Shown: one piece after another, positions 1 through 64,000 of the stretch | How positions within the stretch are numbered: position 1 is the first letter of the stretch | How the letters are laid out: the number at the start of each line of letters is the position of its first letter | Assembly: GCA_013791955.1 (NCBI GenBank) | Contig: VMSW01000007.1 | Span: 1 to 64,000, forward strand | Source of the DNA: Propionicimonas sp. | GTDB taxonomy: Bacteria; Actinomycetota; Actinomycetes; Propionibacteriales; Propionibacteriaceae | Reading direction: 5' to 3' | DNA: 64,000 nucleotides | Notes under the pieces: model-generated | Seen by the model: only the letters and a program-made list of their open reading frames with translations | Database searches by the model: none | What the model was told of the DNA's origin: nothing | Translations under genes and position numbers: made by a program

Positions 1-162
1 GTCGCCGTCGGTGTCGGTGTTGCCCACTTTGTCTCCGTCGCCGTCGGTGTCGGTGTTGCCCACTTTGTCTCCGTCGCCGTCGGTGTCGGTGTTGCCCACT
101 TTGTCTCCGTCGCCGTCGCCGTCGCCGTCGGTGTCGGTGTCGGTGTTGCCCACTCTGTCGCC
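1..162 (+). repeat. 36-bp tandem repeat, three exact copies plus one expanded copy
   Basis: A 36-bp unit beginning GTCGCCGTCGGTGTCGGTGT is present at 1-36, 37-72 and 73-108 without change. A fourth copy at 109-162 has 18 extra bases from internal GTCGCC and GTGTCG expansion and a few substitutions. The period is 12 codons, so copy-number change keeps the frame. The array continues to the left edge, so its full copy number is unknown. Confidence 0.9.
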
Positions 163-241
163 AACCGTGCCGACAAGCGCGGACCCGTCTACGAAAGAAG
201 GCCGCGTGATCGGCTCGCATCGGGGACGCTCTGCCCGGTAA
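2..241 (+). CDS. 3' end of a gene with a Ser/Pro/Val-rich repeat tail (partial)
   Basis: An open frame enters from the left edge and ends at TAA 239-241. It encodes a low-complexity tail in which the 12-residue unit SPSVSVLPTLSP is repeated, followed by about 27 residues with no recognisable motif. The composition resembles the Pro-rich C-terminal tail of the sigma/anti-sigma fusion at 2416-3801, which contains VVLPTLVPVPS, so this may be the end of a related membrane or surface protein. That link is inference: no conserved domain is visible and the start lies outside the window. Confidence 0.5.
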   Translation, partial: SPSVSVLPTLSPSPSVSVLPTLSPSPSVSVLPTLSPSPSPSPSVSVSVLPTLSPTVPTSADPSTKEGRVIGSHRGRSAR

Positions 242-842
242 TGGGAGTCGGCTCGAACCTAGCGGGCTACCCCACTCCGGGGAGGTGCCGACCACGAACG
301 GGCCCTGTTCCGCCGCCTCGGTCCAGGGCCGGGGCCAATGCGAAGGATCGCATCGGCGCCAACTCGCGCAGGCCATGATGGCGTACGCGAGTCGCTTCAC
401 ACATCGGGCTCTCGGCGCTGCCCGAGCCATGCCCGGCCTGCGCTTCTCCGACTCACCTATAGAGACGTTGGTGGTCGCGATTCATCACGCGCAGCCGCGT
501 GATGAGGAAACAGTCGACCCCAGATGACCAGAAAGGCGCAGGCGAGCCGACAGTCCTCAATCCGCACGCCTCTCGGCTTGGGCTCCGACGGGGTGTTCGC
601 GTGATAGATCGGTGCCATCGACGTCTTGGTTATCGAGGAAGCTGCAGACGGCGTGAGCTGATTCTCAGTAGTGGGCATCTGCAGGCTGACTCGGAGGGGA
701 CGGCCCACCGGTCCACGAATCGCCCCTATTGGTGAGCCAGTGTTGACCGATGCCGTCGGGGCCTTGCCCGCGGCGGCCCTTGGTTTCGCGCGTGACCCAA
801 GACGCGCGGAACCAGGGCCCCGTCCGGGGCGGGCGCCGCAGT
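242..842. other. 601-bp stretch without a supported gene
   Basis: Several overlapping frames are open on both strands, as expected at this GC content. None has a convincing ribosome site, family motif or neighbour overlap. The clear features are the inverted repeat at 482-505 and scattered CGCGTGA motifs at 203, 497, 598 and 789. The stretch may be decayed coding sequence or a long 3' region of the minus-strand pair at 843-2107. Confidence 0.5.
482..505. repeat. perfect 10-bp inverted repeat with 4-nt loop
   Basis: TCATCACGCG (482-491), CAGC, CGCGTGATGA (496-505) form a perfect hairpin. There is no T-tract on either side. It could terminate the minus-strand genes upstream of it, or be a binding site, because its arms contain the CGCGTGAT word that recurs near other promoters in the first 4 kb. 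Confidence 0.6.
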
Positions 843-1388
843 TCAGCGGTGTGCTAGACGTGTCGCCCGCTGTTGGCCCATGGGGTTGTCGAACCATTGT
901 TGAGGTGGAACCCAGATCGAGTTCAGATCCCATGCCTCGCCCCAAGGGTCTGAGAGTCGCCAGGAGTAAGTCCGGCCCGGGTAGGGCATGTCGACCAGTC
1001 CAAGCGCGGCAGCGTACCGATACCTGTGAAGGATGTGACCAGCGGGGTCGAGATCAACGAGGCCAAGCGCAGCGTCCAGCAGCCATCGGCTGAGAATAAA
1101 CTCGGCGAGGGTCGTTGCGTGAACGGTCCCGCTCTCCCAATCCATCACCATCCGTAGTGCGGTGATGGTGAGGTTGCGTAGGAAGTCCAGGTCGTAGTCG
1201 GCGCGGTACCGCGCGGGGAGAGCGCTGAACACGGCAAGCGCGGCCCAGTCGGGCTCAGTGGGGACGTCTCGACTGGACAGAACAGCCGCCTGATCGCTCA
1301 GAACCCCGCGCTCCAGCAGCGCGAAGGCCTCATCGAGTGGGGTGTGTCGATTGCGGAGTCCCGCAGCTGCGTTAGTGATCTTGGTCAT
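843..1388 (-). CDS. unknown protein, paralogue of the upstream gene (181 aa)
   Basis: ATG at 1388 follows AGGGGGA at a good distance; longer starts lack a ribosome site. The product is soluble, acidic and Trp-rich, with no known motif. It shares a layout with the protein at 1544-2107: an Arg-Tyr/Phe-Arg-x-x-Tyr-Asp segment, then an EFILSRWLLDAALG segment (EWVLKQWLLIKSLG in the partner), and a C-terminal QQWFDN (HDWFQ in the partner). The two probably form an operon with a 155-bp gap. No function can be assigned. Small paired proteins of this kind are common in accessory regions of actinobacteria, but I cannot name a family. Confidence 0.7.
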   Translation of the reverse strand: MTKITNAAAGLRNRHTPLDEAFALLERGVLSDQAAVLSSRDVPTEPDWAALAVFSALPARYRADYDLDFLRNLTITALRMVMDWESGTVHATTLAEFILSRWLLDAALGLVDLDPAGHILHRYRYAAALGLVDMPYPGRTYSWRLSDPWGEAWDLNSIWVPPQQWFDNPMGQQRATRLAHR

Positions 1389-1543
1389 CCGTCCCCCTGT
1401 CTCGGCCAGCGACGACGATGCCGCTCGCCCGCAACTGCTTCGATGGCGTCGTGCCGTGGCCGGACACCGACCTTCCGACCGACGGGCGTCGGTCGCTCGA
1501 AGCGTCGTACCTCTTTGGAGAAGACGTCTGTGGGCATCGCCTG

Positions 1544-2107
1544 TCACGCCGGAGCTGGGCGCCATGGGTAGTGCTGCTGATTAGGGTGGGAGAATTGCGG
1601 GCTGGCCTGAAACCAGTCGTGAGGCGCCCCGCGAAGCGCCGGGTCGAACGAGGTGGTCGGGCCGACGAGCCCGAGCTCCTCGGCCATTTCGCCAGCAGTC
1701 GGGGGGTCGGCGCCGCCGAGGGATTTGATGAGAAGCCACTGCTTGAGTACCCACTCTGCGAGGAAGGCTTGCGCAGGGCAGCGGGGAGTCATTGGCCCGA
1801 AGCTGGCCTGTCCAACGAGCTCGAATCCGACTGCTGCGAGCCGGAAGGTGAACCCGACGTCATATTGGGGGCGGAACCGGCGAGGAAGATCTCCCAGGAT
1901 GGCGGTGTGGTTCCAGTGTGGTTCGGATTGCCTGCGAGAGGAGCTGACGATGTGTTGAAGGTCCTCCAGGAGCCCGAACTGCAATGAGGTCAGGCATTCA
2001 GTGATGTTCGCGCTGTGCGCGGTGCTGGTTTGGTGCGTGGGCGGGTCGTCGGGCGCACCCAGACGATTCTGCGCCGGCACTCCGTATGCAGTTATGCGGT
2101 CTTGCAT
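1544..2107 (-). CDS. unknown protein, first of a paralogous pair (187 aa)
   Basis: ATG at 2107 is preceded by AGGAGGTAA, a strong ribosome site. The protein has no signal peptide or membrane segment. Its central region (RFRPQYDVGFTFRLAAVGFELV, shortened here to its pattern of Tyr-Asp followed by hydrophobic residues) and EWVLKQWLLIKSLGG match the pattern of the downstream gene product, but overall identity looks low. It is transcribed away from the sigma/anti-sigma gene at 2416, so the 308-bp gap between them should hold both promoters. Function unknown. Confidence 0.7.
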   Translation of the reverse strand: MQDRITAYGVPAQNRLGAPDDPPTHQTSTAHSANITECLTSLQFGLLEDLQHIVSSSRRQSEPHWNHTAILGDLPRRFRPQYDVGFTFRLAAVGFELVGQASFGPMTPRCPAQAFLAEWVLKQWLLIKSLGGADPPTAGEMAEELGLVGPTTSFDPALRGAPHDWFQASPQFSHPNQQHYPWRPAPA

Positions 2108-2415
2108 GCCGTGTTACCTCCTGTCTTATTGGTGACGCAGTTCAGGCGTTGCCATCACGCGTGAGCGTGCCGCTGAGGCACGCGGTCGCACTGAGAGGGG
2201 CTCGGTGTCGGCGCGGCGGGGCGCCTGGCTGCGGGCTCAGAGGGGCCATTCGGGAAGGTTAGAAAAACCAGCGCCGTTGCGCGTGATGGACCGTGCCTTT
2301 CCACGTCTGCTCCGTTAGGAGACGTATGAGATTGGGGGCATACGGCTCGCTTGGGTGAGTCGCCATCGCGCTGGTGTGGCGACACCGGATCTTCCCCCAG
2401 ATGGGGGGACAGCTG
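2108..2415. promoter_or_regulatory. divergent intergenic region with palindromes
   Basis: This gap separates the minus-strand unknown pair from the plus-strand sigma gene. It holds the palindrome TCACGCGTGA (2155-2164) and a second CGCGTGAT word near 2279. An imperfect hairpin lies at about 2305-2328, where ACGTCT and CTCC face GGAGACGT. No convincing -35/-10 pair could be chosen. Confidence 0.35.
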
Positions 2416-3801
2416 ATGCGCACACGCGAGGGCGGCGTCATCGGGAGCGACCTGAAGCTAGAGGCTGAGTGCTTGGCGAAGGTGCGCGGGGGAGATGCGG
2501 GTGCATTCACCGAGATCGTCGGGGCCTACCGCAGCGTCGTGTTCGGCTTTGCCGCACATCTCGTCGGGCCGGCCGATGCCGAGGACCTGACCAGCGACGT
2601 CTTTGAGCGCCTTCTCGCGGGCCTTCTGAAAGGTGCGGGCCCGACCGGGCCGTTGCGTCCCTACCTCCTACGGATGGTTCGGAATGCCGCGGTGGACGTG
2701 TACCGCGGCCGCCGAGAGATCCCGCAGGAGTCAGTAGCAGCCGACAGGTCTCAGTCAGCCGATTTGTATGAACACACGCTGGAGGCCCCCTTGGTTCGGG
2801 GGGCGTTTGCATCGATTCCGCAGCGCTGGCAGCAGGTGCTGTGGCTGGTATATGTCGAACAGCACAACCGCGTCGAAGTTGCTGAAGAGCTCGGGATGCG
2901 CCCGGGCGCGGTCTCGCAGTTGGCGCTGCGCGCACGTGATGGCTTCCGTGCGGCCTACTTGGCGCAGTATGTGGGCGCGGCCGGGAGTGAGCACCCTGCA
3001 CATCTGCTCCCGGCGTACTCCCTGCGCAAGGCCAGTAAGGCAGATGCGATCACCGTCGAGCAACACGTGTTGAGTTGTCGGGAATGCCGAGACGCGCTGC
3101 TCGAAGTCGGGTCCATCGCTAGGCATCTCGGATCTGCTCTGTTGGTAGCCGTCGGGCCATGGGTATTGACGTTGCCGTGGCGTGCCGCCGCGTCGCTCAG
3201 CGAGGACAGACGGCCACCGGGGCTGGCGACCGCGGCGTCGGTCATCGGAGGTATAGCGACGATTTGCGCCACCGTCATCCTGGCATTCGGGGCAGTTCAA
3301 ATCGACACTGTCGAGAGTGCCCTTCCAGGCGGTCTGCGCGGAACCGAGTCTCCGTTGTCGAACACCGCACCTCACTCCAGTACATCTCCCACGGCCAGGC
3401 CATCGACGGAGATGCCCAGCGGGCCGGCTGAGCCGCCTTCAGTTGGCAGTCAGCCGGCCGCTTCAGCGAGGCCGGTTGAGCCAGTGCCGACTCATCAAGT
3501 GCCCAGCGCCGCACCCACGCTGTCAGCACCGCCCTCCCCGATCAGCACCGCCCCGGCGCCGTCCGCAACGTCCTCAGGGGGAGGGCATCCGACCCCAACG
3601 AGCACGCCCGCCGATGACCCGCCCTTGCCACCGCAGCCGTCTTGGTGGGAGCCGCCGGTGGTGTTGCCGACTTTGGTGCCGGTGCCGTCGTTCACCCCGC
3701 CGGCGTCCTTCCCGACGGGTGGGGTGCCGTCGCAGTCTGGGGTGTCTTGGTGGGAGCCGCCGGTGGTGTTGCCGTCCACCGTGCCCTCGCCGACGCCGTG
3801 A
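2416..3801 (+). CDS. ECF-like sigma factor fused to zinc-finger anti-sigma domain, TM segment and Pro-rich tail
   Basis: ATG 2416 is chosen because GGGGGGAC lies 5-6 bases upstream; GTG 2374 would add 14 residues without a ribosome site. In order there are a sigma region 2 (about residues 15-90, with AEDLTSDVFERLL), a sigma region 4 helix-turn-helix (about 125-175), and a zf-HC2-type zinc site with the H-x3-C-x2-C motif HVLSCREC (about 215). Then come a membrane segment (about 265-290) and a roughly 170-residue Pro/Ser/Thr tail containing the repeat SWWEPPVVLP. Free ECF sigmas normally have a separate anti-sigma partner; here both lie on one chain, with the tail presumably outside the membrane. 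The surface-protein gene that follows is a plausible target, but this is inference. Confidence 0.85.
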   Translation: MRTREGGVIGSDLKLEAECLAKVRGGDAGAFTEIVGAYRSVVFGFAAHLVGPADAEDLTSDVFERLLAGLLKGAGPTGPLRPYLLRMVRNAAVDVYRGRREIPQESVAADRSQSADLYEHTLEAPLVRGAFASIPQRWQQVLWLVYVEQHNRVEVAEELGMRPGAVSQLALRARDGFRAAYLAQYVGAAGSEHPAHLLPAYSLRKASKADAITVEQHVLSCRECRDALLEVGSIARHLGSALLVAVGPWVLTLPWRAAASLSEDRRPPGLATAASVIGGIATICATVILAFGAVQIDTVESALPGGLRGTESPLSNTAPHSSTSPTARPSTEMPSGPAEPPSVGSQPAASARPVEPVPTHQVPSAAPTLSAPPSPISTAPAPSATSSGGGHPTPTSTPADDPPLPPQPSWWEPPVVLPTLVPVPSFTPPASFPTGGVPSQSGVSWWEPPVVLPSTVPSPTP

Positions 3802-3820
3802 GGCGACCGGCTGGTCCTTT

Positions 3821-3969
3821 CGCGTGATCGATCGGCGAGGTGCGCCTGCGGTGAAGTGAGCGCACGAGCTGCGGGAACCGAGTCTTCTGGTCGCCCGCCG
3901 GCCCTGATCTGCGCGATCCATGAGGTGCAGCAGCAATTTTTCGCGTGCCTCCGCGTGATCGATCGCGGG
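3821..3969 (+). promoter_or_regulatory. repeated CGCGTGATCGATCG boxes upstream of the surface-protein gene
   Basis: CGCGTGATCGATCGG occurs at 3821-3835 and CGCGTGATCGATCGCGG at 3952-3968. A close relative, CGCGTGATAGATCGG, is at 598-612. Each contains the palindromic core GATCGATC or a near version. Position upstream of the surface-protein gene at 4073 suggests an operator or promoter element, but neither sigma factor specificity nor transcript start is known. Confidence 0.35.
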
Positions 3970-4072
3970 AAACGCCGTCCTCTATTACAGAAGTAACACA
4001 AGGGTCGTCGATGACCTTCGGCGAGCTAGGGGCAAAGCACCGCAGATGCGGCGCTGTGGAGGGGAAGCTGCA

Positions 4073-7000
4073 ATGAAGCTATTTCGACGGTCGGGCAGGT
4101 GGGTTTCGGCGCGAGTGGGCGTGATCGCGGCCCTGAGCGCGGCGCTCACCTTTGGTGCGCTGCCTGCTTACGCGGTGCCGTTGGCGCTGCCCGGGGTGAA
4201 CCTGCTGAGCGGGCCGGTCCTGCCGGCTGCGGCTGGCGCGTCGGCGGCAGCTGCCGACGAGATCAACGGGGTGGTGTGGCTCGATGTCGATGCCGACGGC
4301 ACCAATGACTCCACCGAGCCCGGAATGGGGTCGGTGACGGTGCGGCTGCTCGATTCAGGCGGAGCCGAAATCGCCACGACCACGTCTGATGCCAGTGGGC
4401 TCTATTCGTTCACCGGTGTGACCACCGGCGGTCCGTGGCGGGTGGAGGTGCAGGCCCCGTCCGGGCACACCATCACTGAGGGCGGCAGTGACAACGAGGT
4501 CACGCGCTTCGGTGCGCCGAACGTGGGTCGCTCGGCGTCCATTGCGACGGCCGGAACCAGCGTTGACGCCGCCGTACGGCCGCAGTGGGTCGTGCAGCTG
4601 GGCACCTGGGGCGGCGGGCCGTTCACTGGCTCGGCACCATTTGCGACCGACCCGGACTCCAACTGCCCCACCAGCCATGCCCCCGGCGATGACTGCTCCA
4701 AGACCGACGACGTGGTACGGGCGCAAGACACAGTGAACTTCCTGTGGGCGGTGTCTGCGTCCAACCCCGAAGGCGGGCTGGCCGGCACGCTCAGCGATGT
4801 GGTTGTGGTGCAGACCATCACCCCGGCCGACGGTGCGATCATCAAGGGCGGCTCGCTGCCGGCCAGCTGCAACGGCACTGCCCCGCCCACCTCGCGGGTC
4901 ACCAACAATGCCGACGGGTCGATCACTTTCGTGTGCAACTTGGGTACGTGGACCGACTCAGGCACTGCCAAGCTGCTGCAGTTCGATGTCGATGTGCAGC
5001 CGTCTGCAAACGGCTCCACGTTCACCTCCACTGCGGTCGCCTACGCGACCAACACTGAGATCACCGGCGGCAATGGCACCACCGACCCGCAGTCCACTCC
5101 CAACGCTGTGCCGTCCGACAAGGTCACTGAGACCTTCGACATCTCGGCGGCGTTCAAATACGACCTCAACAAGACCGTGCTGCACAGTGGCGGCACCACC
5201 TACTTCGACCCGGATGGAACCGGGCCGGAGCCGTCGCTGCGCGGACGCTCCGTGGTCTTCGGGTTCGGGATCTCCACCCCGTCGATGGGGTCGGAGCCCT
5301 TGGCTCAGCCGATCACCTTCAAAGAGGACCTCTTCTTTGCCGGACCCGGCGCCGCCTCGGCCACCCCGTTCCCCGGAGGTGACATCGAGCATTACGTCAT
5401 GAGCTGCGGCACCAACTTCTACCAGTCAGGCGCGCTTCCTAATGGTGCTCTGTACATCTCCGAGGACAGGTCCGCGATCAATTCGGGCACGTGTACCTAT
5501 GCCCGTGCGGGTGCGGTCACCGACCAGTACGCGATGACCTTGAGCGGCATCAATGACAGCGGAAGTCGCTTCCCGACGAAGTTCTCCAATGGGTCTGGCG
5601 ACTTGTCGAACGGCCCCTACTTCGTGGCCGCCTACTCGCTTCAGGTCTTCGTCCCGGATCGGGCGATGGACACCTTCGACGGCGTCCTCGGCAACTCCAC
5701 CGGGGAGGGGTGGATCTACAACCGGGTCGCCGACTTCGAACCCGTCTCGACCTCCGGCCAGCACAACTACGCTGGCGCGGAAGAACCCGGCCTGTGTGAT
5801 TCCACCCACAACACCTACGCCTCGACCACCCTGGACACCGGCTGCCGCACCATGCCCAACGGCACCGGCTCCAACGACGTCGCCGGCCCCGTCAACCTCA
5901 AGATCAGCCCGGCAGGCTTCGGTTACGACACGACTAAGTACTACTGGGACACCAACACCGCCGACGCCTGGCCACTGACGCCGTCGCGGCTGGTGAACGG
6001 GCAGACGAGCTGGCACGACGGCTACGGGCTGAAGTCGCCGAACCAGACCATGCTGTCCACCTTCAACCTCAGCGCGGGCGGGGAGACCGCGTTCCGCGAC
6101 GGCTCGATCTGTGACGTGTTCGACAACACCACCCAGCGATTGACCGACGCCCACACCGTGTATGCGGCCGCCCCGGCCGGCACCTACGCCTGGTTGCGCA
6201 TTTCCAGCTACCCGGCGGTCACCGGCGGGCAGGCTTCCGACTGGATCTTCGAATACGGGTCCTACGACCTCAGCAGCGACGACCCGCTGTACAAGGGGAC
6301 CCAGGCCGGCACCATCGACTCCGGCCTCTATCCGGGAACCGACTCCTACAGCGAGGCAACCAAACGGTTCGAAGGAACCTGGACCGCGCAACGCGACGCC
6401 GCCAGCAACTGTCACACCAGCGCGCCGAATGGCGGTTGGCACACCAACCCCGCCGACGTGCCGGGCGGGATCGACGCCGTCAACGCCGTCCGGGTGCGCG
6501 CCGCGAACCCCGCCGCCGCCTACGGGCTCACCCAATCCACCTCCGTATTGGCCAACAACTACGCGTTCGTGTTGACCGCCCGCGACGACTTCTTCGGCGG
6601 TGCCCACGCCGGTGAGCAAGTCCCTGACTCCACGGTGCTGGCCAACTTCGAATCCGGCAAACTCACCCGGTTCGACACCGGACAGGTCATCAACCTGCCG
6701 TCCAACTACTGGCCATCACCGGAGAACTCGAACATACGGGGCGACCGGGTCACACTGGTGCGGGCCTACCTCACGCTGAAGAAGAACACGATCAGCGTCG
6801 ACGGGGTCGGCTCGGGTGCGGCGGCAATCGATCGCACCGGCAACGCCAATGCCGGCGACACCGTGGTGTGGCAGATCCAGCCGGCCGCCAGCGGACTCGA
6901 CCAGAACTACCTGATCGAAACCCCGAAGGTGGTCGACGTCCTGCCGCAGTACGTGTACTACGACGCGGCGTGCACCGCATCGATCAATGGCGGCACCGTG

Positions 7001-9271
7001 CCGGACCTGGTCGAGCCGAACACCCCGGCGGCCGGGCAGACCCGACTGACCTGGTTCCTGCCCGATCAGAAGGTTGCCGACACCATGCCCACCTTGCGGG
7101 TGTGCACCACCACCGACGCGCTGGCGCCGGGCGGCACCAGCGCGGTCAACACTGCCACGGTGAGCGCCCCCGAGCTGGCGGCCGTCGGCTCGGACACTCA
7201 CACCGTGGTGCTCGCCCAACCCGGCCAGATCGCGCTGCAGAAGTATGTCGACGCCTCGCTGGATCCGCTCGACGACGACCAGCAGTACCGGCTCGTGGTG
7301 CGCAACCTGTCCTCGGTGGTGAGCATGGAGCCGATCAAGGTCATTGACGTGTTCCCCTACAACGGGGATGCGACCAACTCCGCAGGAGTGAACCGCAGCC
7401 CGGGCTCGGATTACACCGGCTCGCTGACTCTCACTGGAGTGCCCGCCGTCACCTACACCGACGATCCGGCCTCCGGGGTGGTGCCCGGAACGATGTATTA
7501 CACCGCTGACGCGCCTGCCAGCGTGGACCAGAACTGGAACACCAACACCTCGCGTTGGTGCACCTACGACGGCACCACCTTCACCGGAGCCAGCGGGACG
7601 GGTGCCTGCCCGGCAAGCCTGGCCGCGGTGTCCGCGATCAAGTTCGAAGCAACGGCCAGTCTGCCGACGAACGCAGCGGAGGGCGGCATCCATGATGCGA
7701 TGACGGTCAACCTGGGTCTGCAAGCCACTGGAAACTCCAATGGTGCGCTGTACGCGAACCGGTTCACCGGCTTCACGCCGACCGTGCGGGTATCGACCGC
7801 CGCCGACGCCGACCTGCAACTGCTGCAGTCGAACCGCGTCCAAGTGCAGACCTACCAGTTCGCCGTGGGTGATCTGCTGTTCATCGATGTCAACGATGAC
7901 GGCCGCTACGACTCTGCGGTAGACGAGCTTGCTCCCAACGGGGTGGGTGTCGAACTGTGGAGCCCCGGTGCCGACGGTCAGATCGGTGGTGGTGACGACA
8001 CCCGAATCGCGACCACCACGACCTCGTCGGGCACCTACCTGTTCACCGGCCTGAACCAGGGCCAGGTGTATGTGCGGATACCGGCCACAGAGTTCGCGGC
8101 CGGCGGGAAGCTGGCGCCGTATCGGGCGTCGACGCACGTCGGTGCCGCGGACGAGAATGACAATGTGTCGCAGGACGGCAGCGCCGATTCTGGTGGTGTG
8201 GTCAGCACGATTCACACGCTGAGTTACCACCTGTCTGGTGACATCCCGATCGGCGACGAGCCTTTCGCCGATAACACCCACGGGTTGACATTGCCGCCGT
8301 CGCTGACCGATGGATTCACCAACCTGACGGTCGACCTGGCGCTGGTGCCCGATCCGAGCATCGACCTGGAGAAGGAGGTCTGCACCCGTGCCGACAACTC
8401 CTGCGACCCGGATGCCGCGATCGGCGAAGGTGGCTGGTCTGTTGACGGCGTTGACGGAGATGGCCCCGACTCGGAGGTGGTCACCCGGCCGTACAAGGCG
8501 TCGGCACTGTGGCGGATCGTGGTCACCAACACCGGCGGCGTCATCTTGAACAATGCGGTGGTCACGGACTCGATCGAGGCCGACTGTGCCCGCGACGGTC
8601 AAGCCCTCGCCGGTCTGGCATCGATGGACCCCGGAGATCAGGTGAGTTGGACCTGCGAGACCAGTTCGGTCACCGGCGCCCTGCGGAACCAGGCGACGGT
8701 CAGTGCAGAGCCTGCCGGTGGTGGAGACTCCGTGACCGACAGCGATACTGCGCTGGTGATCGCCTACCGACCGGTCACCCATCCGGCTATCGACATCATC
8801 AAGTACATCAACGGGTTCGATGCCAACACCGCTCCTGGCGTTCAGGTAGCTCCGGGCTCGACGATGGCGGTGACGATGCTTGTGGTCAACACCGGCGACG
8901 TGAAGCTGGATCCGGTAGTGGTGACCGACGACAAGATCGCGGCGGCCAACATCAGTTGCCCCAAGACGGCGCTGGCGGTTGGCGAGTCGATGACCTGCAC
9001 AGCCACCTATCCGGCTCCGGAGGTCGGTGTTCAACACACCAACACGGCCACCGCCGTCGGTACCGATCCCGATGGTGGAACCGTGAGCGCTGATGACCCG
9101 GCTCATGCCTGGGCGCAAGCTGTTGTCGACGACGACGATGCCACTGATGACGATGAGGTGCTGGCATACACGGGTGCAGGGGCGTGGGTCGTGTACTCAA
9201 TGCTCGCCCTGGCGGGGCTGGCTGCCGGCATCGTCTTGGTGGGTGCCGCTCGTCGGCGACGGAACAGCTGA
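4073..9271 (+). CDS. very large LAYTG-anchored surface protein with SdrD-B-like and adhesin-type repeats (1732 aa)
   Basis: ATG 4073 has GGAGGGGAAG upstream and starts a standard signal peptide (basic RRSGRW, hydrophobic core, cleavage after AYA at residue 34). A Cna_B/SdrD_B-like domain follows at about 63-150 (GVVWLDVDADG then YSFTGV), and a second at about 1270-1350 (GDLLFIDVNDDG then YLFTGL). Between and after them lie DUF11-like conserved-repeat domains (ITPADG, VVTDSI, NTATVSA patterns). The C-terminus is a sorting signal: LAYTG at 1697-1701, a hydrophobic span and RRRRNS. LAxTG is the known class E sortase signal and such a sortase is the next gene. It is likely a wall-attached stalk or adhesin. 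The ligand is unknown. Confidence 0.9.
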   Translation: MKLFRRSGRWVSARVGVIAALSAALTFGALPAYAVPLALPGVNLLSGPVLPAAAGASAAAADEINGVVWLDVDADGTNDSTEPGMGSVTVRLLDSGGAEIATTTSDASGLYSFTGVTTGGPWRVEVQAPSGHTITEGGSDNEVTRFGAPNVGRSASIATAGTSVDAAVRPQWVVQLGTWGGGPFTGSAPFATDPDSNCPTSHAPGDDCSKTDDVVRAQDTVNFLWAVSASNPEGGLAGTLSDVVVVQTITPADGAIIKGGSLPASCNGTAPPTSRVTNNADGSITFVCNLGTWTDSGTAKLLQFDVDVQPSANGSTFTSTAVAYATNTEITGGNGTTDPQSTPNAVPSDKVTETFDISAAFKYDLNKTVLHSGGTTYFDPDGTGPEPSLRGRSVVFGFGISTPSMGSEPLAQPITFKEDLFFAGPGAASATPFPGGDIEHYVMSCGTNFYQSGALPNGALYISEDRSAINSGTCTYARAGAVTDQYAMTLSGINDSGSRFPTKFSNGSGDLSNGPYFVAAYSLQVFVPDRAMDTFDGVLGNSTGEGWIYNRVADFEPVSTSGQHNYAGAEEPGLCDSTHNTYASTTLDTGCRTMPNGTGSNDVAGPVNLKISPAGFGYDTTKYYWDTNTADAWPLTPSRLVNGQTSWHDGYGLKSPNQTMLSTFNLSAGGETAFRDGSICDVFDNTTQRLTDAHTVYAAAPAGTYAWLRISSYPAVTGGQASDWIFEYGSYDLSSDDPLYKGTQAGTIDSGLYPGTDSYSEATKRFEGTWTAQRDAASNCHTSAPNGGWHTNPADVPGGIDAVNAVRVRAANPAAAYGLTQSTSVLANNYAFVLTARDDFFGGAHAGEQVPDSTVLANFESGKLTRFDTGQVINLPSNYWPSPENSNIRGDRVTLVRAYLTLKKNTISVDGVGSGAAAIDRTGNANAGDTVVWQIQPAASGLDQNYLIETPKVVDVLPQYVYYDAACTASINGGTVPDLVEPNTPAAGQTRLTWFLPDQKVADTMPTLRVCTTTDALAPGGTSAVNTATVSAPELAAVGSDTHTVVLAQPGQIALQKYVDASLDPLDDDQQYRLVVRNLSSVVSMEPIKVIDVFPYNGDATNSAGVNRSPGSDYTGSLTLTGVPAVTYTDDPASGVVPGTMYYTADAPASVDQNWNTNTSRWCTYDGTTFTGASGTGACPASLAAVSAIKFEATASLPTNAAEGGIHDAMTVNLGLQATGNSNGALYANRFTGFTPTVRVSTAADADLQLLQSNRVQVQTYQFAVGDLLFIDVNDDGRYDSAVDELAPNGVGVELWSPGADGQIGGGDDTRIATTTTSSGTYLFTGLNQGQVYVRIPATEFAAGGKLAPYRASTHVGAADENDNVSQDGSADSGGVVSTIHTLSYHLSGDIPIGDEPFADNTHGLTLPPSLTDGFTNLTVDLALVPDPSIDLEKEVCTRADNSCDPDAAIGEGGWSVDGVDGDGPDSEVVTRPYKASALWRIVVTNTGGVILNNAVVTDSIEADCARDGQALAGLASMDPGDQVSWTCETSSVTGALRNQATVSAEPAGGGDSVTDSDTALVIAYRPVTHPAIDIIKYINGFDANTAPGVQVAPGSTMAVTMLVVNTGDVKLDPVVVTDDKIAAANISCPKTALAVGESMTCTATYPAPEVGVQHTNTATAVGTDPDGGTVSADDPAHAWAQAVVDDDDATDDDEVLAYTGAGAWVVYSMLALAGLAAGIVLVGAARRRRNS

Positions 9272-9291
9272 TCAAGCACGGTGCTGCTCAG

Positions 9292-9323
9292 GCTGGGGGT
9301 CGAGACTCGTCTCGGCCCCCAGC
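9292..9323 (+). terminator. hairpin terminator after the surface-protein gene
   Basis: GCTGGGGGTCGAGA pairs with TCTCGGCCCCCAGC around a CTCG loop, giving a 14-bp stem with one G-U pair. It lies 20 bp after the stop codon and is followed by TCAGTTT. It probably separates the surface-protein transcript from the sortase operon. Confidence 0.75.
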
Positions 9324-9434
9324 TCAGTTTGGCGCACGGTTTCGATGCGAAAGACCTGGGTCCACCCTCTTTTGCTGCGGCTGCTCGACAGACAGGTCAG
9401 GTAGCGTGAACTGGTCGGCAGGAAGGAGCCCCCA

Positions 9435-10094
9435 GTGCGTGTGTTGCGCAACGTGCTCGGGCTGCTCGGCGAGTTGTTGATCACCGCTGGTGCCTTTCTG
9501 CTGCTGTTCGTGGGCTGGCAGCTTTGGTGGACCGATGTGGTTTCTGACACTGATGCGAGCGCCGTGGTGGCCACGATGGCGGCCAATCCGGACGCCTGGG
9601 TGCAGCCCAAGAAGGTGAAGCTCGGTGAGGCCTTCGCGATCGTCCGCGTGCCCAGATTTGGCGCCGACTTCGCCCGTCCGTTGTACGAGGGCACCACCCG
9701 CGAAGTGCTGCAGCGCGGGGTCGGGCACTACCTCGAGACTGCGCTGCCTGGCGAGATCGGCAACTTCGCCATGGCTGGTCATCGCACCACCTACGGCAAA
9801 CCGTTCAACCAGATCGACAAACTCAAACTCGGCGATGTGGTGCTGATCGAAACCAGGGACTACTACTTCGTCTACCGGGTCAGCGCCAGTGAGGTGGTGG
9901 CGCCCAGCAAGACCTCAGTGCTGCTGCCGGTGCCCAATGATCGGCAAGCCGCCCCTACCAAAGCGATGTTGACCATGACCAGTTGTCATCCCGAGTTCAG
10001 CGCCCGGGAGCGCTTCGTGGTGTATGCGGTGTTGGACGTCAAGTATCCCCACGCTCAGGGAGTGCCAGCCAGCGTGTTGGAGGTGCAGGGCTGA
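9435..10094 (+). CDS. class E sortase
   Basis: GTG 9435 has GGAAGGAG upstream. The 219-residue protein has an N-terminal membrane anchor (about 8-32) and a sortase fold. The catalytic set is visible: His116 in AGHRTTYG, Cys184 in TMTSCHP and Arg193 in ARERFVV. Class E sortases cut LAxTG signals and join the protein to peptidoglycan; the gene just upstream ends in LAYTG, so it is the obvious substrate. The next gene overlaps its stop codon, showing a shared transcript. Confidence 0.93.
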   Translation: MRVLRNVLGLLGELLITAGAFLLLFVGWQLWWTDVVSDTDASAVVATMAANPDAWVQPKKVKLGEAFAIVRVPRFGADFARPLYEGTTREVLQRGVGHYLETALPGEIGNFAMAGHRTTYGKPFNQIDKLKLGDVVLIETRDYYFVYRVSASEVVAPSKTSVLLPVPNDRQAAPTKAMLTMTSCHPEFSARERFVVYAVLDVKYPHAQGVPASVLEVQG

Positions 10095-10255
10095 TGTCGT
10101 TCTATGGCTGGCTGTGGCGGGTGTTGCCCGGCCCGAAAGCGCTGAAAGTGGTGCAGGTTGCCCTGCTACTGATCGCGGTGGTCGCGGTGTTGTTCACCTG
10201 GGTGTTTCCGGTGATCGCGCCGCTGATGCCGTTCAACGACACGACGGTGGAATGA
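10094..10255 (+). CDS. small single-pass membrane protein next to sortase (53 aa)
   Basis: ATG 10094 overlaps the sortase stop codon (TGATG). The 53-residue product has one hydrophobic segment (about 19-43) flanked by a Lys-containing N-terminal part and a short acidic end. Small membrane proteins of this type often follow actinobacterial class E sortases, but their function is not established. Translational coupling supports a role with the sortase. Confidence 0.8.
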   Translation: MSFYGWLWRVLPGPKALKVVQVALLLIAVVAVLFTWVFPVIAPLMPFNDTTVE

Positions 10256-10262
10256 GGCCCAG

Positions 10263-11309
10263 ATGACACTGGTCGACTTGGCTCCCGAGCTGCTGCCGCT
10301 ACTGGTCTTTTTGATTAGCTTCCAGATCGAACCGCGCAAATTCCGTACCGGCATATACCTCACCTGGGCGTTGGGTTGGTTGGTGCTGGTCTTTCTCGGT
10401 TTCCTGATCGCGGCCGTCACCAGCATCTGGGACGACCTAAGTGCCGGCTACCTGCTACTGGGCGCTTTGGCGGTGGTGGCGCTCACCATCGCGGGACTCG
10501 CGGTGTTCCTGATCGCCGCAGGCATCACCTTGGTGCTGAAAGAGGGCTTCGGGATCCGACGGTTGTTGTCGGTGGTGCTCGGGCTGTTGATGCTCGGTTT
10601 CCTGGTGATCTTGGCCATCGCGGTCATCCAGGCGAACACCGGTGCGCTGCTGTGGTTGACCCTGCTGGGGATGCCTGCTGGCTACCTGGGGTTCGGCTTC
10701 GCAGCCTTCGTGGTCTATGGCAGCTTCTACCCAGCCTGGATGGCGCGCTACGGACCGCCGGCGGCAGCGGTGGTTGTGCTCGGCTCGGGCCTGATCGACG
10801 GACGGGTGCCGCCGCTGCTGGCCGATCGGCTGGGCAAAGGCCGGCAGGTGTTCGAACGGGCGCAGCGCGGCGGACGTCCGGTCAAGCTGGTGACCAGCGG
10901 TGGCCAGGGCCGTGATGAGCCGGTGGCCGAAGGCGTAGCCATGCGCGACTTCCTGGTGGCAGCAGGGGTCAGCAAAGACGTGCTGCTGGTTGAGGATCGC
11001 TCCCGCAACACCCAACAGAATCTGGCCTACACCGCCAAGCTGTTGGCTGCTGAGCAGGTGGCCGGGCCGGTCGCGGTGGTGACCAGTGACTTCCATGCGC
11101 TGCGGGCCGCCTTCCTGATGCGCAAGGCGAGCATCGACGGCTACACGGTCGGCGCCCGCACCGCGCGCTACTTCTGGCCCACCGCGGTGATCAGGGAGTA
11201 TGTCGCGGTACTACGCGACCACTTCTGGTTTAACGCTGTGTTGCTCGCGCTGAGCTGCCTACCCTTGGGCTTCGCCGTGGTGGGCATCATCTCCGACAAG
11301 CTCAGCTAG
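10263..11309 (+). CDS. multi-pass membrane protein with YdcF/DUF218 domain
   Basis: The N-terminal half (about 1-165) has five or so membrane segments. The C-terminal half is a YdcF/SanA-like DUF218 domain: AVVVLGSGLIDGRVPP, then LVTSGGQGRDEP, LVEDRSRNTQQNL and AVVTSDFHALRA. This family is linked to envelope integrity and possibly to lipid-linked precursors; the reaction is not known. It sits 7 bp after the small membrane protein and so probably belongs to the sortase transcript. Its stop codon overlaps that of the convergent acylphosphatase gene in a shared CTAG. Confidence 0.88.
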   Translation: MTLVDLAPELLPLLVFLISFQIEPRKFRTGIYLTWALGWLVLVFLGFLIAAVTSIWDDLSAGYLLLGALAVVALTIAGLAVFLIAAGITLVLKEGFGIRRLLSVVLGLLMLGFLVILAIAVIQANTGALLWLTLLGMPAGYLGFGFAAFVVYGSFYPAWMARYGPPAAAVVVLGSGLIDGRVPPLLADRLGKGRQVFERAQRGGRPVKLVTSGGQGRDEPVAEGVAMRDFLVAAGVSKDVLLVEDRSRNTQQNLAYTAKLLAAEQVAGPVAVVTSDFHALRAAFLMRKASIDGYTVGARTARYFWPTAVIREYVAVLRDHFWFNAVLLALSCLPLGFAVVGIISDKLS

Positions 11310-11587
11310 CCGGCGTAGAAGCCGATCTTGCCCGGCTCGGGTTCGGGCCAGGACAAGTCATAGTCATCCACCCACCCCGGACGCGAGGTGGTCGTTGGCG
11401 CCTCGATGGCGAAGCGCAGGAGCCGACGGACGGCGTCCGGCTCACCCTGGGCGATGATCTCCACGCGACCATCTGGCAGGTTGCGCACCCGCCCGGCCAA
11501 GCCGAGGGCGCGGGCGGTGTTTTGGGCCCACCAGCGGAAGCCCACGCCCTGCACCCGTCCGGACACAGTCAGGTGTAGGGCGAGCAT
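11306..11587 (-). CDS. acyP: acylphosphatase
   Basis: The protein of about 93 residues has the family signature VSGRVQGVGFRWWAQNTA with the catalytic Arg, followed by GLAGRVRNLPDGRVEIIAQG with the catalytic Asn. It hydrolyses acyl phosphates. ATG 11587 is used; GTG 11593, two codons upstream, has a better placed GGAG and may be the true start. The gene is divergent from the phosphoribosyltransferase at 11673 and convergent with the YdcF gene. Confidence 0.92.
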   Translation of the reverse strand: MLALHLTVSGRVQGVGFRWWAQNTARALGLAGRVRNLPDGRVEIIAQGEPDAVRRLLRFAIEAPTTTSRPGWVDDYDLSWPEPEPGKIGFYAG

Positions 11588-11672
11588 GTGCACATTGAAC
11601 TCCAAGCCAGCCGCGCCTGGCCGCTTTTCGGACAGGTTTGTTGTGCGGCCAGGCTCTGCCAGTATTTGCCCC

Positions 11673-12164
11673 ATGAGTGAATCCATCCGCGAAGTTCTCA
11701 CCTGGGAAGGGTTTGGCAAGGCCTCCCGCGAACTGGCCACCGCCGTGGTCGATTCGGGCTTCCAGCCGGATCTGATCATGTCGATCACCCGGGGTGGCAT
11801 GCTGCCAGCTGGCACCATCAGCTACGCGATGGGCATCAAGAACCTGCACATCATCAACGTCGAGTTCTATACCGGCGTGGACGCCCGGCTGCCGATGCCG
11901 GTGCTGCTGCCGCCGGTGCCAGCAGCGGTGGATCTGTCGCAGAAGAAGGTGCTGGTGATTGACGATGTAGCTGACACCGGCGAAACCCTGCGGATGGTGC
12001 GCGACTTTTGCGCCACCCATGTGGCCGAGACTCGCACGGCAGTGCTCTATGAGAAATCGCAGTCGGTGGTGAAGTGCGACTACGTCTGGAAGCGCACCGA
12101 TGAGTGGATCTCATTTCCCTGGTCGAGCGAGCCGCCATTGGTCGGTGTTTCCACCGATAACTGA
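11673..12164 (+). CDS. phosphoribosyltransferase (xanthine/hypoxanthine type, COG2236-like)
   Basis: The 163-residue product has the PRPP-binding loop VLVIDDVADTGETL (about 94-107) and an N-terminal SITRGGMLPAG segment typical of purine phosphoribosyltransferases. It should transfer a purine base to PRPP in salvage; the exact base cannot be read from the sequence. ATG 11673 is preceded by CAGTATTTGCCCC, which resembles a leaderless -10 region. Any longer frame would overlap the acylphosphatase start. Confidence 0.85.
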   Translation: MSESIREVLTWEGFGKASRELATAVVDSGFQPDLIMSITRGGMLPAGTISYAMGIKNLHIINVEFYTGVDARLPMPVLLPPVPAAVDLSQKKVLVIDDVADTGETLRMVRDFCATHVAETRTAVLYEKSQSVVKCDYVWKRTDEWISFPWSSEPPLVGVSTDN

Positions 12165-12277
12165 GCCGAAAACCCTGGAGAGGCGCGAATCGCCTCCGTA
12201 CAGCTAAGCTCTGGCTCGATGCAATGCAGCGTTGATGCATCTGGTGTTAGGGGCACCAGGGTTGTTCGGGGGGAAAC

Positions 12278-13519
12278 GTGAGCCAGGCTGGGCGCGCGCA
12301 TCTAGGGCACGAGCGCGAAACCGAGAGTGATCTGTTGCTGCGCGTGCGTGCCGGCGATATGGAAGCCTTCGGTGAACTAGCCGAACGCAATGAGGGTCCG
12401 GCCCTGGCCGTGGCCAAAGGGATTGTTGATCACGCCACCGCCGAAGATGTGGTCGCTGACTCGATTGAACGGCTCCTGGTGCTGCTTAAGCGCGGCGAAG
12501 GGCCCACTTACTGCGTCCGGCCCTACTTCCTGCAAATGGTGCGCAATCGGGCCATCGACTACCACCGTCGCACGGTGGAAATCCCGGTGGATGTCGCTGA
12601 GTCTCGGCCGGCGCTGACCGCCGTGCCCGACGAGATTGATTCGGCCGTCGTGCGCAGTGCCTTTGAAGCTCTGCCGGAACGGTGGCAGGCGGCGTTGTGG
12701 ATGGGCGTAGTGGAAAGCCGCAGTCACGCCGAGATCGGCCGGGAGCTGGACGTCGCCGAAGGGGCAGCCAGCCAGTTGCTGCACCGGGCTAGGGAGGGTC
12801 TTCGGCAGTCCTACCTGGACGCCCAGGTTGGTACCGCGCCGGACTGCACCGAGCTGAGCGGGTTGGTCGGCAAGTATGTGCGGGAACGCTGCAGCCGCCG
12901 AGACGCCCGCAAAGTCGATGCCCACCTGGCGGCTTGCCCGGACTGTCGGGATGCGGTGGCGAAATCGCGGCAGTTGAACTCGCGGATTGGCGCGGTGCTC
13001 GCGGTCGGTGTGCTGGGCGGAGTCGGTCTGGAGTTGCTGAAACAACCGGGGACGGCGATGGCTGCTGAGCTGGGGGGCCTGCCCGCCCGCGCCATTCAGA
13101 GCGTCAAGGTGGGCGGCAAGGCCCGCCATTTCGCCCTGGCCGCCGCCGGGGTGGTCATCGCCGCCGGTCTAGTGGTGGGGTTGCCCGCAAACGGGGCAGA
13201 CTTGCTGGCCGATGCGATCTTCGCTGAAGGCTCGGCCGCCCCGACTCCCAGCTTGAGCCTGACGCCAACGCCCACGCCGAGCCTGACCCCAACGCCGACC
13301 CCAACCCCATCGGCGACCCCGACCGATCAGCCCACTACGGCCAAGCCGACCACGGCCAAGCCGAGGCCGACCCCGTCGAAGACGCCGTCCCCGACGCCCG
13401 TCCCGCCGCCAACGCCCACGCCCACGCCCACGCCGGAGCCCTGCCCTGAGATCGAGTGCCCGATCGATCCGCCGCCGCAGTCGCCCAGCCCGGAGGTGCC
13501 GATCGGGGCTCCGCAGTAG
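12278..13519 (+). CDS. second ECF-like sigma factor fused to zinc-finger anti-sigma domain, TM segment and PT-rich tail
   Basis: GTG 12278 follows GGGGGGAAAC. Layout matches the protein at 2416: sigma region 2 (about 20-90, [13 protein letters not shown]), region 4 (about 130-185, ERWQAALW then [17 protein letters not shown]), and an H-x3-C-x2-C zinc site HLAACPDC (about 210). A membrane segment follows at about 285-310, then a tail of roughly 100 residues built from PTPTPS-type repeats ending in GAPQ. The last part contains four Cys-Pro pairs ([11 protein letters not shown]). It is likely a membrane-tethered sigma whose release or activity depends on an envelope signal; this is inference. 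Confidence 0.85.
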
Positions 13520-14065
13520 GCGGATATCCCGGCGCCGCAAGCATCGGGGAAAATTCTTCGCTGATTCGCGTAAGGAATCGCGTCCCAGCCGCGTATTACA
13601 TAGTGAGGCGGGCAGCTTGTCACGGTGATGGCGGTCATCGTCGCTGCTTCCTCAAGGTTCGCAGACGTGCGGGAGATCACGTGCGAGCCAATCCGGCGGA
13701 CCGGTAGTCCGAAAGGGTGGGCCTCCCTGTCGGGGGGCGGTGGGGTCCACCCTTGGTCGGGCGGTGCTGTTTGGGAGATCCGGTACCGGACGACGAAAAG
13801 AGCGGCTGGGCGAGGGGTCGGGCGGTGAGTGTCGCCCAGGCCCAGCCGTTTGGCCGCAGCTCCTGAATTTCCTCAAAACGCCCAGACCAACCCAACCTGA
13901 CTGCGCCCTGGTGCAGCCTGCTGCATCCATGGTCCGGCAGCGATATCCGCAGTCATGCGGAGGTGCGAGGTAGGTAAATCGTAATGAGATTGACCAAAAA
14001 GCACGATAACTTTGATCGCGGTGCTGTCCCGGCATGGAGCGGAGCTGCACCTGGAAGGACATCTC
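13520..14065. other. 546-bp non-coding stretch with hairpins
   Basis: No frame here has a ribosome site or family motif. AAGGGTGG (about 13709) and CCACCCTT (about 13748) form an 8-bp stem. CGGCTGGGC (13803-13811) and GCCCAGCCG (13840-13848) form a 9-bp stem followed by TTT, which may act as a terminator. The promoter of the catabolic operon should lie near the right end, where TTGACC is at 13990-13995; no good -10 partner was found. Confidence 0.4.
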
Positions 14066-15466
14066 ATGTCGAGCCAGACGGCTTTCGAGCGGAATCGGCC
14101 AGCAGCCTCGCTGGTGGCCGACGCGCTGCGCGACAGCCGACCTGCCGTATTTTGGCTGGACGGATTGGAGCGCCCAGCCCGGCCGACCCTGACCGGCGGC
14201 CAGCGCGCCGACCTGGTAGTGGTGGGCGGCGGCTACACCGGATTATGGACTGCGGTGCGCGCCAAGGAGCGCGACCCTGATCGCAGCGTGATCGTGTTGG
14301 AGGCCCACGAAGTCGGCTGGGCAGCGTCCGGCCGCAATGGCGGCTTTTGTGATGCCAGCCTCACTCACGGCGAGGAGAACGGTCGACGTCGTTGGCCAGC
14401 TGAGCTCGATCAGCTCGACCGGCTGGGTGCCGACAACCTGGATGGCATCGAGCAGACCGTCCAGCGCTACGAGATGGCGGTTGAGTTCGAGCGCACCGGG
14501 GAGTTGTCCGTCGCCGTCGAGCCGCATCAGGTCGAGTGGCTGGCCGGAGCTGACGGCTTCCTCGACGCCGAGGCCGTCCGGGCAGAGGTGAACTCGCCCA
14601 CCTACCTGGCCGGCGCCTGGAGCCGCGAAGGCACCGCCCTGTTGAACCCGGGCCGGATGGCCCTGGAACTGGCGCGGGTGGCTGAGCAGTTGGGCGTCGA
14701 GATTTACGAGCACTCAGCCGTCACCGGTATCGAACGGGGCGAGCGGCCGACGGTGCGCACCGAGCGGGGCTGGGTGAACGCCGAGCGGGTGGCGCTGGCC
14801 ACCAATGTGTTTCCCTCGCTGCTGAAGCGCAACCGGCTGATGACCGTGCCGGTCTACGACTACGCCCTGGTGACCGAGCCGCTCAGCCAGGCCCAGCTGG
14901 CCGAAATCGGCTGGCGCGATCGGCAGGGCCTGGCCGATCTGGCCAACCAGTTCCATTACTACCGCCTCACCGCCGATAACCGAATCCTGTTTGGTGGCTA
15001 CGACGCGATCTACCCTCGCGGTGGTCGCCTCGATTCGGCGCACGAGGAGCGTCCAGCTACCTTCACCCGGCTGGGCGAGCACTTCTTCACCACGTTCCCG
15101 CAGCTGGCCGGATTGGGGTTCAGCCACCGCTGGGCTGGGGCGATCGACACCTCCACCCAGTTCTGTGCCTTCTATGGCACCGCCGCCGGTGGCCACCTCG
15201 CCTACGCGGCTGGCTTCACCGGCTTGGGTGTGGCGGCCACCCGGTTCGCCGCCGACGTGATGCTCGACCTGCTCGGTGGCTGTCCGACGGAGCGCACCGA
15301 GCTGGAGATGGTGCGGCGCCGTCCGCTGCCCTTCCCGCCCGATCCGATCGCCGCGCTGGGTATCGGGGCCACCAAATGGGCCCTGGATCGAGCCGACCAC
15401 AACCAGGGCAAACGCAACCTGTTGCTGAAGGCCTTGGACGCCGTCGGGCTGGGGTTCGACTCATGA
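14066..15466 (+). CDS. FAD-dependent amine/amino-acid oxidoreductase (DadA/PuuB type)
   Basis: ATG 14066 follows GGAAGGAC. The 466-residue protein has the dinucleotide motif DLVVVGGGYTGLWTAVRA (about 50-67) and GWAASGRNGGFCDA (about 92), the pattern of gamma-glutamylputrescine and related amine oxidases. It should oxidise a primary or secondary amine using FAD. It is first of five genes joined by short overlaps, followed by a cupin, an acyl-CoA-forming aldehyde dehydrogenase, a class III aminotransferase and a second aldehyde dehydrogenase. Together these suggest breakdown of a polyamine, beta-alanine or similar amine. The substrate is inferred only. Confidence 0.88.
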   Translation: MSSQTAFERNRPAASLVADALRDSRPAVFWLDGLERPARPTLTGGQRADLVVVGGGYTGLWTAVRAKERDPDRSVIVLEAHEVGWAASGRNGGFCDASLTHGEENGRRRWPAELDQLDRLGADNLDGIEQTVQRYEMAVEFERTGELSVAVEPHQVEWLAGADGFLDAEAVRAEVNSPTYLAGAWSREGTALLNPGRMALELARVAEQLGVEIYEHSAVTGIERGERPTVRTERGWVNAERVALATNVFPSLLKRNRLMTVPVYDYALVTEPLSQAQLAEIGWRDRQGLADLANQFHYYRLTADNRILFGGYDAIYPRGGRLDSAHEERPATFTRLGEHFFTTFPQLAGLGFSHRWAGAIDTSTQFCAFYGTAAGGHLAYAAGFTGLGVAATRFAADVMLDLLGGCPTERTELEMVRRRPLPFPPDPIAALGIGATKWALDRADHNQGKRNLLLKALDAVGLGFDS

Positions 15467-15831
15467 ACCCGCCCAGCCAAGCGCTGCTCGCCCAAGCACA
15501 TGAGGCGCCCATCGAATGCGAAGAATTCCCCGCCGATCAGGTGGTCGCCGGGGCGCCGCGGGCCGGTTGGCTGCCGCTGACCACCATTGATGGCCTCGAG
15601 GTGGGATTGTGGGAGATGACGCCAGGGGTGGTCATCGACACTGAAGCCGATGAGGTGTTTTGTATTCTTTCCGGTTCGGGAACGGTGGAGTTCCTGGACC
15701 CACCGGCGCTGGCCTTGCCGCTACGCGCTGGGACGCTGGTGCGGCTGCAGGCCGGTTGGCACACCCGTTGGACCATCACTCAGACCATTCGCAAGATCGC
15801 TGTAACTCCAGGAGAGGACCCGAAGAAATGA
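15463..15831 (+). CDS. cupin-domain protein
   Basis: ATG 15463 overlaps the oxidoreductase stop codon (ATGA). The 122-residue protein is a single small beta barrel with the cupin pattern GLEVGLWEMTPGVVIDTEADEVFCILSGSG and a late GWHTRWTI. The usual metal-binding His pair of motif 1 is largely absent, so it may bind a ligand rather than catalyse. Its place inside the amine catabolic operon suggests a role in handling or sensing an intermediate. Confidence 0.8.
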   Translation: MNPPSQALLAQAHEAPIECEEFPADQVVAGAPRAGWLPLTTIDGLEVGLWEMTPGVVIDTEADEVFCILSGSGTVEFLDPPALALPLRAGTLVRLQAGWHTRWTITQTIRKIAVTPGEDPKK

Positions 15832-17315
15832 CCTTTGTTCCCCACGTGATCGGCGGCCAGGAGGTTACCGGAGACCTCCGCAGTGGTCCGATCTTCAACC
15901 CGGCTACCGGCGAACAGATCGCCTCGGTTGGCTTTGCCGATACTGCGCGCGTCGCCGAGGCAGTTGCCGCAGCTACCGCGGCGCTACCGGGTTGGCGGGC
16001 GACCGGTCTGATCAAGCGGGCTGATGTCTTCTTCCGGTTGCGCCAGCTGCTGGTGGAGCGCTCCGAGGAGTTGGCCAGCATCGTCACCACCGAGCACGGC
16101 AAGGTTTTCGCCGATGCGTTGGGCGAAATCAGCCGCGGCCTGGAAAACGTGGAGTTCGCCGCTGGCCTGGTGCACCTGTTGAAGGGCGAATACTCCGAGC
16201 AGGTCTCGCGCGGCGTGGACGTCCATTCGGTCAAGCAGCCGGTGGGGGTGGTGGCTGCCATCACGCCGTTCAACTTCCCGATCATGGTGCCGCTGTGGAT
16301 GACCGCCTCGGCGATTGCCTGCGGCAACACCGTGGTGCTGAAGCCGAGCGAGAAAGATCCCTCAGCTTCGGTGTTCCTGGCCAAGTTGTTCGCTGAGGCG
16401 GGGTTGCCTGCTGGCGTGCTCAACGTCGTCCACGGTGATGCTGAGGCGGTCAACGCGCTGCTGGATGCACCTGAGGTGAAGGCGGTCAGTTTCGTCGGTT
16501 CCACCCCGATCGCCAAGGCGATCTACACCCGGGCCACGGCCAACGGCAAGCGAGTGCAGGCCCTCGGCGGGGCGAAGAACCACATGATCGTGATGCCGGA
16601 CGCCGACCTGGATTCGGCGGCCGATGCTGCCGTCTCAGCGGCTTACGGCGCTGCCGGTGAGCGGTGCATGGCGATCTCGGTGCTGGTGCCGGTGGGGGAG
16701 GCAGTGGCCGAGGCGCTGCTGCCCAAGATCGCCGAGCGGGTCGCCAAGCTCAAGATCGGCGTCGGCTCTGACCCGGCCAGTGAAATGGGGCCGCTGATCA
16801 CCGCCCAGCATCGGGCCAAGGTGGCTGGCTATGTGACCGGCGCGGCTGACGAGGGCGCCGAGGTGGTCATCGACGGCGCCCTGCAGAAGTTCAACGAAGG
16901 CGGCTTCTTCATTGGCATCAGCCTGCTCGACAAGGTGCAGCCGGGCATGCGCGTCTACGACGAAGAGATCTTCGGCCCCGTCCTGTCAGTGGTGCGGGTT
17001 GCGTCCTATGACGAAGCGGTGAACCTGGTCAACTCCAACCGCTATGCCAACGGCACCGCGATCTTCACTCGCGACGGCCGCACTGCCAAGCAGTTCGAGT
17101 TCGACATCGAGGTGGGCATGATCGGGGTGAACGTGCCGATCCCAGTGCCGGTGGGCGCCTTCTCGTTCGGCGGTTGGCGCGATTCGCTGTTCGGCGATTC
17201 CCACATCTACGGACCGGAGTCGGTTCACTTCTACACTCGCAGCAAGGTGGTCACCTCGCGCTGGCCCGAGCCGAGCGAGTCGCAAGTTGACCTGGGTTTC
17301 CCGAGCAATCACTGA
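15828..17315 (+). CDS. mmsA: methylmalonate/malonate-semialdehyde dehydrogenase (CoA-acylating)
   Basis: ATG 15828 overlaps the cupin stop codon. The 495-residue protein has the family's features: TPFNFPIMVPLWM, the QALGGAKNHMIVMPDAD segment that replaces the usual general-base Glu region, and the catalytic Cys in AAYGAAGERCMAIS. MmsA-type enzymes convert malonate semialdehyde or methylmalonate semialdehyde to acetyl-CoA or propionyl-CoA with NAD and CoA. With the adjacent aminotransferase this fits beta-alanine-type degradation. IolA of inositol breakdown is the same family, but no other iol genes are near. Confidence 0.92.
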   Translation: MTFVPHVIGGQEVTGDLRSGPIFNPATGEQIASVGFADTARVAEAVAAATAALPGWRATGLIKRADVFFRLRQLLVERSEELASIVTTEHGKVFADALGEISRGLENVEFAAGLVHLLKGEYSEQVSRGVDVHSVKQPVGVVAAITPFNFPIMVPLWMTASAIACGNTVVLKPSEKDPSASVFLAKLFAEAGLPAGVLNVVHGDAEAVNALLDAPEVKAVSFVGSTPIAKAIYTRATANGKRVQALGGAKNHMIVMPDADLDSAADAAVSAAYGAAGERCMAISVLVPVGEAVAEALLPKIAERVAKLKIGVGSDPASEMGPLITAQHRAKVAGYVTGAADEGAEVVIDGALQKFNEGGFFIGISLLDKVQPGMRVYDEEIFGPVLSVVRVASYDEAVNLVNSNRYANGTAIFTRDGRTAKQFEFDIEVGMIGVNVPIPVPVGAFSFGGWRDSLFGDSHIYGPESVHFYTRSKVVTSRWPEPSESQVDLGFPSNH

Positions 17316-17325
17316 CGTGGAGTTG

Positions 17326-18735
17326 ATGTCCGAAATGAGTGAGCAAGTTACCTCCTATGTGGCCCCTGACGGCCAGTCGGCCGTCCTGCCTGATCCGGAA
17401 GCCGAAGCGGTGGTGCGGGCGAATGACCGTGGCCACGTCTTTCATTCCTGGAGTGCGCAGGCTGCGATCGACCCGCTGCCGGTAGCCGGTGGCCAAGGCG
17501 CGAAGTTTTGGGATTACGCAGGCAAGAGCTACCTGGATTTCGGCTCCCAGCTGGTGAACCTGAACCTGGGTCATCAGCACCCGGACCTGATTGCCGCGAT
17601 CCATCGCCAGGCCGACCGGCTGGCCACCATCCAGCCCGGTATGGCCAACGATGTGCGCTCCGAGCTGGCCCGGCTGCTGGTGGAGGTCGTCGGCGAGCCG
17701 TTCACCAAGGTGTTCTTCACCAACGGCGGGGTCGATGCCAACGACTATGCGGTGCGAATGGCGCGGCATTCCACCGGACGTAACAAGGTGCTTTCGACCT
17801 ACCGCAGCTACCACGGCGGCATGGGCACCCCGATCAGCCTGACCGGTGACCCGCGGCGCTGGGCGAATGAGAACGCCGCCTCTGGGGTCGTCCACTTCTT
17901 CGGGCCCTACCCCTATCGTTCGCCGTTCCACTCCACCAGCCCCGAGCAGGAAACCGCTCGCGCGCTGGAGCATCTGGAAGCGGTGATCGTGCTGGAGGGT
18001 GCCAACACCATCGCGGCGATCATCTTGGAGACGATCGTTGGCACCAACGGCATTCTGGTGCCAACGCCGGGCTATCTGGCTGGGGTCCGGGAGCTGTGCG
18101 ACAAATACGGCATCGTCTACATCGCCGACGAAGTGATGGCTGGCTTTGGCCGCACCGGCGACTGGTTCGCTTTCCAGGGCTACGGGGTGCAACCCGATCT
18201 GATCACCTTCGCCAAGGGGGTCAACTCCGGTTACGTGCCGCTCGGTGGGGTGATCATCTCGGCCAAGATCGCCGACTTCTTCAATGACCGGGTCTTCTTC
18301 GGCGGCTTGACCTATTCAGGGCATCCGCTGGCCTGCGCGGTGGGCGTCACCACCTTCGAGGTGTTTCGTCGTGACGGCATCCTTGAACACGTCCGGGATT
18401 TGAGCCAGCGGGTGGTCGAGCCGCGGCTTAACCAGTGGCTGGCCACCCATCCGTCCGTCGGGGACGTCCGCGGTCGCGGCCTGTTCTGGGCGGTCGAGCT
18501 GGTGACCGATCGCGAGACTCGCGAGCCGTTGGTTCCCTTCAACCCGACCGCAGCCCAGAACGCCCCGATGGTGGCGTTTGCGGCGGCCTGTAAAGCTGGC
18601 GGCGTGTGGCCGTTCACGCATTACAACCGCACCCACATCGCCCCGCCGCTGGTGATCACCGAGGCCGAGTTGAACCGGGGCCTAGACGTTATCGATGAAG
18701 CACTGAAGATCACCGACCAAGCGATTGGAGCATGA
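17326..18735 (+). CDS. class III PLP aminotransferase (beta-alanine/taurine:pyruvate type)
   Basis: ATG 17326 is preceded by GTGGAG; ATG 17335 is an alternative. The protein has the fold-type I pattern: FFTNGGVDANDYAVRMAR, the Asp of IADEVMAGFGRTG that contacts the PLP ring, and the Schiff-base Lys in ITFAKGVNSGYVPLGG. Enzymes with this signature move the amino group of beta-alanine, taurine or a diamine to pyruvate or 2-oxoglutarate. Its product semialdehyde could be used by the dehydrogenase on either side. The exact amine is not determined. Confidence 0.88.
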   Translation: MSEMSEQVTSYVAPDGQSAVLPDPEAEAVVRANDRGHVFHSWSAQAAIDPLPVAGGQGAKFWDYAGKSYLDFGSQLVNLNLGHQHPDLIAAIHRQADRLATIQPGMANDVRSELARLLVEVVGEPFTKVFFTNGGVDANDYAVRMARHSTGRNKVLSTYRSYHGGMGTPISLTGDPRRWANENAASGVVHFFGPYPYRSPFHSTSPEQETARALEHLEAVIVLEGANTIAAIILETIVGTNGILVPTPGYLAGVRELCDKYGIVYIADEVMAGFGRTGDWFAFQGYGVQPDLITFAKGVNSGYVPLGGVIISAKIADFFNDRVFFGGLTYSGHPLACAVGVTTFEVFRRDGILEHVRDLSQRVVEPRLNQWLATHPSVGDVRGRGLFWAVELVTDRETREPLVPFNPTAAQNAPMVAFAAACKAGGVWPFTHYNRTHIAPPLVITEAELNRGLDVIDEALKITDQAIGA

Positions 18736-20102
18736 TGAGCAAGTACGCAGTAATGAACCCCGCGACCGGCGAGACGCTCGCCGAGTACGCCCAGATCAGC
18801 GACGCCGAGTTGGCCGCAGCGATTACCCGGGCGAATGCCGCTACTCGGGGCTGGGGCCGCGACACCACCGTTGCGGAGCGCTCAGCCCTGGTGCATCGGA
18901 TCGGTGATTTGCACACCGAGCGCCGCGATGAGCTGGCCAAGGCGTTGGTGGAAGAGATGGGCAAGCCGCTCGCCCAGGCCTACGGCGAGGTCGACTTCGC
19001 GGCCGACATCTACCGCTACCACGCCGAAATCGCCCCGGCCGAACTGGCCGATGAGCCGATCGAACTGCGCGGCGGCGAAGGCTCGGCCGTGATTCGCAAC
19101 GCCCCGCTCGGCGTCATCCTCGGCGTGATGCCGTGGAACTTCCCCTTCTATCAGGTGGCCCGTTTCGCTGGCCCGAACCTGACCATCGGCAACAGCGTCC
19201 TGCTGAAGCCTGCGTCGCAATGCCCCAAGACCGGTGAGCTGACCGCGAAGATCTATGCCGACGCCGGCGCCCCAGCAGGTGCTTTCGAGATGATCTTCGC
19301 CAGCATCTCTCAGGTGGCTGACGTCATCGCCGATCCGCGAGTGCAGGGCGTCTCGCTGACCGGTTCTGAGCGGGCCGGGATTGCCGTGGCCGAGCAGGCC
19401 AGCCGGCACCTGAAGAAGGTTGTGCTTGAGTTGGGCGGCACCGACCCCTTCATCGTGCTTTCGACCGATGACCTGGACGCCACGGTGGCCGATCTGATTG
19501 CTGGCCGCCTCGACAACTCCGGGCAGTCCTGCAATGCCCCCAAGCGGGCGATCGTGATCTCCGAGCTGTACCCGGCGTTCACCGAGAAGCTGGTGGCCGG
19601 GTTGGCGAAGGTGAAGGCCGAAGATCCGTTCGCGGAAGGCTGCGAACTGGGTCCGGTCTCTTCGGCTTCGGCTGCGTCCGGTTTGGCCGACCAGGTGGCG
19701 CGCGCGGTCGCCGCTGGCGGCAAGTTGTTGCTGGGTGGCACCCACGAGGGCAACTTCTTCGCTCCGACGGTGATCGCTGACATTCCCCGCGACTCCGACA
19801 TCTACCTCGAGGAGTTCTTCGGGCCGGTTGCCCTGGTCTACGAAGTGGCTGATGAGGCCGAGGCGATCGAGGTGGCGAACCACACCCCCTTCGGTCTGGG
19901 TTCCTACCTCTACACCACCGACCCGGCGCAAGCCGAGCGGGTGGCCAATCAGATCGATGCCGGCATGGTGTTCGTCAACTGCGTGCTCGCCGACAGCCCC
20001 GAGCTGCCCTTCGGCGGCGTGAAGCGCAGTGGTTTCGGCCGCGAGATGGGCCGCCTGGGTGCGACCGAGTTCGTCAACAAGAAGTTGATCCGCATCGCCT
20101 GA
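18732..20102 (+). CDS. gabD: succinate-semialdehyde dehydrogenase-like NAD(P) aldehyde dehydrogenase
   Basis: ATG 18732 overlaps the aminotransferase stop codon. The 456-residue protein has the catalytic Glu in VVLELGGTDPFIV (about 230-242), the catalytic Cys in NSGQSCNAPKRAIV (about 264), and the PWNFPFYQ cofactor segment. At 456 residues and with this N-terminus it resembles the shorter GabD/Sad group that oxidises succinate semialdehyde. It closes the amine catabolic operon and is followed by a strong terminator. Confidence 0.85.
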   Translation: MMSKYAVMNPATGETLAEYAQISDAELAAAITRANAATRGWGRDTTVAERSALVHRIGDLHTERRDELAKALVEEMGKPLAQAYGEVDFAADIYRYHAEIAPAELADEPIELRGGEGSAVIRNAPLGVILGVMPWNFPFYQVARFAGPNLTIGNSVLLKPASQCPKTGELTAKIYADAGAPAGAFEMIFASISQVADVIADPRVQGVSLTGSERAGIAVAEQASRHLKKVVLELGGTDPFIVLSTDDLDATVADLIAGRLDNSGQSCNAPKRAIVISELYPAFTEKLVAGLAKVKAEDPFAEGCELGPVSSASAASGLADQVARAVAAGGKLLLGGTHEGNFFAPTVIADIPRDSDIYLEEFFGPVALVYEVADEAEAIEVANHTPFGLGSYLYTTDPAQAERVANQIDAGMVFVNCVLADSPELPFGGVKRSGFGREMGRLGATEFVNKKLIRIA

Positions 20103-20126
20103 TTCCCACCTTCTGATCCAGCCGAT

Positions 20127-20163
20127 CACCGGCCGGTAACCCATTGCGGGCTACCGGCCGGTG
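20127..20163. terminator. bidirectional hairpin terminator
   Basis: CACCGGCCGGTA (20127-20138) and TACCGGCCGGTG (20152-20163) pair perfectly over 12 bp around a 13-nt loop with an inner CCC/GGG. It lies between the convergent aldehyde dehydrogenase and M4 protease genes, 11 bp before the protease stop, so it can serve both. Confidence 0.85.
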
Positions 20164-20173
20164 GCGGTTAGCG

Positions 20174-21553
20174 TCAGTCGTCGCTGAGAAATCGGTCGAG
20201 TAGCTGCCGCAGTTTCTGCGGCAGCGACGGCTCGGACACCTCCAATTCAACTTCGGCTGCGGCGCATTGAATGCCGTAGACGTAGGCATCCGGGTGGGTG
20301 GCGGTGCTGGTGGCCAGCTTTGGCAAGGAGCCGGAAGACAACAGCCCCTGCCAAGCTTTCCGATCAGCCTTCGGCAACTCCGCCAATGTGGTTTGACGCT
20401 GCTTGGTGAGCCCGGCGAAGCCGCCACTGCGCCGCACTAATACTTCGGCCTTCGGATCAACCGGCGCCGAGGCTGGCGTGGCCTTGGCCGCGCCGGTCAC
20501 CCCGACCGTTTCCCAGGCCGAACCGACGGCGACGGCCTCGGCCGATGCCTTGCCAAAGCGATCTTCGGCGGCAGCGAGAGTGAGGGTGGCGAAGGTGGCG
20601 AAGTCGCAGTCGGGTTTGATCTTGGCGCTGGTTAGGGCGTCGTACCAGATCTGACCGGCCCGCTCCCAGGCGAACCCGCCGATGGTGATGGCGGTCAGGG
20701 CGAAGGCCCGATTGGGAATGCCGGAGTTGTAGTGCACCCCGCCGTTGTCTTCTCGGGTCTGAACGAAGTCGCTCATCTTGGCGGGCTGAGGATCCTTGCC
20801 CAGCCGGGGATCGTCATAGGCGGTGCCCGGATGCAGCATGTTGCGCAGCGCGGTGCCCTGCACGCCAGGCAGCAGCAGATCGGCGCCGATTAGCCAGTCG
20901 GCCTGGTCGGCCCCCTGGTTGGCCTGGTGTTGAGCCACCAGGATGCCGAACACATCGGCCACTGATTCGTTCAAGGCTCCCGGCTGATCGGCGTAGATCA
21001 GCGCAGCCGTGCGCTCGATCACCCCGTGGGCCAGTTCGTGGCCGATCACATCGAGGCTGGCGGTGAAGCGGCCGAAGATCTCACCGTCCCCATCACCGAA
21101 GACCATTCGAGTGCCGTTCCAGAAAGCGTTCTGGTAGCCCTCGCCGTAGTGGACGGTGCCGAGCAGCCGCAGCCCGGCATTGTCGATCGAGTTGCGGCCA
21201 TAGACCTTGTTGAACAACTCCCAGGTGGCACCGAAGCCGTCGTAGGCCTCATCAACGGCCTTGTCGCCGGTGGCTGCGGCCCCTTCGGCGCGCACCCCCT
21301 TGCCGGGTAGCCGCTCCACCCCGCCAGCATCGGAGATCAAGCGCGATGGGCCAGCAGCGGCAGCCTTGATCGGTGCGGCAATGGTAGGCGCCGGGGCGCT
21401 GGTTGAGGCTCGCCGACGACGCTGCCGCTTGTCGCGGGTGAGGGTGGCCAGTGCGGCGGTGGCCTGAGGCTCATCAGTCTCGGCCAAATGCCGCAGCAGG
21501 TAGGGCGGCACGATGCCACGGACGGCGGGGAAATGGCTGGGGTGGGCTGTCAT
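20174..21553 (-). CDS. M4 (thermolysin/protealysin-like) metalloprotease with C-terminal emfourin-like domain
   Basis: The 459-residue protein starts at ATG 21553 and has no signal peptide. A short protealysin-type propeptide contains IVPPYLL (14-20). The zinc site is His172-Glu173-x-x-His176 in GHELAHG plus Glu196 in ALNESVAD, and the transition-state His274 is in NGGVHYNSG. After the M4 C-terminal domain (ending near 352), residues 368-459 begin VLVRRSGGFAGL and resemble emfourin, the small inhibitor usually encoded next to protealysin genes. Enzyme and inhibitor would thus be on one chain. The emfourin match is from memory of the motif and needs a profile search. The start has no clear ribosome site. 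Confidence 0.88.
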   Translation of the reverse strand: MTAHPSHFPAVRGIVPPYLLRHLAETDEPQATAALATLTRDKRQRRRRASTSAPAPTIAAPIKAAAAGPSRLISDAGGVERLPGKGVRAEGAAATGDKAVDEAYDGFGATWELFNKVYGRNSIDNAGLRLLGTVHYGEGYQNAFWNGTRMVFGDGDGEIFGRFTASLDVIGHELAHGVIERTAALIYADQPGALNESVADVFGILVAQHQANQGADQADWLIGADLLLPGVQGTALRNMLHPGTAYDDPRLGKDPQPAKMSDFVQTREDNGGVHYNSGIPNRAFALTAITIGGFAWERAGQIWYDALTSAKIKPDCDFATFATLTLAAAEDRFGKASAEAVAVGSAWETVGVTGAAKATPASAPVDPKAEVLVRRSGGFAGLTKQRQTTLAELPKADRKAWQGLLSSGSLPKLATSTATHPDAYVYGIQCAAAEVELEVSEPSLPQKLRQLLDRFLSDD

Positions 21554-21590
21554 AGAGCAAGCATGCCCGCCGCCACTGACACTTTTACGG

Positions 21591-22079
21591 CTAGTCGGTG
21601 ATGTCGGCAACCTGGGCCTTGAGGGCCGCGATGGCCGCATCGGCGTCCAGCACCACAGCCGCGCCTGCTTCGCCGGCACCCAGGCTGATTTCGCGTCCGC
21701 ACATGCTCGAATCGGCGATCACCGGCCAGGCGGTGTGTGCGCCAAAGGGCGTGATAGTGCCGCGTCGGTACCCGGTGGCCTCGAACGCCGTGGCGGCATC
21801 AGGCATCGACAGCCGCGCCACTCCGAGTAATGCCCGCAGCTTTGGCCACGAGATCTCCCGGTCACCGGGTACCAATACGAACAGGTAGTCCCCGGCTGCC
21901 CGGCGCACTACCAGTGTCTTAACGATGTCGGACGGATCGATCCCTCGTACCCGCGCGGCCTCAGCCAGCGAGTCGACCCGTCCGTGCCGCACGACGCGGT
22001 GCGGAACACCAGCAGCGGTGAGCGCGGCCGCTGCCGGTGCCGCCCCGGTCGGGGCAAGCTCAGGTGTGGAGGTATTCAA
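21591..22079 (-). CDS. YbaK/EbsC-type aminoacyl-tRNA deacylase
   Basis: The protein (about 162 residues) has the family pattern: AAALTAAGVPHRVV at the start, then SDIVKTLVVR with the conserved Lys, GDREISWPKL, and GYRRGTITPFG. This family removes wrongly attached amino acids, chiefly Ala or Cys, from tRNA. The start is likely TTG 22079, overlapping the end of the CBS gene by 20 bp. No good ribosome site is visible, so translation may be coupled to the upstream gene. Confidence 0.83.
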   Translation of the reverse strand: MNTSTPELAPTGAAPAAAALTAAGVPHRVVRHGRVDSLAEAARVRGIDPSDIVKTLVVRRAAGDYLFVLVPGDREISWPKLRALLGVARLSMPDAATAFEATGYRRGTITPFGAHTAWPVIADSSMCGREISLGAGEAGAAVVLDADAAIAALKAQVADITD

Positions 22080-22488
22080 GCAAGTGGTTGCGTTCGTCGG
22101 TGAGCTGGTCGATGCGGTACTTCACCACGTCGCCCAACGAAACGATGGCTACCAGTTGCCCGTCCTCGACTACCGGGATGTGGCGCAGCCTGGAGTAGGT
22201 CATGGTGTGGGCGGTCGCGCCCAAGCCGTCCTCGAGGGTGGCGGTGACCACAGGGGTGGTCATCACCTCGGCCACGGTGCGGTTCAGGATCTCGCCACCG
22301 TCAGCCGCGAGATGGCGCACCACGTCGCGTTCGCTGACGATCCCGTCCACGCTGCGGCCATCGGAACTGACCACGACCGCACCGATATTGCGGCGGGCCA
22401 GCAGCTCGACTAGTTCGGCCACGGTGGCCTGGGCTCTGATGGTCACCACCTCGGCACCCTTGTTGTGAATCACATTTGCGATCTTCAT
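22060..22488 (-). CDS. CBS-pair domain protein
   Basis: The 142-residue protein is two CBS motifs and little else: NIGAVVVSSDGRSVDGIVSERDVVRHLA (about 34-62) and LRHIPVVEDGQLVAIVSLGDVVKYRI (about 101-127). CBS pairs bind adenosine nucleotides and often regulate partner proteins; this resembles actinobacterial hypoxic-response CBS proteins. ATG 22488 is only 8 bases from TAATGT, so the transcript may be leaderless. Confidence 0.88.
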   Translation of the reverse strand: MKIANVIHNKGAEVVTIRAQATVAELVELLARRNIGAVVVSSDGRSVDGIVSERDVVRHLAADGGEILNRTVAEVMTTPVVTATLEDGLGATAHTMTYSRLRHIPVVEDGQLVAIVSLGDVVKYRIDQLTDERNHLLEYLHT

Positions 22489-22600
22489 GTTCTGACATTA
22501 CGGGATTGATGTGCGGTCTTGAAGGAGCTGGTTGGTGCGGTAAATACGCCCCCAATCAGGGGAATGCATTGACCGGGGCGAGGTGCCGTTCTCGTCGGGG

Positions 22601-23632
22601 CTAAGGCCCCAACATGGCGACTCGCCCAGATTGGGTTGCCACCAGCAGTGAGTCACTGCCCAGCCAGGCCAGTGCGGTAACCGGTTCCATGGCGCCAACC
22701 AAGCGGACGTGGGCGGCGTCGGACTCTCCGGCGGTGAGTTGGGTCGCGTCCCAGAGGCGCACAACGCCGGTGGAGTCGGCGACCGCCACCAGCGGTGCTT
22801 GGGGATTCCAGGAGAACCGGGTTGAGCCAGCGCGGCCATTCACCTCCAGCATGGCGGGCTGGCGTCCACCCGGACCGCTGCCGGCGAAGTCCCAAATGGT
22901 TGGCTGTTCGCCGCCATCGGCGAACAGCCAACGCCCGTCAGGGTGGAATTCCACCTGCGCCACCTTGCTCGGAAAACCTGACATCTCCAGCTCGGCGCCG
23001 TCGCGTAGCCGCCAGATGTGGACGCTGGCGTCCTGGTTACCGCTGACCAGCCAACGGGCGTCGCTGCTCGTCGCAATGTCGAGGAGGGAACCCACGTAGT
23101 CCAGCGAACGCGCCGGCTTGAGCTTGCCCTTGGTGAACGCCTTAACTCCGCCGTAGGCCGCGACCGCCAGCTCTCGTCCGGCCCGCAGCCAAGCCAGCGC
23201 GGTGATGGTGCTGGGCGCCTCGGGGGTTTGCCACAACGCCGTGGCTGAGGCCGGGTTGGTCACGTCGAAGACGACAGCGATGCGGTCGCTGGCCACCGCG
23301 AGTTGCCCCGCCACCGACCAGGCCAGGGCCGAGCACCAACCCGACACCGGCAGGCTGATCAGCCCATCCTCGGCTGTCCATAGCTGCGCCCCGCCGGGTC
23401 CACCGAGCGCCAGAACCCGGCCGTCAGGCGACCAAGCGGCAGCAAGGAGGCCAGTGGGCACTGCGGCGCTGCCAAGGCGACGGCCATCCCGGGAGATCAC
23501 CAGGAGGGCGCCGCCAGCGCCAGCAATCGCAATCGCCGAGGCGCTGGCTGCCATCGCGGCGGGAGCATCGCCGGAATCGATGATCCAGGTGGCCGTCTCT
23601 CGCAGTTCGTCGACTGCGGTGGCCTGACTCAT
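22601..23632 (-). CDS. WD40-repeat beta-propeller protein
   Basis: ATG 23632 overlaps the CobW stop codon (ATGA), so the two are translated together. The 343-residue protein has repeated blades of the form [42 protein letters not shown] and [19 protein letters not shown], enough for a seven-bladed propeller. There is no signal peptide. Pairing of a WD40 protein with a zinc-related CobW GTPase suggests a scaffold or partner role in metal-starved cells, but no reaction can be named. Confidence 0.85.
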
Positions 23633-24624
23633 TTGTTCACCAAGCACGCCCGAAACGAGCTATCAAGTTCGCCGCGATCCAGATTGCGGCCGATGAAGAC
23701 CATTCGGTTGATCCGCTCGCGGTCGCCCCACTCACGTCCGTCAGAGCCGTCAAAAAGCATGTGGACGCCCTGGAAGACGTATTCGACCGCTGAGCCGGCC
23801 GGTGCCAGCACCCCTTTGGAGCGGAAGATGTCGACGCCTTTGGTGGCGAGCAGCTCACCCAGCCAGGTGTTCAACAATTCCACATCCACTTCGCCAGGGA
23901 TCTCTAGCCCCACCGAGGTGACCGAGGTGTCGTGGCAATGATCGGATTCGGTGAGGAAGGCCGGATCGAACTCCAATACCCGTTCAAGGTCGAACGCGCC
24001 GACATCGAGGATCTCGGCCAACTCGATCCCAGCTTGGAGTGCCGGAATCACCGGAGCGATCGCATTGATGCTGCGCACGCGCTTGATCACCGCGATCAGT
24101 TCGTCGGGGCTGACCAGGTCGGTCTTGTTCAGCACGATCCGATCGGCGAAGGCCAGTTGCTCGACGGCTTCGTTTTCCACGCCCTCGGGTTTCACCTCAT
24201 CGAGATGGGCAGTGATGTGGGCGGCATCCACGAGGGTGACGATGGCGTCGAGGCGCAGCTGCTCGGCCAGTTCATCGTCCATGAAGAAGGTCTGAGCCAC
24301 CGGGGCGGGGTCGGCCAGACCGGTGGTCTCGATGACGATGCGGTCGAAGCGGTCGCGCCGACGCATCAGGGCGCTCAGGATGCGAATCAGATCGCCGCGG
24401 ACGGTGCAACAGATGCAGCCGTTGTTCATCTCGAAGATCTCTTCTTTGGAATCGAGCACTAGGGCATCGTCGACGCCGACTTCGCCGAACTCGTTCTCGA
24501 TGACCGCCATCCGCAGCCCGTGCTGTTCGGTAAGGATGCGGTTGAGCAGGGTCGTCTTGCCGGAGCCGAGGAAGCCGGTCAGCACGGTTACCGGGACTCG
24601 GGTGTCGGTTGTTGATCTAGCCAT
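23629..24624 (-). CDS. CobW/COG0523-family GTPase (putative zinc metallochaperone)
   Basis: The 331-residue protein has a P-loop [12 protein letters not shown] (17-28), the metal-binding CxCC motif in [12 protein letters not shown], Walker [12 protein letters not shown], the base motif LNKTDL, and a CobW C-terminal domain. COG0523 proteins of this type deliver zinc or other metals to enzymes when metal is scarce. A Zur-like box lies 47 bp upstream. The start ATG 24624 has only a distant GAGGAC. Confidence 0.92.
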
Positions 24625-24670
24625 GGGTGAGTTCTTGTCCTCGGGGTTCGGGTGGGCTCACCAGCCAATC

Positions 24671-24689
24671 TAATGATAATGATTCCCAC
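24671..24689 (-). promoter_or_regulatory. putative Zur box upstream of CobW gene
   Basis: TAATGATAATGATTCCCAC on the plus strand contains the AATGATAATGATT core seen in Zur operators (consensus close to TGAAAATGATTTTCA). It is the most AT-rich spot around and is placed to block transcription of the CobW-WD40 pair. One half is weaker, so the call is tentative. Confidence 0.6.
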
Positions 24690-24710
24690 TATGCAAGTGG
24701 GCCTAGGCGC

Positions 24711-25652
24711 TCAGCGCCCGACCAGCGCCCGGGCGAAGAACATCAGATTCGCCGGACGCTCGGCTAGGCGGCGGATGAAATAGCCCCACCAGTCGGTGCC
24801 ATAGGGCACATACACCCGGACGGTCTGGCCGGCAGCGGCTAGCCGGCGTTGCTCGTCGGAGCGGATGCCGTAGAGAAGCTGGAACTCATAGCTGCCCGGC
24901 TCGCGTCCAGCTGCCTCGGCGAGTTCGGGAATCGCGGCGATCAACTCCGGATCATGGGTGGCCAGCAGCGGGGTGCCTTGGCCGTGCAGCAAGACCGTGG
25001 CGCAGGCCAGGTAGGACGCCGACACTTCCTCGCGAGTGTGAAAGGCCACCTCGGCTGACTCGGCGTAGGCACCTTTGCACAACCTGATTCGCGACCCGGG
25101 GCCGTCCAGCACGGAGACGTCCGAAATGGTGCGGTGCAGATAGGCCTGCAGCACGCCGGCGGTGGTGGGGTAGTCGCGGCGCAGCTCGGCCAGGATGCCC
25201 AAGGTGGCATCGGTGGTGGTGTGGTCCTCGGCGTCGATGGTCACGGTGGTGCCAACCGAGGCCGCTGCCGCACAGATGGCCCAGGCGTTGGTCAAGGCGA
25301 TTCGTGGGCCATCGGGCAGTGCCAAACCAAGGGCGGTCAGCTTCACTGAAACCTCTGCCGACTGGGCCAAGCCAGCCTTGCCCAGGGCGGCCAGCAGGTT
25401 CAGGTAGGAATCGCGGATCGCGGCAGCATCGGCGGTGTTGGTGGTGTCTTCGCCCAAATGGTCGATAGTGGCCAATAGCCCGTCCGCGGCCAGGCGACGG
25501 ACTGCGTCCAGACAGTCAGTCACGGTTTCGCCAGGGACGAAACGAGCCACGACCTTGGCGGTCACTGGGAGCTTGAGCGCGATTTCCCGGGCGCTGCGGC
25601 TGCGGGCCAGGCTCAGCAGCGGGCCGCGCAGGGCGGCCGCCAGAATACTCAT
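24711..25652 (-). CDS. putA: proline dehydrogenase
   Basis: The 313-residue monofunctional enzyme has the FAD-barrel motifs: LATIDHLGEDTTN, VSVKLTALGLAL, TIDAEDHTTTDATL, RIRLCKGAYAE, LATHDPELI, FQLLYGIRSDEQRRL and VYVPYGTDWWGYFIRRLAERPAN. It oxidises proline to pyrroline-5-carboxylate, passing electrons to the quinone pool. ATG 25652 overlaps the stop codon of the HAD gene upstream. No P5C dehydrogenase gene is next to it. The name prodh would serve equally. Confidence 0.93.
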   Translation of the reverse strand: MSILAAALRGPLLSLARSRSAREIALKLPVTAKVVARFVPGETVTDCLDAVRRLAADGLLATIDHLGEDTTNTADAAAIRDSYLNLLAALGKAGLAQSAEVSVKLTALGLALPDGPRIALTNAWAICAAAASVGTTVTIDAEDHTTTDATLGILAELRRDYPTTAGVLQAYLHRTISDVSVLDGPGSRIRLCKGAYAESAEVAFHTREEVSASYLACATVLLHGQGTPLLATHDPELIAAIPELAEAAGREPGSYEFQLLYGIRSDEQRRLAAAGQTVRVYVPYGTDWWGYFIRRLAERPANLMFFARALVGR

Positions 25653-26314
25653 CGCCTCTCCAGGATGGACTCGACCAGCGCGATCTCAAGGTGATCCAGA
25701 TCGTCGATCACTGCCTCGGCCAAGGCCAACACGTCCGCGCTCGGTGGGTGGAAATGGGGCGGAATGGCCACCACGGCCAGGCCGGCGGCATGTGCTGAGC
25801 GAATGCCATTGGGAGCATCCTCGATGGCCACGCTTCGCCGGGGGTCGGCACCGAGTCGGCGGCACACTTCCAGGTAGATATCGGGGGCCGGTTTGCCCAC
25901 CCCGCCGATCTCTTCGGTTGAAAGCCGCACTTCGATCAGGTCTTCGATGCCCAGCTGCTCGATGGCAATATCGATCAACACTCGCGGTGAGGAGCTGGCC
26001 ACACCCAGTCGCCAGCGGCTGCCCATTCGGCGGACGGCTGCTTCCGCGCCTGGCAGCAGCGGGACGCCACGGTCTCGGTAGTGGTCAGCGAGGGTGTCGA
26101 CGATCCGCGCCGCGGCCTGCTCGGCAGTTCCCGGCAGCCCAACGACCTCAACCAGATAGGCCGCCCATTGTTGGGTGGACATACCCATCATCGCCTGGGT
26201 GGCGCCCTCGGGCCAGGCCAAGCCCTCCGCAGCTGCCACCTCGCGGCGCACCTCATCCCATAGGGCCTCGGTATCGGTAAGGGTTCCGTCCATGTCGAAC
26301 ACGACCACGCTCAT
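25649..26314 (-). CDS. HAD-family phosphatase (beta-phosphoglucomutase/YniC-like)
   Basis: The 221-residue protein has the HAD motifs VVFDMDGTLTDTEALW (nucleophile Asp), GVASSSPR, GKPAPDIYLEVCRRLG and SVAIEDAPNGIRSAHAAG. This subgroup acts on sugar phosphates or related small molecules; the substrate cannot be read. ATG 26314 is preferred because GGGGAAG lies at a good distance; ATG 26323 is three codons upstream. It forms an operon with proline dehydrogenase. Confidence 0.88.
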   Translation of the reverse strand: MSVVVFDMDGTLTDTEALWDEVRREVAAAEGLAWPEGATQAMMGMSTQQWAAYLVEVVGLPGTAEQAAARIVDTLADHYRDRGVPLLPGAEAAVRRMGSRWRLGVASSSPRVLIDIAIEQLGIEDLIEVRLSTEEIGGVGKPAPDIYLEVCRRLGADPRRSVAIEDAPNGIRSAHAAGLAVVAIPPHFHPPSADVLALAEAVIDDLDHLEIALVESILERR

Positions 26315-26374
26315 GGGCGCCATTCTTCCCCAGTGGACCGGTTGGGGCCGACCAACCCGATTAGCATCGGTGTC

Positions 26375-27307
26375 GTGAGCCAAGCGCAACGCCGACGGGT
26401 CAGCCTGCCGCTGGATCTGCATCTGGGGCGGCGTCGTCCCCAGTTGGAGGTGGTGCGCCACACCCTGCGTCCGGCTGGCTTGCCCAAGTTGGACGCGATG
26501 ATCGCCTCGCCAGCTGACCCAGTTGGGGTGCTGTTCTACTTTCCCGGCTTCAATACTCCGTTGGGGCCGTGGGAGGGGGCCAAATGCCAGTACCTGGCCG
26601 AGGTGACCAGCATGCAAGTGGTGCTCACCGAGATCCCCGGCATGAGCCGTTACGGCGCCCCAATTCCGCGACCGGTGCGGGCTGACATGCTGCGCGGCCA
26701 CGTCGGCTCCTGGGCGGAGCTGAATCTGGCCTACATTTCTACCGCGATGGACGCTGGCCGAATCGTCCACCCCGAGACCATGCAGGTTTTCGGATACTCC
26801 ACCGGCTGCTCGTTGGCTACCGCCGCGCTACCGGTGCTGGCGCAATGGGGCCCGATCGAGGGGCTGAACCTGGTCGAGCCAGTGGCCATCGGCAAGCGCA
26901 ATATCGCCTCGCTGTACGCCCACAACGTGGCCGATCTGGGACGTTTCCCCTTCTCGCTGGCCACCAACATTGGCCACGGCTGGGTGATGAAGGCCTATCG
27001 CGGTCAGCGGCGGGAGCCGAATGTGAAATACGGCGTGGTCGACCTGTTGGCCATCGGTACCGTCCTGGCCAGCGAGGAGTTGGGCGCCCATCTAGATCAG
27101 GTGGAGTTGGCTCGCTGCGCGATTGCCCGGGGCGCGAAGAGTTCGCTTTGTCGTCGCGCAGATTTCGACCTGGTGGATGCTTCGCTGGCCGCCCGTGGCA
27201 TTCCCGGCCCGACAATCACCGTCGAAGGCCTAGGTCATCAGCTGTGGCATTCATTCCCCACCCTGATCGGCCTGGTAGAGGCGATGCTCACCGACCCGGT
27301 TGACTGA
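26375..27307 (+). CDS. alpha/beta-hydrolase-like protein
   Basis: GTG 26375 is chosen; TAGCAT at 26364-26369 may be the -10 of a leaderless transcript. The 310-residue protein has GVLFYFPGFNTPLGPWEG early (oxyanion region), the nucleophile elbow GYSTGCSLA (about 155) and a late GLGHQLWHS that may hold the catalytic His. The order fits an alpha/beta hydrolase, but no close family is recognised and the substrate is unknown. Confidence 0.7.
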   Translation: MSQAQRRRVSLPLDLHLGRRRPQLEVVRHTLRPAGLPKLDAMIASPADPVGVLFYFPGFNTPLGPWEGAKCQYLAEVTSMQVVLTEIPGMSRYGAPIPRPVRADMLRGHVGSWAELNLAYISTAMDAGRIVHPETMQVFGYSTGCSLATAALPVLAQWGPIEGLNLVEPVAIGKRNIASLYAHNVADLGRFPFSLATNIGHGWVMKAYRGQRREPNVKYGVVDLLAIGTVLASEELGAHLDQVELARCAIARGAKSSLCRRADFDLVDASLAARGIPGPTITVEGLGHQLWHSFPTLIGLVEAMLTDPVD

Positions 27308-27377
27308 CGGACCTGTTTGGCGTGTGCTCCTAGGCTCTTGGCAGGGTGGTGCGGGCCGAGCCTCGAAGGGTATTGAA

Positions 27378-28763
27378 ATGGCAGGTCTAGCGAAGTTATT
27401 GCGGTTGTTGGTGGCCGTGGGGTTGTTAGCGGTGGCCGGGTGTGCGCCTGGTGCAGGTGTTGGTGGGCCGACGGCGGTGGACGGTCCGGCGAAGAGCGTC
27501 ACCACACCTCAGCGGGAAGACAAATCGTTTGCCAAAGTGGTGCAGGCCGCAGGCTTTGATTCGGGTACTGCGGCGTTTGCAGTGTTGACGACATCGACAG
27601 TGGAGGTGGTCAACGGGCATACCTACATCGTGCGACAGGACTTTCCCAACGGGGCTACCGCCTCGACCGCCATTCACCTCTTTGCGGGCGGGGGTGGCAC
27701 TCCCGGGCAGTCTCCTCGAGTGAAGCTGACCAGCTTGAGTGAGACGGCGGTGCGGTACACCTTCAGTTACGCCATTGCCACCAAGGATTTGCCGGACGAT
27801 CTTCGGGCCCAGGTGTTGGCTGGCCTGCCCGGTGGCGCCCCAGCCCAGGCCGAACGCGATGGTGCCGTCGCGGCGCTTGGGGCCCCGGCAGGGGGCTTGG
27901 GAGTGCCGGCCCACAGTGAGCCGTCCACGATCAACGTTGTCGTTGACGGGGTGGTTTCGCAGACGGTGGAGAGCGGGATCGACAAGGCGCTGGAGACTGC
28001 TGGGTTGGACGAGACCAACGCCGGCACGTCCTGGGACGTGTACAAGGCGGGCAAGAAGGTGTGGGACGCCATCGATGCCAACCAGATGATCGCCGACGCG
28101 CTGGCGCGGCTCAAAGCGGCGCGAAAGTGCGCGGAGGATCCGACCAACGAACTGACCCGCAAGCAGTACGAGGAAGATCCCGGCGCCAAAGAGGAGTTGC
28201 TTCGCCAGCTGGATGAGATCGCCAGTGAGGTCACCGCCAGCGCGGTGGCCACCTTCGTCGGGTTGTTGACCGATACGGCTGGCGGCCTGGTTAAGGCAGC
28301 CCCTTGGTTGGGGTTCATCACCGGTCCGGCGGTCAACTACATCAAGCAAACCCTGGCTTCGGTGATCGAAGACCGCGTGAAGGCAGCCGAGAAGCTGGTA
28401 CCCAAGTGCACGCGGTACCGGGTCACCGGTGACGGCGACAGCCTGCTGGGAGTGGAGCCGGCCATCATCAACGGGTTCACTACCCCCTTCTCTGTGCAAG
28501 GAAGTACCGACAAGCTGCTGATGTCTTGGGCTTTCACCCCCAGTGACCGGACGGGCAGAGCTGGCACCGTCCGCCTTGTAGGGCGCGGCAAAGGGGGCGG
28601 GTCGGTCAGAGGCGAGGGCAACTACACCATTACCGAGACAGACACCGGCCGCTTCGAGTTGATGTGGTGGGAGCGCGACTGTTTCAGCCCTTTGCCGCCA
28701 GGCATGGATCCATGTCGCAACGTCGGCCACAAGTGGAAGATCACGCCTTTCACCGCCACGTGA
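27378..28763 (+). CDS. putative lipoprotein of unknown function (461 aa)
   Basis: ATG 27378 follows AAGGG. The N-terminus is a lipoprotein signal with lipobox LLAVAGC, so the mature protein should be anchored outside the membrane by Cys. The middle part has Ala-rich helices (about 195-345), including a hydrophobic stretch AAPWLGFITGPAVNYI. The C-terminal part (about 355-461) looks like a beta domain with four Cys (KCTRYRV, ERDCFSP, DPCRNVGHKW). No domain is recognised. Confidence 0.75.
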   Translation: MAGLAKLLRLLVAVGLLAVAGCAPGAGVGGPTAVDGPAKSVTTPQREDKSFAKVVQAAGFDSGTAAFAVLTTSTVEVVNGHTYIVRQDFPNGATASTAIHLFAGGGGTPGQSPRVKLTSLSETAVRYTFSYAIATKDLPDDLRAQVLAGLPGGAPAQAERDGAVAALGAPAGGLGVPAHSEPSTINVVVDGVVSQTVESGIDKALETAGLDETNAGTSWDVYKAGKKVWDAIDANQMIADALARLKAARKCAEDPTNELTRKQYEEDPGAKEELLRQLDEIASEVTASAVATFVGLLTDTAGGLVKAAPWLGFITGPAVNYIKQTLASVIEDRVKAAEKLVPKCTRYRVTGDGDSLLGVEPAIINGFTTPFSVQGSTDKLLMSWAFTPSDRTGRAGTVRLVGRGKGGGSVRGEGNYTITETDTGRFELMWWERDCFSPLPPGMDPCRNVGHKWKITPFTAT

Positions 28764-28769
28764 GCTACG

Positions 28770-28835
28770 GGTCCGTCCCCATGAGCTGCGCAGCGGAACC
28801 GTCCCCGTGAGCCGCGCGCGGGGACGGTTCCGCTG
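28770..28835. repeat. dispersed palindrome of the GGAACCGTCCCC family, also a terminator
   Basis: CAGCGGAACCGTCCCC (28791-28806) and GGGGACGGTTCCGCTG (28820-28835) form a perfect 16-bp stem with a 13-nt loop. A leading half copy GGTCCGTCCCC begins at about 28770. It sits between convergent genes and can terminate both. The same unit, including the leading half, recurs at 42812-42900. Confidence 0.85.
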
Positions 28836-28847
28836 CACAGTTGGGAG

Positions 28848-29861
28848 CTAGCGCTTCTCCGCGTGGCCACCGAACTGCTTGCGCATCGCCGAGAGCAGCT
28901 TGTGCTCGAACACGTCCGAGCCCTGGCTGGAGAAGCGCGACACCAGCGCTGCGGTCAGCGTGGGCGCCGGGACGCCCAAGTCGATCGCGGCAGCAGCCGT
29001 CCAGCGGCCTTCGCCGGAATCAGATACCCGGCCACCGAACTCGTCCAAAGTCGGGTCGGTGACCAGGGCGGACGCGGTCAGGTCGAGCAACCAGGACTGC
29101 ACCACTGAGCCGCGCCGCCAGACCTCGGCAATCTCGGCCAAATCGAGGTCGTAGGCGTAGTACTCGGGGTGTTCCAGCGGCGCGGTCTCGGCATCGGCGT
29201 CGCGCTCGTGCGCCCCTGCGCCAGCATGAGCCAGCAGGTTGAGCCCTTCGGCGTAGGCCGCCATCAAGCCGTATTCGATGCCGTTGTGCACCATCTTCAC
29301 CAGGTGCCCGGCCCCGACTGGCCCGCAGTGCAGGAAGCCGTGCTCGGCATCGCTTGGCTTCCCGGTGTGACCGGGCGTTCGCGCCGCAGCATCAACTCCG
29401 GGTGCCAGCGCCTCCCAGATCGGCCGCAGTCGCTCGTAGTGCTCGCTGGCTCCGCCGATCATCAGCGAATAGCCGCGTTCCAAGCCCCACACGCCACCGG
29501 AAGTGCCGACGTCGAGGTAGCCGATGCCACGCTCTGCCAGCACCGCAGCCCGGCTCAGATCGTCGTGGTAGTGGGAGTTGCCGCCGTCGATGATCACGTC
29601 CCCGGCGTCGAGGTGGGCGGCCAGGTCGTTGACGGTGTCGGTGGTGATCGCCCCTGCTGGCACCATCACCCACACCGCGCGCGGCCCGTCGAGCTTGGCG
29701 GACAGGTCTGCCAGCGACGAGGCGGCGACCGCCCCCTCGGCGACCAGCGCTTGTGCGGCGGCCGGGTTCACGTCATAGACCACGCACTCATGCCCGGCGC
29801 GCAGCAAGCGTCGCACCAGGTTGGCCCCCATTCGGCCCAGTCCGATCATTCCCAGTTGCAT
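28848..29861 (-). CDS. gnd: 6-phosphogluconate dehydrogenase, decarboxylating (short YqeC type)
   Basis: The 337-residue protein has the NAD-binding start MQLGMIGLGRMGANLVRRLL, the substrate motif IIDGGNSHYHDD, DVGTSGGVWGLERGYSLMIGG, and the catalytic Lys region AGHLVKMVHNGIEYGLM. It oxidises and decarboxylates 6-phosphogluconate to ribulose 5-phosphate. At about 337 residues it is the short NAD-preferring form. It follows zwf by 15 bp in the same operon and has CCGGAGGC before its start. Confidence 0.94.
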   Translation of the reverse strand: MQLGMIGLGRMGANLVRRLLRAGHECVVYDVNPAAAQALVAEGAVAASSLADLSAKLDGPRAVWVMVPAGAITTDTVNDLAAHLDAGDVIIDGGNSHYHDDLSRAAVLAERGIGYLDVGTSGGVWGLERGYSLMIGGASEHYERLRPIWEALAPGVDAAARTPGHTGKPSDAEHGFLHCGPVGAGHLVKMVHNGIEYGLMAAYAEGLNLLAHAGAGAHERDADAETAPLEHPEYYAYDLDLAEIAEVWRRGSVVQSWLLDLTASALVTDPTLDEFGGRVSDSGEGRWTAAAAIDLGVPAPTLTAALVSRFSSQGSDVFEHKLLSAMRKQFGGHAEKR

Positions 29862-29876
29862 CGCAGCCTCCGGTCC

Positions 29877-31256
29877 TCAGCCTTGCGGGGTTTCGGGATT
29901 GTGCCAACCGCCCTCGCCGATCAGCCGGTCGGCGGCTTCCGGCCCCCAGCTGCCACGGAAGTAGGGGTGGACGGGGGTGGCATCCCCCAAAATATCGGCC
30001 ACGACTTTCCAGGCCTCATCGACTGTGTCCGCGCGGGTGAACAAAGTGGTGTCGCCATTGATCGCGTCCCCGAGCAGCCGCTCGTACGGATCCAGGCCGT
30101 CGGCGCTGGGCAGATCGTTGAAGGTCAGTTCGACCTTGCGCCCGGTCATCTCCTCACCGGGGGCTTTCACGTTGGCCGACAGCGAGATGGACACATCCGG
30201 GCTGAGTTTGAAGTGCAGCGAGTTGGCCGCTGTCGGCCCGCGCTGCCCAAGCTGGACCCCGGTGGGCGGGTTGCACAGTTCCACGTACACCTCCATGCCG
30301 GTGCTGGCCAGCCCCTTGCCGGCCCGAATGTAGAAGGGCACTCCCGACCAGCGCCAGGTGTCCACCTGGGCCTTCAGGGCGACGAAGGTCTCAGTGGTCG
30401 ATTCCGGCTTCACTCCAGTCTCGTTGCGGTAGCCCTCATATTGCCCGCGCACCACGTCGGCGGGACGGATCGGCGGCATCGAGCGCAGCACCTTCACCTT
30501 TTCATCACGCAGGCCTTCGTTGCCCCGTCCGGACGGCGGCTCCATGGCGACCATCGCCAACACCTGGAGCATGTGGTTCTGCACCACATCGCGCAGCGCG
30601 CCGACCTCTTCGTAGAAGGCGCCGCGGCCCTCCACGCCGAAATCCTCGGCCATGGTGATCTGTACCGACTTCACGTACAGCCGGTTCCACAGGGGCTCGA
30701 GAAAGGTGTTGGCGAAGCGGAAATAGCTCAACCCCAAGATGGCCTCTTTGCCGAGGTAGTGGTCGATGCGGAACACCCGGGACTCATCGAATGCTTTATG
30801 CAGGGCGGCGTTCAGCTCGCGGGAAGAATCCAGGTCGCGGCCGAACGGCTTCTCCACCACCACCCGTGCACCCTCGGCGCAGCCGGATGCGGCCAGGGAG
30901 TCGATCACGGTGGGGAACAGAGAGGGCGGGATAGCCAGATAGTGCAGCGGGTGTTTGGTCGCCCCGAGTTCGGCGCGCAACTTGGTGAAGGTGGCCAGGT
31001 CGGCGTAGTCGCCATCCACCTGCCGAATCAGCGAGCTGAGCTTGGCGAACACCTCGTCGTTGAAGCCGCCGTGGTCATCGAGGCTGGCGCGCACCCGTGA
31101 CAACAGTTGCTCGTGGCTGTCGCCGGAGCGGGAGACCGCGATGATCGGAAAGTCCAGCTGGCCCTTGGCCACTAGGGCGGCAAGTGCGGGAAAGATCTTC
31201 TTGTGCGCCAGATTGCCGGTGGCACCGAAGAACACCAGTGCGTCTGAGGTCTCCAT
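29877..31256 (-). CDS. zwf: glucose-6-phosphate 1-dehydrogenase
   Basis: ATG 31256 is used; a longer frame to 31334 has no family match. The 459-residue protein has the NADP site VFFGATGNLAHKKIFPAL, the catalytic motif RIDHYLGKEAI (about 165-175), and EKPFGRDL. It converts glucose 6-phosphate to the lactone and feeds Gnd, encoded directly downstream. No opcA-type activator gene is adjacent. Confidence 0.94.
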   Translation of the reverse strand: METSDALVFFGATGNLAHKKIFPALAALVAKGQLDFPIIAVSRSGDSHEQLLSRVRASLDDHGGFNDEVFAKLSSLIRQVDGDYADLATFTKLRAELGATKHPLHYLAIPPSLFPTVIDSLAASGCAEGARVVVEKPFGRDLDSSRELNAALHKAFDESRVFRIDHYLGKEAILGLSYFRFANTFLEPLWNRLYVKSVQITMAEDFGVEGRGAFYEEVGALRDVVQNHMLQVLAMVAMEPPSGRGNEGLRDEKVKVLRSMPPIRPADVVRGQYEGYRNETGVKPESTTETFVALKAQVDTWRWSGVPFYIRAGKGLASTGMEVYVELCNPPTGVQLGQRGPTAANSLHFKLSPDVSISLSANVKAPGEEMTGRKVELTFNDLPSADGLDPYERLLGDAINGDTTLFTRADTVDEAWKVVADILGDATPVHPYFRGSWGPEAADRLIGEGGWHNPETPQG

Positions 31257-31340
31257 TTGCAGGCAGCCTTTCGATCGATGAGATGCCGGTCTTGCCGCAG
31301 CCTCAACGCTCGCACGGTTCGAAACAGTCCTCAAGTGGAC

Positions 31341-31490
31341 GGGCTTCGACGGGCTCAGCCAACTGGGGCTTCGACGGGCTCAGTCAACTGGGGCTTGGAC
31401 CCTTCGACAAGCTCAGGACAGGCGGGCTCAGCCAACTGGATTCGCAGTTCCCTGACCGGCACCCACCAGATCCCTGAGCTTGTCGAAGGG
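31341..31490. repeat. array of 25-bp repeats and CTTCGACAAGCTCAG palindromic elements
   Basis: Units starting GGGCTTCGACGGGCTCAG begin at 31341, 31366 and 31391 (25-bp period; the third diverges). CCCTTCGACAAGCTCAGG at 31400-31417 faces CCCTGAGCTTGTCGAAGGG at 31472-31490, so the two can fold into a long stem. This CTTCGACAAGCTCAG word is a widely dispersed repetitive element in bacterial genomes. A further copy lies inside grpE at 33494. Confidence 0.85.
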
Positions 31491-31526
31491 TCGGCCGAAG
31501 TAGGGAATACCCCCATCTGTCTCGTA

Positions 31527-31547
31527 GTTGAGTCTGGTGAACTCAAC
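31527..31547 (+). promoter_or_regulatory. HAIR operator (HspR) upstream of dnaK
   Basis: GTTGAGT, seven bases CTGGTGA, then ACTCAAC closely match the HspR-associated inverted repeat (CTTGAGT-N7-ACTCAAG). It lies 59 bp before dnaK, whose operon encodes HspR itself, so feedback repression is expected. The clpB promoter has the same 21 bases. Confidence 0.92.
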
Positions 31548-31553
31548 TTGTGG

Positions 31554-31574
31554 ATTGAGCGTGCTAGGCTCAAT
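31554..31574 (+). promoter_or_regulatory. second HAIR-like inverted repeat upstream of dnaK
   Basis: ATTGAGC, seven bases GTGCTAG, then GCTCAAT have the same 7-7-7 layout as the HAIR 27 bp upstream but a G-C change in each half. TAGGCT inside it could be the -10 box. It may be a weaker HspR site. Confidence 0.65.
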
Positions 31575-31605
31575 CCGAACCAAGATCTAACCGGAGGTAA
31601 TACCC

Positions 31606-33449
<1,844 letters not shown>

Positions 33450-33453
<4 letters not shown>

Positions 33454-34067
33454 GCGATTCGGACAACGAGTTCGACGAGCCGGTAGACAAGGCCCCTGAG
33501 CCTGTCGAAGGGTCTGAAGAGGCGACGGACGCCGGCGATCAGCCGGCGTCCGAGCCCGCCGGCGACGAACTGGATCAGGTGCTGACCGAGATTTTGGCGG
33601 CGGCCGAGGTCGAGGCCGAGCCAAAGTCCGAGACTGAGCTGTTGCAGGAACTGGTTGCCGAACGCACTGGCGATCTGCAACGCCTCCACGCCGAATACGC
33701 CAACTACAAGAAGCGCGTCGACCGCGATCGTGCGCTCTCGCGCAGCGGCGGGATCGAGGCAGTCGTGCTCGATCTGCTGCCGGTGCTCGACAGCGTCGAA
33801 GCGGCCCGCGAGCACGCCGAGCTGGTGGGTGGTTTCAAGCTGGTTGCCGAGGAACTGGAGAAGATCACCGCCAAGTACGGCCTTGAGGTTTTTGGTGAGG
33901 TCGGGGAACCGTTCGACCCGCAGATCCATGAAGCCTTGCTGCAGATGCCGATGCCCGGCGAGTTGGACGGGCCAACAGTGGCCGCAGTGATGCAGCATGG
34001 CGTCAAGCTGAACGGGCGGGTGATCCGTCCGGCCAGGGTCGGGGTGGCCGACCCGGACAACTCCTAG
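33450..34067 (+). CDS. grpE: nucleotide exchange factor GrpE
   Basis: GTG 33450 overlaps the dnaK stop codon. The 205-residue protein has a disordered acidic N-terminal part, a long coiled coil ([26 protein letters not shown]) and the C-terminal beta domain [20 protein letters not shown]. It releases ADP from DnaK. Residues encoded by 33494-33512 (PEPVEG) come from a copy of a dispersed palindromic repeat, which has evidently entered the disordered region in frame. Confidence 0.95.
33494..33512 (+). repeat. dispersed palindromic repeat inside grpE
   Basis: CCCTGAGCCTGTCGAAGGG differs at one base from CCCTGAGCTTGTCGAAGGG at 31472-31490 upstream of dnaK. It is read in frame within the disordered N-terminal part of GrpE. 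Confidence 0.85.
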
Positions 34068-34087
34068 CTACGGAGGGAGGGCGCGCG

Positions 34088-35215
34088 ATGAGTACCAAGG
34101 ACTGGCTCGAGAAGGACTACTACAAGGTGCTGGGCGTCTCCTCCGACGCCAAGCCAGAGGAGATCAAGAAGGCCTTCCGCAAGTTGGCGCGCCAATTCCA
34201 CCCCGATCAGAACACCCAGAACCCTGAGGCCGAGGCGAAATTTAAAGAGGTCTCCGAGGCCAACTCGGTGCTCGGCGATGAGGAGAAGCGCAAGGAATAC
34301 GACGAAGCCCGACGCCTCTTCGGGGGTGGAGGTTTTCGCTTCCCGCGAGCTGGCCAAGGCGGGGCCAACCCGGAGGACTTCTTCACCACCTTCAACTCTG
34401 GCGACCAAGCCAATCTTGGCGACATTTTCGGCGGACTTTTCGGCGGCGGTGCGCAGCGCCGCCCCAGCCGGGGTCCGCGTCGGGGTGCCGATATCGAGGG
34501 CGAGGTGACCCTCGATTTCGCCGATGCGCTCGCCGGATCCACGGTTTCACTGCAAACCTCAACTGATGCCGCCTGCGGCACCTGCCGCGGCACCGGCGCC
34601 CGTCCGGGCACCCAGCCGACGGTTTGTCGGGCCTGCCAGGGTTCGGGCATGCAGACCTCGACCACTGGCGGCATGTTCGCGGTGAGCGAGCCGTGCCGGG
34701 AGTGCCGGGGCCGGGGGATGACGGTGGCCGATCCTTGCCCAGATTGCGCCGGGTCAGGGCGCGCCCGAGCGACTCGCACCATGCAGGTGCGGATCCCGGC
34801 CGGAGTCACTGACGGCCAGCGCATCCGGATCAAGGGCAAGGGCGGTGCGGGGGAGAACTCCGGTGCCGCCGGCGACTTGTACGTCCTGGTGCACGTCCGG
34901 GCCCACAAGCTGTTTGGCCGCAAGGGCGATCACGTCACTATCAGCGTCCCGGTGACCTTTGCTGAGGCGGCCCTTGGTGCCGAGATATCGGTGCCAACGC
35001 TGGACGGTGGCCCGGTGCGGTTGCGGGTGCCAGCTGGCACGCCGAACGGGCGCACCTTCCGGGTGCACGGCCGTGGCGCCAAGGACGGTGACCTGCTGGT
35101 GACCGTCGAGGTGCAAGTGCCCAAGCAGTTGAGTGAGGAAGCCAAGACCGCGCTGCTGGCCTACGCAGCGCAGGCGTCCGAGGCTGATCCACGCGCCGAG
35201 TTGCTTGGAGGCTGA
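34088..35215 (+). CDS. dnaJ: co-chaperone DnaJ
   Basis: ATG 34088 follows GGAGGGAGGG. The 375-residue protein has a J domain with HPD (about 38-40), a Gly/Phe-rich linker (about 78-120) and four zinc repeats CGTCRGTG, CRACQGSG, CRECRGRG and CPDCAGSG. The beta-rich client-binding domains follow. It stimulates DnaK and delivers clients. It is third in the HspR-controlled operon, 20 bp after grpE. Confidence 0.97.
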   Translation: MSTKDWLEKDYYKVLGVSSDAKPEEIKKAFRKLARQFHPDQNTQNPEAEAKFKEVSEANSVLGDEEKRKEYDEARRLFGGGGFRFPRAGQGGANPEDFFTTFNSGDQANLGDIFGGLFGGGAQRRPSRGPRRGADIEGEVTLDFADALAGSTVSLQTSTDAACGTCRGTGARPGTQPTVCRACQGSGMQTSTTGGMFAVSEPCRECRGRGMTVADPCPDCAGSGRARATRTMQVRIPAGVTDGQRIRIKGKGGAGENSGAAGDLYVLVHVRAHKLFGRKGDHVTISVPVTFAEAALGAEISVPTLDGGPVRLRVPAGTPNGRTFRVHGRGAKDGDLLVTVEVQVPKQLSEEAKTALLAYAAQASEADPRAELLGG

Positions 35216-35216
35216 G

Positions 35217-35636
35217 TTGAGCGAAAACCTGCCCGACCGCTTCGACCTGGACGCGCCGATCTTTGTGATCTCGGTAGCCGCGCAGTTGGCCGATATGCAC
35301 CCCCAGACCCTGCGTGGCTATGACCGACTTGGCCTGGTGGTGCCCGGACGGGCTCGGGGACGGGGACGGCGCTACTCGCTGCGCGACGTAGCCAAGCTGC
35401 GCCACGTCCAGCACCTCTCCCAGACTGAAGGCATCAATCTGGAAGGCATCCGTCGCATTCTGGCCCTGGAGGCCGAACTCGAAGGGGTGCGCGATCAGCT
35501 GTTCCGGCTCACCGAGATTCTCGGACGGCTGCAGGGCACCGAACAGGGTGCTCGGGTGTTCACGGCGGCGCAATCCGGGCAGGTGCACCTGGGTCGGGTG
35601 CGGCCGAAAGAGATTCGGGCGATCACCGTCCGCTGA
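35217..35636 (+). CDS. hspR: heat-shock repressor HspR (MerR family)
   Basis: TTG 35217, one base after the dnaJ stop, follows TTGGAGG and starts a 139-residue protein. The MerR-type helix-turn-helix is VAAQLADMHPQTLRGYDRLGLVVPGR, then RRYSLRDVAKLRHVQHL, and a coiled helix follows. HspR binds HAIR sites and represses dnaK and clpB with DnaK as co-repressor. HAIR sites are present before both dnaK and clpB in this window, so both targets are visible. Confidence 0.95.
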   Translation: MSENLPDRFDLDAPIFVISVAAQLADMHPQTLRGYDRLGLVVPGRARGRGRRYSLRDVAKLRHVQHLSQTEGINLEGIRRILALEAELEGVRDQLFRLTEILGRLQGTEQGARVFTAAQSGQVHLGRVRPKEIRAITVR

Positions 35637-35718
35637 GGATTTGCTGTTCCAGCAAGGCGGTGGTGAGTAGCGCTGGCAGGTCCTAGCCGCTGGTGATGGC
35701 CGTGGCTAGTCTGACCGC

Positions 35719-36153
35719 ATGCATGAATTCCCGCACCGCTACCTGGCTGCAGCAACCGGCCGTCCGGCGACTTCTATCGAGACGTCATCGCCTGGCCTGG
35801 CCAACATCGAGGCCAACACTCCGCCCGAGTTCGACGGGCCCGGCGGGCTCTGGTCTCCAGAGACCATGCTGACCGGTGCCGTGGCCAACTGCCTGATTCT
35901 CACTTGGCGTTCTATCGCCTCGTTCAATTCGGTGGAGTGGCTGGACATCAAGGTGGCTGCCGTCGGGGTGCTTGATCGGGTCGAGCGGGTCACCCGGTTC
36001 ACTGAGTTCCAACTGAAAGTGACGCTCACGGTGCCGGCAGGTTCCGAGACGGAGAAGGTGGAGAAGCTGATGCACAAAGCTGAGGCGGCCTGCCTGGTCA
36101 CCAACTCGTTGAACGCTGAGATCAACCTGGAGCTCGAGCTACTCAACCCCTGA
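35719..36153 (+). CDS. OsmC/Ohr-family protein
   Basis: The 144-residue protein has the OsmC-type pattern with a reactive Cys in TGAVANCLILTWRSIA (about 57) and a second in EAACLVTNSLNAE (about 114). Members reduce organic hydroperoxides with thiols; this may be a general OsmC rather than Ohr. TAGTCT lies 7 bases before ATG 35719, suggesting a leaderless transcript. Confidence 0.85.
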   Translation: MHEFPHRYLAAATGRPATSIETSSPGLANIEANTPPEFDGPGGLWSPETMLTGAVANCLILTWRSIASFNSVEWLDIKVAAVGVLDRVERVTRFTEFQLKVTLTVPAGSETEKVEKLMHKAEAACLVTNSLNAEINLELELLNP

Positions 36154-36225
36154 AGAAGACGGCCGTTATCCACAACTCGGCCCTGCGCTGAACGATGAGT
36201 AGGTGACCTGCCCACACTGCAGGTC

Positions 36226-37188
36226 GTGAGGACCTCGAAACCCTGGGTGCTGCCCACCGAGCCTGCCAGCGTTGAAGTGTTGCGGGCTGCGGGAGTAACC
36301 AAGAAGATGCTGGACACTCAGCTTCGAAATCAGCGGATACTTCGACTCAGGCGCGGAGTCTATGTGGCCGCGAGTCAGTGGCCGGACACGCCCGCGCAAC
36401 AACACATCTTGGTTGCCCGAGCCGAGGTCGTAGCCAACCCTGGTGGAGTCATCAGCCATCAGTCGGCCGCAATCACCTGGCAGTTGCCGAGCCCGACCTT
36501 CGACCCTTGGCACGCGCACCCGGCCAGCATCACCCTCCCCAGCGGCGCTGGGCACGGATCGCAGCGTCGGCAGGCCTGGCACCATGTCCTCCCGTTGCCG
36601 GTGTCGCATCTGACCCGGGACCCAGCTGGCTATCCGATCACCACCGTGGCCAGAACCGCGGTAGACCTGGCCGCTGACCTGGAGTTGCCACAGGCCCTCG
36701 GCATTTTGGATGCGGCCGCCCGGCAACTCTGCGGTGGTTACCTGGCGAACCCTCGTCGTCGGGATTACCTCAATCCTCGGCTGGTGGCAGCGGCCCGCGC
36801 CGAGTTGAGTGCAGTCGCATCTCACCGGCGGATCGCTCGGCTCCTACCGATGATCGAGCGGGCTGATCCAGCTCGGGAGTCGGTGGCGGAGTCTCTTTCG
36901 GCCGGGCACTTCCTGCTCGCCGGATTGCCCGAGCCTGACTACCAGTTCGGACTTGAGACCGCGATGGGGGTGGTTTTCCCTGATTGCTACTGGCCTCGAG
37001 AGCGCCTCGTGGGGGAGTGCGACGGGGCGGTGAAGTATCGCCAAGCTCTCGGGTACGTGCGTGAGAAGGAGCGCGAGCAAGCTCTGCGAGATGCCGAGTA
37101 CCCGGTTGTTCGTTGGCTCGCCAAGGAAATCATGCTGACCCCACAGGTGGTGGTCGAGCGCGTGGCCCGGGCATTGGCCCATCGTTAG
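36226..37188 (+). CDS. AbiEi-like N-terminal domain plus DUF559/Vsr-like endonuclease-type C-terminal domain
   Basis: GTG 36226 is used. The 320-residue protein begins with a winged-helix-like region and RILRLRRGVYVAA, as in AbiEi-type antitoxin proteins. Its C-terminal part has VGECDGAVKYR and REKEREQALRDAEYPVVRW, like DUF559/Vsr-type PD-(D/E)xK folds with Glu, Asp and Lys in place. Such two-part proteins are very common in actinobacteria. No AbiEii toxin partner is adjacent, so an abortive-infection role is not shown. Confidence 0.75.
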   Translation: MRTSKPWVLPTEPASVEVLRAAGVTKKMLDTQLRNQRILRLRRGVYVAASQWPDTPAQQHILVARAEVVANPGGVISHQSAAITWQLPSPTFDPWHAHPASITLPSGAGHGSQRRQAWHHVLPLPVSHLTRDPAGYPITTVARTAVDLAADLELPQALGILDAAARQLCGGYLANPRRRDYLNPRLVAAARAELSAVASHRRIARLLPMIERADPARESVAESLSAGHFLLAGLPEPDYQFGLETAMGVVFPDCYWPRERLVGECDGAVKYRQALGYVREKEREQALRDAEYPVVRWLAKEIMLTPQVVVERVARALAHR

Positions 37189-37232
37189 GGCCGTTATCGA
37201 GGGGCGCCGATGCCGGCGGGTCGGGGCACGGA

Positions 37233-37283
37233 TCGTTAGGGTCCTTTTGGAGCCAAAATGGGGGGCGAAAGGGGCCCTAGCGA
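37233..37283 (+). terminator. imperfect hairpin between AbiEi-like gene and LysE exporter
   Basis: TCGTTAGGGTCCTTT and AAAGGGGCCCTAGCGA face each other across about 20 bases and pair with two mismatches. Location 45 bp after the upstream stop fits a terminator. A separate CGTTAGGGCC word at the stop codon resembles the left arm. Confidence 0.5.
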
Positions 37284-37383
37284 TTGCCACGGGCGAAGAG
37301 CGCCCCGCCACTGGGCTCATGAGGGCCCGACTGATTGATGGACGCGGCCAGCCTGGGGTGGGCGGCGTGAGAAGGTCGCAGGC

Positions 37384-38004
37384 GTGACCGCTTTGTTGGC
37401 CGGCTTGGGGCTCGGCTTCTCGTTGATTGTCGCCATCGGCGCCCAGAACGTGTTTGTGCTACGCCAGGGGCTGCGACGAGAGCACGTGGCTTTGGTCGCC
37501 GCAATCTGTGCGATTTCGGATGCGGCCCTCATTCTGATCGGCATCTCCGGCATCGGCGCGGCCACTCAGGCATTGCCCTGGCTGGTGCCGGTGATTCGCT
37601 GGGCCGGGGCGATCTTCCTGGTCGGCTACGGAGCCCTGGCAGCCAAGCGGGCCATCCGTCCAGACGGAGTTGGGTTGGCAGTTGATGGCGAGGGTGATCC
37701 GGCGAAGGCAACTACAGCAGTGTCGGTGGCGCTAACCACGCTGGCCCTCACCTGGCTCAACCCCCACGTGTACCTCGACACAGTGTTTCTGCTGGGCTCT
37801 GTTGGGGCCAGCCATGGCCAGGATCGCTGGGTATTCGCAGTTGGCGCGATGGTGGCCAGCGTGATTTGGTTCTTCGGCTTGGCCTACGGCGCTCGCCTGC
37901 TCAGCCGCTGGTTGGCCGGGCCGCGCGCTTGGCGTTTCCTGGACGCAGGCATCGCGGTGGTCATGATCACCCTCGGGGTGTCGCTGGTTTGGCCATCGGC
38001 CTGA
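37384..38004 (+). CDS. LysE/ArgO-type amino-acid exporter
   Basis: GTG 37384 starts a 206-residue protein with five to six membrane segments. The family signature is GLGLGFSLIVAIGAQNVFVLRQGLRREHV at the start, followed by TLALTWLNPHVYLDTVFLLGSVG. Such proteins export lysine or arginine. Expression control by a LysG/ArgP regulator is usual, but none is adjacent. Confidence 0.92.
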   Translation: MTALLAGLGLGFSLIVAIGAQNVFVLRQGLRREHVALVAAICAISDAALILIGISGIGAATQALPWLVPVIRWAGAIFLVGYGALAAKRAIRPDGVGLAVDGEGDPAKATTAVSVALTTLALTWLNPHVYLDTVFLLGSVGASHGQDRWVFAVGAMVASVIWFFGLAYGARLLSRWLAGPRAWRFLDAGIAVVMITLGVSLVWPSA

Positions 38005-38063
38005 CCGCCTGGGCCAGTTAGGGTGCTAGTGGCATCTGCCCGAAGCGAGGAAGAGGAGCGCCT

Positions 38064-39242
38064 GTGGCCGCGCAAGCGACTGCCGAGCAGCGCAACTGGT
38101 TCACCGCGGCCGGTCTGATTTCGATCGCCGCCACGGTGGCCGCGATGCTGGTGTTCGTCCTGAGCCAGCCGTTGGGTCCGGGCATGCTCGGCGATCTTGA
38201 GATCTACAAAGGCGCGATCGCTTATGGCTTGAGCGGTCAGCCCCTCTACGACTGGGTCTACCTGCACCCCACCGTGCATGGTCTTGGCTTTACCTATCCG
38301 CCCTTCGCTGCGTTGCTGCTCTCCTGGCTGGTACCTCTGGATCTTGGGGCGGCCAAGGTCATCTGGACGGTGCTCACGTTCGTCATCGCGATCGCCTGCA
38401 TCAACCTGCTGGTTCGCAGCGGGCTGGCCAATGCCCGTCCGGGTGAGCCCCCGAGGGCGGTACAGATCGCCTGGACCGCCGGGCTGGCGATTCCGTTCAT
38501 GTTCACCTACCCCTTCCTGCACAACTTGATCGTCGGTCAGGTGAGCCTGTTTGTGATCGCGTTGGCGCTGTTTGATCACCAATTGCCGCGCAAATGGCAA
38601 GGCGTGCTGGTGGGGCTGGCCGCGGCCATCAAGCTAACCCCGCTGGTGTTCGTGCCGTACTTCCTGATCACCAGGCAGTGGCGCCAGGCCGCGGTGGCCA
38701 CTGGCACTTTCGCCGGCGCCAGTTTGTTAGCTTTCGCGGTGCTGCCGCAGGCGTCCATCGTCTACTGGACCGAGAAGCTGTGGCAGACCGGACGGGTCGG
38801 CCGCACCGAATCGACGGTCAGCAAGTCGTTGCTCAGCTTCCTCACCCGCCTGATGGGTGATGCCACGGCCACCAAAGTCGCTTGGCTGGTGCTGGCGGCA
38901 GCCGTGACCGTGGTGGCGTTCTGGTGGGCCCGGCGCAGCTATCAGGCCGGCGACCTGCTCGGCGCCACTTTGATGGTCGGCACTCTGTCAGTGGCCGTGT
39001 CACCGATTTCGTGGCCACACCACCAACTGTGGCTGATCCTGGTCGGCTGCTGGTGGGCGCTGCAGCCGGGCCGGTTGCCGAAGGTCCTGGCGGCAATTCT
39101 GTTGGTGATCTTCGTGATCTATCCAGCATTCGAGGATTACCCCAGTGTCTCGGGCCTGCTCGCGGTCGGGGTTGAGTTGCCAACGCTGGCGGTGCTGCTG
39201 GTGCTCGGCTTCGGGCCGCGATCTGCTGCGAGGTCGCAGTGA
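38064..39242 (+). CDS. GT87-family membrane mannosyltransferase (DUF2029)
   Basis: GTG 38064 follows AAGAGGAG. The 392-residue protein has about ten membrane segments. GDLEIYKGA in the first outer loop carries the acidic residue typical of GT-C enzymes, and GFTYPPFAALLL, AAAIKLTPLVFVPYF and SPISWPHHQLWL are GT87 markers. Family members add mannose from polyprenyl-phosphomannose to phosphatidylinositol mannosides or lipomannan. The next gene, also GT87, overlaps it by four bases. Confidence 0.88.
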   Translation: MAAQATAEQRNWFTAAGLISIAATVAAMLVFVLSQPLGPGMLGDLEIYKGAIAYGLSGQPLYDWVYLHPTVHGLGFTYPPFAALLLSWLVPLDLGAAKVIWTVLTFVIAIACINLLVRSGLANARPGEPPRAVQIAWTAGLAIPFMFTYPFLHNLIVGQVSLFVIALALFDHQLPRKWQGVLVGLAAAIKLTPLVFVPYFLITRQWRQAAVATGTFAGASLLAFAVLPQASIVYWTEKLWQTGRVGRTESTVSKSLLSFLTRLMGDATATKVAWLVLAAAVTVVAFWWARRSYQAGDLLGATLMVGTLSVAVSPISWPHHQLWLILVGCWWALQPGRLPKVLAAILLVIFVIYPAFEDYPSVSGLLAVGVELPTLAVLLVLGFGPRSAARSQ

Positions 39243-40441
39243 TTGAGCGAGGAGAGACCGAGCCTGCGGTGACCGAGCTGGCTGCTACCGATTCCAGGTT
39301 CCGGGCTGCCGTGTGGACTCTCGCTGCACTGGTGCTGATAGGTGCCTTCGTGAACGAACTCGTCGCGGGAACCCAGCGCTATCAGCTGGACTTCTTCGTC
39401 TACCGCAGCTCGATTCAGTCCTGGCTGTCCGGACAGGGTCTGTACAGCTTCAGCATCACCGTCTTCGACGGCCAATTCCCATTTACCTACCCGCCATTCG
39501 CAGCGCTAGCGCTGGCCTGGGTAGGGCTCGTCCCGATTCATTGGGGGCAGGCCATCTGGTTAACCGTCCAGTTAGGGGTTGCGCTGGGGCTGGTGTGGTT
39601 GGTTGTGCGTCGGGTACTGCCAGGTCGAGTTCCAGCCAGCTGGCTTGGCGATGCCGTCATCTTGATTGCCTGGATGGTGGCCATCCTCAATGCCCCGATC
39701 GCCCAGTCGCTGATGCTGGGCCAGGTGAGTTTGGTCATGGTGGCCCTGGTAGTTGTCGATTTCGTGGTGGTTCCCGCCAAGTTCAGGGGAATCCTCACCG
39801 GGATCACGGCGGCCGTGAAACTCCTGCCGCTGATCTTCCTGCCTTACTTCCTGGTGACCAGGCAGTGGCGCGCGGCGGCAAACACCGCAGGCGGGTTTGC
39901 TGCGGCCACTGGGTTGGCCTTCCTGGTGTTGCCGCAGGAATCGCTGCTCTTCTGGACTCAGATGATCTTCCAGACCGGTCGAGTGGGGGAGGTTTCCTCG
40001 CTGCGGAACAAATCGCTATTGGCGCTGTTGAGCCAGTGGGGCTTGAACTCGACCTGGTTGTGGCTGGGCTTGGCGGCGGCGTTCACGGCCTTCGGGTTGT
40101 GGCGGGCGGCGCAGCATCATCGACGCGGCGAAGAGTTCGCCGCCATGGTCGTGGTCGGGTTGCTGTCTGGTCTGGTTGCGCCGCTTACTTGGCTGCATCA
40201 TCTGGTGTGGCTAACGCTCGCCATGATCTACCTTGCCCTGGTGGGCCGGCGTTGGATGCTGGCCGCTGCGGCGATTTGGGTCGCCTTCTGCTTCTTTTCA
40301 CCGGTAGTTGCCTCGCTGGCTTCTGGGCCGATTTGGCTGATGATCCTCCAGTCAGCGACGACGTTGACATTGGCCGCGTTTGTGCTCACCGGGCTGCCCC
40401 GCCCGACTCCGGTCGCTGGTGTTGGACGTGGCGATGGCTGA
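39239..40441 (+). CDS. second GT87-family membrane mannosyltransferase
   Basis: GTG 39239 overlaps the stop of the preceding GT87 gene (GTGA). The 400-residue protein has the same markers: LDFFVYRSSIQSW, FTYPPFAALALAW, AAVKLLPLIFLPYF and APLTWLHHLVWL. The two are clear paralogues and probably arose by tandem duplication. Likely work is in stepwise mannosylation of envelope glycolipids, with a polyprenyl-linked donor; the exact linkage is unknown. Confidence 0.88.
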   Translation: MIERGETEPAVTELAATDSRFRAAVWTLAALVLIGAFVNELVAGTQRYQLDFFVYRSSIQSWLSGQGLYSFSITVFDGQFPFTYPPFAALALAWVGLVPIHWGQAIWLTVQLGVALGLVWLVVRRVLPGRVPASWLGDAVILIAWMVAILNAPIAQSLMLGQVSLVMVALVVVDFVVVPAKFRGILTGITAAVKLLPLIFLPYFLVTRQWRAAANTAGGFAAATGLAFLVLPQESLLFWTQMIFQTGRVGEVSSLRNKSLLALLSQWGLNSTWLWLGLAAAFTAFGLWRAAQHHRRGEEFAAMVVVGLLSGLVAPLTWLHHLVWLTLAMIYLALVGRRWMLAAAAIWVAFCFFSPVVASLASGPIWLMILQSATTLTLAAFVLTGLPRPTPVAGVGRGDG

Positions 40442-42095
40442 CGCTGCTGAGCTGGCCGCGATTACTGATGCTTCGTTGATCCCCGGACGGGGCTGGACGC
40501 GGCGCCTGGAAGCAGTGGTGTTCGACGGAGTGACCCTCGTGCACTACCGCCGTCGGCTTGACCGTCCAGATCGGCCGTGGATCCGAATGGGGGCGGTGAG
40601 TGATGCAGCCACTGGGCCGGGCGAGCTCACCTGGATCGGTGGACGGCTGCACTGCCGGGTCCTTGAGGCTGCCGGTGCGCTGACCTATCGACTGACTTCC
40701 GACGGCTGGCAGCCCACCTCCGACCGCCCTTGGCAGCCACCGCCACGCCAGCAGCTGTCGCTGACCGCCGAGGTGGCTGACGCAGTGGGGTTGCTGCGGG
40801 CTGCGAGCGTATGCGAGCGCACCTGGCCGCAGGCCTTGGTCGATGAGGCCGGCTCGATTTTTGGCTACCAACGTCGCCCCGATGGGCGCTGGCAGCGTTC
40901 AAGTTGCCTACGGCTGGCCGATCCGCAGTTCGCCGATGCGACCAACTCCTCGGTGAAGCTGGCCCAGGTCACCGGTGATCGTGATGCCACCGTAACTCCC
41001 TGGGGTGAGCGGCTGCCCACCCTGAGCAGGTCCCGGGCCACCGCAGGGATTCGCGGCACCGACCTGGGCGTGCGCTTCGAGCACGAGGGCCGCAGTTTCC
41101 TGCTTTTCGGTGACACCCACTGGACGCGGCCCTGGCTGGTGCTGCGCGATTCGATCGCCGAAGTGTTCGACGATGAGCCCCTGCCTACCGTTCGCTTCCA
41201 CGGGTCACCCCTGCAGCTGCGCGGTGGCGGGGCCACCATGGGTGAGTACGACGTGCCGTTGGACGCCTTCAGCCACCAAGGCGAGCTGTACGGCCTGTTC
41301 AGTTCCAATCACAACCAGCACCGACAGACGATGGGCCGCTCGATCCTGGCTCGTTGCGTTGACCCGGGCCTGGCGCCGGACCCGAAGCGGCGGCATCGTC
41401 CGATCCGGTTCCAGGCCCTGGCCACCCTCAGTGATTGGCACTTCATCAACGTCTCAGTGCAGCTGCGCCCGGCCGCCGAAGTGCCTGGCTGCGGTCGCGA
41501 GGGCGAGGTGTTGCTCCTGTGGGGAACTGGGTCCTATCGCGCCTCCGAAATTCGCCTTGCCATGCTGGACGCCGCTGGCCTGGCCCGCCTTTCTCGACTG
41601 AGCGGGCCGGTGGCCACCGCCGAACTCGGCCTGCGGTATTGGGACGGTGGTGGCTGGTCTGATGATGAGTTGGCGGCGGCCCCGTTGTTCCGTCCCGGTG
41701 CGTTCGGGGAACTCTCGGTGCGCTGGATTCCGGCGGCTGGCCGCTATGCGCTGCTCACCGCCACCGGCCCGGAAGACCCGGCTGGCAACGCGATCACTCT
41801 GCGCTGGGCCGACCAACCGGCAGGGCCCTGGACGTCCCGGCTGCGGCTGCTGGACTGGGTGGCCAAGGGCATGTCGCCAGATCCGTTCACCCGCTTCATC
41901 AAGGCCAGCCACGATGATCAGGTAGCTGAGGCGATCTTCCCGGCCCAAGCCAAGGGCAATGGCGCCGCCTATGCCCCCTACCTGTTCGATAGCCGCCTGG
42001 AGGCCGACGAGTTGGTGCTGCGCTACACGCTTTCGACCTGGAATCCCTACCAGGTGGTGTTGTTGGAGCACCGGCTGGTGCCCGGGGAGTTCTAG
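40434..42095 (+). CDS. DUF4185-like beta-propeller protein
   Basis: ATG 40434 overlaps the GT87 gene by eight bases. The 553-residue protein has no signal peptide. Motifs such as GTDLGVRFEHEGRSFLLFGDTH, GELYGLFSS, WHFINVSVQLRP and VLLLWGTGSYRASEIRLA fit DUF4185 or glycosidase-like propellers that bind or cut sugars. Coupling to two mannosyltransferases hints at glycan metabolism. Its TAG overlaps the stop of the convergent TMEM175 gene in CTAG. Confidence 0.75.
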   Translation: MADAAELAAITDASLIPGRGWTRRLEAVVFDGVTLVHYRRRLDRPDRPWIRMGAVSDAATGPGELTWIGGRLHCRVLEAAGALTYRLTSDGWQPTSDRPWQPPPRQQLSLTAEVADAVGLLRAASVCERTWPQALVDEAGSIFGYQRRPDGRWQRSSCLRLADPQFADATNSSVKLAQVTGDRDATVTPWGERLPTLSRSRATAGIRGTDLGVRFEHEGRSFLLFGDTHWTRPWLVLRDSIAEVFDDEPLPTVRFHGSPLQLRGGGATMGEYDVPLDAFSHQGELYGLFSSNHNQHRQTMGRSILARCVDPGLAPDPKRRHRPIRFQALATLSDWHFINVSVQLRPAAEVPGCGREGEVLLLWGTGSYRASEIRLAMLDAAGLARLSRLSGPVATAELGLRYWDGGGWSDDELAAAPLFRPGAFGELSVRWIPAAGRYALLTATGPEDPAGNAITLRWADQPAGPWTSRLRLLDWVAKGMSPDPFTRFIKASHDDQVAEAIFPAQAKGNGAAYAPYLFDSRLEADELVLRYTLSTWNPYQVVLLEHRLVPGEF

Positions 42096-42760
42096 GCGTC
42101 GGCGTCCTCCACGACCGGAGATGGGGTCGGGGTCGGCTTGCCGTCGAGTAGCCGGTCCAAAGCCCAGCGGGCCGGACGCACCGCGGCCAGCGTCAGCAAG
42201 GCCCAGTAGCCAGCGCCGGGGATCAGCAGCGCCAGGGTCAAAGCCAGTACCAGCAGCAGCACATTGACCACGCTGGCGCGCAATCGCGACACCGGCACCG
42301 AATGGCCCGGCGCCCAGGCTTCCGGGTGGCGGCGCAACAGCCAGATCATCGCGGTAAGGAAGGCCGAAGCGGTCAGCATCGTGCCGATGTAGATCGCGTA
42401 CTGCACCGGATCATGCTTCAGGGAACCCGTCATGGCGGTGGCTACCGGCAATGCCACCATCGCCGCCAGCCAGGCCATGTTTAGCCAGAACAGGCCGCGG
42501 GTTTCCCGCTCGACATCGGCGAACAGGCGGTGGTGGGCCCGCCAATACCGCGCGATGATCGCGAAACTGAGGGCGAAGCTGAACAAGGCGTTGGCGTTCT
42601 GACTCAGATAGCCAACCGCGCTGAGCCCTTCATCGGCCGCCTGGCCGACCCCGTCCATCAACGGCAGGATGAGCAGCGTCAGCGCGATCGCCACCGCAGC
42701 GTCGGAAAAGAAGACCAAGCGTTCGACCGGAGCCATCAGCAATTCGCGGTCGGTGGACAC
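42092..42760 (-). CDS. TMEM175/DUF1211-family membrane protein
   Basis: GTG 42760 follows AAGGAG and is preferred to ATG 42736 (MAPVERL). The 222-residue protein has the first-helix signature ERLVFFSDAAVAIALTLLILPL, with the FSDAVxAIxxTLL pattern of the TMEM175 ion channel family, and about six membrane segments. Bacterial members conduct potassium as tetramers. It lies downstream of the nif operon, separated from it by a repeat. Confidence 0.85.
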   Translation of the reverse strand: MSTDRELLMAPVERLVFFSDAAVAIALTLLILPLMDGVGQAADEGLSAVGYLSQNANALFSFALSFAIIARYWRAHHRLFADVERETRGLFWLNMAWLAAMVALPVATAMTGSLKHDPVQYAIYIGTMLTASAFLTAMIWLLRRHPEAWAPGHSVPVSRLRASVVNVLLLVLALTLALLIPGAGYWALLTLAAVRPARWALDRLLDGKPTPTPSPVVEDADA

Positions 42761-42811
42761 GGGCACTCCTTCAGCAGGCGATGCCAGCGAGGTTAGCAGC
42801 GCCCAACCGCA

Positions 42812-42900
42812 GGTCCGTCCCCGTGAGCTGCGCGCCGGAACCGTCCCCATGCGCTGTAGGCGGGGACGGTTCCCGTGCGCTGCGCATCGGAACCGTCCCC
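42812..42900. repeat. second copy of the GGAACCGTCCCC palindromic repeat, after nifV
   Basis: GGAACCGTCCCC (42837-42848) pairs with GGGGACGGTTCC (42862-42873), and a third arm GGAACCGTCCCC is at 42889-42900. The leading half GGTCCGTCCCCGTGAGCTGC (from 42812) matches the element at 28770. It may terminate the nif transcript, which ends at 42917. Confidence 0.85.
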
Positions 42901-42916
42901 GCGTGCAGGTGGCGGG

Positions 42917-44020
42917 TCAGGCGGTGGGGTTGAGCAGGTCGTCGAGTTGGGCGGGGTTGAGGTGGTGTTGCTGGGCGTCGGCAGCCAGGCGCAGCTTCGC
43001 GGTGAGCTCGACCAGATCGCCGACCTCACCTAAGAGGGCGGCGACGGCTGCTCGGCCGCTGTGGTGGCCTAGGCGCAGGTTTCGTTGGGCGCCGACCATT
43101 TCAGGTGGGTAGGGCTCGTAGGTGGTGGGGTCATTGGCGATGGCGGCGACGTGGAGGCCGGATTCGGCGGTGAAGATGTCGGTGCCGATGACCGGGGTGT
43201 GGCCCGGGATCGGCCGGTTGATCCATTCGCTGAGCATGGTGGCGGCGCCTTTGCTGGCGCGCAGGTCGTAGTGAGCGCCCTGCTGGACGCTGAGGTAGGC
43301 GGCGACCTGCTCGGTGTGGGAAATGCCGGCCCGCTCGCCGAGGCCCAATAGGGCGACATCAGCCCAGGCTGCGCCAGCTTCGAGGGCAGCGATGGCCCCG
43401 GCGGTGGCCATGCCAAAGTCATTGTGTAGATGGACGCCGACCTCGCCGGCAAAAGTGGTGCGAACCGCCGAGACCAGCTCTGCCAGCAGACCTGGCGAAA
43501 GCACTCCCACGGTGTCGGCGATCCGCACCCGGTCGGCCCCGGCGGCCGAGGCTGCTGCGGTGATGTCGAGGAGGAAGTCGACATCGGTCCGGCTGGCATC
43601 TTCGAGTCCTACCGAGACGTAGCTGATCCCCGCCTCGCGGGCGATGGTCACCAGGCGGCCGATTTCGGCCAGCGCCCAGTTGCGATCACGGCCGAGCCGG
43701 CTGGCCAGGTGGCGATCGGAGATGGGTAACGCGAAGGAGACTACTTCGGGGTCAAGGGCTGCGGCGGCCTGGATGTCATCGGCCCGGGCCCGGCACCAGA
43801 TGGCTCGGCGCACCCCGGGGGCGAAGCGAGCGGCGATGGCCATCAGGTCGGTCAGGGGCTCAGCCCCGTAGGCGAGTTCGGTGACGGCATGGCCGAGTTC
43901 GATTTCCTCCACCCCGATCCGGGCCAAGGCGGCGATCAGGGCCGCCTTCTGCACGGTGGTCAGATAAGGGACGGGCGCCTGGGCGCCTTCCCGCAAGGTC
44001 GTATCGATCAGCCGTCCCAT
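42917..44020 (-). CDS. nifV: homocitrate synthase NifV
   Basis: The 367-residue protein has the DRE-TIM barrel motifs: LIDTTLREGAQAP at the start, VGLEDASRTDVDFLLD, and the metal-binding VHLHNDFGMATAGAIAALEAGA. GLGERAGI and ESGLHVAAI follow. It condenses acetyl-CoA with 2-oxoglutarate to homocitrate, the organic acid of FeMo-cofactor. It is last in the nif operon, nine bases after nifB. A leucine-type 2-isopropylmalonate synthase is excluded by the size and by the nif context. Confidence 0.95.
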   Translation of the reverse strand: MGRLIDTTLREGAQAPVPYLTTVQKAALIAALARIGVEEIELGHAVTELAYGAEPLTDLMAIAARFAPGVRRAIWCRARADDIQAAAALDPEVVSFALPISDRHLASRLGRDRNWALAEIGRLVTIAREAGISYVSVGLEDASRTDVDFLLDITAAASAAGADRVRIADTVGVLSPGLLAELVSAVRTTFAGEVGVHLHNDFGMATAGAIAALEAGAAWADVALLGLGERAGISHTEQVAAYLSVQQGAHYDLRASKGAATMLSEWINRPIPGHTPVIGTDIFTAESGLHVAAIANDPTTYEPYPPEMVGAQRNLRLGHHSGRAAVAALLGEVGDLVELTAKLRLAADAQQHHLNPAQLDDLLNPTA

Positions 44021-44029
44021 GATGGCGCC

Positions 44030-45316
44030 CTATCCGCAGCCGGTGCCGGGGCCGGAGCACGAGGTGGCGCAGTCCCGCGGGGGCAGTGCCCGGCGCGGCT
44101 CGCGGCCAGCGAACACATCGGTGACCGCCTCGGAAATCAGTCCGTCCGACTCGTGCACGCTCAGCCCGGCGCCCTTGAGCACCATGCTGGGGGTCTCGCC
44201 GACCTGATGACAGATGAGGGCTTTGCAGTCGCTCATGATGCCCGCCAGCATCGCCCAGCGACCCGCGCCGCCGCCCGCAGGTGGGGTGCGGCGCTTGTCG
44301 ATCAGGCGCGGCGTGATTCGGCCATCGATGTTGGTGTTCTCATAGATCAGCAGGAAGTCGGCCCCGCCCAGGTGCTGGTTGACCAGGTAACCCTCCTGGC
44401 TACACACCGCGATGTAGGGACGCACCTTCGCCGGCGCTTTTGCGGCCAGCAATCGATCAATGGCCTCGCCGGTGTGCTCGTCGCCGAGAATGCCGACCGC
44501 ATCAGCTCGACAGCGCTGGCAGTGGGTCATCTGCTCGATGTGCGGCTCGGAGACTCGGCGGGCGACGGTGATTTCTTCGGGCGTTGGCGCCCGCAACTCG
44601 CCGAAGGGGGTGCCCTCAACTGGGTAGAGCGGCAGGTTGTTCATCGTGTCGGCACCCAACTCGCCAGCCACCCTGGCCACCTCGCCGATGCCCTCCAGGG
44701 TCACCCCTGGCACCAGGATGGTGTTGATCTTCACCGTCACGCCGCGCTCCTTCAGCCCGGCGATTGAGGCCAGCTGGCGCGAAAGGATCAACTCGCCCGC
44801 CTCGCGACCCCGATACACCTGACGTCCATCGCGCACCCAGCGGTAGATCTGGCCACCAATTTCCGGATCGACGGTGTTGAGCGTGATGGTGACGTGGCTG
44901 ACGCCCAACTCGGCGACGGCATCAAGGTGATTGGCCAACTCCAAGCCGTTGCTGGAAACGCACAGCAGCAGGTCGGGGTGACGCTGCTTGACCAACTCAA
45001 GGCTGGCCAGCGTCGCCTCAGCATTGGCGAACGGGTCACCAGGACCGGCGATCCCGACCACGGCCAGATTCGGCAGATCAGCTCGCACCGCGTCCACGTA
45101 GTTGGCAGCCTGTGCCGGGCTGAGGACGGTGGAGGAGACGCCGGGACGAGACTCCGAGACGCAGTCGAACTTCCGGTTGCAGTAGTTGCACTGCACATTG
45201 CATTTGGGCGCCACCGGCAGGTGGACCCGCGCGGTCCGGGCCCGAGCGGCCTCATCGAAGCAGGGATGCTCACTGCGCGCGATCTTGGTCGGGGTCAAAG
45301 GTGGGTTGAGGCTCAT
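44030..45316 (-). CDS. nifB: FeMo-cofactor biosynthesis protein NifB with NifX-like C-terminal domain
   Basis: ATG 45316 is preferred; GAGGAG eight bases upstream overlaps the nifN stop. The radical-SAM cluster Cys are 39, 43 and 46 (CNVQCNYC), followed by NRKFDCVSESRPGV typical of NifB, and VGIAGPGDPFAN for SAM binding. After about residue 295 a NifX/NifY-like domain follows (VRPYIAVCSQEGYLVNQHLGGAD), ending CSGPGTGCG. NifB makes the 8Fe-9S-C core (NifB-co). No separate nifX gene is present, so the fused domain may be the only one. Confidence 0.97.
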   Translation of the reverse strand: MSLNPPLTPTKIARSEHPCFDEAARARTARVHLPVAPKCNVQCNYCNRKFDCVSESRPGVSSTVLSPAQAANYVDAVRADLPNLAVVGIAGPGDPFANAEATLASLELVKQRHPDLLLCVSSNGLELANHLDAVAELGVSHVTITLNTVDPEIGGQIYRWVRDGRQVYRGREAGELILSRQLASIAGLKERGVTVKINTILVPGVTLEGIGEVARVAGELGADTMNNLPLYPVEGTPFGELRAPTPEEITVARRVSEPHIEQMTHCQRCRADAVGILGDEHTGEAIDRLLAAKAPAKVRPYIAVCSQEGYLVNQHLGGADFLLIYENTNIDGRITPRLIDKRRTPPAGGGAGRWAMLAGIMSDCKALICHQVGETPSMVLKGAGLSVHESDGLISEAVTDVFAGREPRRALPPRDCATSCSGPGTGCG

Positions 45317-45326
45317 AGCCAACTCC

Positions 45327-46751
45327 TCACATGTAGGCGTAACCGACGGCGGATTCGTCCTGGCGGACTTGAATCAAGGTGTTGATGACCCGGTCGAACA
45401 GGTCCTGAGTGCCCCGGTAGCCGAGGTGCCGTAACCGCTGCGCGCCGACCCGGTCGTGAATCGGCAGGCCCACCCGAATCAGTGGGATGCCCAACCGGCG
45501 GGACGTCGCATAACCCTTGGAGTGACCGATCAGCAGGTCGGGCTTGAGCTCGGCCGCGCGGGCTTCGATCTCGTGGAAGTCACCGTCATCGAGCACCTCG
45601 ATGTCAGCGGCCCGAGCTGGGGTGAGTTTGGCGATCTCGGTAGTCAGTTGGCCGGAGCGGCCACCGCTGGCCACCAGCAGGGTCTTGATGCCGATTTCGG
45701 AAAGGAAGGCGGTCACCCCGACCACCAGATCCTCATCGCCGTACACGATCGCGGTGCGGTCGGCGGCGTACTTGTGGCCATCGATGTAGGCGTCCACCAA
45801 GCGGCCGCGTTCGGCGTCCAGCCAGTGGGGCATCGGCTGTCCCGACAACTCGGTGAGTCGGTCGGTGAAGGTATCGACCAGCCGAATCCCGATCGGCAGC
45901 GGCATTCGCAGATGCTCCACCCCGAACTGTTCCTGGAGCACCTCGCCGGCCAGGTCGACCCCAGGGGTGACCATGCCGCCCAAGGTGATTGAGGCCAGCG
46001 CGTGGCCGGCGCCAGCCACTGCGGTGGCGGTGGTGCCGCCACCGGGCAGCTTCTCGTAGCGGGCAACGGTCACCCCGTCCAGCCGTTCGGAGTAGTCGGG
46101 GATCAGCGCATGCGGCAGGCCGTAGCCGGCGACGATCTCGCTGAGGTGGCGCAGGTCGGCGGTGGAGACGATGCCGGGGAAGAGGTTCACCGACTCGGTC
46201 TCCTCGCCGACCTCGGCGAGTTCCTTCACCACTGCGGTCACCGCGGCGTGGTAGCCGTCGGCATGAGTGCCGGCGAAGGAGGGTGTGGGCGCGAAGACGA
46301 GTTCGGGGGTGGCCTGGCCGGTCTCGGCGCGCAACCCCGTTTCGGGATCCTTGATGCGGGTGATCATCCCCGGGACGTCCTCGCCGATGGTCTCGGTCAG
46401 GCAGGTGGACGCCAGCCCGATCATCAGCGGCTTGTAAACCCGGGACACATTGGCCACACCGACGCGCAGGTTTTCCTCGCCGCCGAACACGGTGGCCGCC
46501 TCGCCGACTGAGGAGGAGGCGATGTCCATCGGTTCGGAGAAGTGGCTGATCAGGTAGCGCCGAATGTAGGTGGCACAACCCTGCGAGCCGTGCAGGAACG
46601 GGACGGTGCCCTCGAAGCCCACATAGGCCAGGCAGGCGCCCAGCGGCATGCACATCCGGCAGGCGTTCGTGGTGGAGGACGACTTGGTTTCCGTCGAGCT
46701 TGGCACCTTGGACTGGTCGGCCAGGGCCTTCGGCAGTTCGGTGATGGACAC
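45327..46751 (-). CDS. nifN: nitrogenase cofactor scaffold protein NifN
   Basis: GTG 46751 follows AAGGAGGTG, one base after the nifE stop; longer frames have no support. The 474-residue protein is NifK-like: CRMCMPLGACLAYVGFEGTVPFLHGSQGCATYIRRYL, then STCLTETIGEDVPGMI. With NifE it forms the scaffold on which NifB-co matures to FeMo-cofactor. Its position between nifE and nifB and its lack of the full NifK P-cluster surroundings separate it from NifK. Confidence 0.95.
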   Translation of the reverse strand: MSITELPKALADQSKVPSSTETKSSSTTNACRMCMPLGACLAYVGFEGTVPFLHGSQGCATYIRRYLISHFSEPMDIASSSVGEAATVFGGEENLRVGVANVSRVYKPLMIGLASTCLTETIGEDVPGMITRIKDPETGLRAETGQATPELVFAPTPSFAGTHADGYHAAVTAVVKELAEVGEETESVNLFPGIVSTADLRHLSEIVAGYGLPHALIPDYSERLDGVTVARYEKLPGGGTTATAVAGAGHALASITLGGMVTPGVDLAGEVLQEQFGVEHLRMPLPIGIRLVDTFTDRLTELSGQPMPHWLDAERGRLVDAYIDGHKYAADRTAIVYGDEDLVVGVTAFLSEIGIKTLLVASGGRSGQLTTEIAKLTPARAADIEVLDDGDFHEIEARAAELKPDLLIGHSKGYATSRRLGIPLIRVGLPIHDRVGAQRLRHLGYRGTQDLFDRVINTLIQVRQDESAVGYAYM

Positions 46752-46752
46752 C

Positions 46753-48108
46753 TCACACCTCCTTGATGGCGGGTTGATGACGGGGTGCGAACTGCCACAC
46801 CGGGCTGCAGACCGAGGCGCGCACTTCCCGGGCGAAGTTCGCCATGCCGATGAAGCCCTCCAGGGGCAGTTTGCGCTCATGGTTGTGGTCGCAGAACGCG
46901 ACCCCGAGCTTGTAGGCCAGCGGACGTTCTTTGACGCCGCCGATGAACAGATCGGCCTTGCCCTCGCTGAGGAAGGCCGACAGCTCGGCCGGGTTGGAGT
47001 CGTCCACGATCACGGTGCCGGCATCACACAGATCGGTGAGGTACTCATAGTCCTCCGGTGTGCCGGTCTGGGAGCCGGCCAGCACGGTGGTCATGCCCAG
47101 CAGTCGCAGCGCCTTGACCAGCGAGATCGCCTTGAAGGCGCCGCCGACGTAGATCGCGGCCCGCTTACCTTCCAGGTCGCGACGGCATTCTTCGACCACC
47201 GGCAGGATCTCGGTGATCTCCTCAGCTACCAACGCCCGGGTGCGCTCCAGCATCTCGGGGTCTTTGAAGTGCTCGGCCACTGCATAGAGGGCGCCGGCCA
47301 TATCGTCGATGCCGAAGTAGGAGACCTTCTTGAACGGAATGCCGTACTTGGCCTGCATCTGCATGGCCAGCTTGGTGGTGGAGCCGGAGCATTGCACCAG
47401 GTTCAGCGCCGCCCCGTGGGCCCGCTGAATGTCGGCCACCCGGCCGTCCCCGGTGAGGTTGGCCACCACTTCCACACCCATTCGGCGCAGGTACTCGGTG
47501 ATGATCCAGATTTCGCCAGCCAGGTTGAAATCTCCCAGCAGGTTCACGGTGTGCTTGCCAACTCCGGCGGTATCGCCGGTGCCGATCAGCGTCATCAGCG
47601 CCTCACAGGCTGCGTCATAGCCCTGCTTCTTTGAGCCGGCGAAACCTTCGGACTGCACCGGGATGACCGGGATGCCGTATTTGGCCGAAACCACTCGGCA
47701 GATCGCCGAGACGTCATCACCGATCACCCCGACGATGCAGGTGGCATAGACAAAAGCCGCCGCCGGGTGGTGCCGTTCTATGAGTTCATTCAGGCTGTCT
47801 TCGAGTTGGCGCTCGCCGCCGAACACGACATGTCGTTCGCGCAGATCGGTGGAAAAGCTGAGCCGGTGGAGCTCCGGGCCGCTGGACAGCGCCCCGCGAA
47901 TGTCCCAGGTGTAGACCGCACACCCAATCGGACCGTGCACCAGGTGCACCGCGTCCGCGATCGGGTAGAGGACGACCCGGGAGCCGCAGAACGTGCAAGC
48001 CCGTTGGCTGACTGACCCGGCCACCGACTGCTTCTCGCAGTCGATGCCGGCTTTTCCATCTCCGCTGCGAATGACCTGGCGCGCTCTGGCGGCGAGCACC
48101 TCAGTCAT
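46753..48108 (-). CDS. nifE: nitrogenase cofactor scaffold protein NifE
   Basis: The 451-residue protein is NifD-like: CTFCGSRVVLYPIADAVHLVHGPIGCAVYTWD, CIVGVIGDDVSAICR, and LNLVQCSGSTTKLAMQM with the Cys at the cofactor position. The start is one base after the nifK stop. It lacks the catalytic His/Gln set of NifD, as expected of the scaffold subunit. It works with NifN to complete FeMo-cofactor. Confidence 0.96.
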   Translation of the reverse strand: MTEVLAARARQVIRSGDGKAGIDCEKQSVAGSVSQRACTFCGSRVVLYPIADAVHLVHGPIGCAVYTWDIRGALSSGPELHRLSFSTDLRERHVVFGGERQLEDSLNELIERHHPAAAFVYATCIVGVIGDDVSAICRVVSAKYGIPVIPVQSEGFAGSKKQGYDAACEALMTLIGTGDTAGVGKHTVNLLGDFNLAGEIWIITEYLRRMGVEVVANLTGDGRVADIQRAHGAALNLVQCSGSTTKLAMQMQAKYGIPFKKVSYFGIDDMAGALYAVAEHFKDPEMLERTRALVAEEITEILPVVEECRRDLEGKRAAIYVGGAFKAISLVKALRLLGMTTVLAGSQTGTPEDYEYLTDLCDAGTVIVDDSNPAELSAFLSEGKADLFIGGVKERPLAYKLGVAFCDHNHERKLPLEGFIGMANFAREVRASVCSPVWQFAPRHQPAIKEV

Positions 48109-48109
48109 C

Positions 48110-49498
48110 TCAGAGCACCAACTCGAACTGGTGATCCGGAGCGTCCCGATCGCGCCGATCGAGCAGCGCGTCGGTCATCTTGGTCAGCAGTCGCACCGCA
48201 CCGGCGTAGCCCAGGGTTGGGATCAACGAGTGCCCAACCCGATCCAGGATCGGCCAGCCAACCCGCACGAACGGGATGTCCTGAGCCTGAGCGATGTACT
48301 TGCCGTAGGTGTTGCCCAACAGCAGGTCCACCGGCTCGTTCTTGATCAGCTGATGCAGCGTGAACAGGTCGCCTTCGGACTTGATGTTGGAGCTGGCTGC
48401 CTTCGGCCCGAGGATTCGCTCGGCCTCGCTGGTGAACCGCTTGCCGGGAGTGCCAGTGAGGACGTGGACCGGGATCATGCCCAGGTCCCGGACGTACTCG
48501 GTCAGCGCCAGCACATGATCGGGATCACCGAAGATGGCCACCTTCTTGCCGTGGAAGTGCTGCTGGGTGTCAACCATCAGGTCGACCAGTTGGCCACGCT
48601 CGCGCTCCAGATCAGGCGTGATCACCCCGCCGCGGAACTTCAGGATCTGCATGAACCGGTCAGTAGCCGCGATCCCAATCGGCAGATCCAGAATCTCCCG
48701 AGGCACATAGGCCTTCTTCTCTACCTGGATCGCCGCATCACGAGAGGCCCACCAGCCCAGCGCCATGGTTGCCACGCCCCGGCCAAGGTTCTTCAGTTCG
48801 TCCACGGTGGTGCCACCGTCGGGGTAGAAGATGTGCTTTCCGGTCTGCGGTGCGTCCATCACCCCGGAGGTGTCGGGGAACATCGTCACCTTGAACCCGG
48901 TCGCCTCGGCCAGCCGCCGCAGTTCGCGCATGTCGGACGGATCGACGAACCCCGGCACGATGTTGATCTGGGTGGCGTCAGTGTGGCGGCGCCTGGCTGG
49001 CTTCACCTCCTGGGCGAAGTAGGTGGCCATCGCGGTGCACATGTTCGAGAAACCGACCACGTGCGAGCCCACATAACTTGGAGTGTTGGCGTGGATGACG
49101 TACTTGCCCTCAGGAATGATGTCCTGACGCTTGGCTTCGCCCACGATCTGGGGAATGTCATCACCGATGGTCTCCGACAGGCAGGTGGTGTGCACTGCCA
49201 CCACGTCGGGATCGTAGGTAGTGAAGACAGTCTTGAGGCCCTCCATCAGGTTGGGCTGGCCGCCGAACACCGAGGCACCCTCGGTGAACGAACTGCTGGC
49301 CGCCATCACCGGCTCTTTGAAGTGCCGGGTCAGGTGGCTGCGGTGGTAGGAGCAGCAGCCCTGGGAGCCGTGGCTGTACGGCAGGCACCGGTGGATGCCA
49401 AGAGCGGCATACATCGCGCCGATCGGCTGGCAGGTCTTGGCCGGGTTGATCCGTAGCGCGCTACGTTCGGCGATCTCGGTCGGAGTGTGATTCAGCAT
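48110..49498 (-). CDS. nifK: nitrogenase MoFe protein beta subunit NifK
   Basis: ATG 49498 follows GAGAGGAA, 13 bases after the nifD stop; the longer frame to 49567 overlaps nifD and has no ribosome site. The 462-residue protein has P-cluster Cys at 23 (TCQPIGA), 48 (HGSQGC) and 106 (HTTCLSETIGDD). The N-terminus is short, with Cys23 rather than about 70 in the Azotobacter protein, matching clostridial-type NifK. It pairs with NifD to hold the P-cluster. Confidence 0.98.
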   Translation of the reverse strand: MLNHTPTEIAERSALRINPAKTCQPIGAMYAALGIHRCLPYSHGSQGCCSYHRSHLTRHFKEPVMAASSSFTEGASVFGGQPNLMEGLKTVFTTYDPDVVAVHTTCLSETIGDDIPQIVGEAKRQDIIPEGKYVIHANTPSYVGSHVVGFSNMCTAMATYFAQEVKPARRRHTDATQINIVPGFVDPSDMRELRRLAEATGFKVTMFPDTSGVMDAPQTGKHIFYPDGGTTVDELKNLGRGVATMALGWWASRDAAIQVEKKAYVPREILDLPIGIAATDRFMQILKFRGGVITPDLERERGQLVDLMVDTQQHFHGKKVAIFGDPDHVLALTEYVRDLGMIPVHVLTGTPGKRFTSEAERILGPKAASSNIKSEGDLFTLHQLIKNEPVDLLLGNTYGKYIAQAQDIPFVRVGWPILDRVGHSLIPTLGYAGAVRLLTKMTDALLDRRDRDAPDHQFELVL

Positions 49499-49511
49499 TT
49501 CAGTGTTCCTC

Positions 49512-51221
49512 TCAGGCCGGTTTCTTCGCCGCCCACGGCGGGGTGACCAGGCGCCAAACCTGGGCATTCACCATGCGGTCGATCTCGGTGTAGAAGTTGA
49601 TCGCGCCCTTGAACCCGGCGTACGGGCCGCCGTAGTCGTAGTTGTGCAGCTGCTTGCAGGGGATCCCCATCTTTTCGATGACGTACTTGTCCTTGATGCC
49701 CGAGCAGACCAGGGCCGGCTTGTACGCCTCGATGAGCTGTTCCAGCTCGGCGTGGGAGATGTCGTCAACGACGACTGATCCCTTCGTCATTTCCGGCATC
49801 ATGCCTTCGTAGGTCGCCATCTTCAGCCCACCCGCTTCGAGCTCGGCGATCTCCGCCTCGGTCTTTCGCGGTGCGAAACGCTCCGGATCCGGACCGATGG
49901 TGAGTTCTTCGATGGCTCGGGAGTCGGCGTCGATGGTGATGGAATCCAGCACAACGCTGCCCTCGTAGTCATCGCGGTGAGCGAACTCGTAGCCGGCAGC
50001 CACCACCGGCATGCCCAGGTCGGCAAACAGCGACTGGTAGTGATGGGCTCGTGAACCGCCCACATACAGCATCACCGGACGGCCATTGGTTCGGGCGCGA
50101 ATGGCATTACGCACTGGCTCAACTTCAGCCAGCTCCTGAGCAATGACCACCTCGACCCGAGCGATGAGCTCGGGATCGCCGAAGTAGCGGGCGATCTTGC
50201 GCATCGCCTTGGCCGTGGCCTGAGCGCCGATGAAGTTCACCTTCATCCACGGGATGCCGAACTTGGATTCCATCATCTCGGCCATGTAGTTGATCGAGCG
50301 ATGGCACTGCACCAGGTTCAGGTTGGCATCAGCCGAACGAGCCAGTTCGGAGTACTGGGCGTTGCCGCTGAACGTGGAAACCAACTGGATGCCGCAGCGA
50401 GCCAGGATCCGTTCCATCTCGAAGGCGTCGCCGCCGATGTTGTACTCGCCCAGCAGGTTCACTCGCCACGGGTTCACCTTCAGTTCGGGCGGCAGCTCTT
50501 CGGTGCCGACCACATTGGTGAACAGGCCGTTGTTGGCGATGTGGTGGCCTGCCGACTGGCTGACCCCCTTGTACCCCTCGCAGGAGAAGCCGAAGATGTT
50601 GATCCCAAGCTCGGCTTTCATCTGCCGAGCCACCGCGTGGACGTCGTCCCCGATCAAGCCGACCGGGCAGGTGGAGAACACCGCGATCGCCTTGGGATGG
50701 AACAGGTCGTAGGCCTCCTGGATGGCCTTGGCCAGCTTCTTCTCGCCGCCGAAGATGATCTCGTTCTCGGTCATATCGGTGGTGAAGGCGTAGTTCAGGA
50801 AGTTCTGATCGCCCTCGGGAACATCAGCTTGATTGCGGCGGGTCATCCAGGCGTAGTAGGAGCACCCGACCGGACCATGCACGATGTGCACGATGTCGGT
50901 AATCGGGCCCAGCACCACACCCTTGCAACCGGCGTAGCAGCAGCCACGCTGGGTGATGATGCCGGGCGAGGTACGGCTGTTCGCCTCGATCTTGGGAACC
51001 TCGATCGGGTCGTTCACCTTGATATGCCGCGACCGCTTGCGCAGCAGGCGTGGCGGGTAGTTCTGAACCAGGTTCCGCACCAACTGGTTTGGTTCAGGTG
51101 ACCCCATCGGCATAGCCAGGCCAGGGTCTGGACAGGACAGGTCCAGAGCCCCGACCGCTTCCAGATCGATGGCCGCCAGCGCCTTGACCGGGAGGGCCGG
51201 CATCTCTTCAGGCTTCTTCAT
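49512..51221 (-). CDS. nifD: nitrogenase MoFe protein alpha subunit NifD (with insertion and N-terminal extension)
   Basis: ATG 51221 has AGGAG upstream. P-cluster Cys are 94, 120 and 185; FeMo-cofactor ligands are Cys306 (LVQCHRS) and His526 (LHNYDY). The catalytic neighbours Gln222 and His226 (VSQSAGHH) are kept. Cys306 and His526 are 220 residues apart against 167 in Azotobacter, so about 53 residues are inserted, roughly 420-485, as in clostridial and archaeal enzymes. The first P-cluster Cys is at 94, not 62, because about 35 Pro/Ala-rich residues are added in front. No vnfG/anfG gene follows, so it is the Mo enzyme. Confidence 0.98.
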   Translation of the reverse strand: MKKPEEMPALPVKALAAIDLEAVGALDLSCPDPGLAMPMGSPEPNQLVRNLVQNYPPRLLRKRSRHIKVNDPIEVPKIEANSRTSPGIITQRGCCYAGCKGVVLGPITDIVHIVHGPVGCSYYAWMTRRNQADVPEGDQNFLNYAFTTDMTENEIIFGGEKKLAKAIQEAYDLFHPKAIAVFSTCPVGLIGDDVHAVARQMKAELGINIFGFSCEGYKGVSQSAGHHIANNGLFTNVVGTEELPPELKVNPWRVNLLGEYNIGGDAFEMERILARCGIQLVSTFSGNAQYSELARSADANLNLVQCHRSINYMAEMMESKFGIPWMKVNFIGAQATAKAMRKIARYFGDPELIARVEVVIAQELAEVEPVRNAIRARTNGRPVMLYVGGSRAHHYQSLFADLGMPVVAAGYEFAHRDDYEGSVVLDSITIDADSRAIEELTIGPDPERFAPRKTEAEIAELEAGGLKMATYEGMMPEMTKGSVVVDDISHAELEQLIEAYKPALVCSGIKDKYVIEKMGIPCKQLHNYDYGGPYAGFKGAINFYTEIDRMVNAQVWRLVTPPWAAKKPA

Positions 51222-51246
51222 GTCTGCTCCTCAGCAATGCGTGGGG

Positions 51247-52182
<936 letters not shown>

Positions 52183-52441
52183 GTCGGACTCAGCCTGCCG
52201 ATTTCATCGTCGGAGGCGTCCTCGCCGTGTGTTGGTTGAAATACCACCATGGGGAAGTTACGGATGAGTAAACCGAAAAGCGTTCTGTGTTACAGCTTTT
52301 TAAATCCATTTTGGGGACGTATTCGTTGCCATTTGAGAATGCCGCCGGCGAGCATGTTTCGCGCGCGCGGACGGGCGCGTACGCGGGGGAGTGCACACGC
52401 GAGGGCCGCTTGACTAGCTACTTCGTGCGGCCGGTTCTAGT

Positions 52442-52574
52442 TGAAACAGCCGCAGCTGCGGAGTTGTGAGGCGAAAAGGGAACGCAGGTGCGGGCCGCGT
52501 GGAAAACCTCAGAATTTCAGTTTGTTTCAATCCGATGTCGCGTCTGAAACAGCCCTGATGTTCCGTAGCTGCGG
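52442..52574. promoter_or_regulatory. two composite operator-like motifs upstream of the mod regulator
   Basis: Copy 1 is TGAAACAGCCGCAGCTGCGG (52442-52461), in which CCGCAGCTGCGG is a perfect palindrome. Copy 2 (52545-52574) has TGAAACAGCC and then CCGTAGCTGCGG with ten extra bases between them. An inverted TGTTTCA at 52523-52529 faces the second TGAAACA at 52545-52551. The insertion equals about one helical turn, so protein contacts could be kept on one face. Confidence 0.6.
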
Positions 52575-52590
52575 TCCCTACACTCCTGGC

Positions 52591-52992
52591 ATGACGAAAC
52601 TGCGAATCCGTGATGCAGCCATCTTCCTCGGTGTGAGTGATGACACCGTGCGACGTTGGGTTGATGCGGGCCAGATTCCCCACGAGATCGACGATCACCG
52701 ACGCAAGGTAATCGACGGACGGTCGTTGGCGGAGTTTGCACAGTCGCTGGCCAGCCCCATGCCCGACCCCTCAGTGGTGTCGCGTTCGGCGCGCAATCGT
52801 TTCGTTGGATTGGTCACCAAGGTCACCTCAGACCTGGTGATGTCACAGGTGGAGCTGCAGTGTGGCCCGTTCCGCGTCGTGTCCCTGATGAGTACAGAGG
52901 CCGTCCGCGAGCTGGGCCTGGAACCAGGTTCGGTCGCGGTCGCGGTGGTCAAGGCCACCAACGTGATCGTGGAGACCCCACACCCAACCTGA
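52591..52992 (+). CDS. HTH-TOBE molybdate-responsive regulator candidate
   Basis: ATG 52591 starts a 133-residue protein. The N-terminal MerR/excisionase-type helix-turn-helix is RDAAIFLGVSDDTVRRWVDAGQIPHEI. A TOBE (Mop-type) molybdate-binding domain, about 70-133, follows (ARNRFVGLVTKVTSDLVMSQVEL to AVVKATNVIVE). It is the first gene of the mod operon and faces the nif operon, so it may control both; this is inference. It differs from ModE in having a single TOBE and a MerR-like DNA domain. Confidence 0.88.
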   Translation: MTKLRIRDAAIFLGVSDDTVRRWVDAGQIPHEIDDHRRKVIDGRSLAEFAQSLASPMPDPSVVSRSARNRFVGLVTKVTSDLVMSQVELQCGPFRVVSLMSTEAVRELGLEPGSVAVAVVKATNVIVETPHPT

Positions 52993-53002
52993 GAGGAAGT
53001 AG

Positions 53003-53764
53003 ATGCGCACCAAACTGAGGTCCGCAGTGCTGGCCGTCCTGGTCAGCCTCAGCCTGGCTACCGCTGGCTGCAGCACGGCAGCGACGACCAAGACAGTCAC
53101 CGTCTTCGCCGCAGCGTCGATGAAAGCCACCTTCACCAAGCTGGCCCAGACCTTTGAGGCCAGCCACCCTGGCGTGAAAGTCACCTTCAACTTCGCCAAC
53201 GGCGACACTCTCGCCATGCAGATCACCCAAGGCGCGCCGGCTGACGTGTTCGCCACCGCGAGCGAAGCGCACCTGAAGCCGATCACCGACGCGGGGCTCG
53301 GCGCGGCGCAGGTGAAGATCTATGCAACCAACCAGTTGCAGATCGCCGTGCCGCCTGCGAACCCGGCGAAGATCGCCACCTTTGCCGACCTGGCCGGGGG
53401 CGAAGTGAAGTTCGTGGGTTGTTCGGCGAGCACTGCTTGTGGTGCGGCGACGAAGAAGATCGAAGCTGGTACCGGCGTCACGCTGAAGCCGGTGAGTGAG
53501 GAAGAGACAGTCACGGATGTGCTGGCGAAGGTGGTCGCCGGCGAGGCCGATGCCGGCTTGGTCTTCAGGACTGATGTCAGCTCAGCTGGCGACAAGGTGG
53601 CCGGCATCGAGTTCCCCGAATCGGCCAAGGCCGTCAACCGCAACACCATCGTCGCGCTGAAAGCCGGACCGCAGGCAGCGCTCGGCCAGGAGTTCGTCGA
53701 TCTCGTGGTCAGCGCCGAAGGCCAGCAGGTGTTGGCCGCAGCCGGCTTCGGACCAGGGCAGTAG
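53003..53764 (+). CDS. modA: molybdate ABC transporter substrate-binding lipoprotein ModA
   Basis: ATG 53003 follows AGAGGAAG. The 253-residue protein has a lipoprotein signal with lipobox LATAGC. The body has VFAAASMKATFTKLAQTFEASHPGVKV, NFANGDTLAMQI, GAPADVFATAS, and an ETVTDVLAKVVAGEADAGLVFRTDV segment, all typical of ModA. It binds molybdate outside the membrane and hands it to ModB. Cys near 135 and 140 (VGCSASTAC) are unusual. Confidence 0.95.
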   Translation: MRTKLRSAVLAVLVSLSLATAGCSTAATTKTVTVFAAASMKATFTKLAQTFEASHPGVKVTFNFANGDTLAMQITQGAPADVFATASEAHLKPITDAGLGAAQVKIYATNQLQIAVPPANPAKIATFADLAGGEVKFVGCSASTACGAATKKIEAGTGVTLKPVSEEETVTDVLAKVVAGEADAGLVFRTDVSSAGDKVAGIEFPESAKAVNRNTIVALKAGPQAALGQEFVDLVVSAEGQQVLAAAGFGPGQ

Positions 53765-53827
53765 CCGCCAGGCGGGGGCGACCGGGCGGCACCCCGGTCG
53801 TCCCTGATCTCTACTGAAAGGGACGCG

Positions 53828-54682
53828 ATGACTTCGCTGACCGCACGGAGCGCGCAGGTCACTTTGGGCCGGGCGCCAGCCGGCGTCCGAGTGCCCCGGG
53901 TCTACTCCGGCCTGCCACGTTGGTTGGTGCTGCCGGCGGCGGCTGGGGCGGCTCTGGTGCTGTTCCCGCTAGTAGCCATGGGTGCGCGGGTCGATTGGGC
54001 CAAGTTCGGCCAGCTGATCGCCAGTGAAGGCTCCCTGGCTGCGTTGGCTTTGAGCTTGCAGACCTCGGCGACGACCACCGTGGTCTGCCTGGTTCTCGGG
54101 GTGCCGATGGCGCTGGTGCTGGCCAGGACTCAGTTCCGCGGTCAGCAACTGTTGCGTTCGCTGGTGCTCCTGCCGTTGGTGCTCCCACCGGTGGTGGGTG
54201 GCATCGCCCTGCTCTACACCTTCGGCCGCCAAGGACTGCTCGGCTCCGGCCTTGAGCTACTCGGCATTCAGGTGGCCTTCTCTACGGTTGCGGTGGTGTT
54301 GGCCCAGACCTTCGTCGCTCTGCCCTTCCTGGTGCTCTCCCTTGAGGGCACGCTGCGCACCTTCGGTCAGCGCTACGAGCTGGTGGCCGCCACCCTCGGG
54401 GCGGGGCCATCGGTGGTGTTGGCCAAGGTCACCCTGCCGCTGGTGTTGCCGGGCTTGGCCTCGGCTGCGGTGTTGTCCTTCGCCCGGGCCTTGGGGGAGT
54501 TTGGCGCCACGATCACTTTCGCTGGCAGCCTGCAGGGGGTCACCCGCACCCTGCCGCTGGAGATCTTCCTGCAGCGAGTTGATGATCCCGACGCTGCCAT
54601 CGCGCTTTCGCTGGTGCTGGTGGTGGTGGCCGTGGTGGTCACTGCGGCGACGTCCCGGATTTCGAACTGGGCGATCAGATGA
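53828..54682 (+). CDS. modB: molybdate ABC transporter permease ModB
   Basis: ATG 53828 follows AAAGGGA. The 284-residue protein has six membrane segments and the EAA loop [27 protein letters not shown] that contacts Mod[19 protein letters not shown] is a marker for ModB. The 63-bp gap after modA contains a short GACCGGG/CCCGGTC hairpin that may adjust relative expression. The modC start overlaps its stop. Confidence 0.95.
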
Positions 54683-55749
54683 GCCTCGCCTTTACCGCCG
54701 AACTCGCCGAGCGGGGCTTCGAGGCCCAGATAGGGGTACGGCCAGGGGAGCGGGTCGCGGTGCTGGGGCACAACGGCTCAGGCAAGTCGACCCTGCTCAA
54801 CCTGCTGGCTGGCACGCTGCGTCCGGATTCTGGGAAGGCGGTCTTGAGCGGTCGCACCCTGTTTCATCTTGGTTCGAGGACCAACCGCTGGCTGCCGCCG
54901 CATGCGCGGGGCATCTCCCTGCTGGCCCAGGACGCGTTGCTGTTTCCGCACCTGAGCGTGATCGACAATGTGGCCTTCGGCCCGCGAGCCACGGGAGCAT
55001 CGAAGGCCGAGGCGCATCGCTGCGCCGAGGATTGGTTGGCTGAGGTCGGGGTTGCCGATCTGGCTGGACGGCGTCCCAGCCAACTCTCTGGCGGTCAGGC
55101 GCAGCGGGTGGCCATCGCCCGGGCGCTGGCGGCCGACCCGAAGTTGCTGTTGCTGGACGAGCCGATGGCCGCTCTCGATGTGGCGGTGGCCCCGCTGTTG
55201 CGCCGGGTATTGCGCCGGGTGCTGGACGGTCGGGCGACCATGATGGTTACCCACGATCTGTTGGACGCGATGCTGCTCTCAGATCGGATCATCGTGATGG
55301 AGCAGGGGCGGGTGGCCGAATCCGGACCAACTGAAGAGGTGCTGCGGCACCCGCGCACCCGCTTCACCGCCCGGATCGCCGGTTTGAATCTGATCCGCGG
55401 CCACTACCGCGAAGGGGCGGTGCACGACGACACCGGCCTGTCGGTTGCCGGCGCGGTGAAGGATGGCGAATCGCTGGCCGCTGGTGCCCTGGCGGCGGCG
55501 GTCTTCGCGCCGTCAGGGGTGTCGATCTTCCTCGAACCGCCAGCCGGTAGTCCGCGCAACAACCTGTCGGTGCGGGTGGCCGAGTTGGAGCCGCTGGGCG
55601 ATCTGGTGCGGGTGCGCAGCGATGACCATCACGGACACATCCTGGCCGCGGACGTGACCGCGCGGTCGGTGGCCGCACTCGATCTGTATCCCGGCCGCGA
55701 GGTGACCTATTCGATCAAGGCCGCAGCCGTGACCCTCTTCCCGCTATGA
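54679..55749 (+). CDS. modC: molybdate ABC transporter ATP-binding protein ModC
   Basis: ATG 54679 overlaps the modB stop by four bases. The 356-residue protein has Walker [10 protein letters not shown] (about 34-42), signature [15 protein letters not shown], Walker [13 protein letters not shown] and switch His in MVTHDL. The C-terminal part (from about 285) is a TOBE domain with [19 protein letters not shown] that binds molybdate and may inhibit transport. It energises uptake for nitrogenase and other Mo enzymes. Confidence 0.95.
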
Positions 55750-55783
55750 AGCGGGGTCAACCACGCCGTCCAAGGAGGCAGTA

Positions 55784-56629
55784 GTGATTCCGCCCAGTGT
55801 CGAACTCATCGACCGGCTGCTGCGCGAGGATGTGCCCTACTTCGACCTCACTACCACCTTGCTCGGGCTGCCTGAAGTGCCCGCCCGAATGACCTTCCGG
55901 GCGCGGACGCCCGTGGTGGCGGCAGCGACCTCGCTGGCATCGGGACTGTGTGAGCGGGTTGGCTGCCGGATTGAGGCCGCCGCACCGGATGGACGGCTGG
56001 TGTCAGCAGATGAAGAGCTGCTGGCGGTCGTTGGTACCCCGGCCCAACTGCATCTGGCGTGGAAGGTGACCGCGAACGTCCTGGAATCGGCGGGTGGGAT
56101 CGCCACCCGCACCCACCAATTGGTGAGTGCCGCCCGGGCGGTAAGCGATTCGGTTGAGGTCTATGCGACTCGAAAGGTGATCCCCGGCACCAAGGAACTG
56201 GCCTTGGCCGCGGTATTGGCTGGCGGCGGCCTGCCGCACCGCCTGGGGCTGGCAGAAACGGTGCTGGTCTTCGCCCAGCACACTGCCTTTCTCGGAGGGG
56301 TTGCCGGGCTGGTTGAGCGGCTGCCGAAACTGGTCGAGCGGGCCTGCGAGAAGGTGGTGCTGGTTGAGGTGGAGCGCCTCGACGACGCGCTCGCCGTGGC
56401 TGCCGCCGGTGCCGGTGGGGTCCAGTTCGACAAGGTGCCGCCGGCCCAGTTGGCCGACATGGTGGCGGCGCTGCGGGCGGCCGCGCCTGCGGTGCGGGTG
56501 ATTGCCGCTGGTGGGATCAACGCCACCAATGCCGCTGAATACGCGGCCACCGGGGTGTCCGGCTTAGCCACGTCCTGGATGTACGGCGGCGCCCCGGCTG
56601 ACATCGCCGTGACTATCGAGCCGAGCTAG
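55784..56629 (+). CDS. modD: ModD (NadC-like phosphoribosyltransferase fold)
   Basis: GTG 55784 follows AAGGAGG. The 281-residue protein is a quinolinate phosphoribosyltransferase homologue: DLTTTLLG, NVLESAGGIATRT, YATRKVIPGTKELALAAVLAGGGLPHRLGL, and VRVIAAGGINATNAAEYAATGVSGLATS. In NadC the motif is ATRKTTPGLR; here KVIPG marks the ModD subgroup, known from mod and nif loci. Its reaction is not established. It is last in the mod operon, 35 bp after modC. Confidence 0.9.
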   Translation: MIPPSVELIDRLLREDVPYFDLTTTLLGLPEVPARMTFRARTPVVAAATSLASGLCERVGCRIEAAAPDGRLVSADEELLAVVGTPAQLHLAWKVTANVLESAGGIATRTHQLVSAARAVSDSVEVYATRKVIPGTKELALAAVLAGGGLPHRLGLAETVLVFAQHTAFLGGVAGLVERLPKLVERACEKVVLVEVERLDDALAVAAAGAGGVQFDKVPPAQLADMVAALRAAAPAVRVIAAGGINATNAAEYAATGVSGLATSWMYGGAPADIAVTIEPS

Positions 56630-56685
56630 GGCTGGGCACCGAAGCCCAGCGACTACGCTGGTCGGGTCAATAACCGGCTGGAGGA

Positions 56686-57921
56686 ATGTTGAGTCGACTG
56701 CGGAACTGGGGCAGTGCGGTACTGCTCGCCTTGGCTCCGCTATTGGCGGGGTTCTATGTGGCCGCGGTCGACATCGCCGACGGGTCGCTGGTGCCCTGGG
56801 ATCCGCGAATGGTCGATTTCGAGGTCTACCGGCGTACCGCGGAGTTGGTACTGGCCGGGGCCGACATCTTCAACGTCGACGGCCTGCCCTGGGTCTACCC
56901 GCCGTTCGCGGCCGTGCTAGCCGTGCCGTTGGCGTTACCGCCGTGGCCAGTGATTACCGCGGCATGGATCGTGTTGTGTGTGGCGGCGCTGGCGGCGGTC
57001 CTGTTCAGGCTGGGGCTATCGGGGTGGCGGCTGAGCCTTTTGCTCGTGGTGGCGATCCTGTTCATCTCGCCGGTGCGGCAGACGATCGCCTTCGGCCAGC
57101 TGGGCATTCTCCTGGTCGCGGCTGCGGTGCTCGACTCGATGCCCGGTCCCAGGTTCTTCCGGCGCCGCATTCTGCCAGAGGGCTGGCTGACCGGGTTGGC
57201 CACCGCAGTGAAACTCACGCCAGCGGTGATCGCGGTGCACAACTTCGTCGTCGGCCGACGCCGTCCGGCCTGGGTGGCCTTTGGTGCGTTCGTGGTCGCC
57301 ACGGCGATCGGTTTCGCCGTCCTTTGGGGGCCATCGCTTTCGTACTGGATGAAGCTGGGCGGCGGTGACTCCGGCACCAACAACGGCATCATCTATGGCG
57401 CCAACCAATCGCTGCTGTCCATGTGGGCCCGGCTGGCGCGAAGCTCGTCGATGGGTGGGGTCTGGCTCAGTCTGCTGGTCTTGGCGCTGGGTCTTTGGGC
57501 CGCTGCGCTGATGTATCGGCGCGGCCAGGCCCGGCTGGCCCTGGTGTTGGCCGGGGTGGCCGGATTGCTCGCTTCGCCGATCTCCTGGTCGCACCACTAT
57601 GTGTGGGTGCTGCCGCTGGCGGTGATCTTGTGGCAGGAGCGCTCGTTGCCCGGCTACTTCCGCTGGCCCGGTCTGGGTTATGCGCTGTGGGGGATGGCCG
57701 CACCGTTTATGTATCTGCCAATGGGCGGCGACATCGAGTTCACCTACGGCTGGTGGGAGCTGGTGGTTGATGATCTCGGCATTGTGGCTGGCGTTGCCCT
57801 GTTGGCTGGCGCCGTTGGCACCGCGCTTGGCCCCTGGGGGCGTCGGGGTGCGCAGGCGGTGGCCCAAGCTGAAGCCGACCTGGTTCAGGCCCAGTTGATC
57901 GAGGTGGAAGAACCGGAATAG
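56686..57921 (+). CDS. third GT87-family membrane mannosyltransferase
   Basis: ATG 56686 is used, with GGAGG very close; TTG 56689 is possible. The 411-residue protein has about ten membrane segments. VDFEVYRRTAELVLAGADIF, GLPWVYPPFAAVLA, ATAVKLTPAVIAVHNF, and SPISWSHHYVWVLPL are GT87 markers shared with the genes at 38064 and 39239. Likely role is mannosylation of phosphatidylinositol mannosides or lipomannan. It is a single-gene unit between the mod operon and clpB. Confidence 0.88.
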   Translation: MLSRLRNWGSAVLLALAPLLAGFYVAAVDIADGSLVPWDPRMVDFEVYRRTAELVLAGADIFNVDGLPWVYPPFAAVLAVPLALPPWPVITAAWIVLCVAALAAVLFRLGLSGWRLSLLLVVAILFISPVRQTIAFGQLGILLVAAAVLDSMPGPRFFRRRILPEGWLTGLATAVKLTPAVIAVHNFVVGRRRPAWVAFGAFVVATAIGFAVLWGPSLSYWMKLGGGDSGTNNGIIYGANQSLLSMWARLARSSSMGGVWLSLLVLALGLWAAALMYRRGQARLALVLAGVAGLLASPISWSHHYVWVLPLAVILWQERSLPGYFRWPGLGYALWGMAAPFMYLPMGGDIEFTYGWWELVVDDLGIVAGVALLAGAVGTALGPWGRRGAQAVAQAEADLVQAQLIEVEEPE

Positions 57922-57937
57922 CCGGGGCGCTAGAATA

Positions 57938-57958
57938 GTTGAGTCTGGTGAACTCAAC
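57938..57958 (+). promoter_or_regulatory. HAIR operator (HspR) upstream of clpB, with -10 box
   Basis: GTTGAGT, CTGGTGA, ACTCAAC is the same 21 bases as the HAIR before dnaK. TAGAAT at 57931-57936 is a likely -10, so HspR bound here would block the transcript start of clpB. Confidence 0.93.
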
Positions 57959-57996
57959 TTTGCTGAACACCTTGCTGACAAGGAGAAAGAGCCCTG

Positions 57997-60573
57997 ATGG
58001 ACACCGAGAAGCTGACTACTCGTAGCCGGGACGCAGTTTCGGCCGCGCTGCGTACCGCTCTCACCAAAGGCAATCCCAATGCCGAACCGGTGCACCTGCT
58101 GCACGCCCTATTGCTGGTGCCCGACAACACCGTGGCCCCGCTACTTAACGGCATGGGCGTGGATCCGGCGGTGGTCAATGCCGCCGCTTTGGGTGCGATC
58201 ACCAAGCTGCCCAGTGCCCAGGGCTCCTCAGTCACTCAACCGCAGCTGTCTGGCGGCTTGGCCCGAGTACTCGCTGACGCTCAGACTCGCGCTGAGCAAC
58301 TTGGCGACGCCTTCGTGGCCACCGAGCACCTCCTGCTGGGGCTCTCAGCGGTCGAGGGTGAGGCAAAGAAGATCCTCACCGAACTGGGCGCCACCACGCA
58401 GAAAATTGCCGACGCGTTCAATGCGGCCCGCGGCGATAAGCGGGTCACGTCCGCCGAGGACGAGGGCAGCGAATCAGCTCTGGACAAGTACTCGGTTGAT
58501 CTGACCGCCAAAGCCCGCGACGGCAAGCTCGACCCGGTAATCGGGCGGGACGCCGAAATCCGTCGGGTGGTGCAGGTGTTGGCGCGGCGCACCAAGAACA
58601 ACCCGGTGTTGATTGGCGAACCTGGTGTCGGTAAGACCGCGGTGGTCGAAGGCCTGGCCCAGCGCGTGATCGCTGGCGACGTGCCCGATTCGCTGAAGGG
58701 GCGCCGGGTGGTCAGCCTCGATCTGGCTTCCATGGTCGCCGGGGCGAAGTACCGCGGCGAGTTTGAGGAGCGGCTCAAGGCCGTCCTGAATGAGATTCGG
58801 GACGCTGAGGGCCAAGTGATCACTTTCATCGACGAACTGCACACCGTCGTCGGGGCCGGTCGTTCCGGCGATTCGGCGATGGATGCGGGCAACATGCTCA
58901 AACCCATGCTGGCTCGCGGCGAGCTGCGGATGATCGGCGCCACCACCCTGGACGAATACCGCGAGCGGATTGAGAAGGATCCGGCGCTGGAGCGACGCTT
59001 CCAGCAGGTGTTCGTTGGCGAGCCGAGTGTCGAAGACACCATCGCCATCCTGCGCGGGCTGCGGCAGCGCTATGAAGCCCACCACAAGGTGCGGATCACC
59101 GATTCGGCGTTGGTGGCTGCCGCGTCGCTGTCCAACCGCTACATCACCAGCCGCCAGCTCCCGGACAAGGCCATCGACCTGATCGACGAAGCTGCCTCGA
59201 GGCTGCGGATGGAGATCGATTCCTCCCCGGAAGAGATCGACATGCTGCGCCGCGACATCGACAAGATGACCATGCAGGCTTTCGCCCTGGAGAAGGAATC
59301 TGACGCTGGCTCCAAAGATCGCTACGCCCGACTCACCGCCGAACTGGCTGATGCCAAGGAAGAGTTGCGCGGGCTGGAGGCTCGTTGGGAAGCGGAGAAA
59401 TCCGGGCTGAACCGGGTCGGTGAAATCGCTGAGCGGATCGATGCGCTTCGCATCGACGCCGAACGCGCCCAGCGCGAGGGTGATCTGACCAAAGCCTCGG
59501 AGATCCTCTACGGGGAGATCCCCACCCTTGAGGCCGAACTGGCTCAGGCTTCCCAGGCGGAGGTGAACACCACCCCGATGGTCTCCGAAGAGGTTGCTTC
59601 GGCCGACATCGCCGAAGTGGTCTCAGCCTGGACCGGCATTCCGGTCGGCAAGATGCTGGCTGGCGAGAGCGAGAAGCTGTTGAGCATGGAGGACGGTCTC
59701 GGCTCCCGGTTGATCGGTCAGCGCCAGGCGGTGGTGGCGGTGGCTGATGCCGTCCGCCGATCCCGGGCCGGCATCTCTGACCCCAACCGGCCCACCGGTT
59801 CCTTCCTGTTCCTCGGGCCGACCGGGGTTGGCAAGACCGAGTTGGCCAAGGCGCTGGCCGATTTCCTCTTCGACGATGAGCACGCCATGGTGCGCATCGA
59901 CATGAGCGAATACGGCGAGAAGCACACCGTCTCGCGCCTGGTAGGCGCCCCTCCGGGCTACATCGGCTACGAAGAGGGCGGCCAGCTCACCGAAGCCGTG
60001 CGGCGCCGTCCGTACTCGGTGGTGCTGCTGGATGAGGTGGAAAAGGCGCATGCCGACGTGTTCAACGTCCTGCTCCAGGTGCTGGACGACGGCCGGCTGA
60101 CCGACGGCCAAGGCCGCACGGTCGACTTCCGCAATGTCATTTTGATCCTGACCAGCAACCTGGGTTCGCAGTACCTGGCCGATCAGAGCCTGAGCGCCGA
60201 CACCAAGAAGCAGGCCGTGATGGGGGTGGTGCGGCAGGCGTTCAAGCCGGAGTTCCTGAACCGGCTGGACGAGATCGTGCTGTTCGATCCGCTCACCACT
60301 GAAGATCTGACCCGCATCGTCGACATTCAGCTGAACCGCCTCAATGCCCGGCTGGCCGAGCGGCGGATCCGGGTCGAGGTCAGTCAGGCTGGCAAGGACT
60401 GGCTGGCCCAAACCGGGTTTGATCCGGTCTACGGCGCCCGTCCGCTGAAGCGGTTGGTGCAGACCAGCATCGAGGACGCGATGGCCCGCAAGGTGCTGGC
60501 TGCCGAAGTTGGCGACGGTGATGTGGTGCATTTCGAGGTGAATGCTGAGGGCACCGGGCTGCAGATCGTCTGA
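57997..60573 (+). CDS. clpB: ATP-dependent disaggregase ClpB
   Basis: The 858-residue protein has the N-terminal Clp repeat domain (about 1-145), AAA1 with Walker A GEPGVGKT (about 207) and Walker B ITFIDELH, a coiled-coil middle domain (about 405-525), and AAA2 with GPTGVGKTE (about 605) and [11 protein letters not shown]. It rescues aggregated proteins with DnaK. The middle domain and the absence of a ClpP-binding loop separate it from ClpA/ClpC. ATG 57997 follows AAGGAGAAAG. Control by HspR is expected. Confidence 0.97.
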
Positions 60574-60575
60574 GC

Positions 60576-61451
60576 TCAGGCTGGCTTGGCCGCAGTGAGG
60601 GTGAAGCTGGCCGGTAGCCGCTCGGGGCGCTCGCTGAGCCGCCATTCGCCGCTGTTCTCATCAAAGTCCATGTAGCCGGGCAGGGCCTCCCAGGGCACCG
60701 AGTCGTGTTCGGTGAGGCTGGTGAGCTGCAGGCCAGCGTCCAGGACGGCGGTGACGATCTCACCGATGCTGTGGTTCCACTCCATGGTGGTCGGTGAGGT
60801 GACCGTCTCCTTGCCGGCATAGGTGAGTTCGTCATGCCACACCAGAGCCTCGCTGCGCTCGTAGTAGGGCAACTCGATAGCCACCGTGGTTTGCCCGGGG
60901 CCGGTGATCCAGGGCTGTTGGGCCCGATCGGGGTGCTCATTGGCCACCTCCAGGGCGAAAACGGTGTTCAGCACCGGGTGCCCGTCGCGAATGAACAGCC
61001 GGCCGCCGGGCCGCAGCAGCGCGGCGACTGTCTGGGCCCAGCGCTGAATGCTCGGCAGCCAGCAGATGGCCCCGATGCCGGTGTAAACCAGATCGAAGGT
61101 GCGTCCCAGTGCAGCCACGGCCGAGTAGGTATCGGACTGGACGTAGTCGATGCTCGCGCCGGCAGTGGCGGCGAGTTTGCGGGCTTCGGCCAGCGAGACC
61201 GGGGAGAGGTCGAGCCCAGTGACGCTGGCCGCGCCGAGTCGGGCGAGACTGAGCGTGTCGGTGCCGATGTGGCATTGCAGATGCAGCACCTCAAGCCCGT
61301 CGAGGCGGCCCAGGCGGGGCAGGTCGAAACGCACCACATCAGACAGCGCGTTCGGGTCGGCGAGTAGCGCCTCGATGCCGTAGTGCCGGACGTGGATCGG
61401 CGCGCGTGAGTCCCAGTTGGCCCGATTGATCTCCAGGTAGTCGTCGCTCAT
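60576..61451 (-). CDS. class I SAM-dependent methyltransferase
   Basis: The 291-residue protein has motif I VLHLQCHIGTDTLSLARLGA (about 55-74), LDLSPVSLAEARKLA and the post-II segment FDLVYTGIGAICWL. The C-terminal half ends with a beta region. SAM is the donor; the acceptor is unknown. The gene is convergent with clpB, only two bases apart. Confidence 0.88.
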   Translation of the reverse strand: MSDDYLEINRANWDSRAPIHVRHYGIEALLADPNALSDVVRFDLPRLGRLDGLEVLHLQCHIGTDTLSLARLGAASVTGLDLSPVSLAEARKLAATAGASIDYVQSDTYSAVAALGRTFDLVYTGIGAICWLPSIQRWAQTVAALLRPGGRLFIRDGHPVLNTVFALEVANEHPDRAQQPWITGPGQTTVAIELPYYERSEALVWHDELTYAGKETVTSPTTMEWNHSIGEIVTAVLDAGLQLTSLTEHDSVPWEALPGYMDFDENSGEWRLSERPERLPASFTLTAAKPA

Positions 61452-61463
61452 GGGGTAGCTAAC

Positions 61464-61820
61464 TCAGGCCGGAAGCTGGTCGAGGGTCGCGAGCTGACCG
61501 CCGTGAACGGTTGCCAGGGCGGCCAGGTAGGCCTGGTTCAGTTGATCAGCGCCTTCGAGTTCGGTAGCCGACAGCTCTGAAAGGGTTAGATCGGCGGCCC
61601 AGAACTCACAGTGGGGATGCTCGCGAATACCGTCCAGTACCGCCAATGCGGTGGCTGGGCTTTCGCCGAGGCGGAGCAGGAAACGCAGCAGCGCGGCCTC
61701 GGTGATCGGGCAAACCGCGAAGCCTGGCTGGGTGGCCAACCAGCGCCCGGCGCGGTCGTGGTGCTCGTGTTCAGCGATGGTCAGGGCAGCCAGCACTGCG
61801 CCGTCCAATAGGACGGTCAT
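61464..61820 (-). CDS. vapC: VapC-type PIN-domain toxin
   Basis: The 118-residue protein has the PIN order: VLLDGAVLAALTI with the first Asp, CPITEAALLRFLL with Glu, and YLAALATVHGGQLATLD with the last Asp. VapC toxins cut RNA. The start overlaps the antitoxin stop by four bases, typical of VapBC. The usual Asn after the first Asp (LLDxNVL) is Gly-Ala here, a small deviation. Confidence 0.88.
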   Translation of the reverse strand: MTVLLDGAVLAALTIAEHEHHDRAGRWLATQPGFAVCPITEAALLRFLLRLGESPATALAVLDGIREHPHCEFWAADLTLSELSATELEGADQLNQAYLAALATVHGGQLATLDQLPA

Positions 61821-62047
61821 CGCTCGGCCATCCCGGTGTTGACCTGGGCGGCCGTCACCTTGCGGCCGAGGGTGAGCACGGGCAGGCCGGTCAGCCGGTC
61901 GGTGGTCAGTTTCACCGGGGCGTCGAGCTGAGCCAGGCCGCGGACGGTCAGATCGGCCAACACTGCGGAGAGGGAGACGCCGCGCTGAGCGGCGAGTTCG
62001 CGGGCCCGGCGGTGGACCGCCGGCGGTAAATCGACAGTGGTGCGCAT
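61817..62047 (-). CDS. vapB: VapB-type ribbon-helix-helix antitoxin
   Basis: The 76-residue protein starts MRTTVDLPPAVHRRARELAAQRG, a ribbon-helix-helix DNA-binding fold. A flexible C-terminal part (LTGLPVLTLGRKVTAAQVN) should bind and inhibit VapC. It would repress its own promoter in the 122-bp gap upstream, but no operator was identified. Confidence 0.88.
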   Translation of the reverse strand: MRTTVDLPPAVHRRARELAAQRGVSLSAVLADLTVRGLAQLDAPVKLTTDRLTGLPVLTLGRKVTAAQVNTGMAER

Positions 62048-62169
62048 ACCCGCATCCTAGATGATTCAGCCCAGATGTGGAGGACGGCTCTCAGCTTGGG
62101 CGCGATTCCCGCTAGGCTCTCGCCCGACAGCTGGACCCCTCCCAGTACTTGTGTGGAATGAGCCGCTAG

Positions 62170-63042
62170 ATGAGCAAGATCGTGCCCGCACCGGATGATC
62201 CGGGGTGTTTCGTCGTGCTCAATGGGGAAACTGAGCAGTCCTTTGTCGACCCAAACGATCCCACCCGGTTGGAGTTCGAGTACGTTCAGCGAATTGCTGA
62301 GATTTTGGATGTGACCGTCCTGGCTCGCCCACGATCCGAGCCAGTACGAGTGGTGCACGTTGGTGGCGGTGGCTTCACCGTGCCCCGCTACATCCAGGCC
62401 AAACGCCCCGGCACCGCGCAGACGGTCTTCGAGCCTGATGAGCAGCTGATCGAGGACGTCCGCCGCGAGCTTCCGTTGAACGGTCGAACCAGCATTCAGA
62501 TCCGTCCGACCGACGGGCTCACTGGGATGTCTGCTATGGCCGGTGGCTGGGTGGACGCGCTGATCGTCGACGCCTTCAATGGCGCCCAGGTGCCGGCCGA
62601 ACTGGCGACCACCGCTTTCTTTGCCGAGGCCCTCCGGCTGCTGCGCACCGAAGGGGTGCTGATCATGAACATCACCGACACCGCGCCCTTTGAATGGTCG
62701 AAGCGCTGCCTTGCCGGGCTGGTGCAGTACGCCCCGAATGTTGGGGTGATCGCTGAGGTGCCGGTGTGGAAGGGTCGTCGATTCGGCAACCTGATCGTCG
62801 TCGCTGGTGCCGACATTCCCGTTGAGGCGCTGTCTCGCCAGCTTGCCGCAGCCGCCTTTCCGCAGCGGCTGGTGGGCGGGGAGGCGTTGCTGGAGTGGCT
62901 GCAACCGGCCCTGCCGTTCACCCGCGCCGACGCGGAACCGTCCCCGGAGCCGAACTGGGGCAAGACCTGGTTCGGGCCCAGGCGCCACAAGGGCGACTCG
63001 ATCGACGACGACTCGATGGACGGCAGCGACTCCGAGGTGTAA
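62170..63042 (+). CDS. spermidine-synthase-like protein
   Basis: The 290-residue protein has a Rossmann core: RVVHVGGGGFTVPRYI (about 59-74), FEPDEQLIEDVRREL, and ALIVDAFNGAQVP, like the polyamine synthase superfamily. The catalytic pair of true spermidine synthases is not clear. Actinobacteria often carry such spermidine-synthase-like proteins of unknown reaction. A copy of the GGAACCGTCCCC repeat lies in frame at 62932-62945, coding for EPSP in the C-terminal tail. pyrE follows 12 bases later. Confidence 0.82.
   Translation: MSKIVPAPDDPGCFVVLNGETEQSFVDPNDPTRLEFEYVQRIAEILDVTVLARPRSEPVRVVHVGGGGFTVPRYIQAKRPGTAQTVFEPDEQLIEDVRRELPLNGRTSIQIRPTDGLTGMSAMAGGWVDALIVDAFNGAQVPAELATTAFFAEALRLLRTEGVLIMNITDTAPFEWSKRCLAGLVQYAPNVGVIAEVPVWKGRRFGNLIVVAGADIPVEALSRQLAAAAFPQRLVGGEALLEWLQPALPFTRADAEPSPEPNWGKTWFGPRRHKGDSIDDDSMDGSDSEV
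62932..62945 (+). repeat. GGAACCGTCCCC repeat arm inside a coding sequence
   Basis: GCGGAACCGTCCCC matches the arm of the dispersed palindromes at 28793-28806 and 42837-42848. Here only one arm is present and it is read in frame. Confidence 0.6.
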
Positions 63043-63054
63043 TACGGTGGCGCC

Positions 63055-63597
63055 ATGACCGCCCGTGAACAGCTGATTGAGCAGATCTCCGAACTCGCCG
63101 TGGTGCGCGGCAAGGTGACTTTGGCCTCCGGGCGAGAGGCCGACTACTACGTCGACCTGCGCCGGGTGACGCTGGACGGGGTGGCCGCGCCGCTGGTCGG
63201 TGAGGTGATGACCGAACTGGTTGCCGATCTGAGTTTCGATGCCGTCGGCGGGCTCACCCTCGGCGCTGATCCGGTGGCAGTGGCGATGCTGCACCATGCC
63301 GCCCACGCTGGCGGGCGACTCGATGCGTTCGTCGTCCGCAAGGAGGCCAAGGCCCACGGTCTGCAGCGCCGGGTTGAGGGCACCCAGATCGCTGGTCGCA
63401 AGGTGCTGGTGGTCGAAGACACCTCCACCACTGGTGGTTCGGTGATGACCGCGCTGGAGGCGGTCCGCGAGGCGGGCGCCGAAGTGGTGGCGGTGGCGGT
63501 AATTGTTGATCGCGATACTGGTGCCAAAGAGAAGATCGAGGCGGCCGGGGTGCCTTACCGCTACGCCGTCGGGTTGGCAGACCTCGGCTTGGCCTGA
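63055..63597 (+). CDS. pyrE: orotate phosphoribosyltransferase
   Basis: The 180-residue protein has the start LASGREADYYVDLRRVTLDG, the catalytic Lys segment VVRKEAKAHGLQRRVEG, and the PRPP loop VLVVEDTSTTGGSVMTA (about 118-134). It makes orotidine monophosphate from orotate and PRPP in pyrimidine synthesis. It is coupled to the upstream spermidine-synthase-like gene. Confidence 0.96.
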   Translation: MTAREQLIEQISELAVVRGKVTLASGREADYYVDLRRVTLDGVAAPLVGEVMTELVADLSFDAVGGLTLGADPVAVAMLHHAAHAGGRLDAFVVRKEAKAHGLQRRVEGTQIAGRKVLVVEDTSTTGGSVMTALEAVREAGAEVVAVAVIVDRDTGAKEKIEAAGVPYRYAVGLADLGLA

Positions 63598-63704
63598 GCC
63601 GAGATGGGAGTAGTTGCGCCGCCCCCGCAGTATTGGTCCGCACGTTAGGCTGTGCAGAGTCGGCTGACGCGGCCGGTAACGGGTAAGGGTGATGGGAGCC
63701 TTGC

Positions 63705-64000
63705 ATGATGTGGATCTTCTTGATTCTGCTGTTGGTCGTGGGCGGACTGGCGCTATACGCCGTTAGCCTCTACAACGGCTTCGTTCGGTCGCGGAACCTG
63801 ATTCAGGAGTCCTGGCGCCAGATCGATGTCGAACTCAACCGCCGCTACGACCTGATCCCCAACCTGGTCGAGACGGTGCGCGCCTTCGCCGCGCATGAGC
63901 GCAACACCTTGGAGAACGTCACTCGGCTGCGCAACCAGGCAGCCGCGCTGGCCGGCCAGGGCGGCGCCTCCGCTGAGCGGGCCCAGGCTGAAGAGGCCCT
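63705..64000 (+). CDS. LemA-family protein (partial, runs off the right edge)
   Basis: ATG 63705 (second ATG 63708) follows GGGAG. The visible 98 residues start with a membrane segment (about 3-24), then the LemA signature [38 protein letters not shown] and a helical [13 protein letters not shown]. LemA proteins are membrane-anchored helical bundles of unclear function, often near htpX or TPM-domain genes. Confidence 0.92.

Follow-up and report, generated by a model that had tools for sequence, protein, structure and literature searches.

A probable chromosomal, anaerobe-type molybdenum nitrogenase operon in Propionicimonas sp. with predicted GlnR-type and HTH-Mop control

The stretch of DNA analysed here, termed the window, comprises 64,000 nucleotides of a contig from Propionicimonas sp. 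and carries a compact nifHDKENBV operon that is divergent from an HTH-Mop-modABCD operon. This organization was described in the initial annotation, and every frame was recovered at the coordinates given there, with gaps of 1-25 bases between the nif genes. The features of the locus are listed below, with bit scores against NCBIfam models where these apply.

42917..52071, minus strand: analysed locus nifH-D-K-E-N-B-V, divergent to HTH-Mop-modABCD on the plus strand
42917..44020, minus strand: nifV-like, probable homocitrate synthase; best model TIGR02660, 295.9 bits, under the cut-off of 462.9
44030..45322, minus strand: nifB, radical-SAM cofactor maturase; TIGR01290, 376.4 bits (cut-off 343.65)
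45327..46751, minus strand: nifN, cofactor scaffold; TIGR01285, 291.5 bits, under the cut-off of 326.8
46753..48108, minus strand: nifE, cofactor scaffold; TIGR01283, 606.2 bits (cut-off 505.1)
48110..49498, minus strand: nifK, MoFe protein beta chain; TIGR01286, 445.6 bits (cut-off 427.3)
49512..51221, minus strand: nifD, MoFe protein alpha chain, 569 aa; TIGR01282, 659.2 bits (cut-off 653.55)
51247..52071, minus strand: nifH, Fe protein, 274 aa; TIGR01287, 457.6 bits (cut-off 394.35)
52257..52295, minus strand: putative GlnR-type operator CTGTAACA-N25-CGTAAC upstream of nifH; same pattern before both amtB genes
52450..52493, no strand assigned: predicted pair of Mop boxes, CCGCAGCTGCGG and ACGCAGGTGCGG, spaced by 32 bases
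52563..52574, no strand assigned: third predicted Mop box CCGTAGCTGCGG, adjoining the HTH-Mop start
52591..52992, plus strand: HTH-Mop regulator, 133 aa, HTH_17/MerR and TOBE domains; start ATG at 52591
53003..53764, plus strand: modA; TIGR01256, 113.1 bits (cut-off 62.5)
53828..54682, plus strand: modB; TIGR02141, 215.1 bits (cut-off 182.6)
54679..55749, plus strand: modC, named by context; TIGR02142, 200.4 bits, under the cut-off of 285.05
55784..56629, plus strand: modD; TIGR01334, 216.4 bits (cut-off 178.85)

The nif reading frames are free of internal stops, and five of the seven Nif proteins (NifH, NifD, NifK, NifE and NifB) pass their NCBIfam cut-offs, with NifN and NifV falling below. 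NifN scores 297.7 bits against the NifEN fusion model, the cut-off of which is 1229. The intergenic gaps are 25 (H-D), 13 (D-K), 1 (K-E), 1 (E-N), 4 (N-B) and 9 (B-V) bases; the D-K value presumes the NifK start at 49498, placed by alignment of query residue 24 with residue 1 of 1mio_B (frame open from 49567), and the E-N value presumes the GTG chosen as the NifN start at 46751 (frame open from 46880). NifD residues 49-564 align with a solved MoFe alpha chain at 598.8 bits, and the CHRSINY, LHNYDY, GPVGC and STCPVG regions, which we take to be the FeMo-cofactor and P-cluster ligand regions, match that chain with the Cys and His residues kept. For the radical-SAM part of NifB, the alignment to 6y1x gave 246.5 bits and that to NifB structures 221 bits. 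All six genes of the nifHDKENB set for a Mo nitrogenase are present, NifN being recognised though under its cut-off. The gene identities agree with the original proposal that a member of the Propionibacteriales encodes a minimal set of genes for a Mo nitrogenase, together with predicted molybdate uptake.

The HTH-Mop protein matches the Mop domains of solved molybdenum-binding proteins. ModE is made up of a ModE-type winged helix and two Mop domains; this identity was rejected for the regulator, which has HTH_17/MerR and a single TOBE domain instead. The arrangement of nif, HTH-Mop and mod is conserved together with its flanks, and the operon with its divergent regulator is kept across genera; in G137, mod genes were not seen downstream of the HTH-Mop gene. 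Some neighbouring genes matched no family. An RNA switch was considered and rejected, as the three Rfam matches within 40-62 kb all fall below the gathering score and belong to unrelated families.

Within the window's genus nif was found in seven of 30 genomes, while G408 and perhaps G352 carry fragments of it, and nif is present in five genera of the Propionibacteriaceae. Propionibacterium cyclohexanicum DSM 16859 (G077), a named culture-collection strain of the family, carries the Mo operon. A literature search found no papers on the nif of Actinotalea. A Nif tree, suggested as a check in the initial annotation, was built from NifHDK: 65 of 96 loci were kept first, and 43 rows remained once the coverage threshold had been relaxed to 0.6 and rows, mostly near-duplicates, had been removed by hand. 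The tree omits the nif of G172 (L116), G297 (L120) and G356 (L127) and contains a Rhizobium row and no Frankia sequence. The actinobacterial rows form a single fully supported clade apart from the Rhizobium type, and the fork that joins this clade, Verrucomicrobiota and others is unresolved. NifD shares 39% identity with the Rhizobium row versus 57-66% with the other non-actinobacterial nif rows. Grouping away from the Rhizobium type is one mark of the anaerobe type, Cluster II in the scheme of Koirala and Brozel. A gap between nifH and nifD that would accommodate nifI (two PII genes), common and not universal in Cluster II, was found in none of the 18 actinobacterial nif rows (13-134 bases); judged from these sequences, NifI is absent between the two genes. 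The gap is at least 671 bases in 62 of 69 non-actinobacterial rows with both genes, its content having been read in one annotated record.

SufB and pyruvate:ferredoxin oxidoreductase (PFOR) are encoded elsewhere in the window's genome, as are two PII proteins beside amtB. RnfC gave sub-cut-off matches only in the 21 genomes searched for it, and no Fer4_ETF_QO (FixC/FixX-type) domain was found, which leaves PFOR as the candidate for the proposed electron path. The locus had been regarded as nearly self-contained except for Fe-S assembly, electron donor and regulation. This stands in that SufB, PFOR and GlnR lie outside it, and needs revision for regulation, which is partly readable from the nifH promoter.

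The putative operator upstream of nifH is assigned to GlnR by its position and by the GlnR consensus. In the window's genome the CTGTAACA…CGTAAC element occurs at three sites only, before nifH and before both amtB genes. The search of 41 genomes yielded 26 sites in 19 of them, and the reversed control one site. Within the window's genus there are 23 sites (16 before amtB, six before nifH and one at a contig end), and the element is present in all seven nif-bearing genomes with a readable nifH promoter. Outside the genus it is missing from six of seven nifH promoters, G356 alone having it; the six, among 12 promoters tested, are those of P. cyclohexanicum, G137, G172, Actinotalea and two Actinomycetota bins. 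An OmpR-type GlnR with a degenerate receiver is encoded at G000:C2:299591 in the window's genome (G000). This homologue scores 237.7 bits to 8hih and 74.3 bits to 4o1h, an entry named GlnR; 8hih and 8hig are presumably GlnR as well. These observations suggest that the same nitrogen sensor may switch nif and ammonium uptake. Of other candidates upstream of nifH, neither the sigma-54 -24/-12 pattern nor the sigma-70 pattern was matched, and the single TGT-N10-ACA match at -480 was judged to be chance. Sigma-54 is not known from actinobacteria.

Of the 198 family genomes, 12 carry paired CGCANNTGCGG boxes, with 14 distinct sites between them, and the reversed-pattern control gave none. Twelve of the sites lie at HTH-Mop(-mod) genes, nine of these in genomes without nif; one lies upstream of an Fe-only nitrogenase operon, and one pair in G172 precedes a methyltransferase gene without evident Mo link. 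In the scan of HTH-Mop promoters (14 of 15 targets counted, L202 left out), four of the 14 are without boxes at 9 of 10 matches (G077, G137, G172 and Actinotalea). The single 13-base box TCCGCANNTGCGG was found six times versus eight for the reversed control in G000, 12 versus one in G383, and four versus two in G172. Single Mop boxes are weak evidence, and the case is built on the paired form. We also note a single box upstream of efeU in G383, which may be chance.

AnfD exceeds its cut-off in three of the 198 family genomes scored (G172, G297 and G383), and no Anf was found in the window's genome, which is among the 198. AnfG exceeds its cut-off in G172 and G383, with a 64% homologue in G297; the anf Fe protein exceeds the NifH cut-off in the former two genomes and is cut by the contig end in G297. 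AnfK was scored on a partial G383 frame only and identified elsewhere by homology. The presence of AnfH, D, G and K points to an Fe-only nitrogenase in these relatives. At the two anf loci with upstream DNA, incomplete boxes that match 8 or 9 of 10 positions flank a perfect one at steps of 31-32 bases; the flanking boxes in G383 match just 8 of 10 positions. No such triple was found in 163,926 background positions, which contain 207 partial matches of at least 8. Since the G172 HTH-Mop promoter is without boxes at 9 of 10 matches, the G172 anf boxes have no counterpart at the genome's own HTH-Mop gene.

We read the locus as a chromosomal, anaerobe-type molybdenum nitrogenase operon with a GlnR-switched nifH and an HTH-Mop molybdate sensor, with a probability of roughly three in four. 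NifHDK would reduce N2 with an FeMo cofactor built by NifB, E, N and V, electrons would pass from pyruvate through PFOR to nitrogenase, and ModABC would import molybdate. The nifH promoter would be part of the GlnR nitrogen regulon, in which nif and ammonium uptake are switched together, a wiring for which NifA and sigma-54 would not be needed. HTH-Mop would sense molybdate as a one-component regulator, bind the paired CCGCANNTGCGG boxes and control the operon that encodes it, and in relatives with an Fe-only nitrogenase the same boxes before anfH would let molybdate hold that enzyme off. For the family as a whole, the odds lean slightly toward a two-input circuit running one or two nitrogenases, in which OmpR-type GlnR couples nif and amtB, HTH-Mop controls molybdate uptake and the Fe-only nitrogenase, and NifA, AnfA and sigma-54 are dispensable.

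An assembly chimera, a proviso of the initial annotation, or contamination is very improbable. Contamination does affect some binned relatives (6% in G356, 9% in G408); the window's genome, a member of the Propionibacteriaceae of 3.10 Mb in 11 contigs, is 99.24% complete with 0.14% contamination. The locus is hardly chimeric, because it lies on a long contig (1.56 Mb) of this genome and its flanks are common to relatives, the same genes being found again next to nif in G129, G143, G297 and G350, all of the same genus. The third-position GC of nif (0.81-0.90) is also near that of its neighbours in the window (0.68-0.85).

An unlikely alternative is that nif is present and unused for net N2 fixation, being rarely expressed, without an electron path or in the course of loss. 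The sub-cut-off NifN and NifV, the missing Rnf or Fix-type evidence, the patchy and partly fragmentary occurrence in the genus, and nifD broken or truncated in G297, G356 and G408 would fit such disuse, against which stand the intact frames of the window, the retention of operon and divergent regulator across genera, and the encoded PFOR and Suf. It is similarly doubtful that regulators other than GlnR and HTH-Mop bind the two DNA elements. The assignment by position and consensus leaves room for them, and G172 and P. cyclohexanicum have neither the GlnR-type element before nifH nor Mop boxes before HTH-Mop; yet within the genus the element lies, as far as readable, only before amtB and nifH, and most of the paired boxes (12 of 14) stand at the HTH-Mop gene, nine of them in nif-free genomes.

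Accounts of nitrogen fixation in Actinomycetota usually centre on Frankia. If the present reading holds, these bacteria would form a second actinobacterial diazotroph line with an anaerobe-type enzyme and a GlnR-wired promoter, some members adding an Fe-only nitrogenase under its own molybdate switch, and the short circuit, unlike the one with NifA and sigma-54, would be open to experiment. The Mo operon of P. cyclohexanicum DSM 16859 suits a fixation test, though the GlnR-type element searched for was not found there. New here are the predicted control by a GlnR-type element and paired Mop boxes, and the AnfD matches; the Fe-only nitrogenase is perhaps the first known in Actinomycetota. Among the literature matches listed, neither an earlier report of AnfD in the family nor a description of a one-component HTH-Mop sensor whose boxes follow one another in steps of 31-32 bases was found, and prior reports may exist.

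The closest solved relatives of the window's NifD and NifK are the MoFe proteins 1mio and 4wes, which we take to be Clostridium-type and which also have the extra segment of NifD and the short start of NifK. The window differs from the Clostridium-type protein in host and predicted regulation. In the sections available to us, Koirala and Brozel 2021 (PMC8399215) report nifHDKENB, the same six genes as in the window, for one Propionibacterium and two unclassified actinobacteria, and put the Propionibacterium nif with Verrucomicrobium in Cluster IIC, apart from Frankia. The description of diazotrophy as little described in Propionibacteriales is right in its placement of the host and is tempered by this publication and by the five genera found here. 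Those sections treat the Propionibacterium group without the mod operon, promoter, regulator and alternative nitrogenase considered here. Like the window, Paenibacillus has a compact Gram-positive nif operon under a general nitrogen regulator (here predicted); according to PMC6191146, its GlnR belongs to the MerR family and binds TGTNAN7TNACA, and the GlnR of Streptomyces, an OmpR-like protein, is unrelated to it. This is in contrast to the OmpR-type GlnR of the window's genome. MopA and MopB of Rhodobacter capsulatus, according to PMC6925177, are encoded with modABC, as is HTH-Mop, a predicted molybdate-responsive regulator, and with molybdate they repress their own operon and, via anfA, the Fe-nitrogenase. 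R. capsulatus employs ModE-like proteins acting on anfA and RpoN-dependent NifA and AnfA, whereas the regulator in the window is a small protein that joins an HTH of the MerR/excisionase type to one Mop domain, and in relatives the predicted boxes stand before anfH itself.

The nitrogenase encoded in the window is ordinary in kind, and the surprise lies in its predicted wiring and in the Fe-only nitrogenase of its relatives. The compact nif operon with a divergent mod operon described in the initial annotation is borne out in both arrangement and place, and the two operons are situated between chaperone genes as follows.

52071 to 42917, minus strand: seven nif frames, with gaps of 25, 13, 1, 1, 4 and 9 bases
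from 52591, opposite direction to nif: HTH-Mop (a 133-aa regulator)-modABCD
55784-56629: modD, last gene of the mod operon, encoding a nicotinate-nucleotide diphosphorylase-like protein
31.6-35.2 kb: dnaK-grpE-dnaJ group, on one side of the operon
58.0-60.6 kb: clpB, on the other side

NifH, NifD, NifK, NifE and NifB pass their NCBIfam cut-offs; NifN (291.5 vs 326.8) and NifV (295.9 vs 462.9) fall under theirs. The closest solved relatives of NifD and NifK are the MoFe chains of 4wes/1mio (598.8 and 576.8 bits), and comparison with these reveals that the cofactor-ligand regions are retained. The radical-SAM part is retained in NifB (246.5 bits to 6y1x). The host genome (3.10 Mb, 11 contigs, completeness 99.24%, contamination 0.14%) further encodes SufB, two PII proteins and PFOR (1673.5 bits), while neither RnfC over cut-off nor a Fer4_ETF_QO domain was found. 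In G172, the genome of a relative, a PFOR gene is part of the nif operon, with nifB on one side of it and nifV on the other, an arrangement that fits PFOR as the electron source.

In the order, 13/391 genomes have a nifD-model match (E 0.001 or better), a count that includes nitrogenase-like proteins and fragments. Within the family Propionibacteriaceae, nif genes are present in 12/198 genomes of five genera (one of these, G356, truncated), leaving out a fusion protein in G306 and a fragment in G408; the window's own genus accounts for 7/30 genomes. The divergence of nifH from HTH-Mop-modA is also observed in G129, G383, G297, G350, G143, G391, G077 and G356, and flanking genes are common to the window and G129, G143, G297 and G350. 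In G137, HTH-Mop is divergent to nifH and no adjoining mod genes were seen; in Actinotalea sp. M2MS4P-6, nif and mod run in the same direction. G215, G186 and G074, which belong to the genus and lack nif, possess HTH-Mop-mod, and these flanking genes are absent from the stretches read. Several loci are irregular. In G356 (L127) and G408 (L212), nifD is truncated near the C-terminus and runs open into a repeat-bearing membrane-protein-like frame, and the surrounding DNA gives no match for any gene from nifK to nifB; the downstream ORF sizes are identical, and the bins are 6% and 9% contaminated, respectively. Several overlapping frames make up nifD in G297 (L120), a NifH-NifD-like fused frame in G306 (L096) is a nitrogenase-like protein, and the NifD-like frames at L117 of G172 are nitrogenase-like.

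A NifHDK tree was built from 43 rows, with Rhizobium and no Frankia among them. It unites the nif rows of Actinomycetota and of the window's family in a single clade, supported at 100/100, and leaves the Rhizobium row outside; where this clade meets Verrucomicrobiota, Acidobacteriota and a large mixed group, the tree has an open fork. The nif of a contig labelled Candidatus Kuenenia (L012), possibly misbinned, groups with Holophagaceae at 100/100. The nifH-nifD spacing is 13-134 bases in 18/18 actinobacterial nif rows, some being one genome entered twice, and at least 671 bases in 62/69 non-actinobacterial rows having both genes; one record with such a gap has two P-II genes annotated within it. 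Because the actinobacterial gap is short, NifI is probably absent from that position.

An AnfD-model match was found in 14/198 family genomes; with the G306 fusion protein and the G408 fragment set aside, 12 with nif genes are left. The AnfD cut-off (873.8) is exceeded in 3/198, at 1022 to 1060 bits: G172 (L115), G297 (L118) and G383 (L119), the Fe-only nitrogenase loci, all in genomes that also carry nif genes. No Anf is found in the window's own genome. The Fe protein adjoins AnfD in all three, interrupted by the contig end in G297. AnfG is over cut-off in G172 and G383, G297 having a 64% homologue, and an AnfO-like protein of G172 scores 121.1 vs a cut-off of 129.15.

As to nitrogen control, a conserved CTGTAACA...CGTAAC element, a predicted GlnR-type operator, starts about 205-225 bases upstream of nifH in aligned promoters. 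It occurs three times in the whole genome, before nifH and before both amtB genes, and next after each amtB comes a PII gene. The genome also encodes a homologue of GlnR whose receiver is degenerate. A scan of 41 genomes gives 26 sites, spread over 19 of them, and 1 site for the reversed pattern. The genus holds 23 of them (16 before amtB, 6 before nifH, 1 running off the contig), and three identical sites in another family are without match in the reference set. Within the genus, the element is present in 7/7 nif-bearing genomes whose promoter is readable; outside the genus it precedes nifH in G356 and was not found in six other promoters tested. G297 (L120) has an additional GlnR-like GTTAC-N6-GTAAC site between nifN and nifB.

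Predicted HTH-Mop sites, the Mop boxes CCGCANNTGCGG, are found in the interval between nifH and HTH-Mop. Pairs 31 or 32 bases apart, a far rarer pattern than single boxes, occur in 16 rows (14 distinct sites) in 12/198 genomes, and the reversed pattern in none of the 198. Of the 14 paired sites, 12 lie at the 5' end of HTH-Mop genes that lead into mod genes, and nine of these 12 come from other genera, in eight genomes without an AnfD-model match. The remaining two, both in G172, precede anfH and a methyltransferase; the latter (C1:2250447-2250489, L135) stands just before a short ORF and the SAM methyltransferase gene, for which no link to Mo is apparent. Scored more loosely, at 9 of 10, a box is present in 10/14 HTH-Mop promoters, where a background of 26 in 164,003 gives an expectation of about 0.06 in 350 bases, and absent at the HTH-Mop genes of G172, G137, P. 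cyclohexanicum and Actinotalea. Both readable anf promoters have, about 0.5 kb before anfH, a perfect box with partial boxes on both sides in 31-32 base steps (scores 9, 10, 8 in G172 and 8, 10, 8 in G383); none of 163,926 background positions has a comparable triple.

Among the literature matches listed, which take in few subscription papers, we found nothing on nif control by an OmpR-type GlnR, on an HTH-Mop regulon of the predicted kind or on Anf in Propionibacteriaceae. Six nif genes are already published for Propionibacterium (PMC8399215), and GlnR-controlled nif is known in Paenibacillus, with a GlnR of an unrelated kind (PMC6191146). In R. capsulatus, the ModE-like MopA/MopB repress the Fe-nitrogenase in response to molybdate (PMC6925177).
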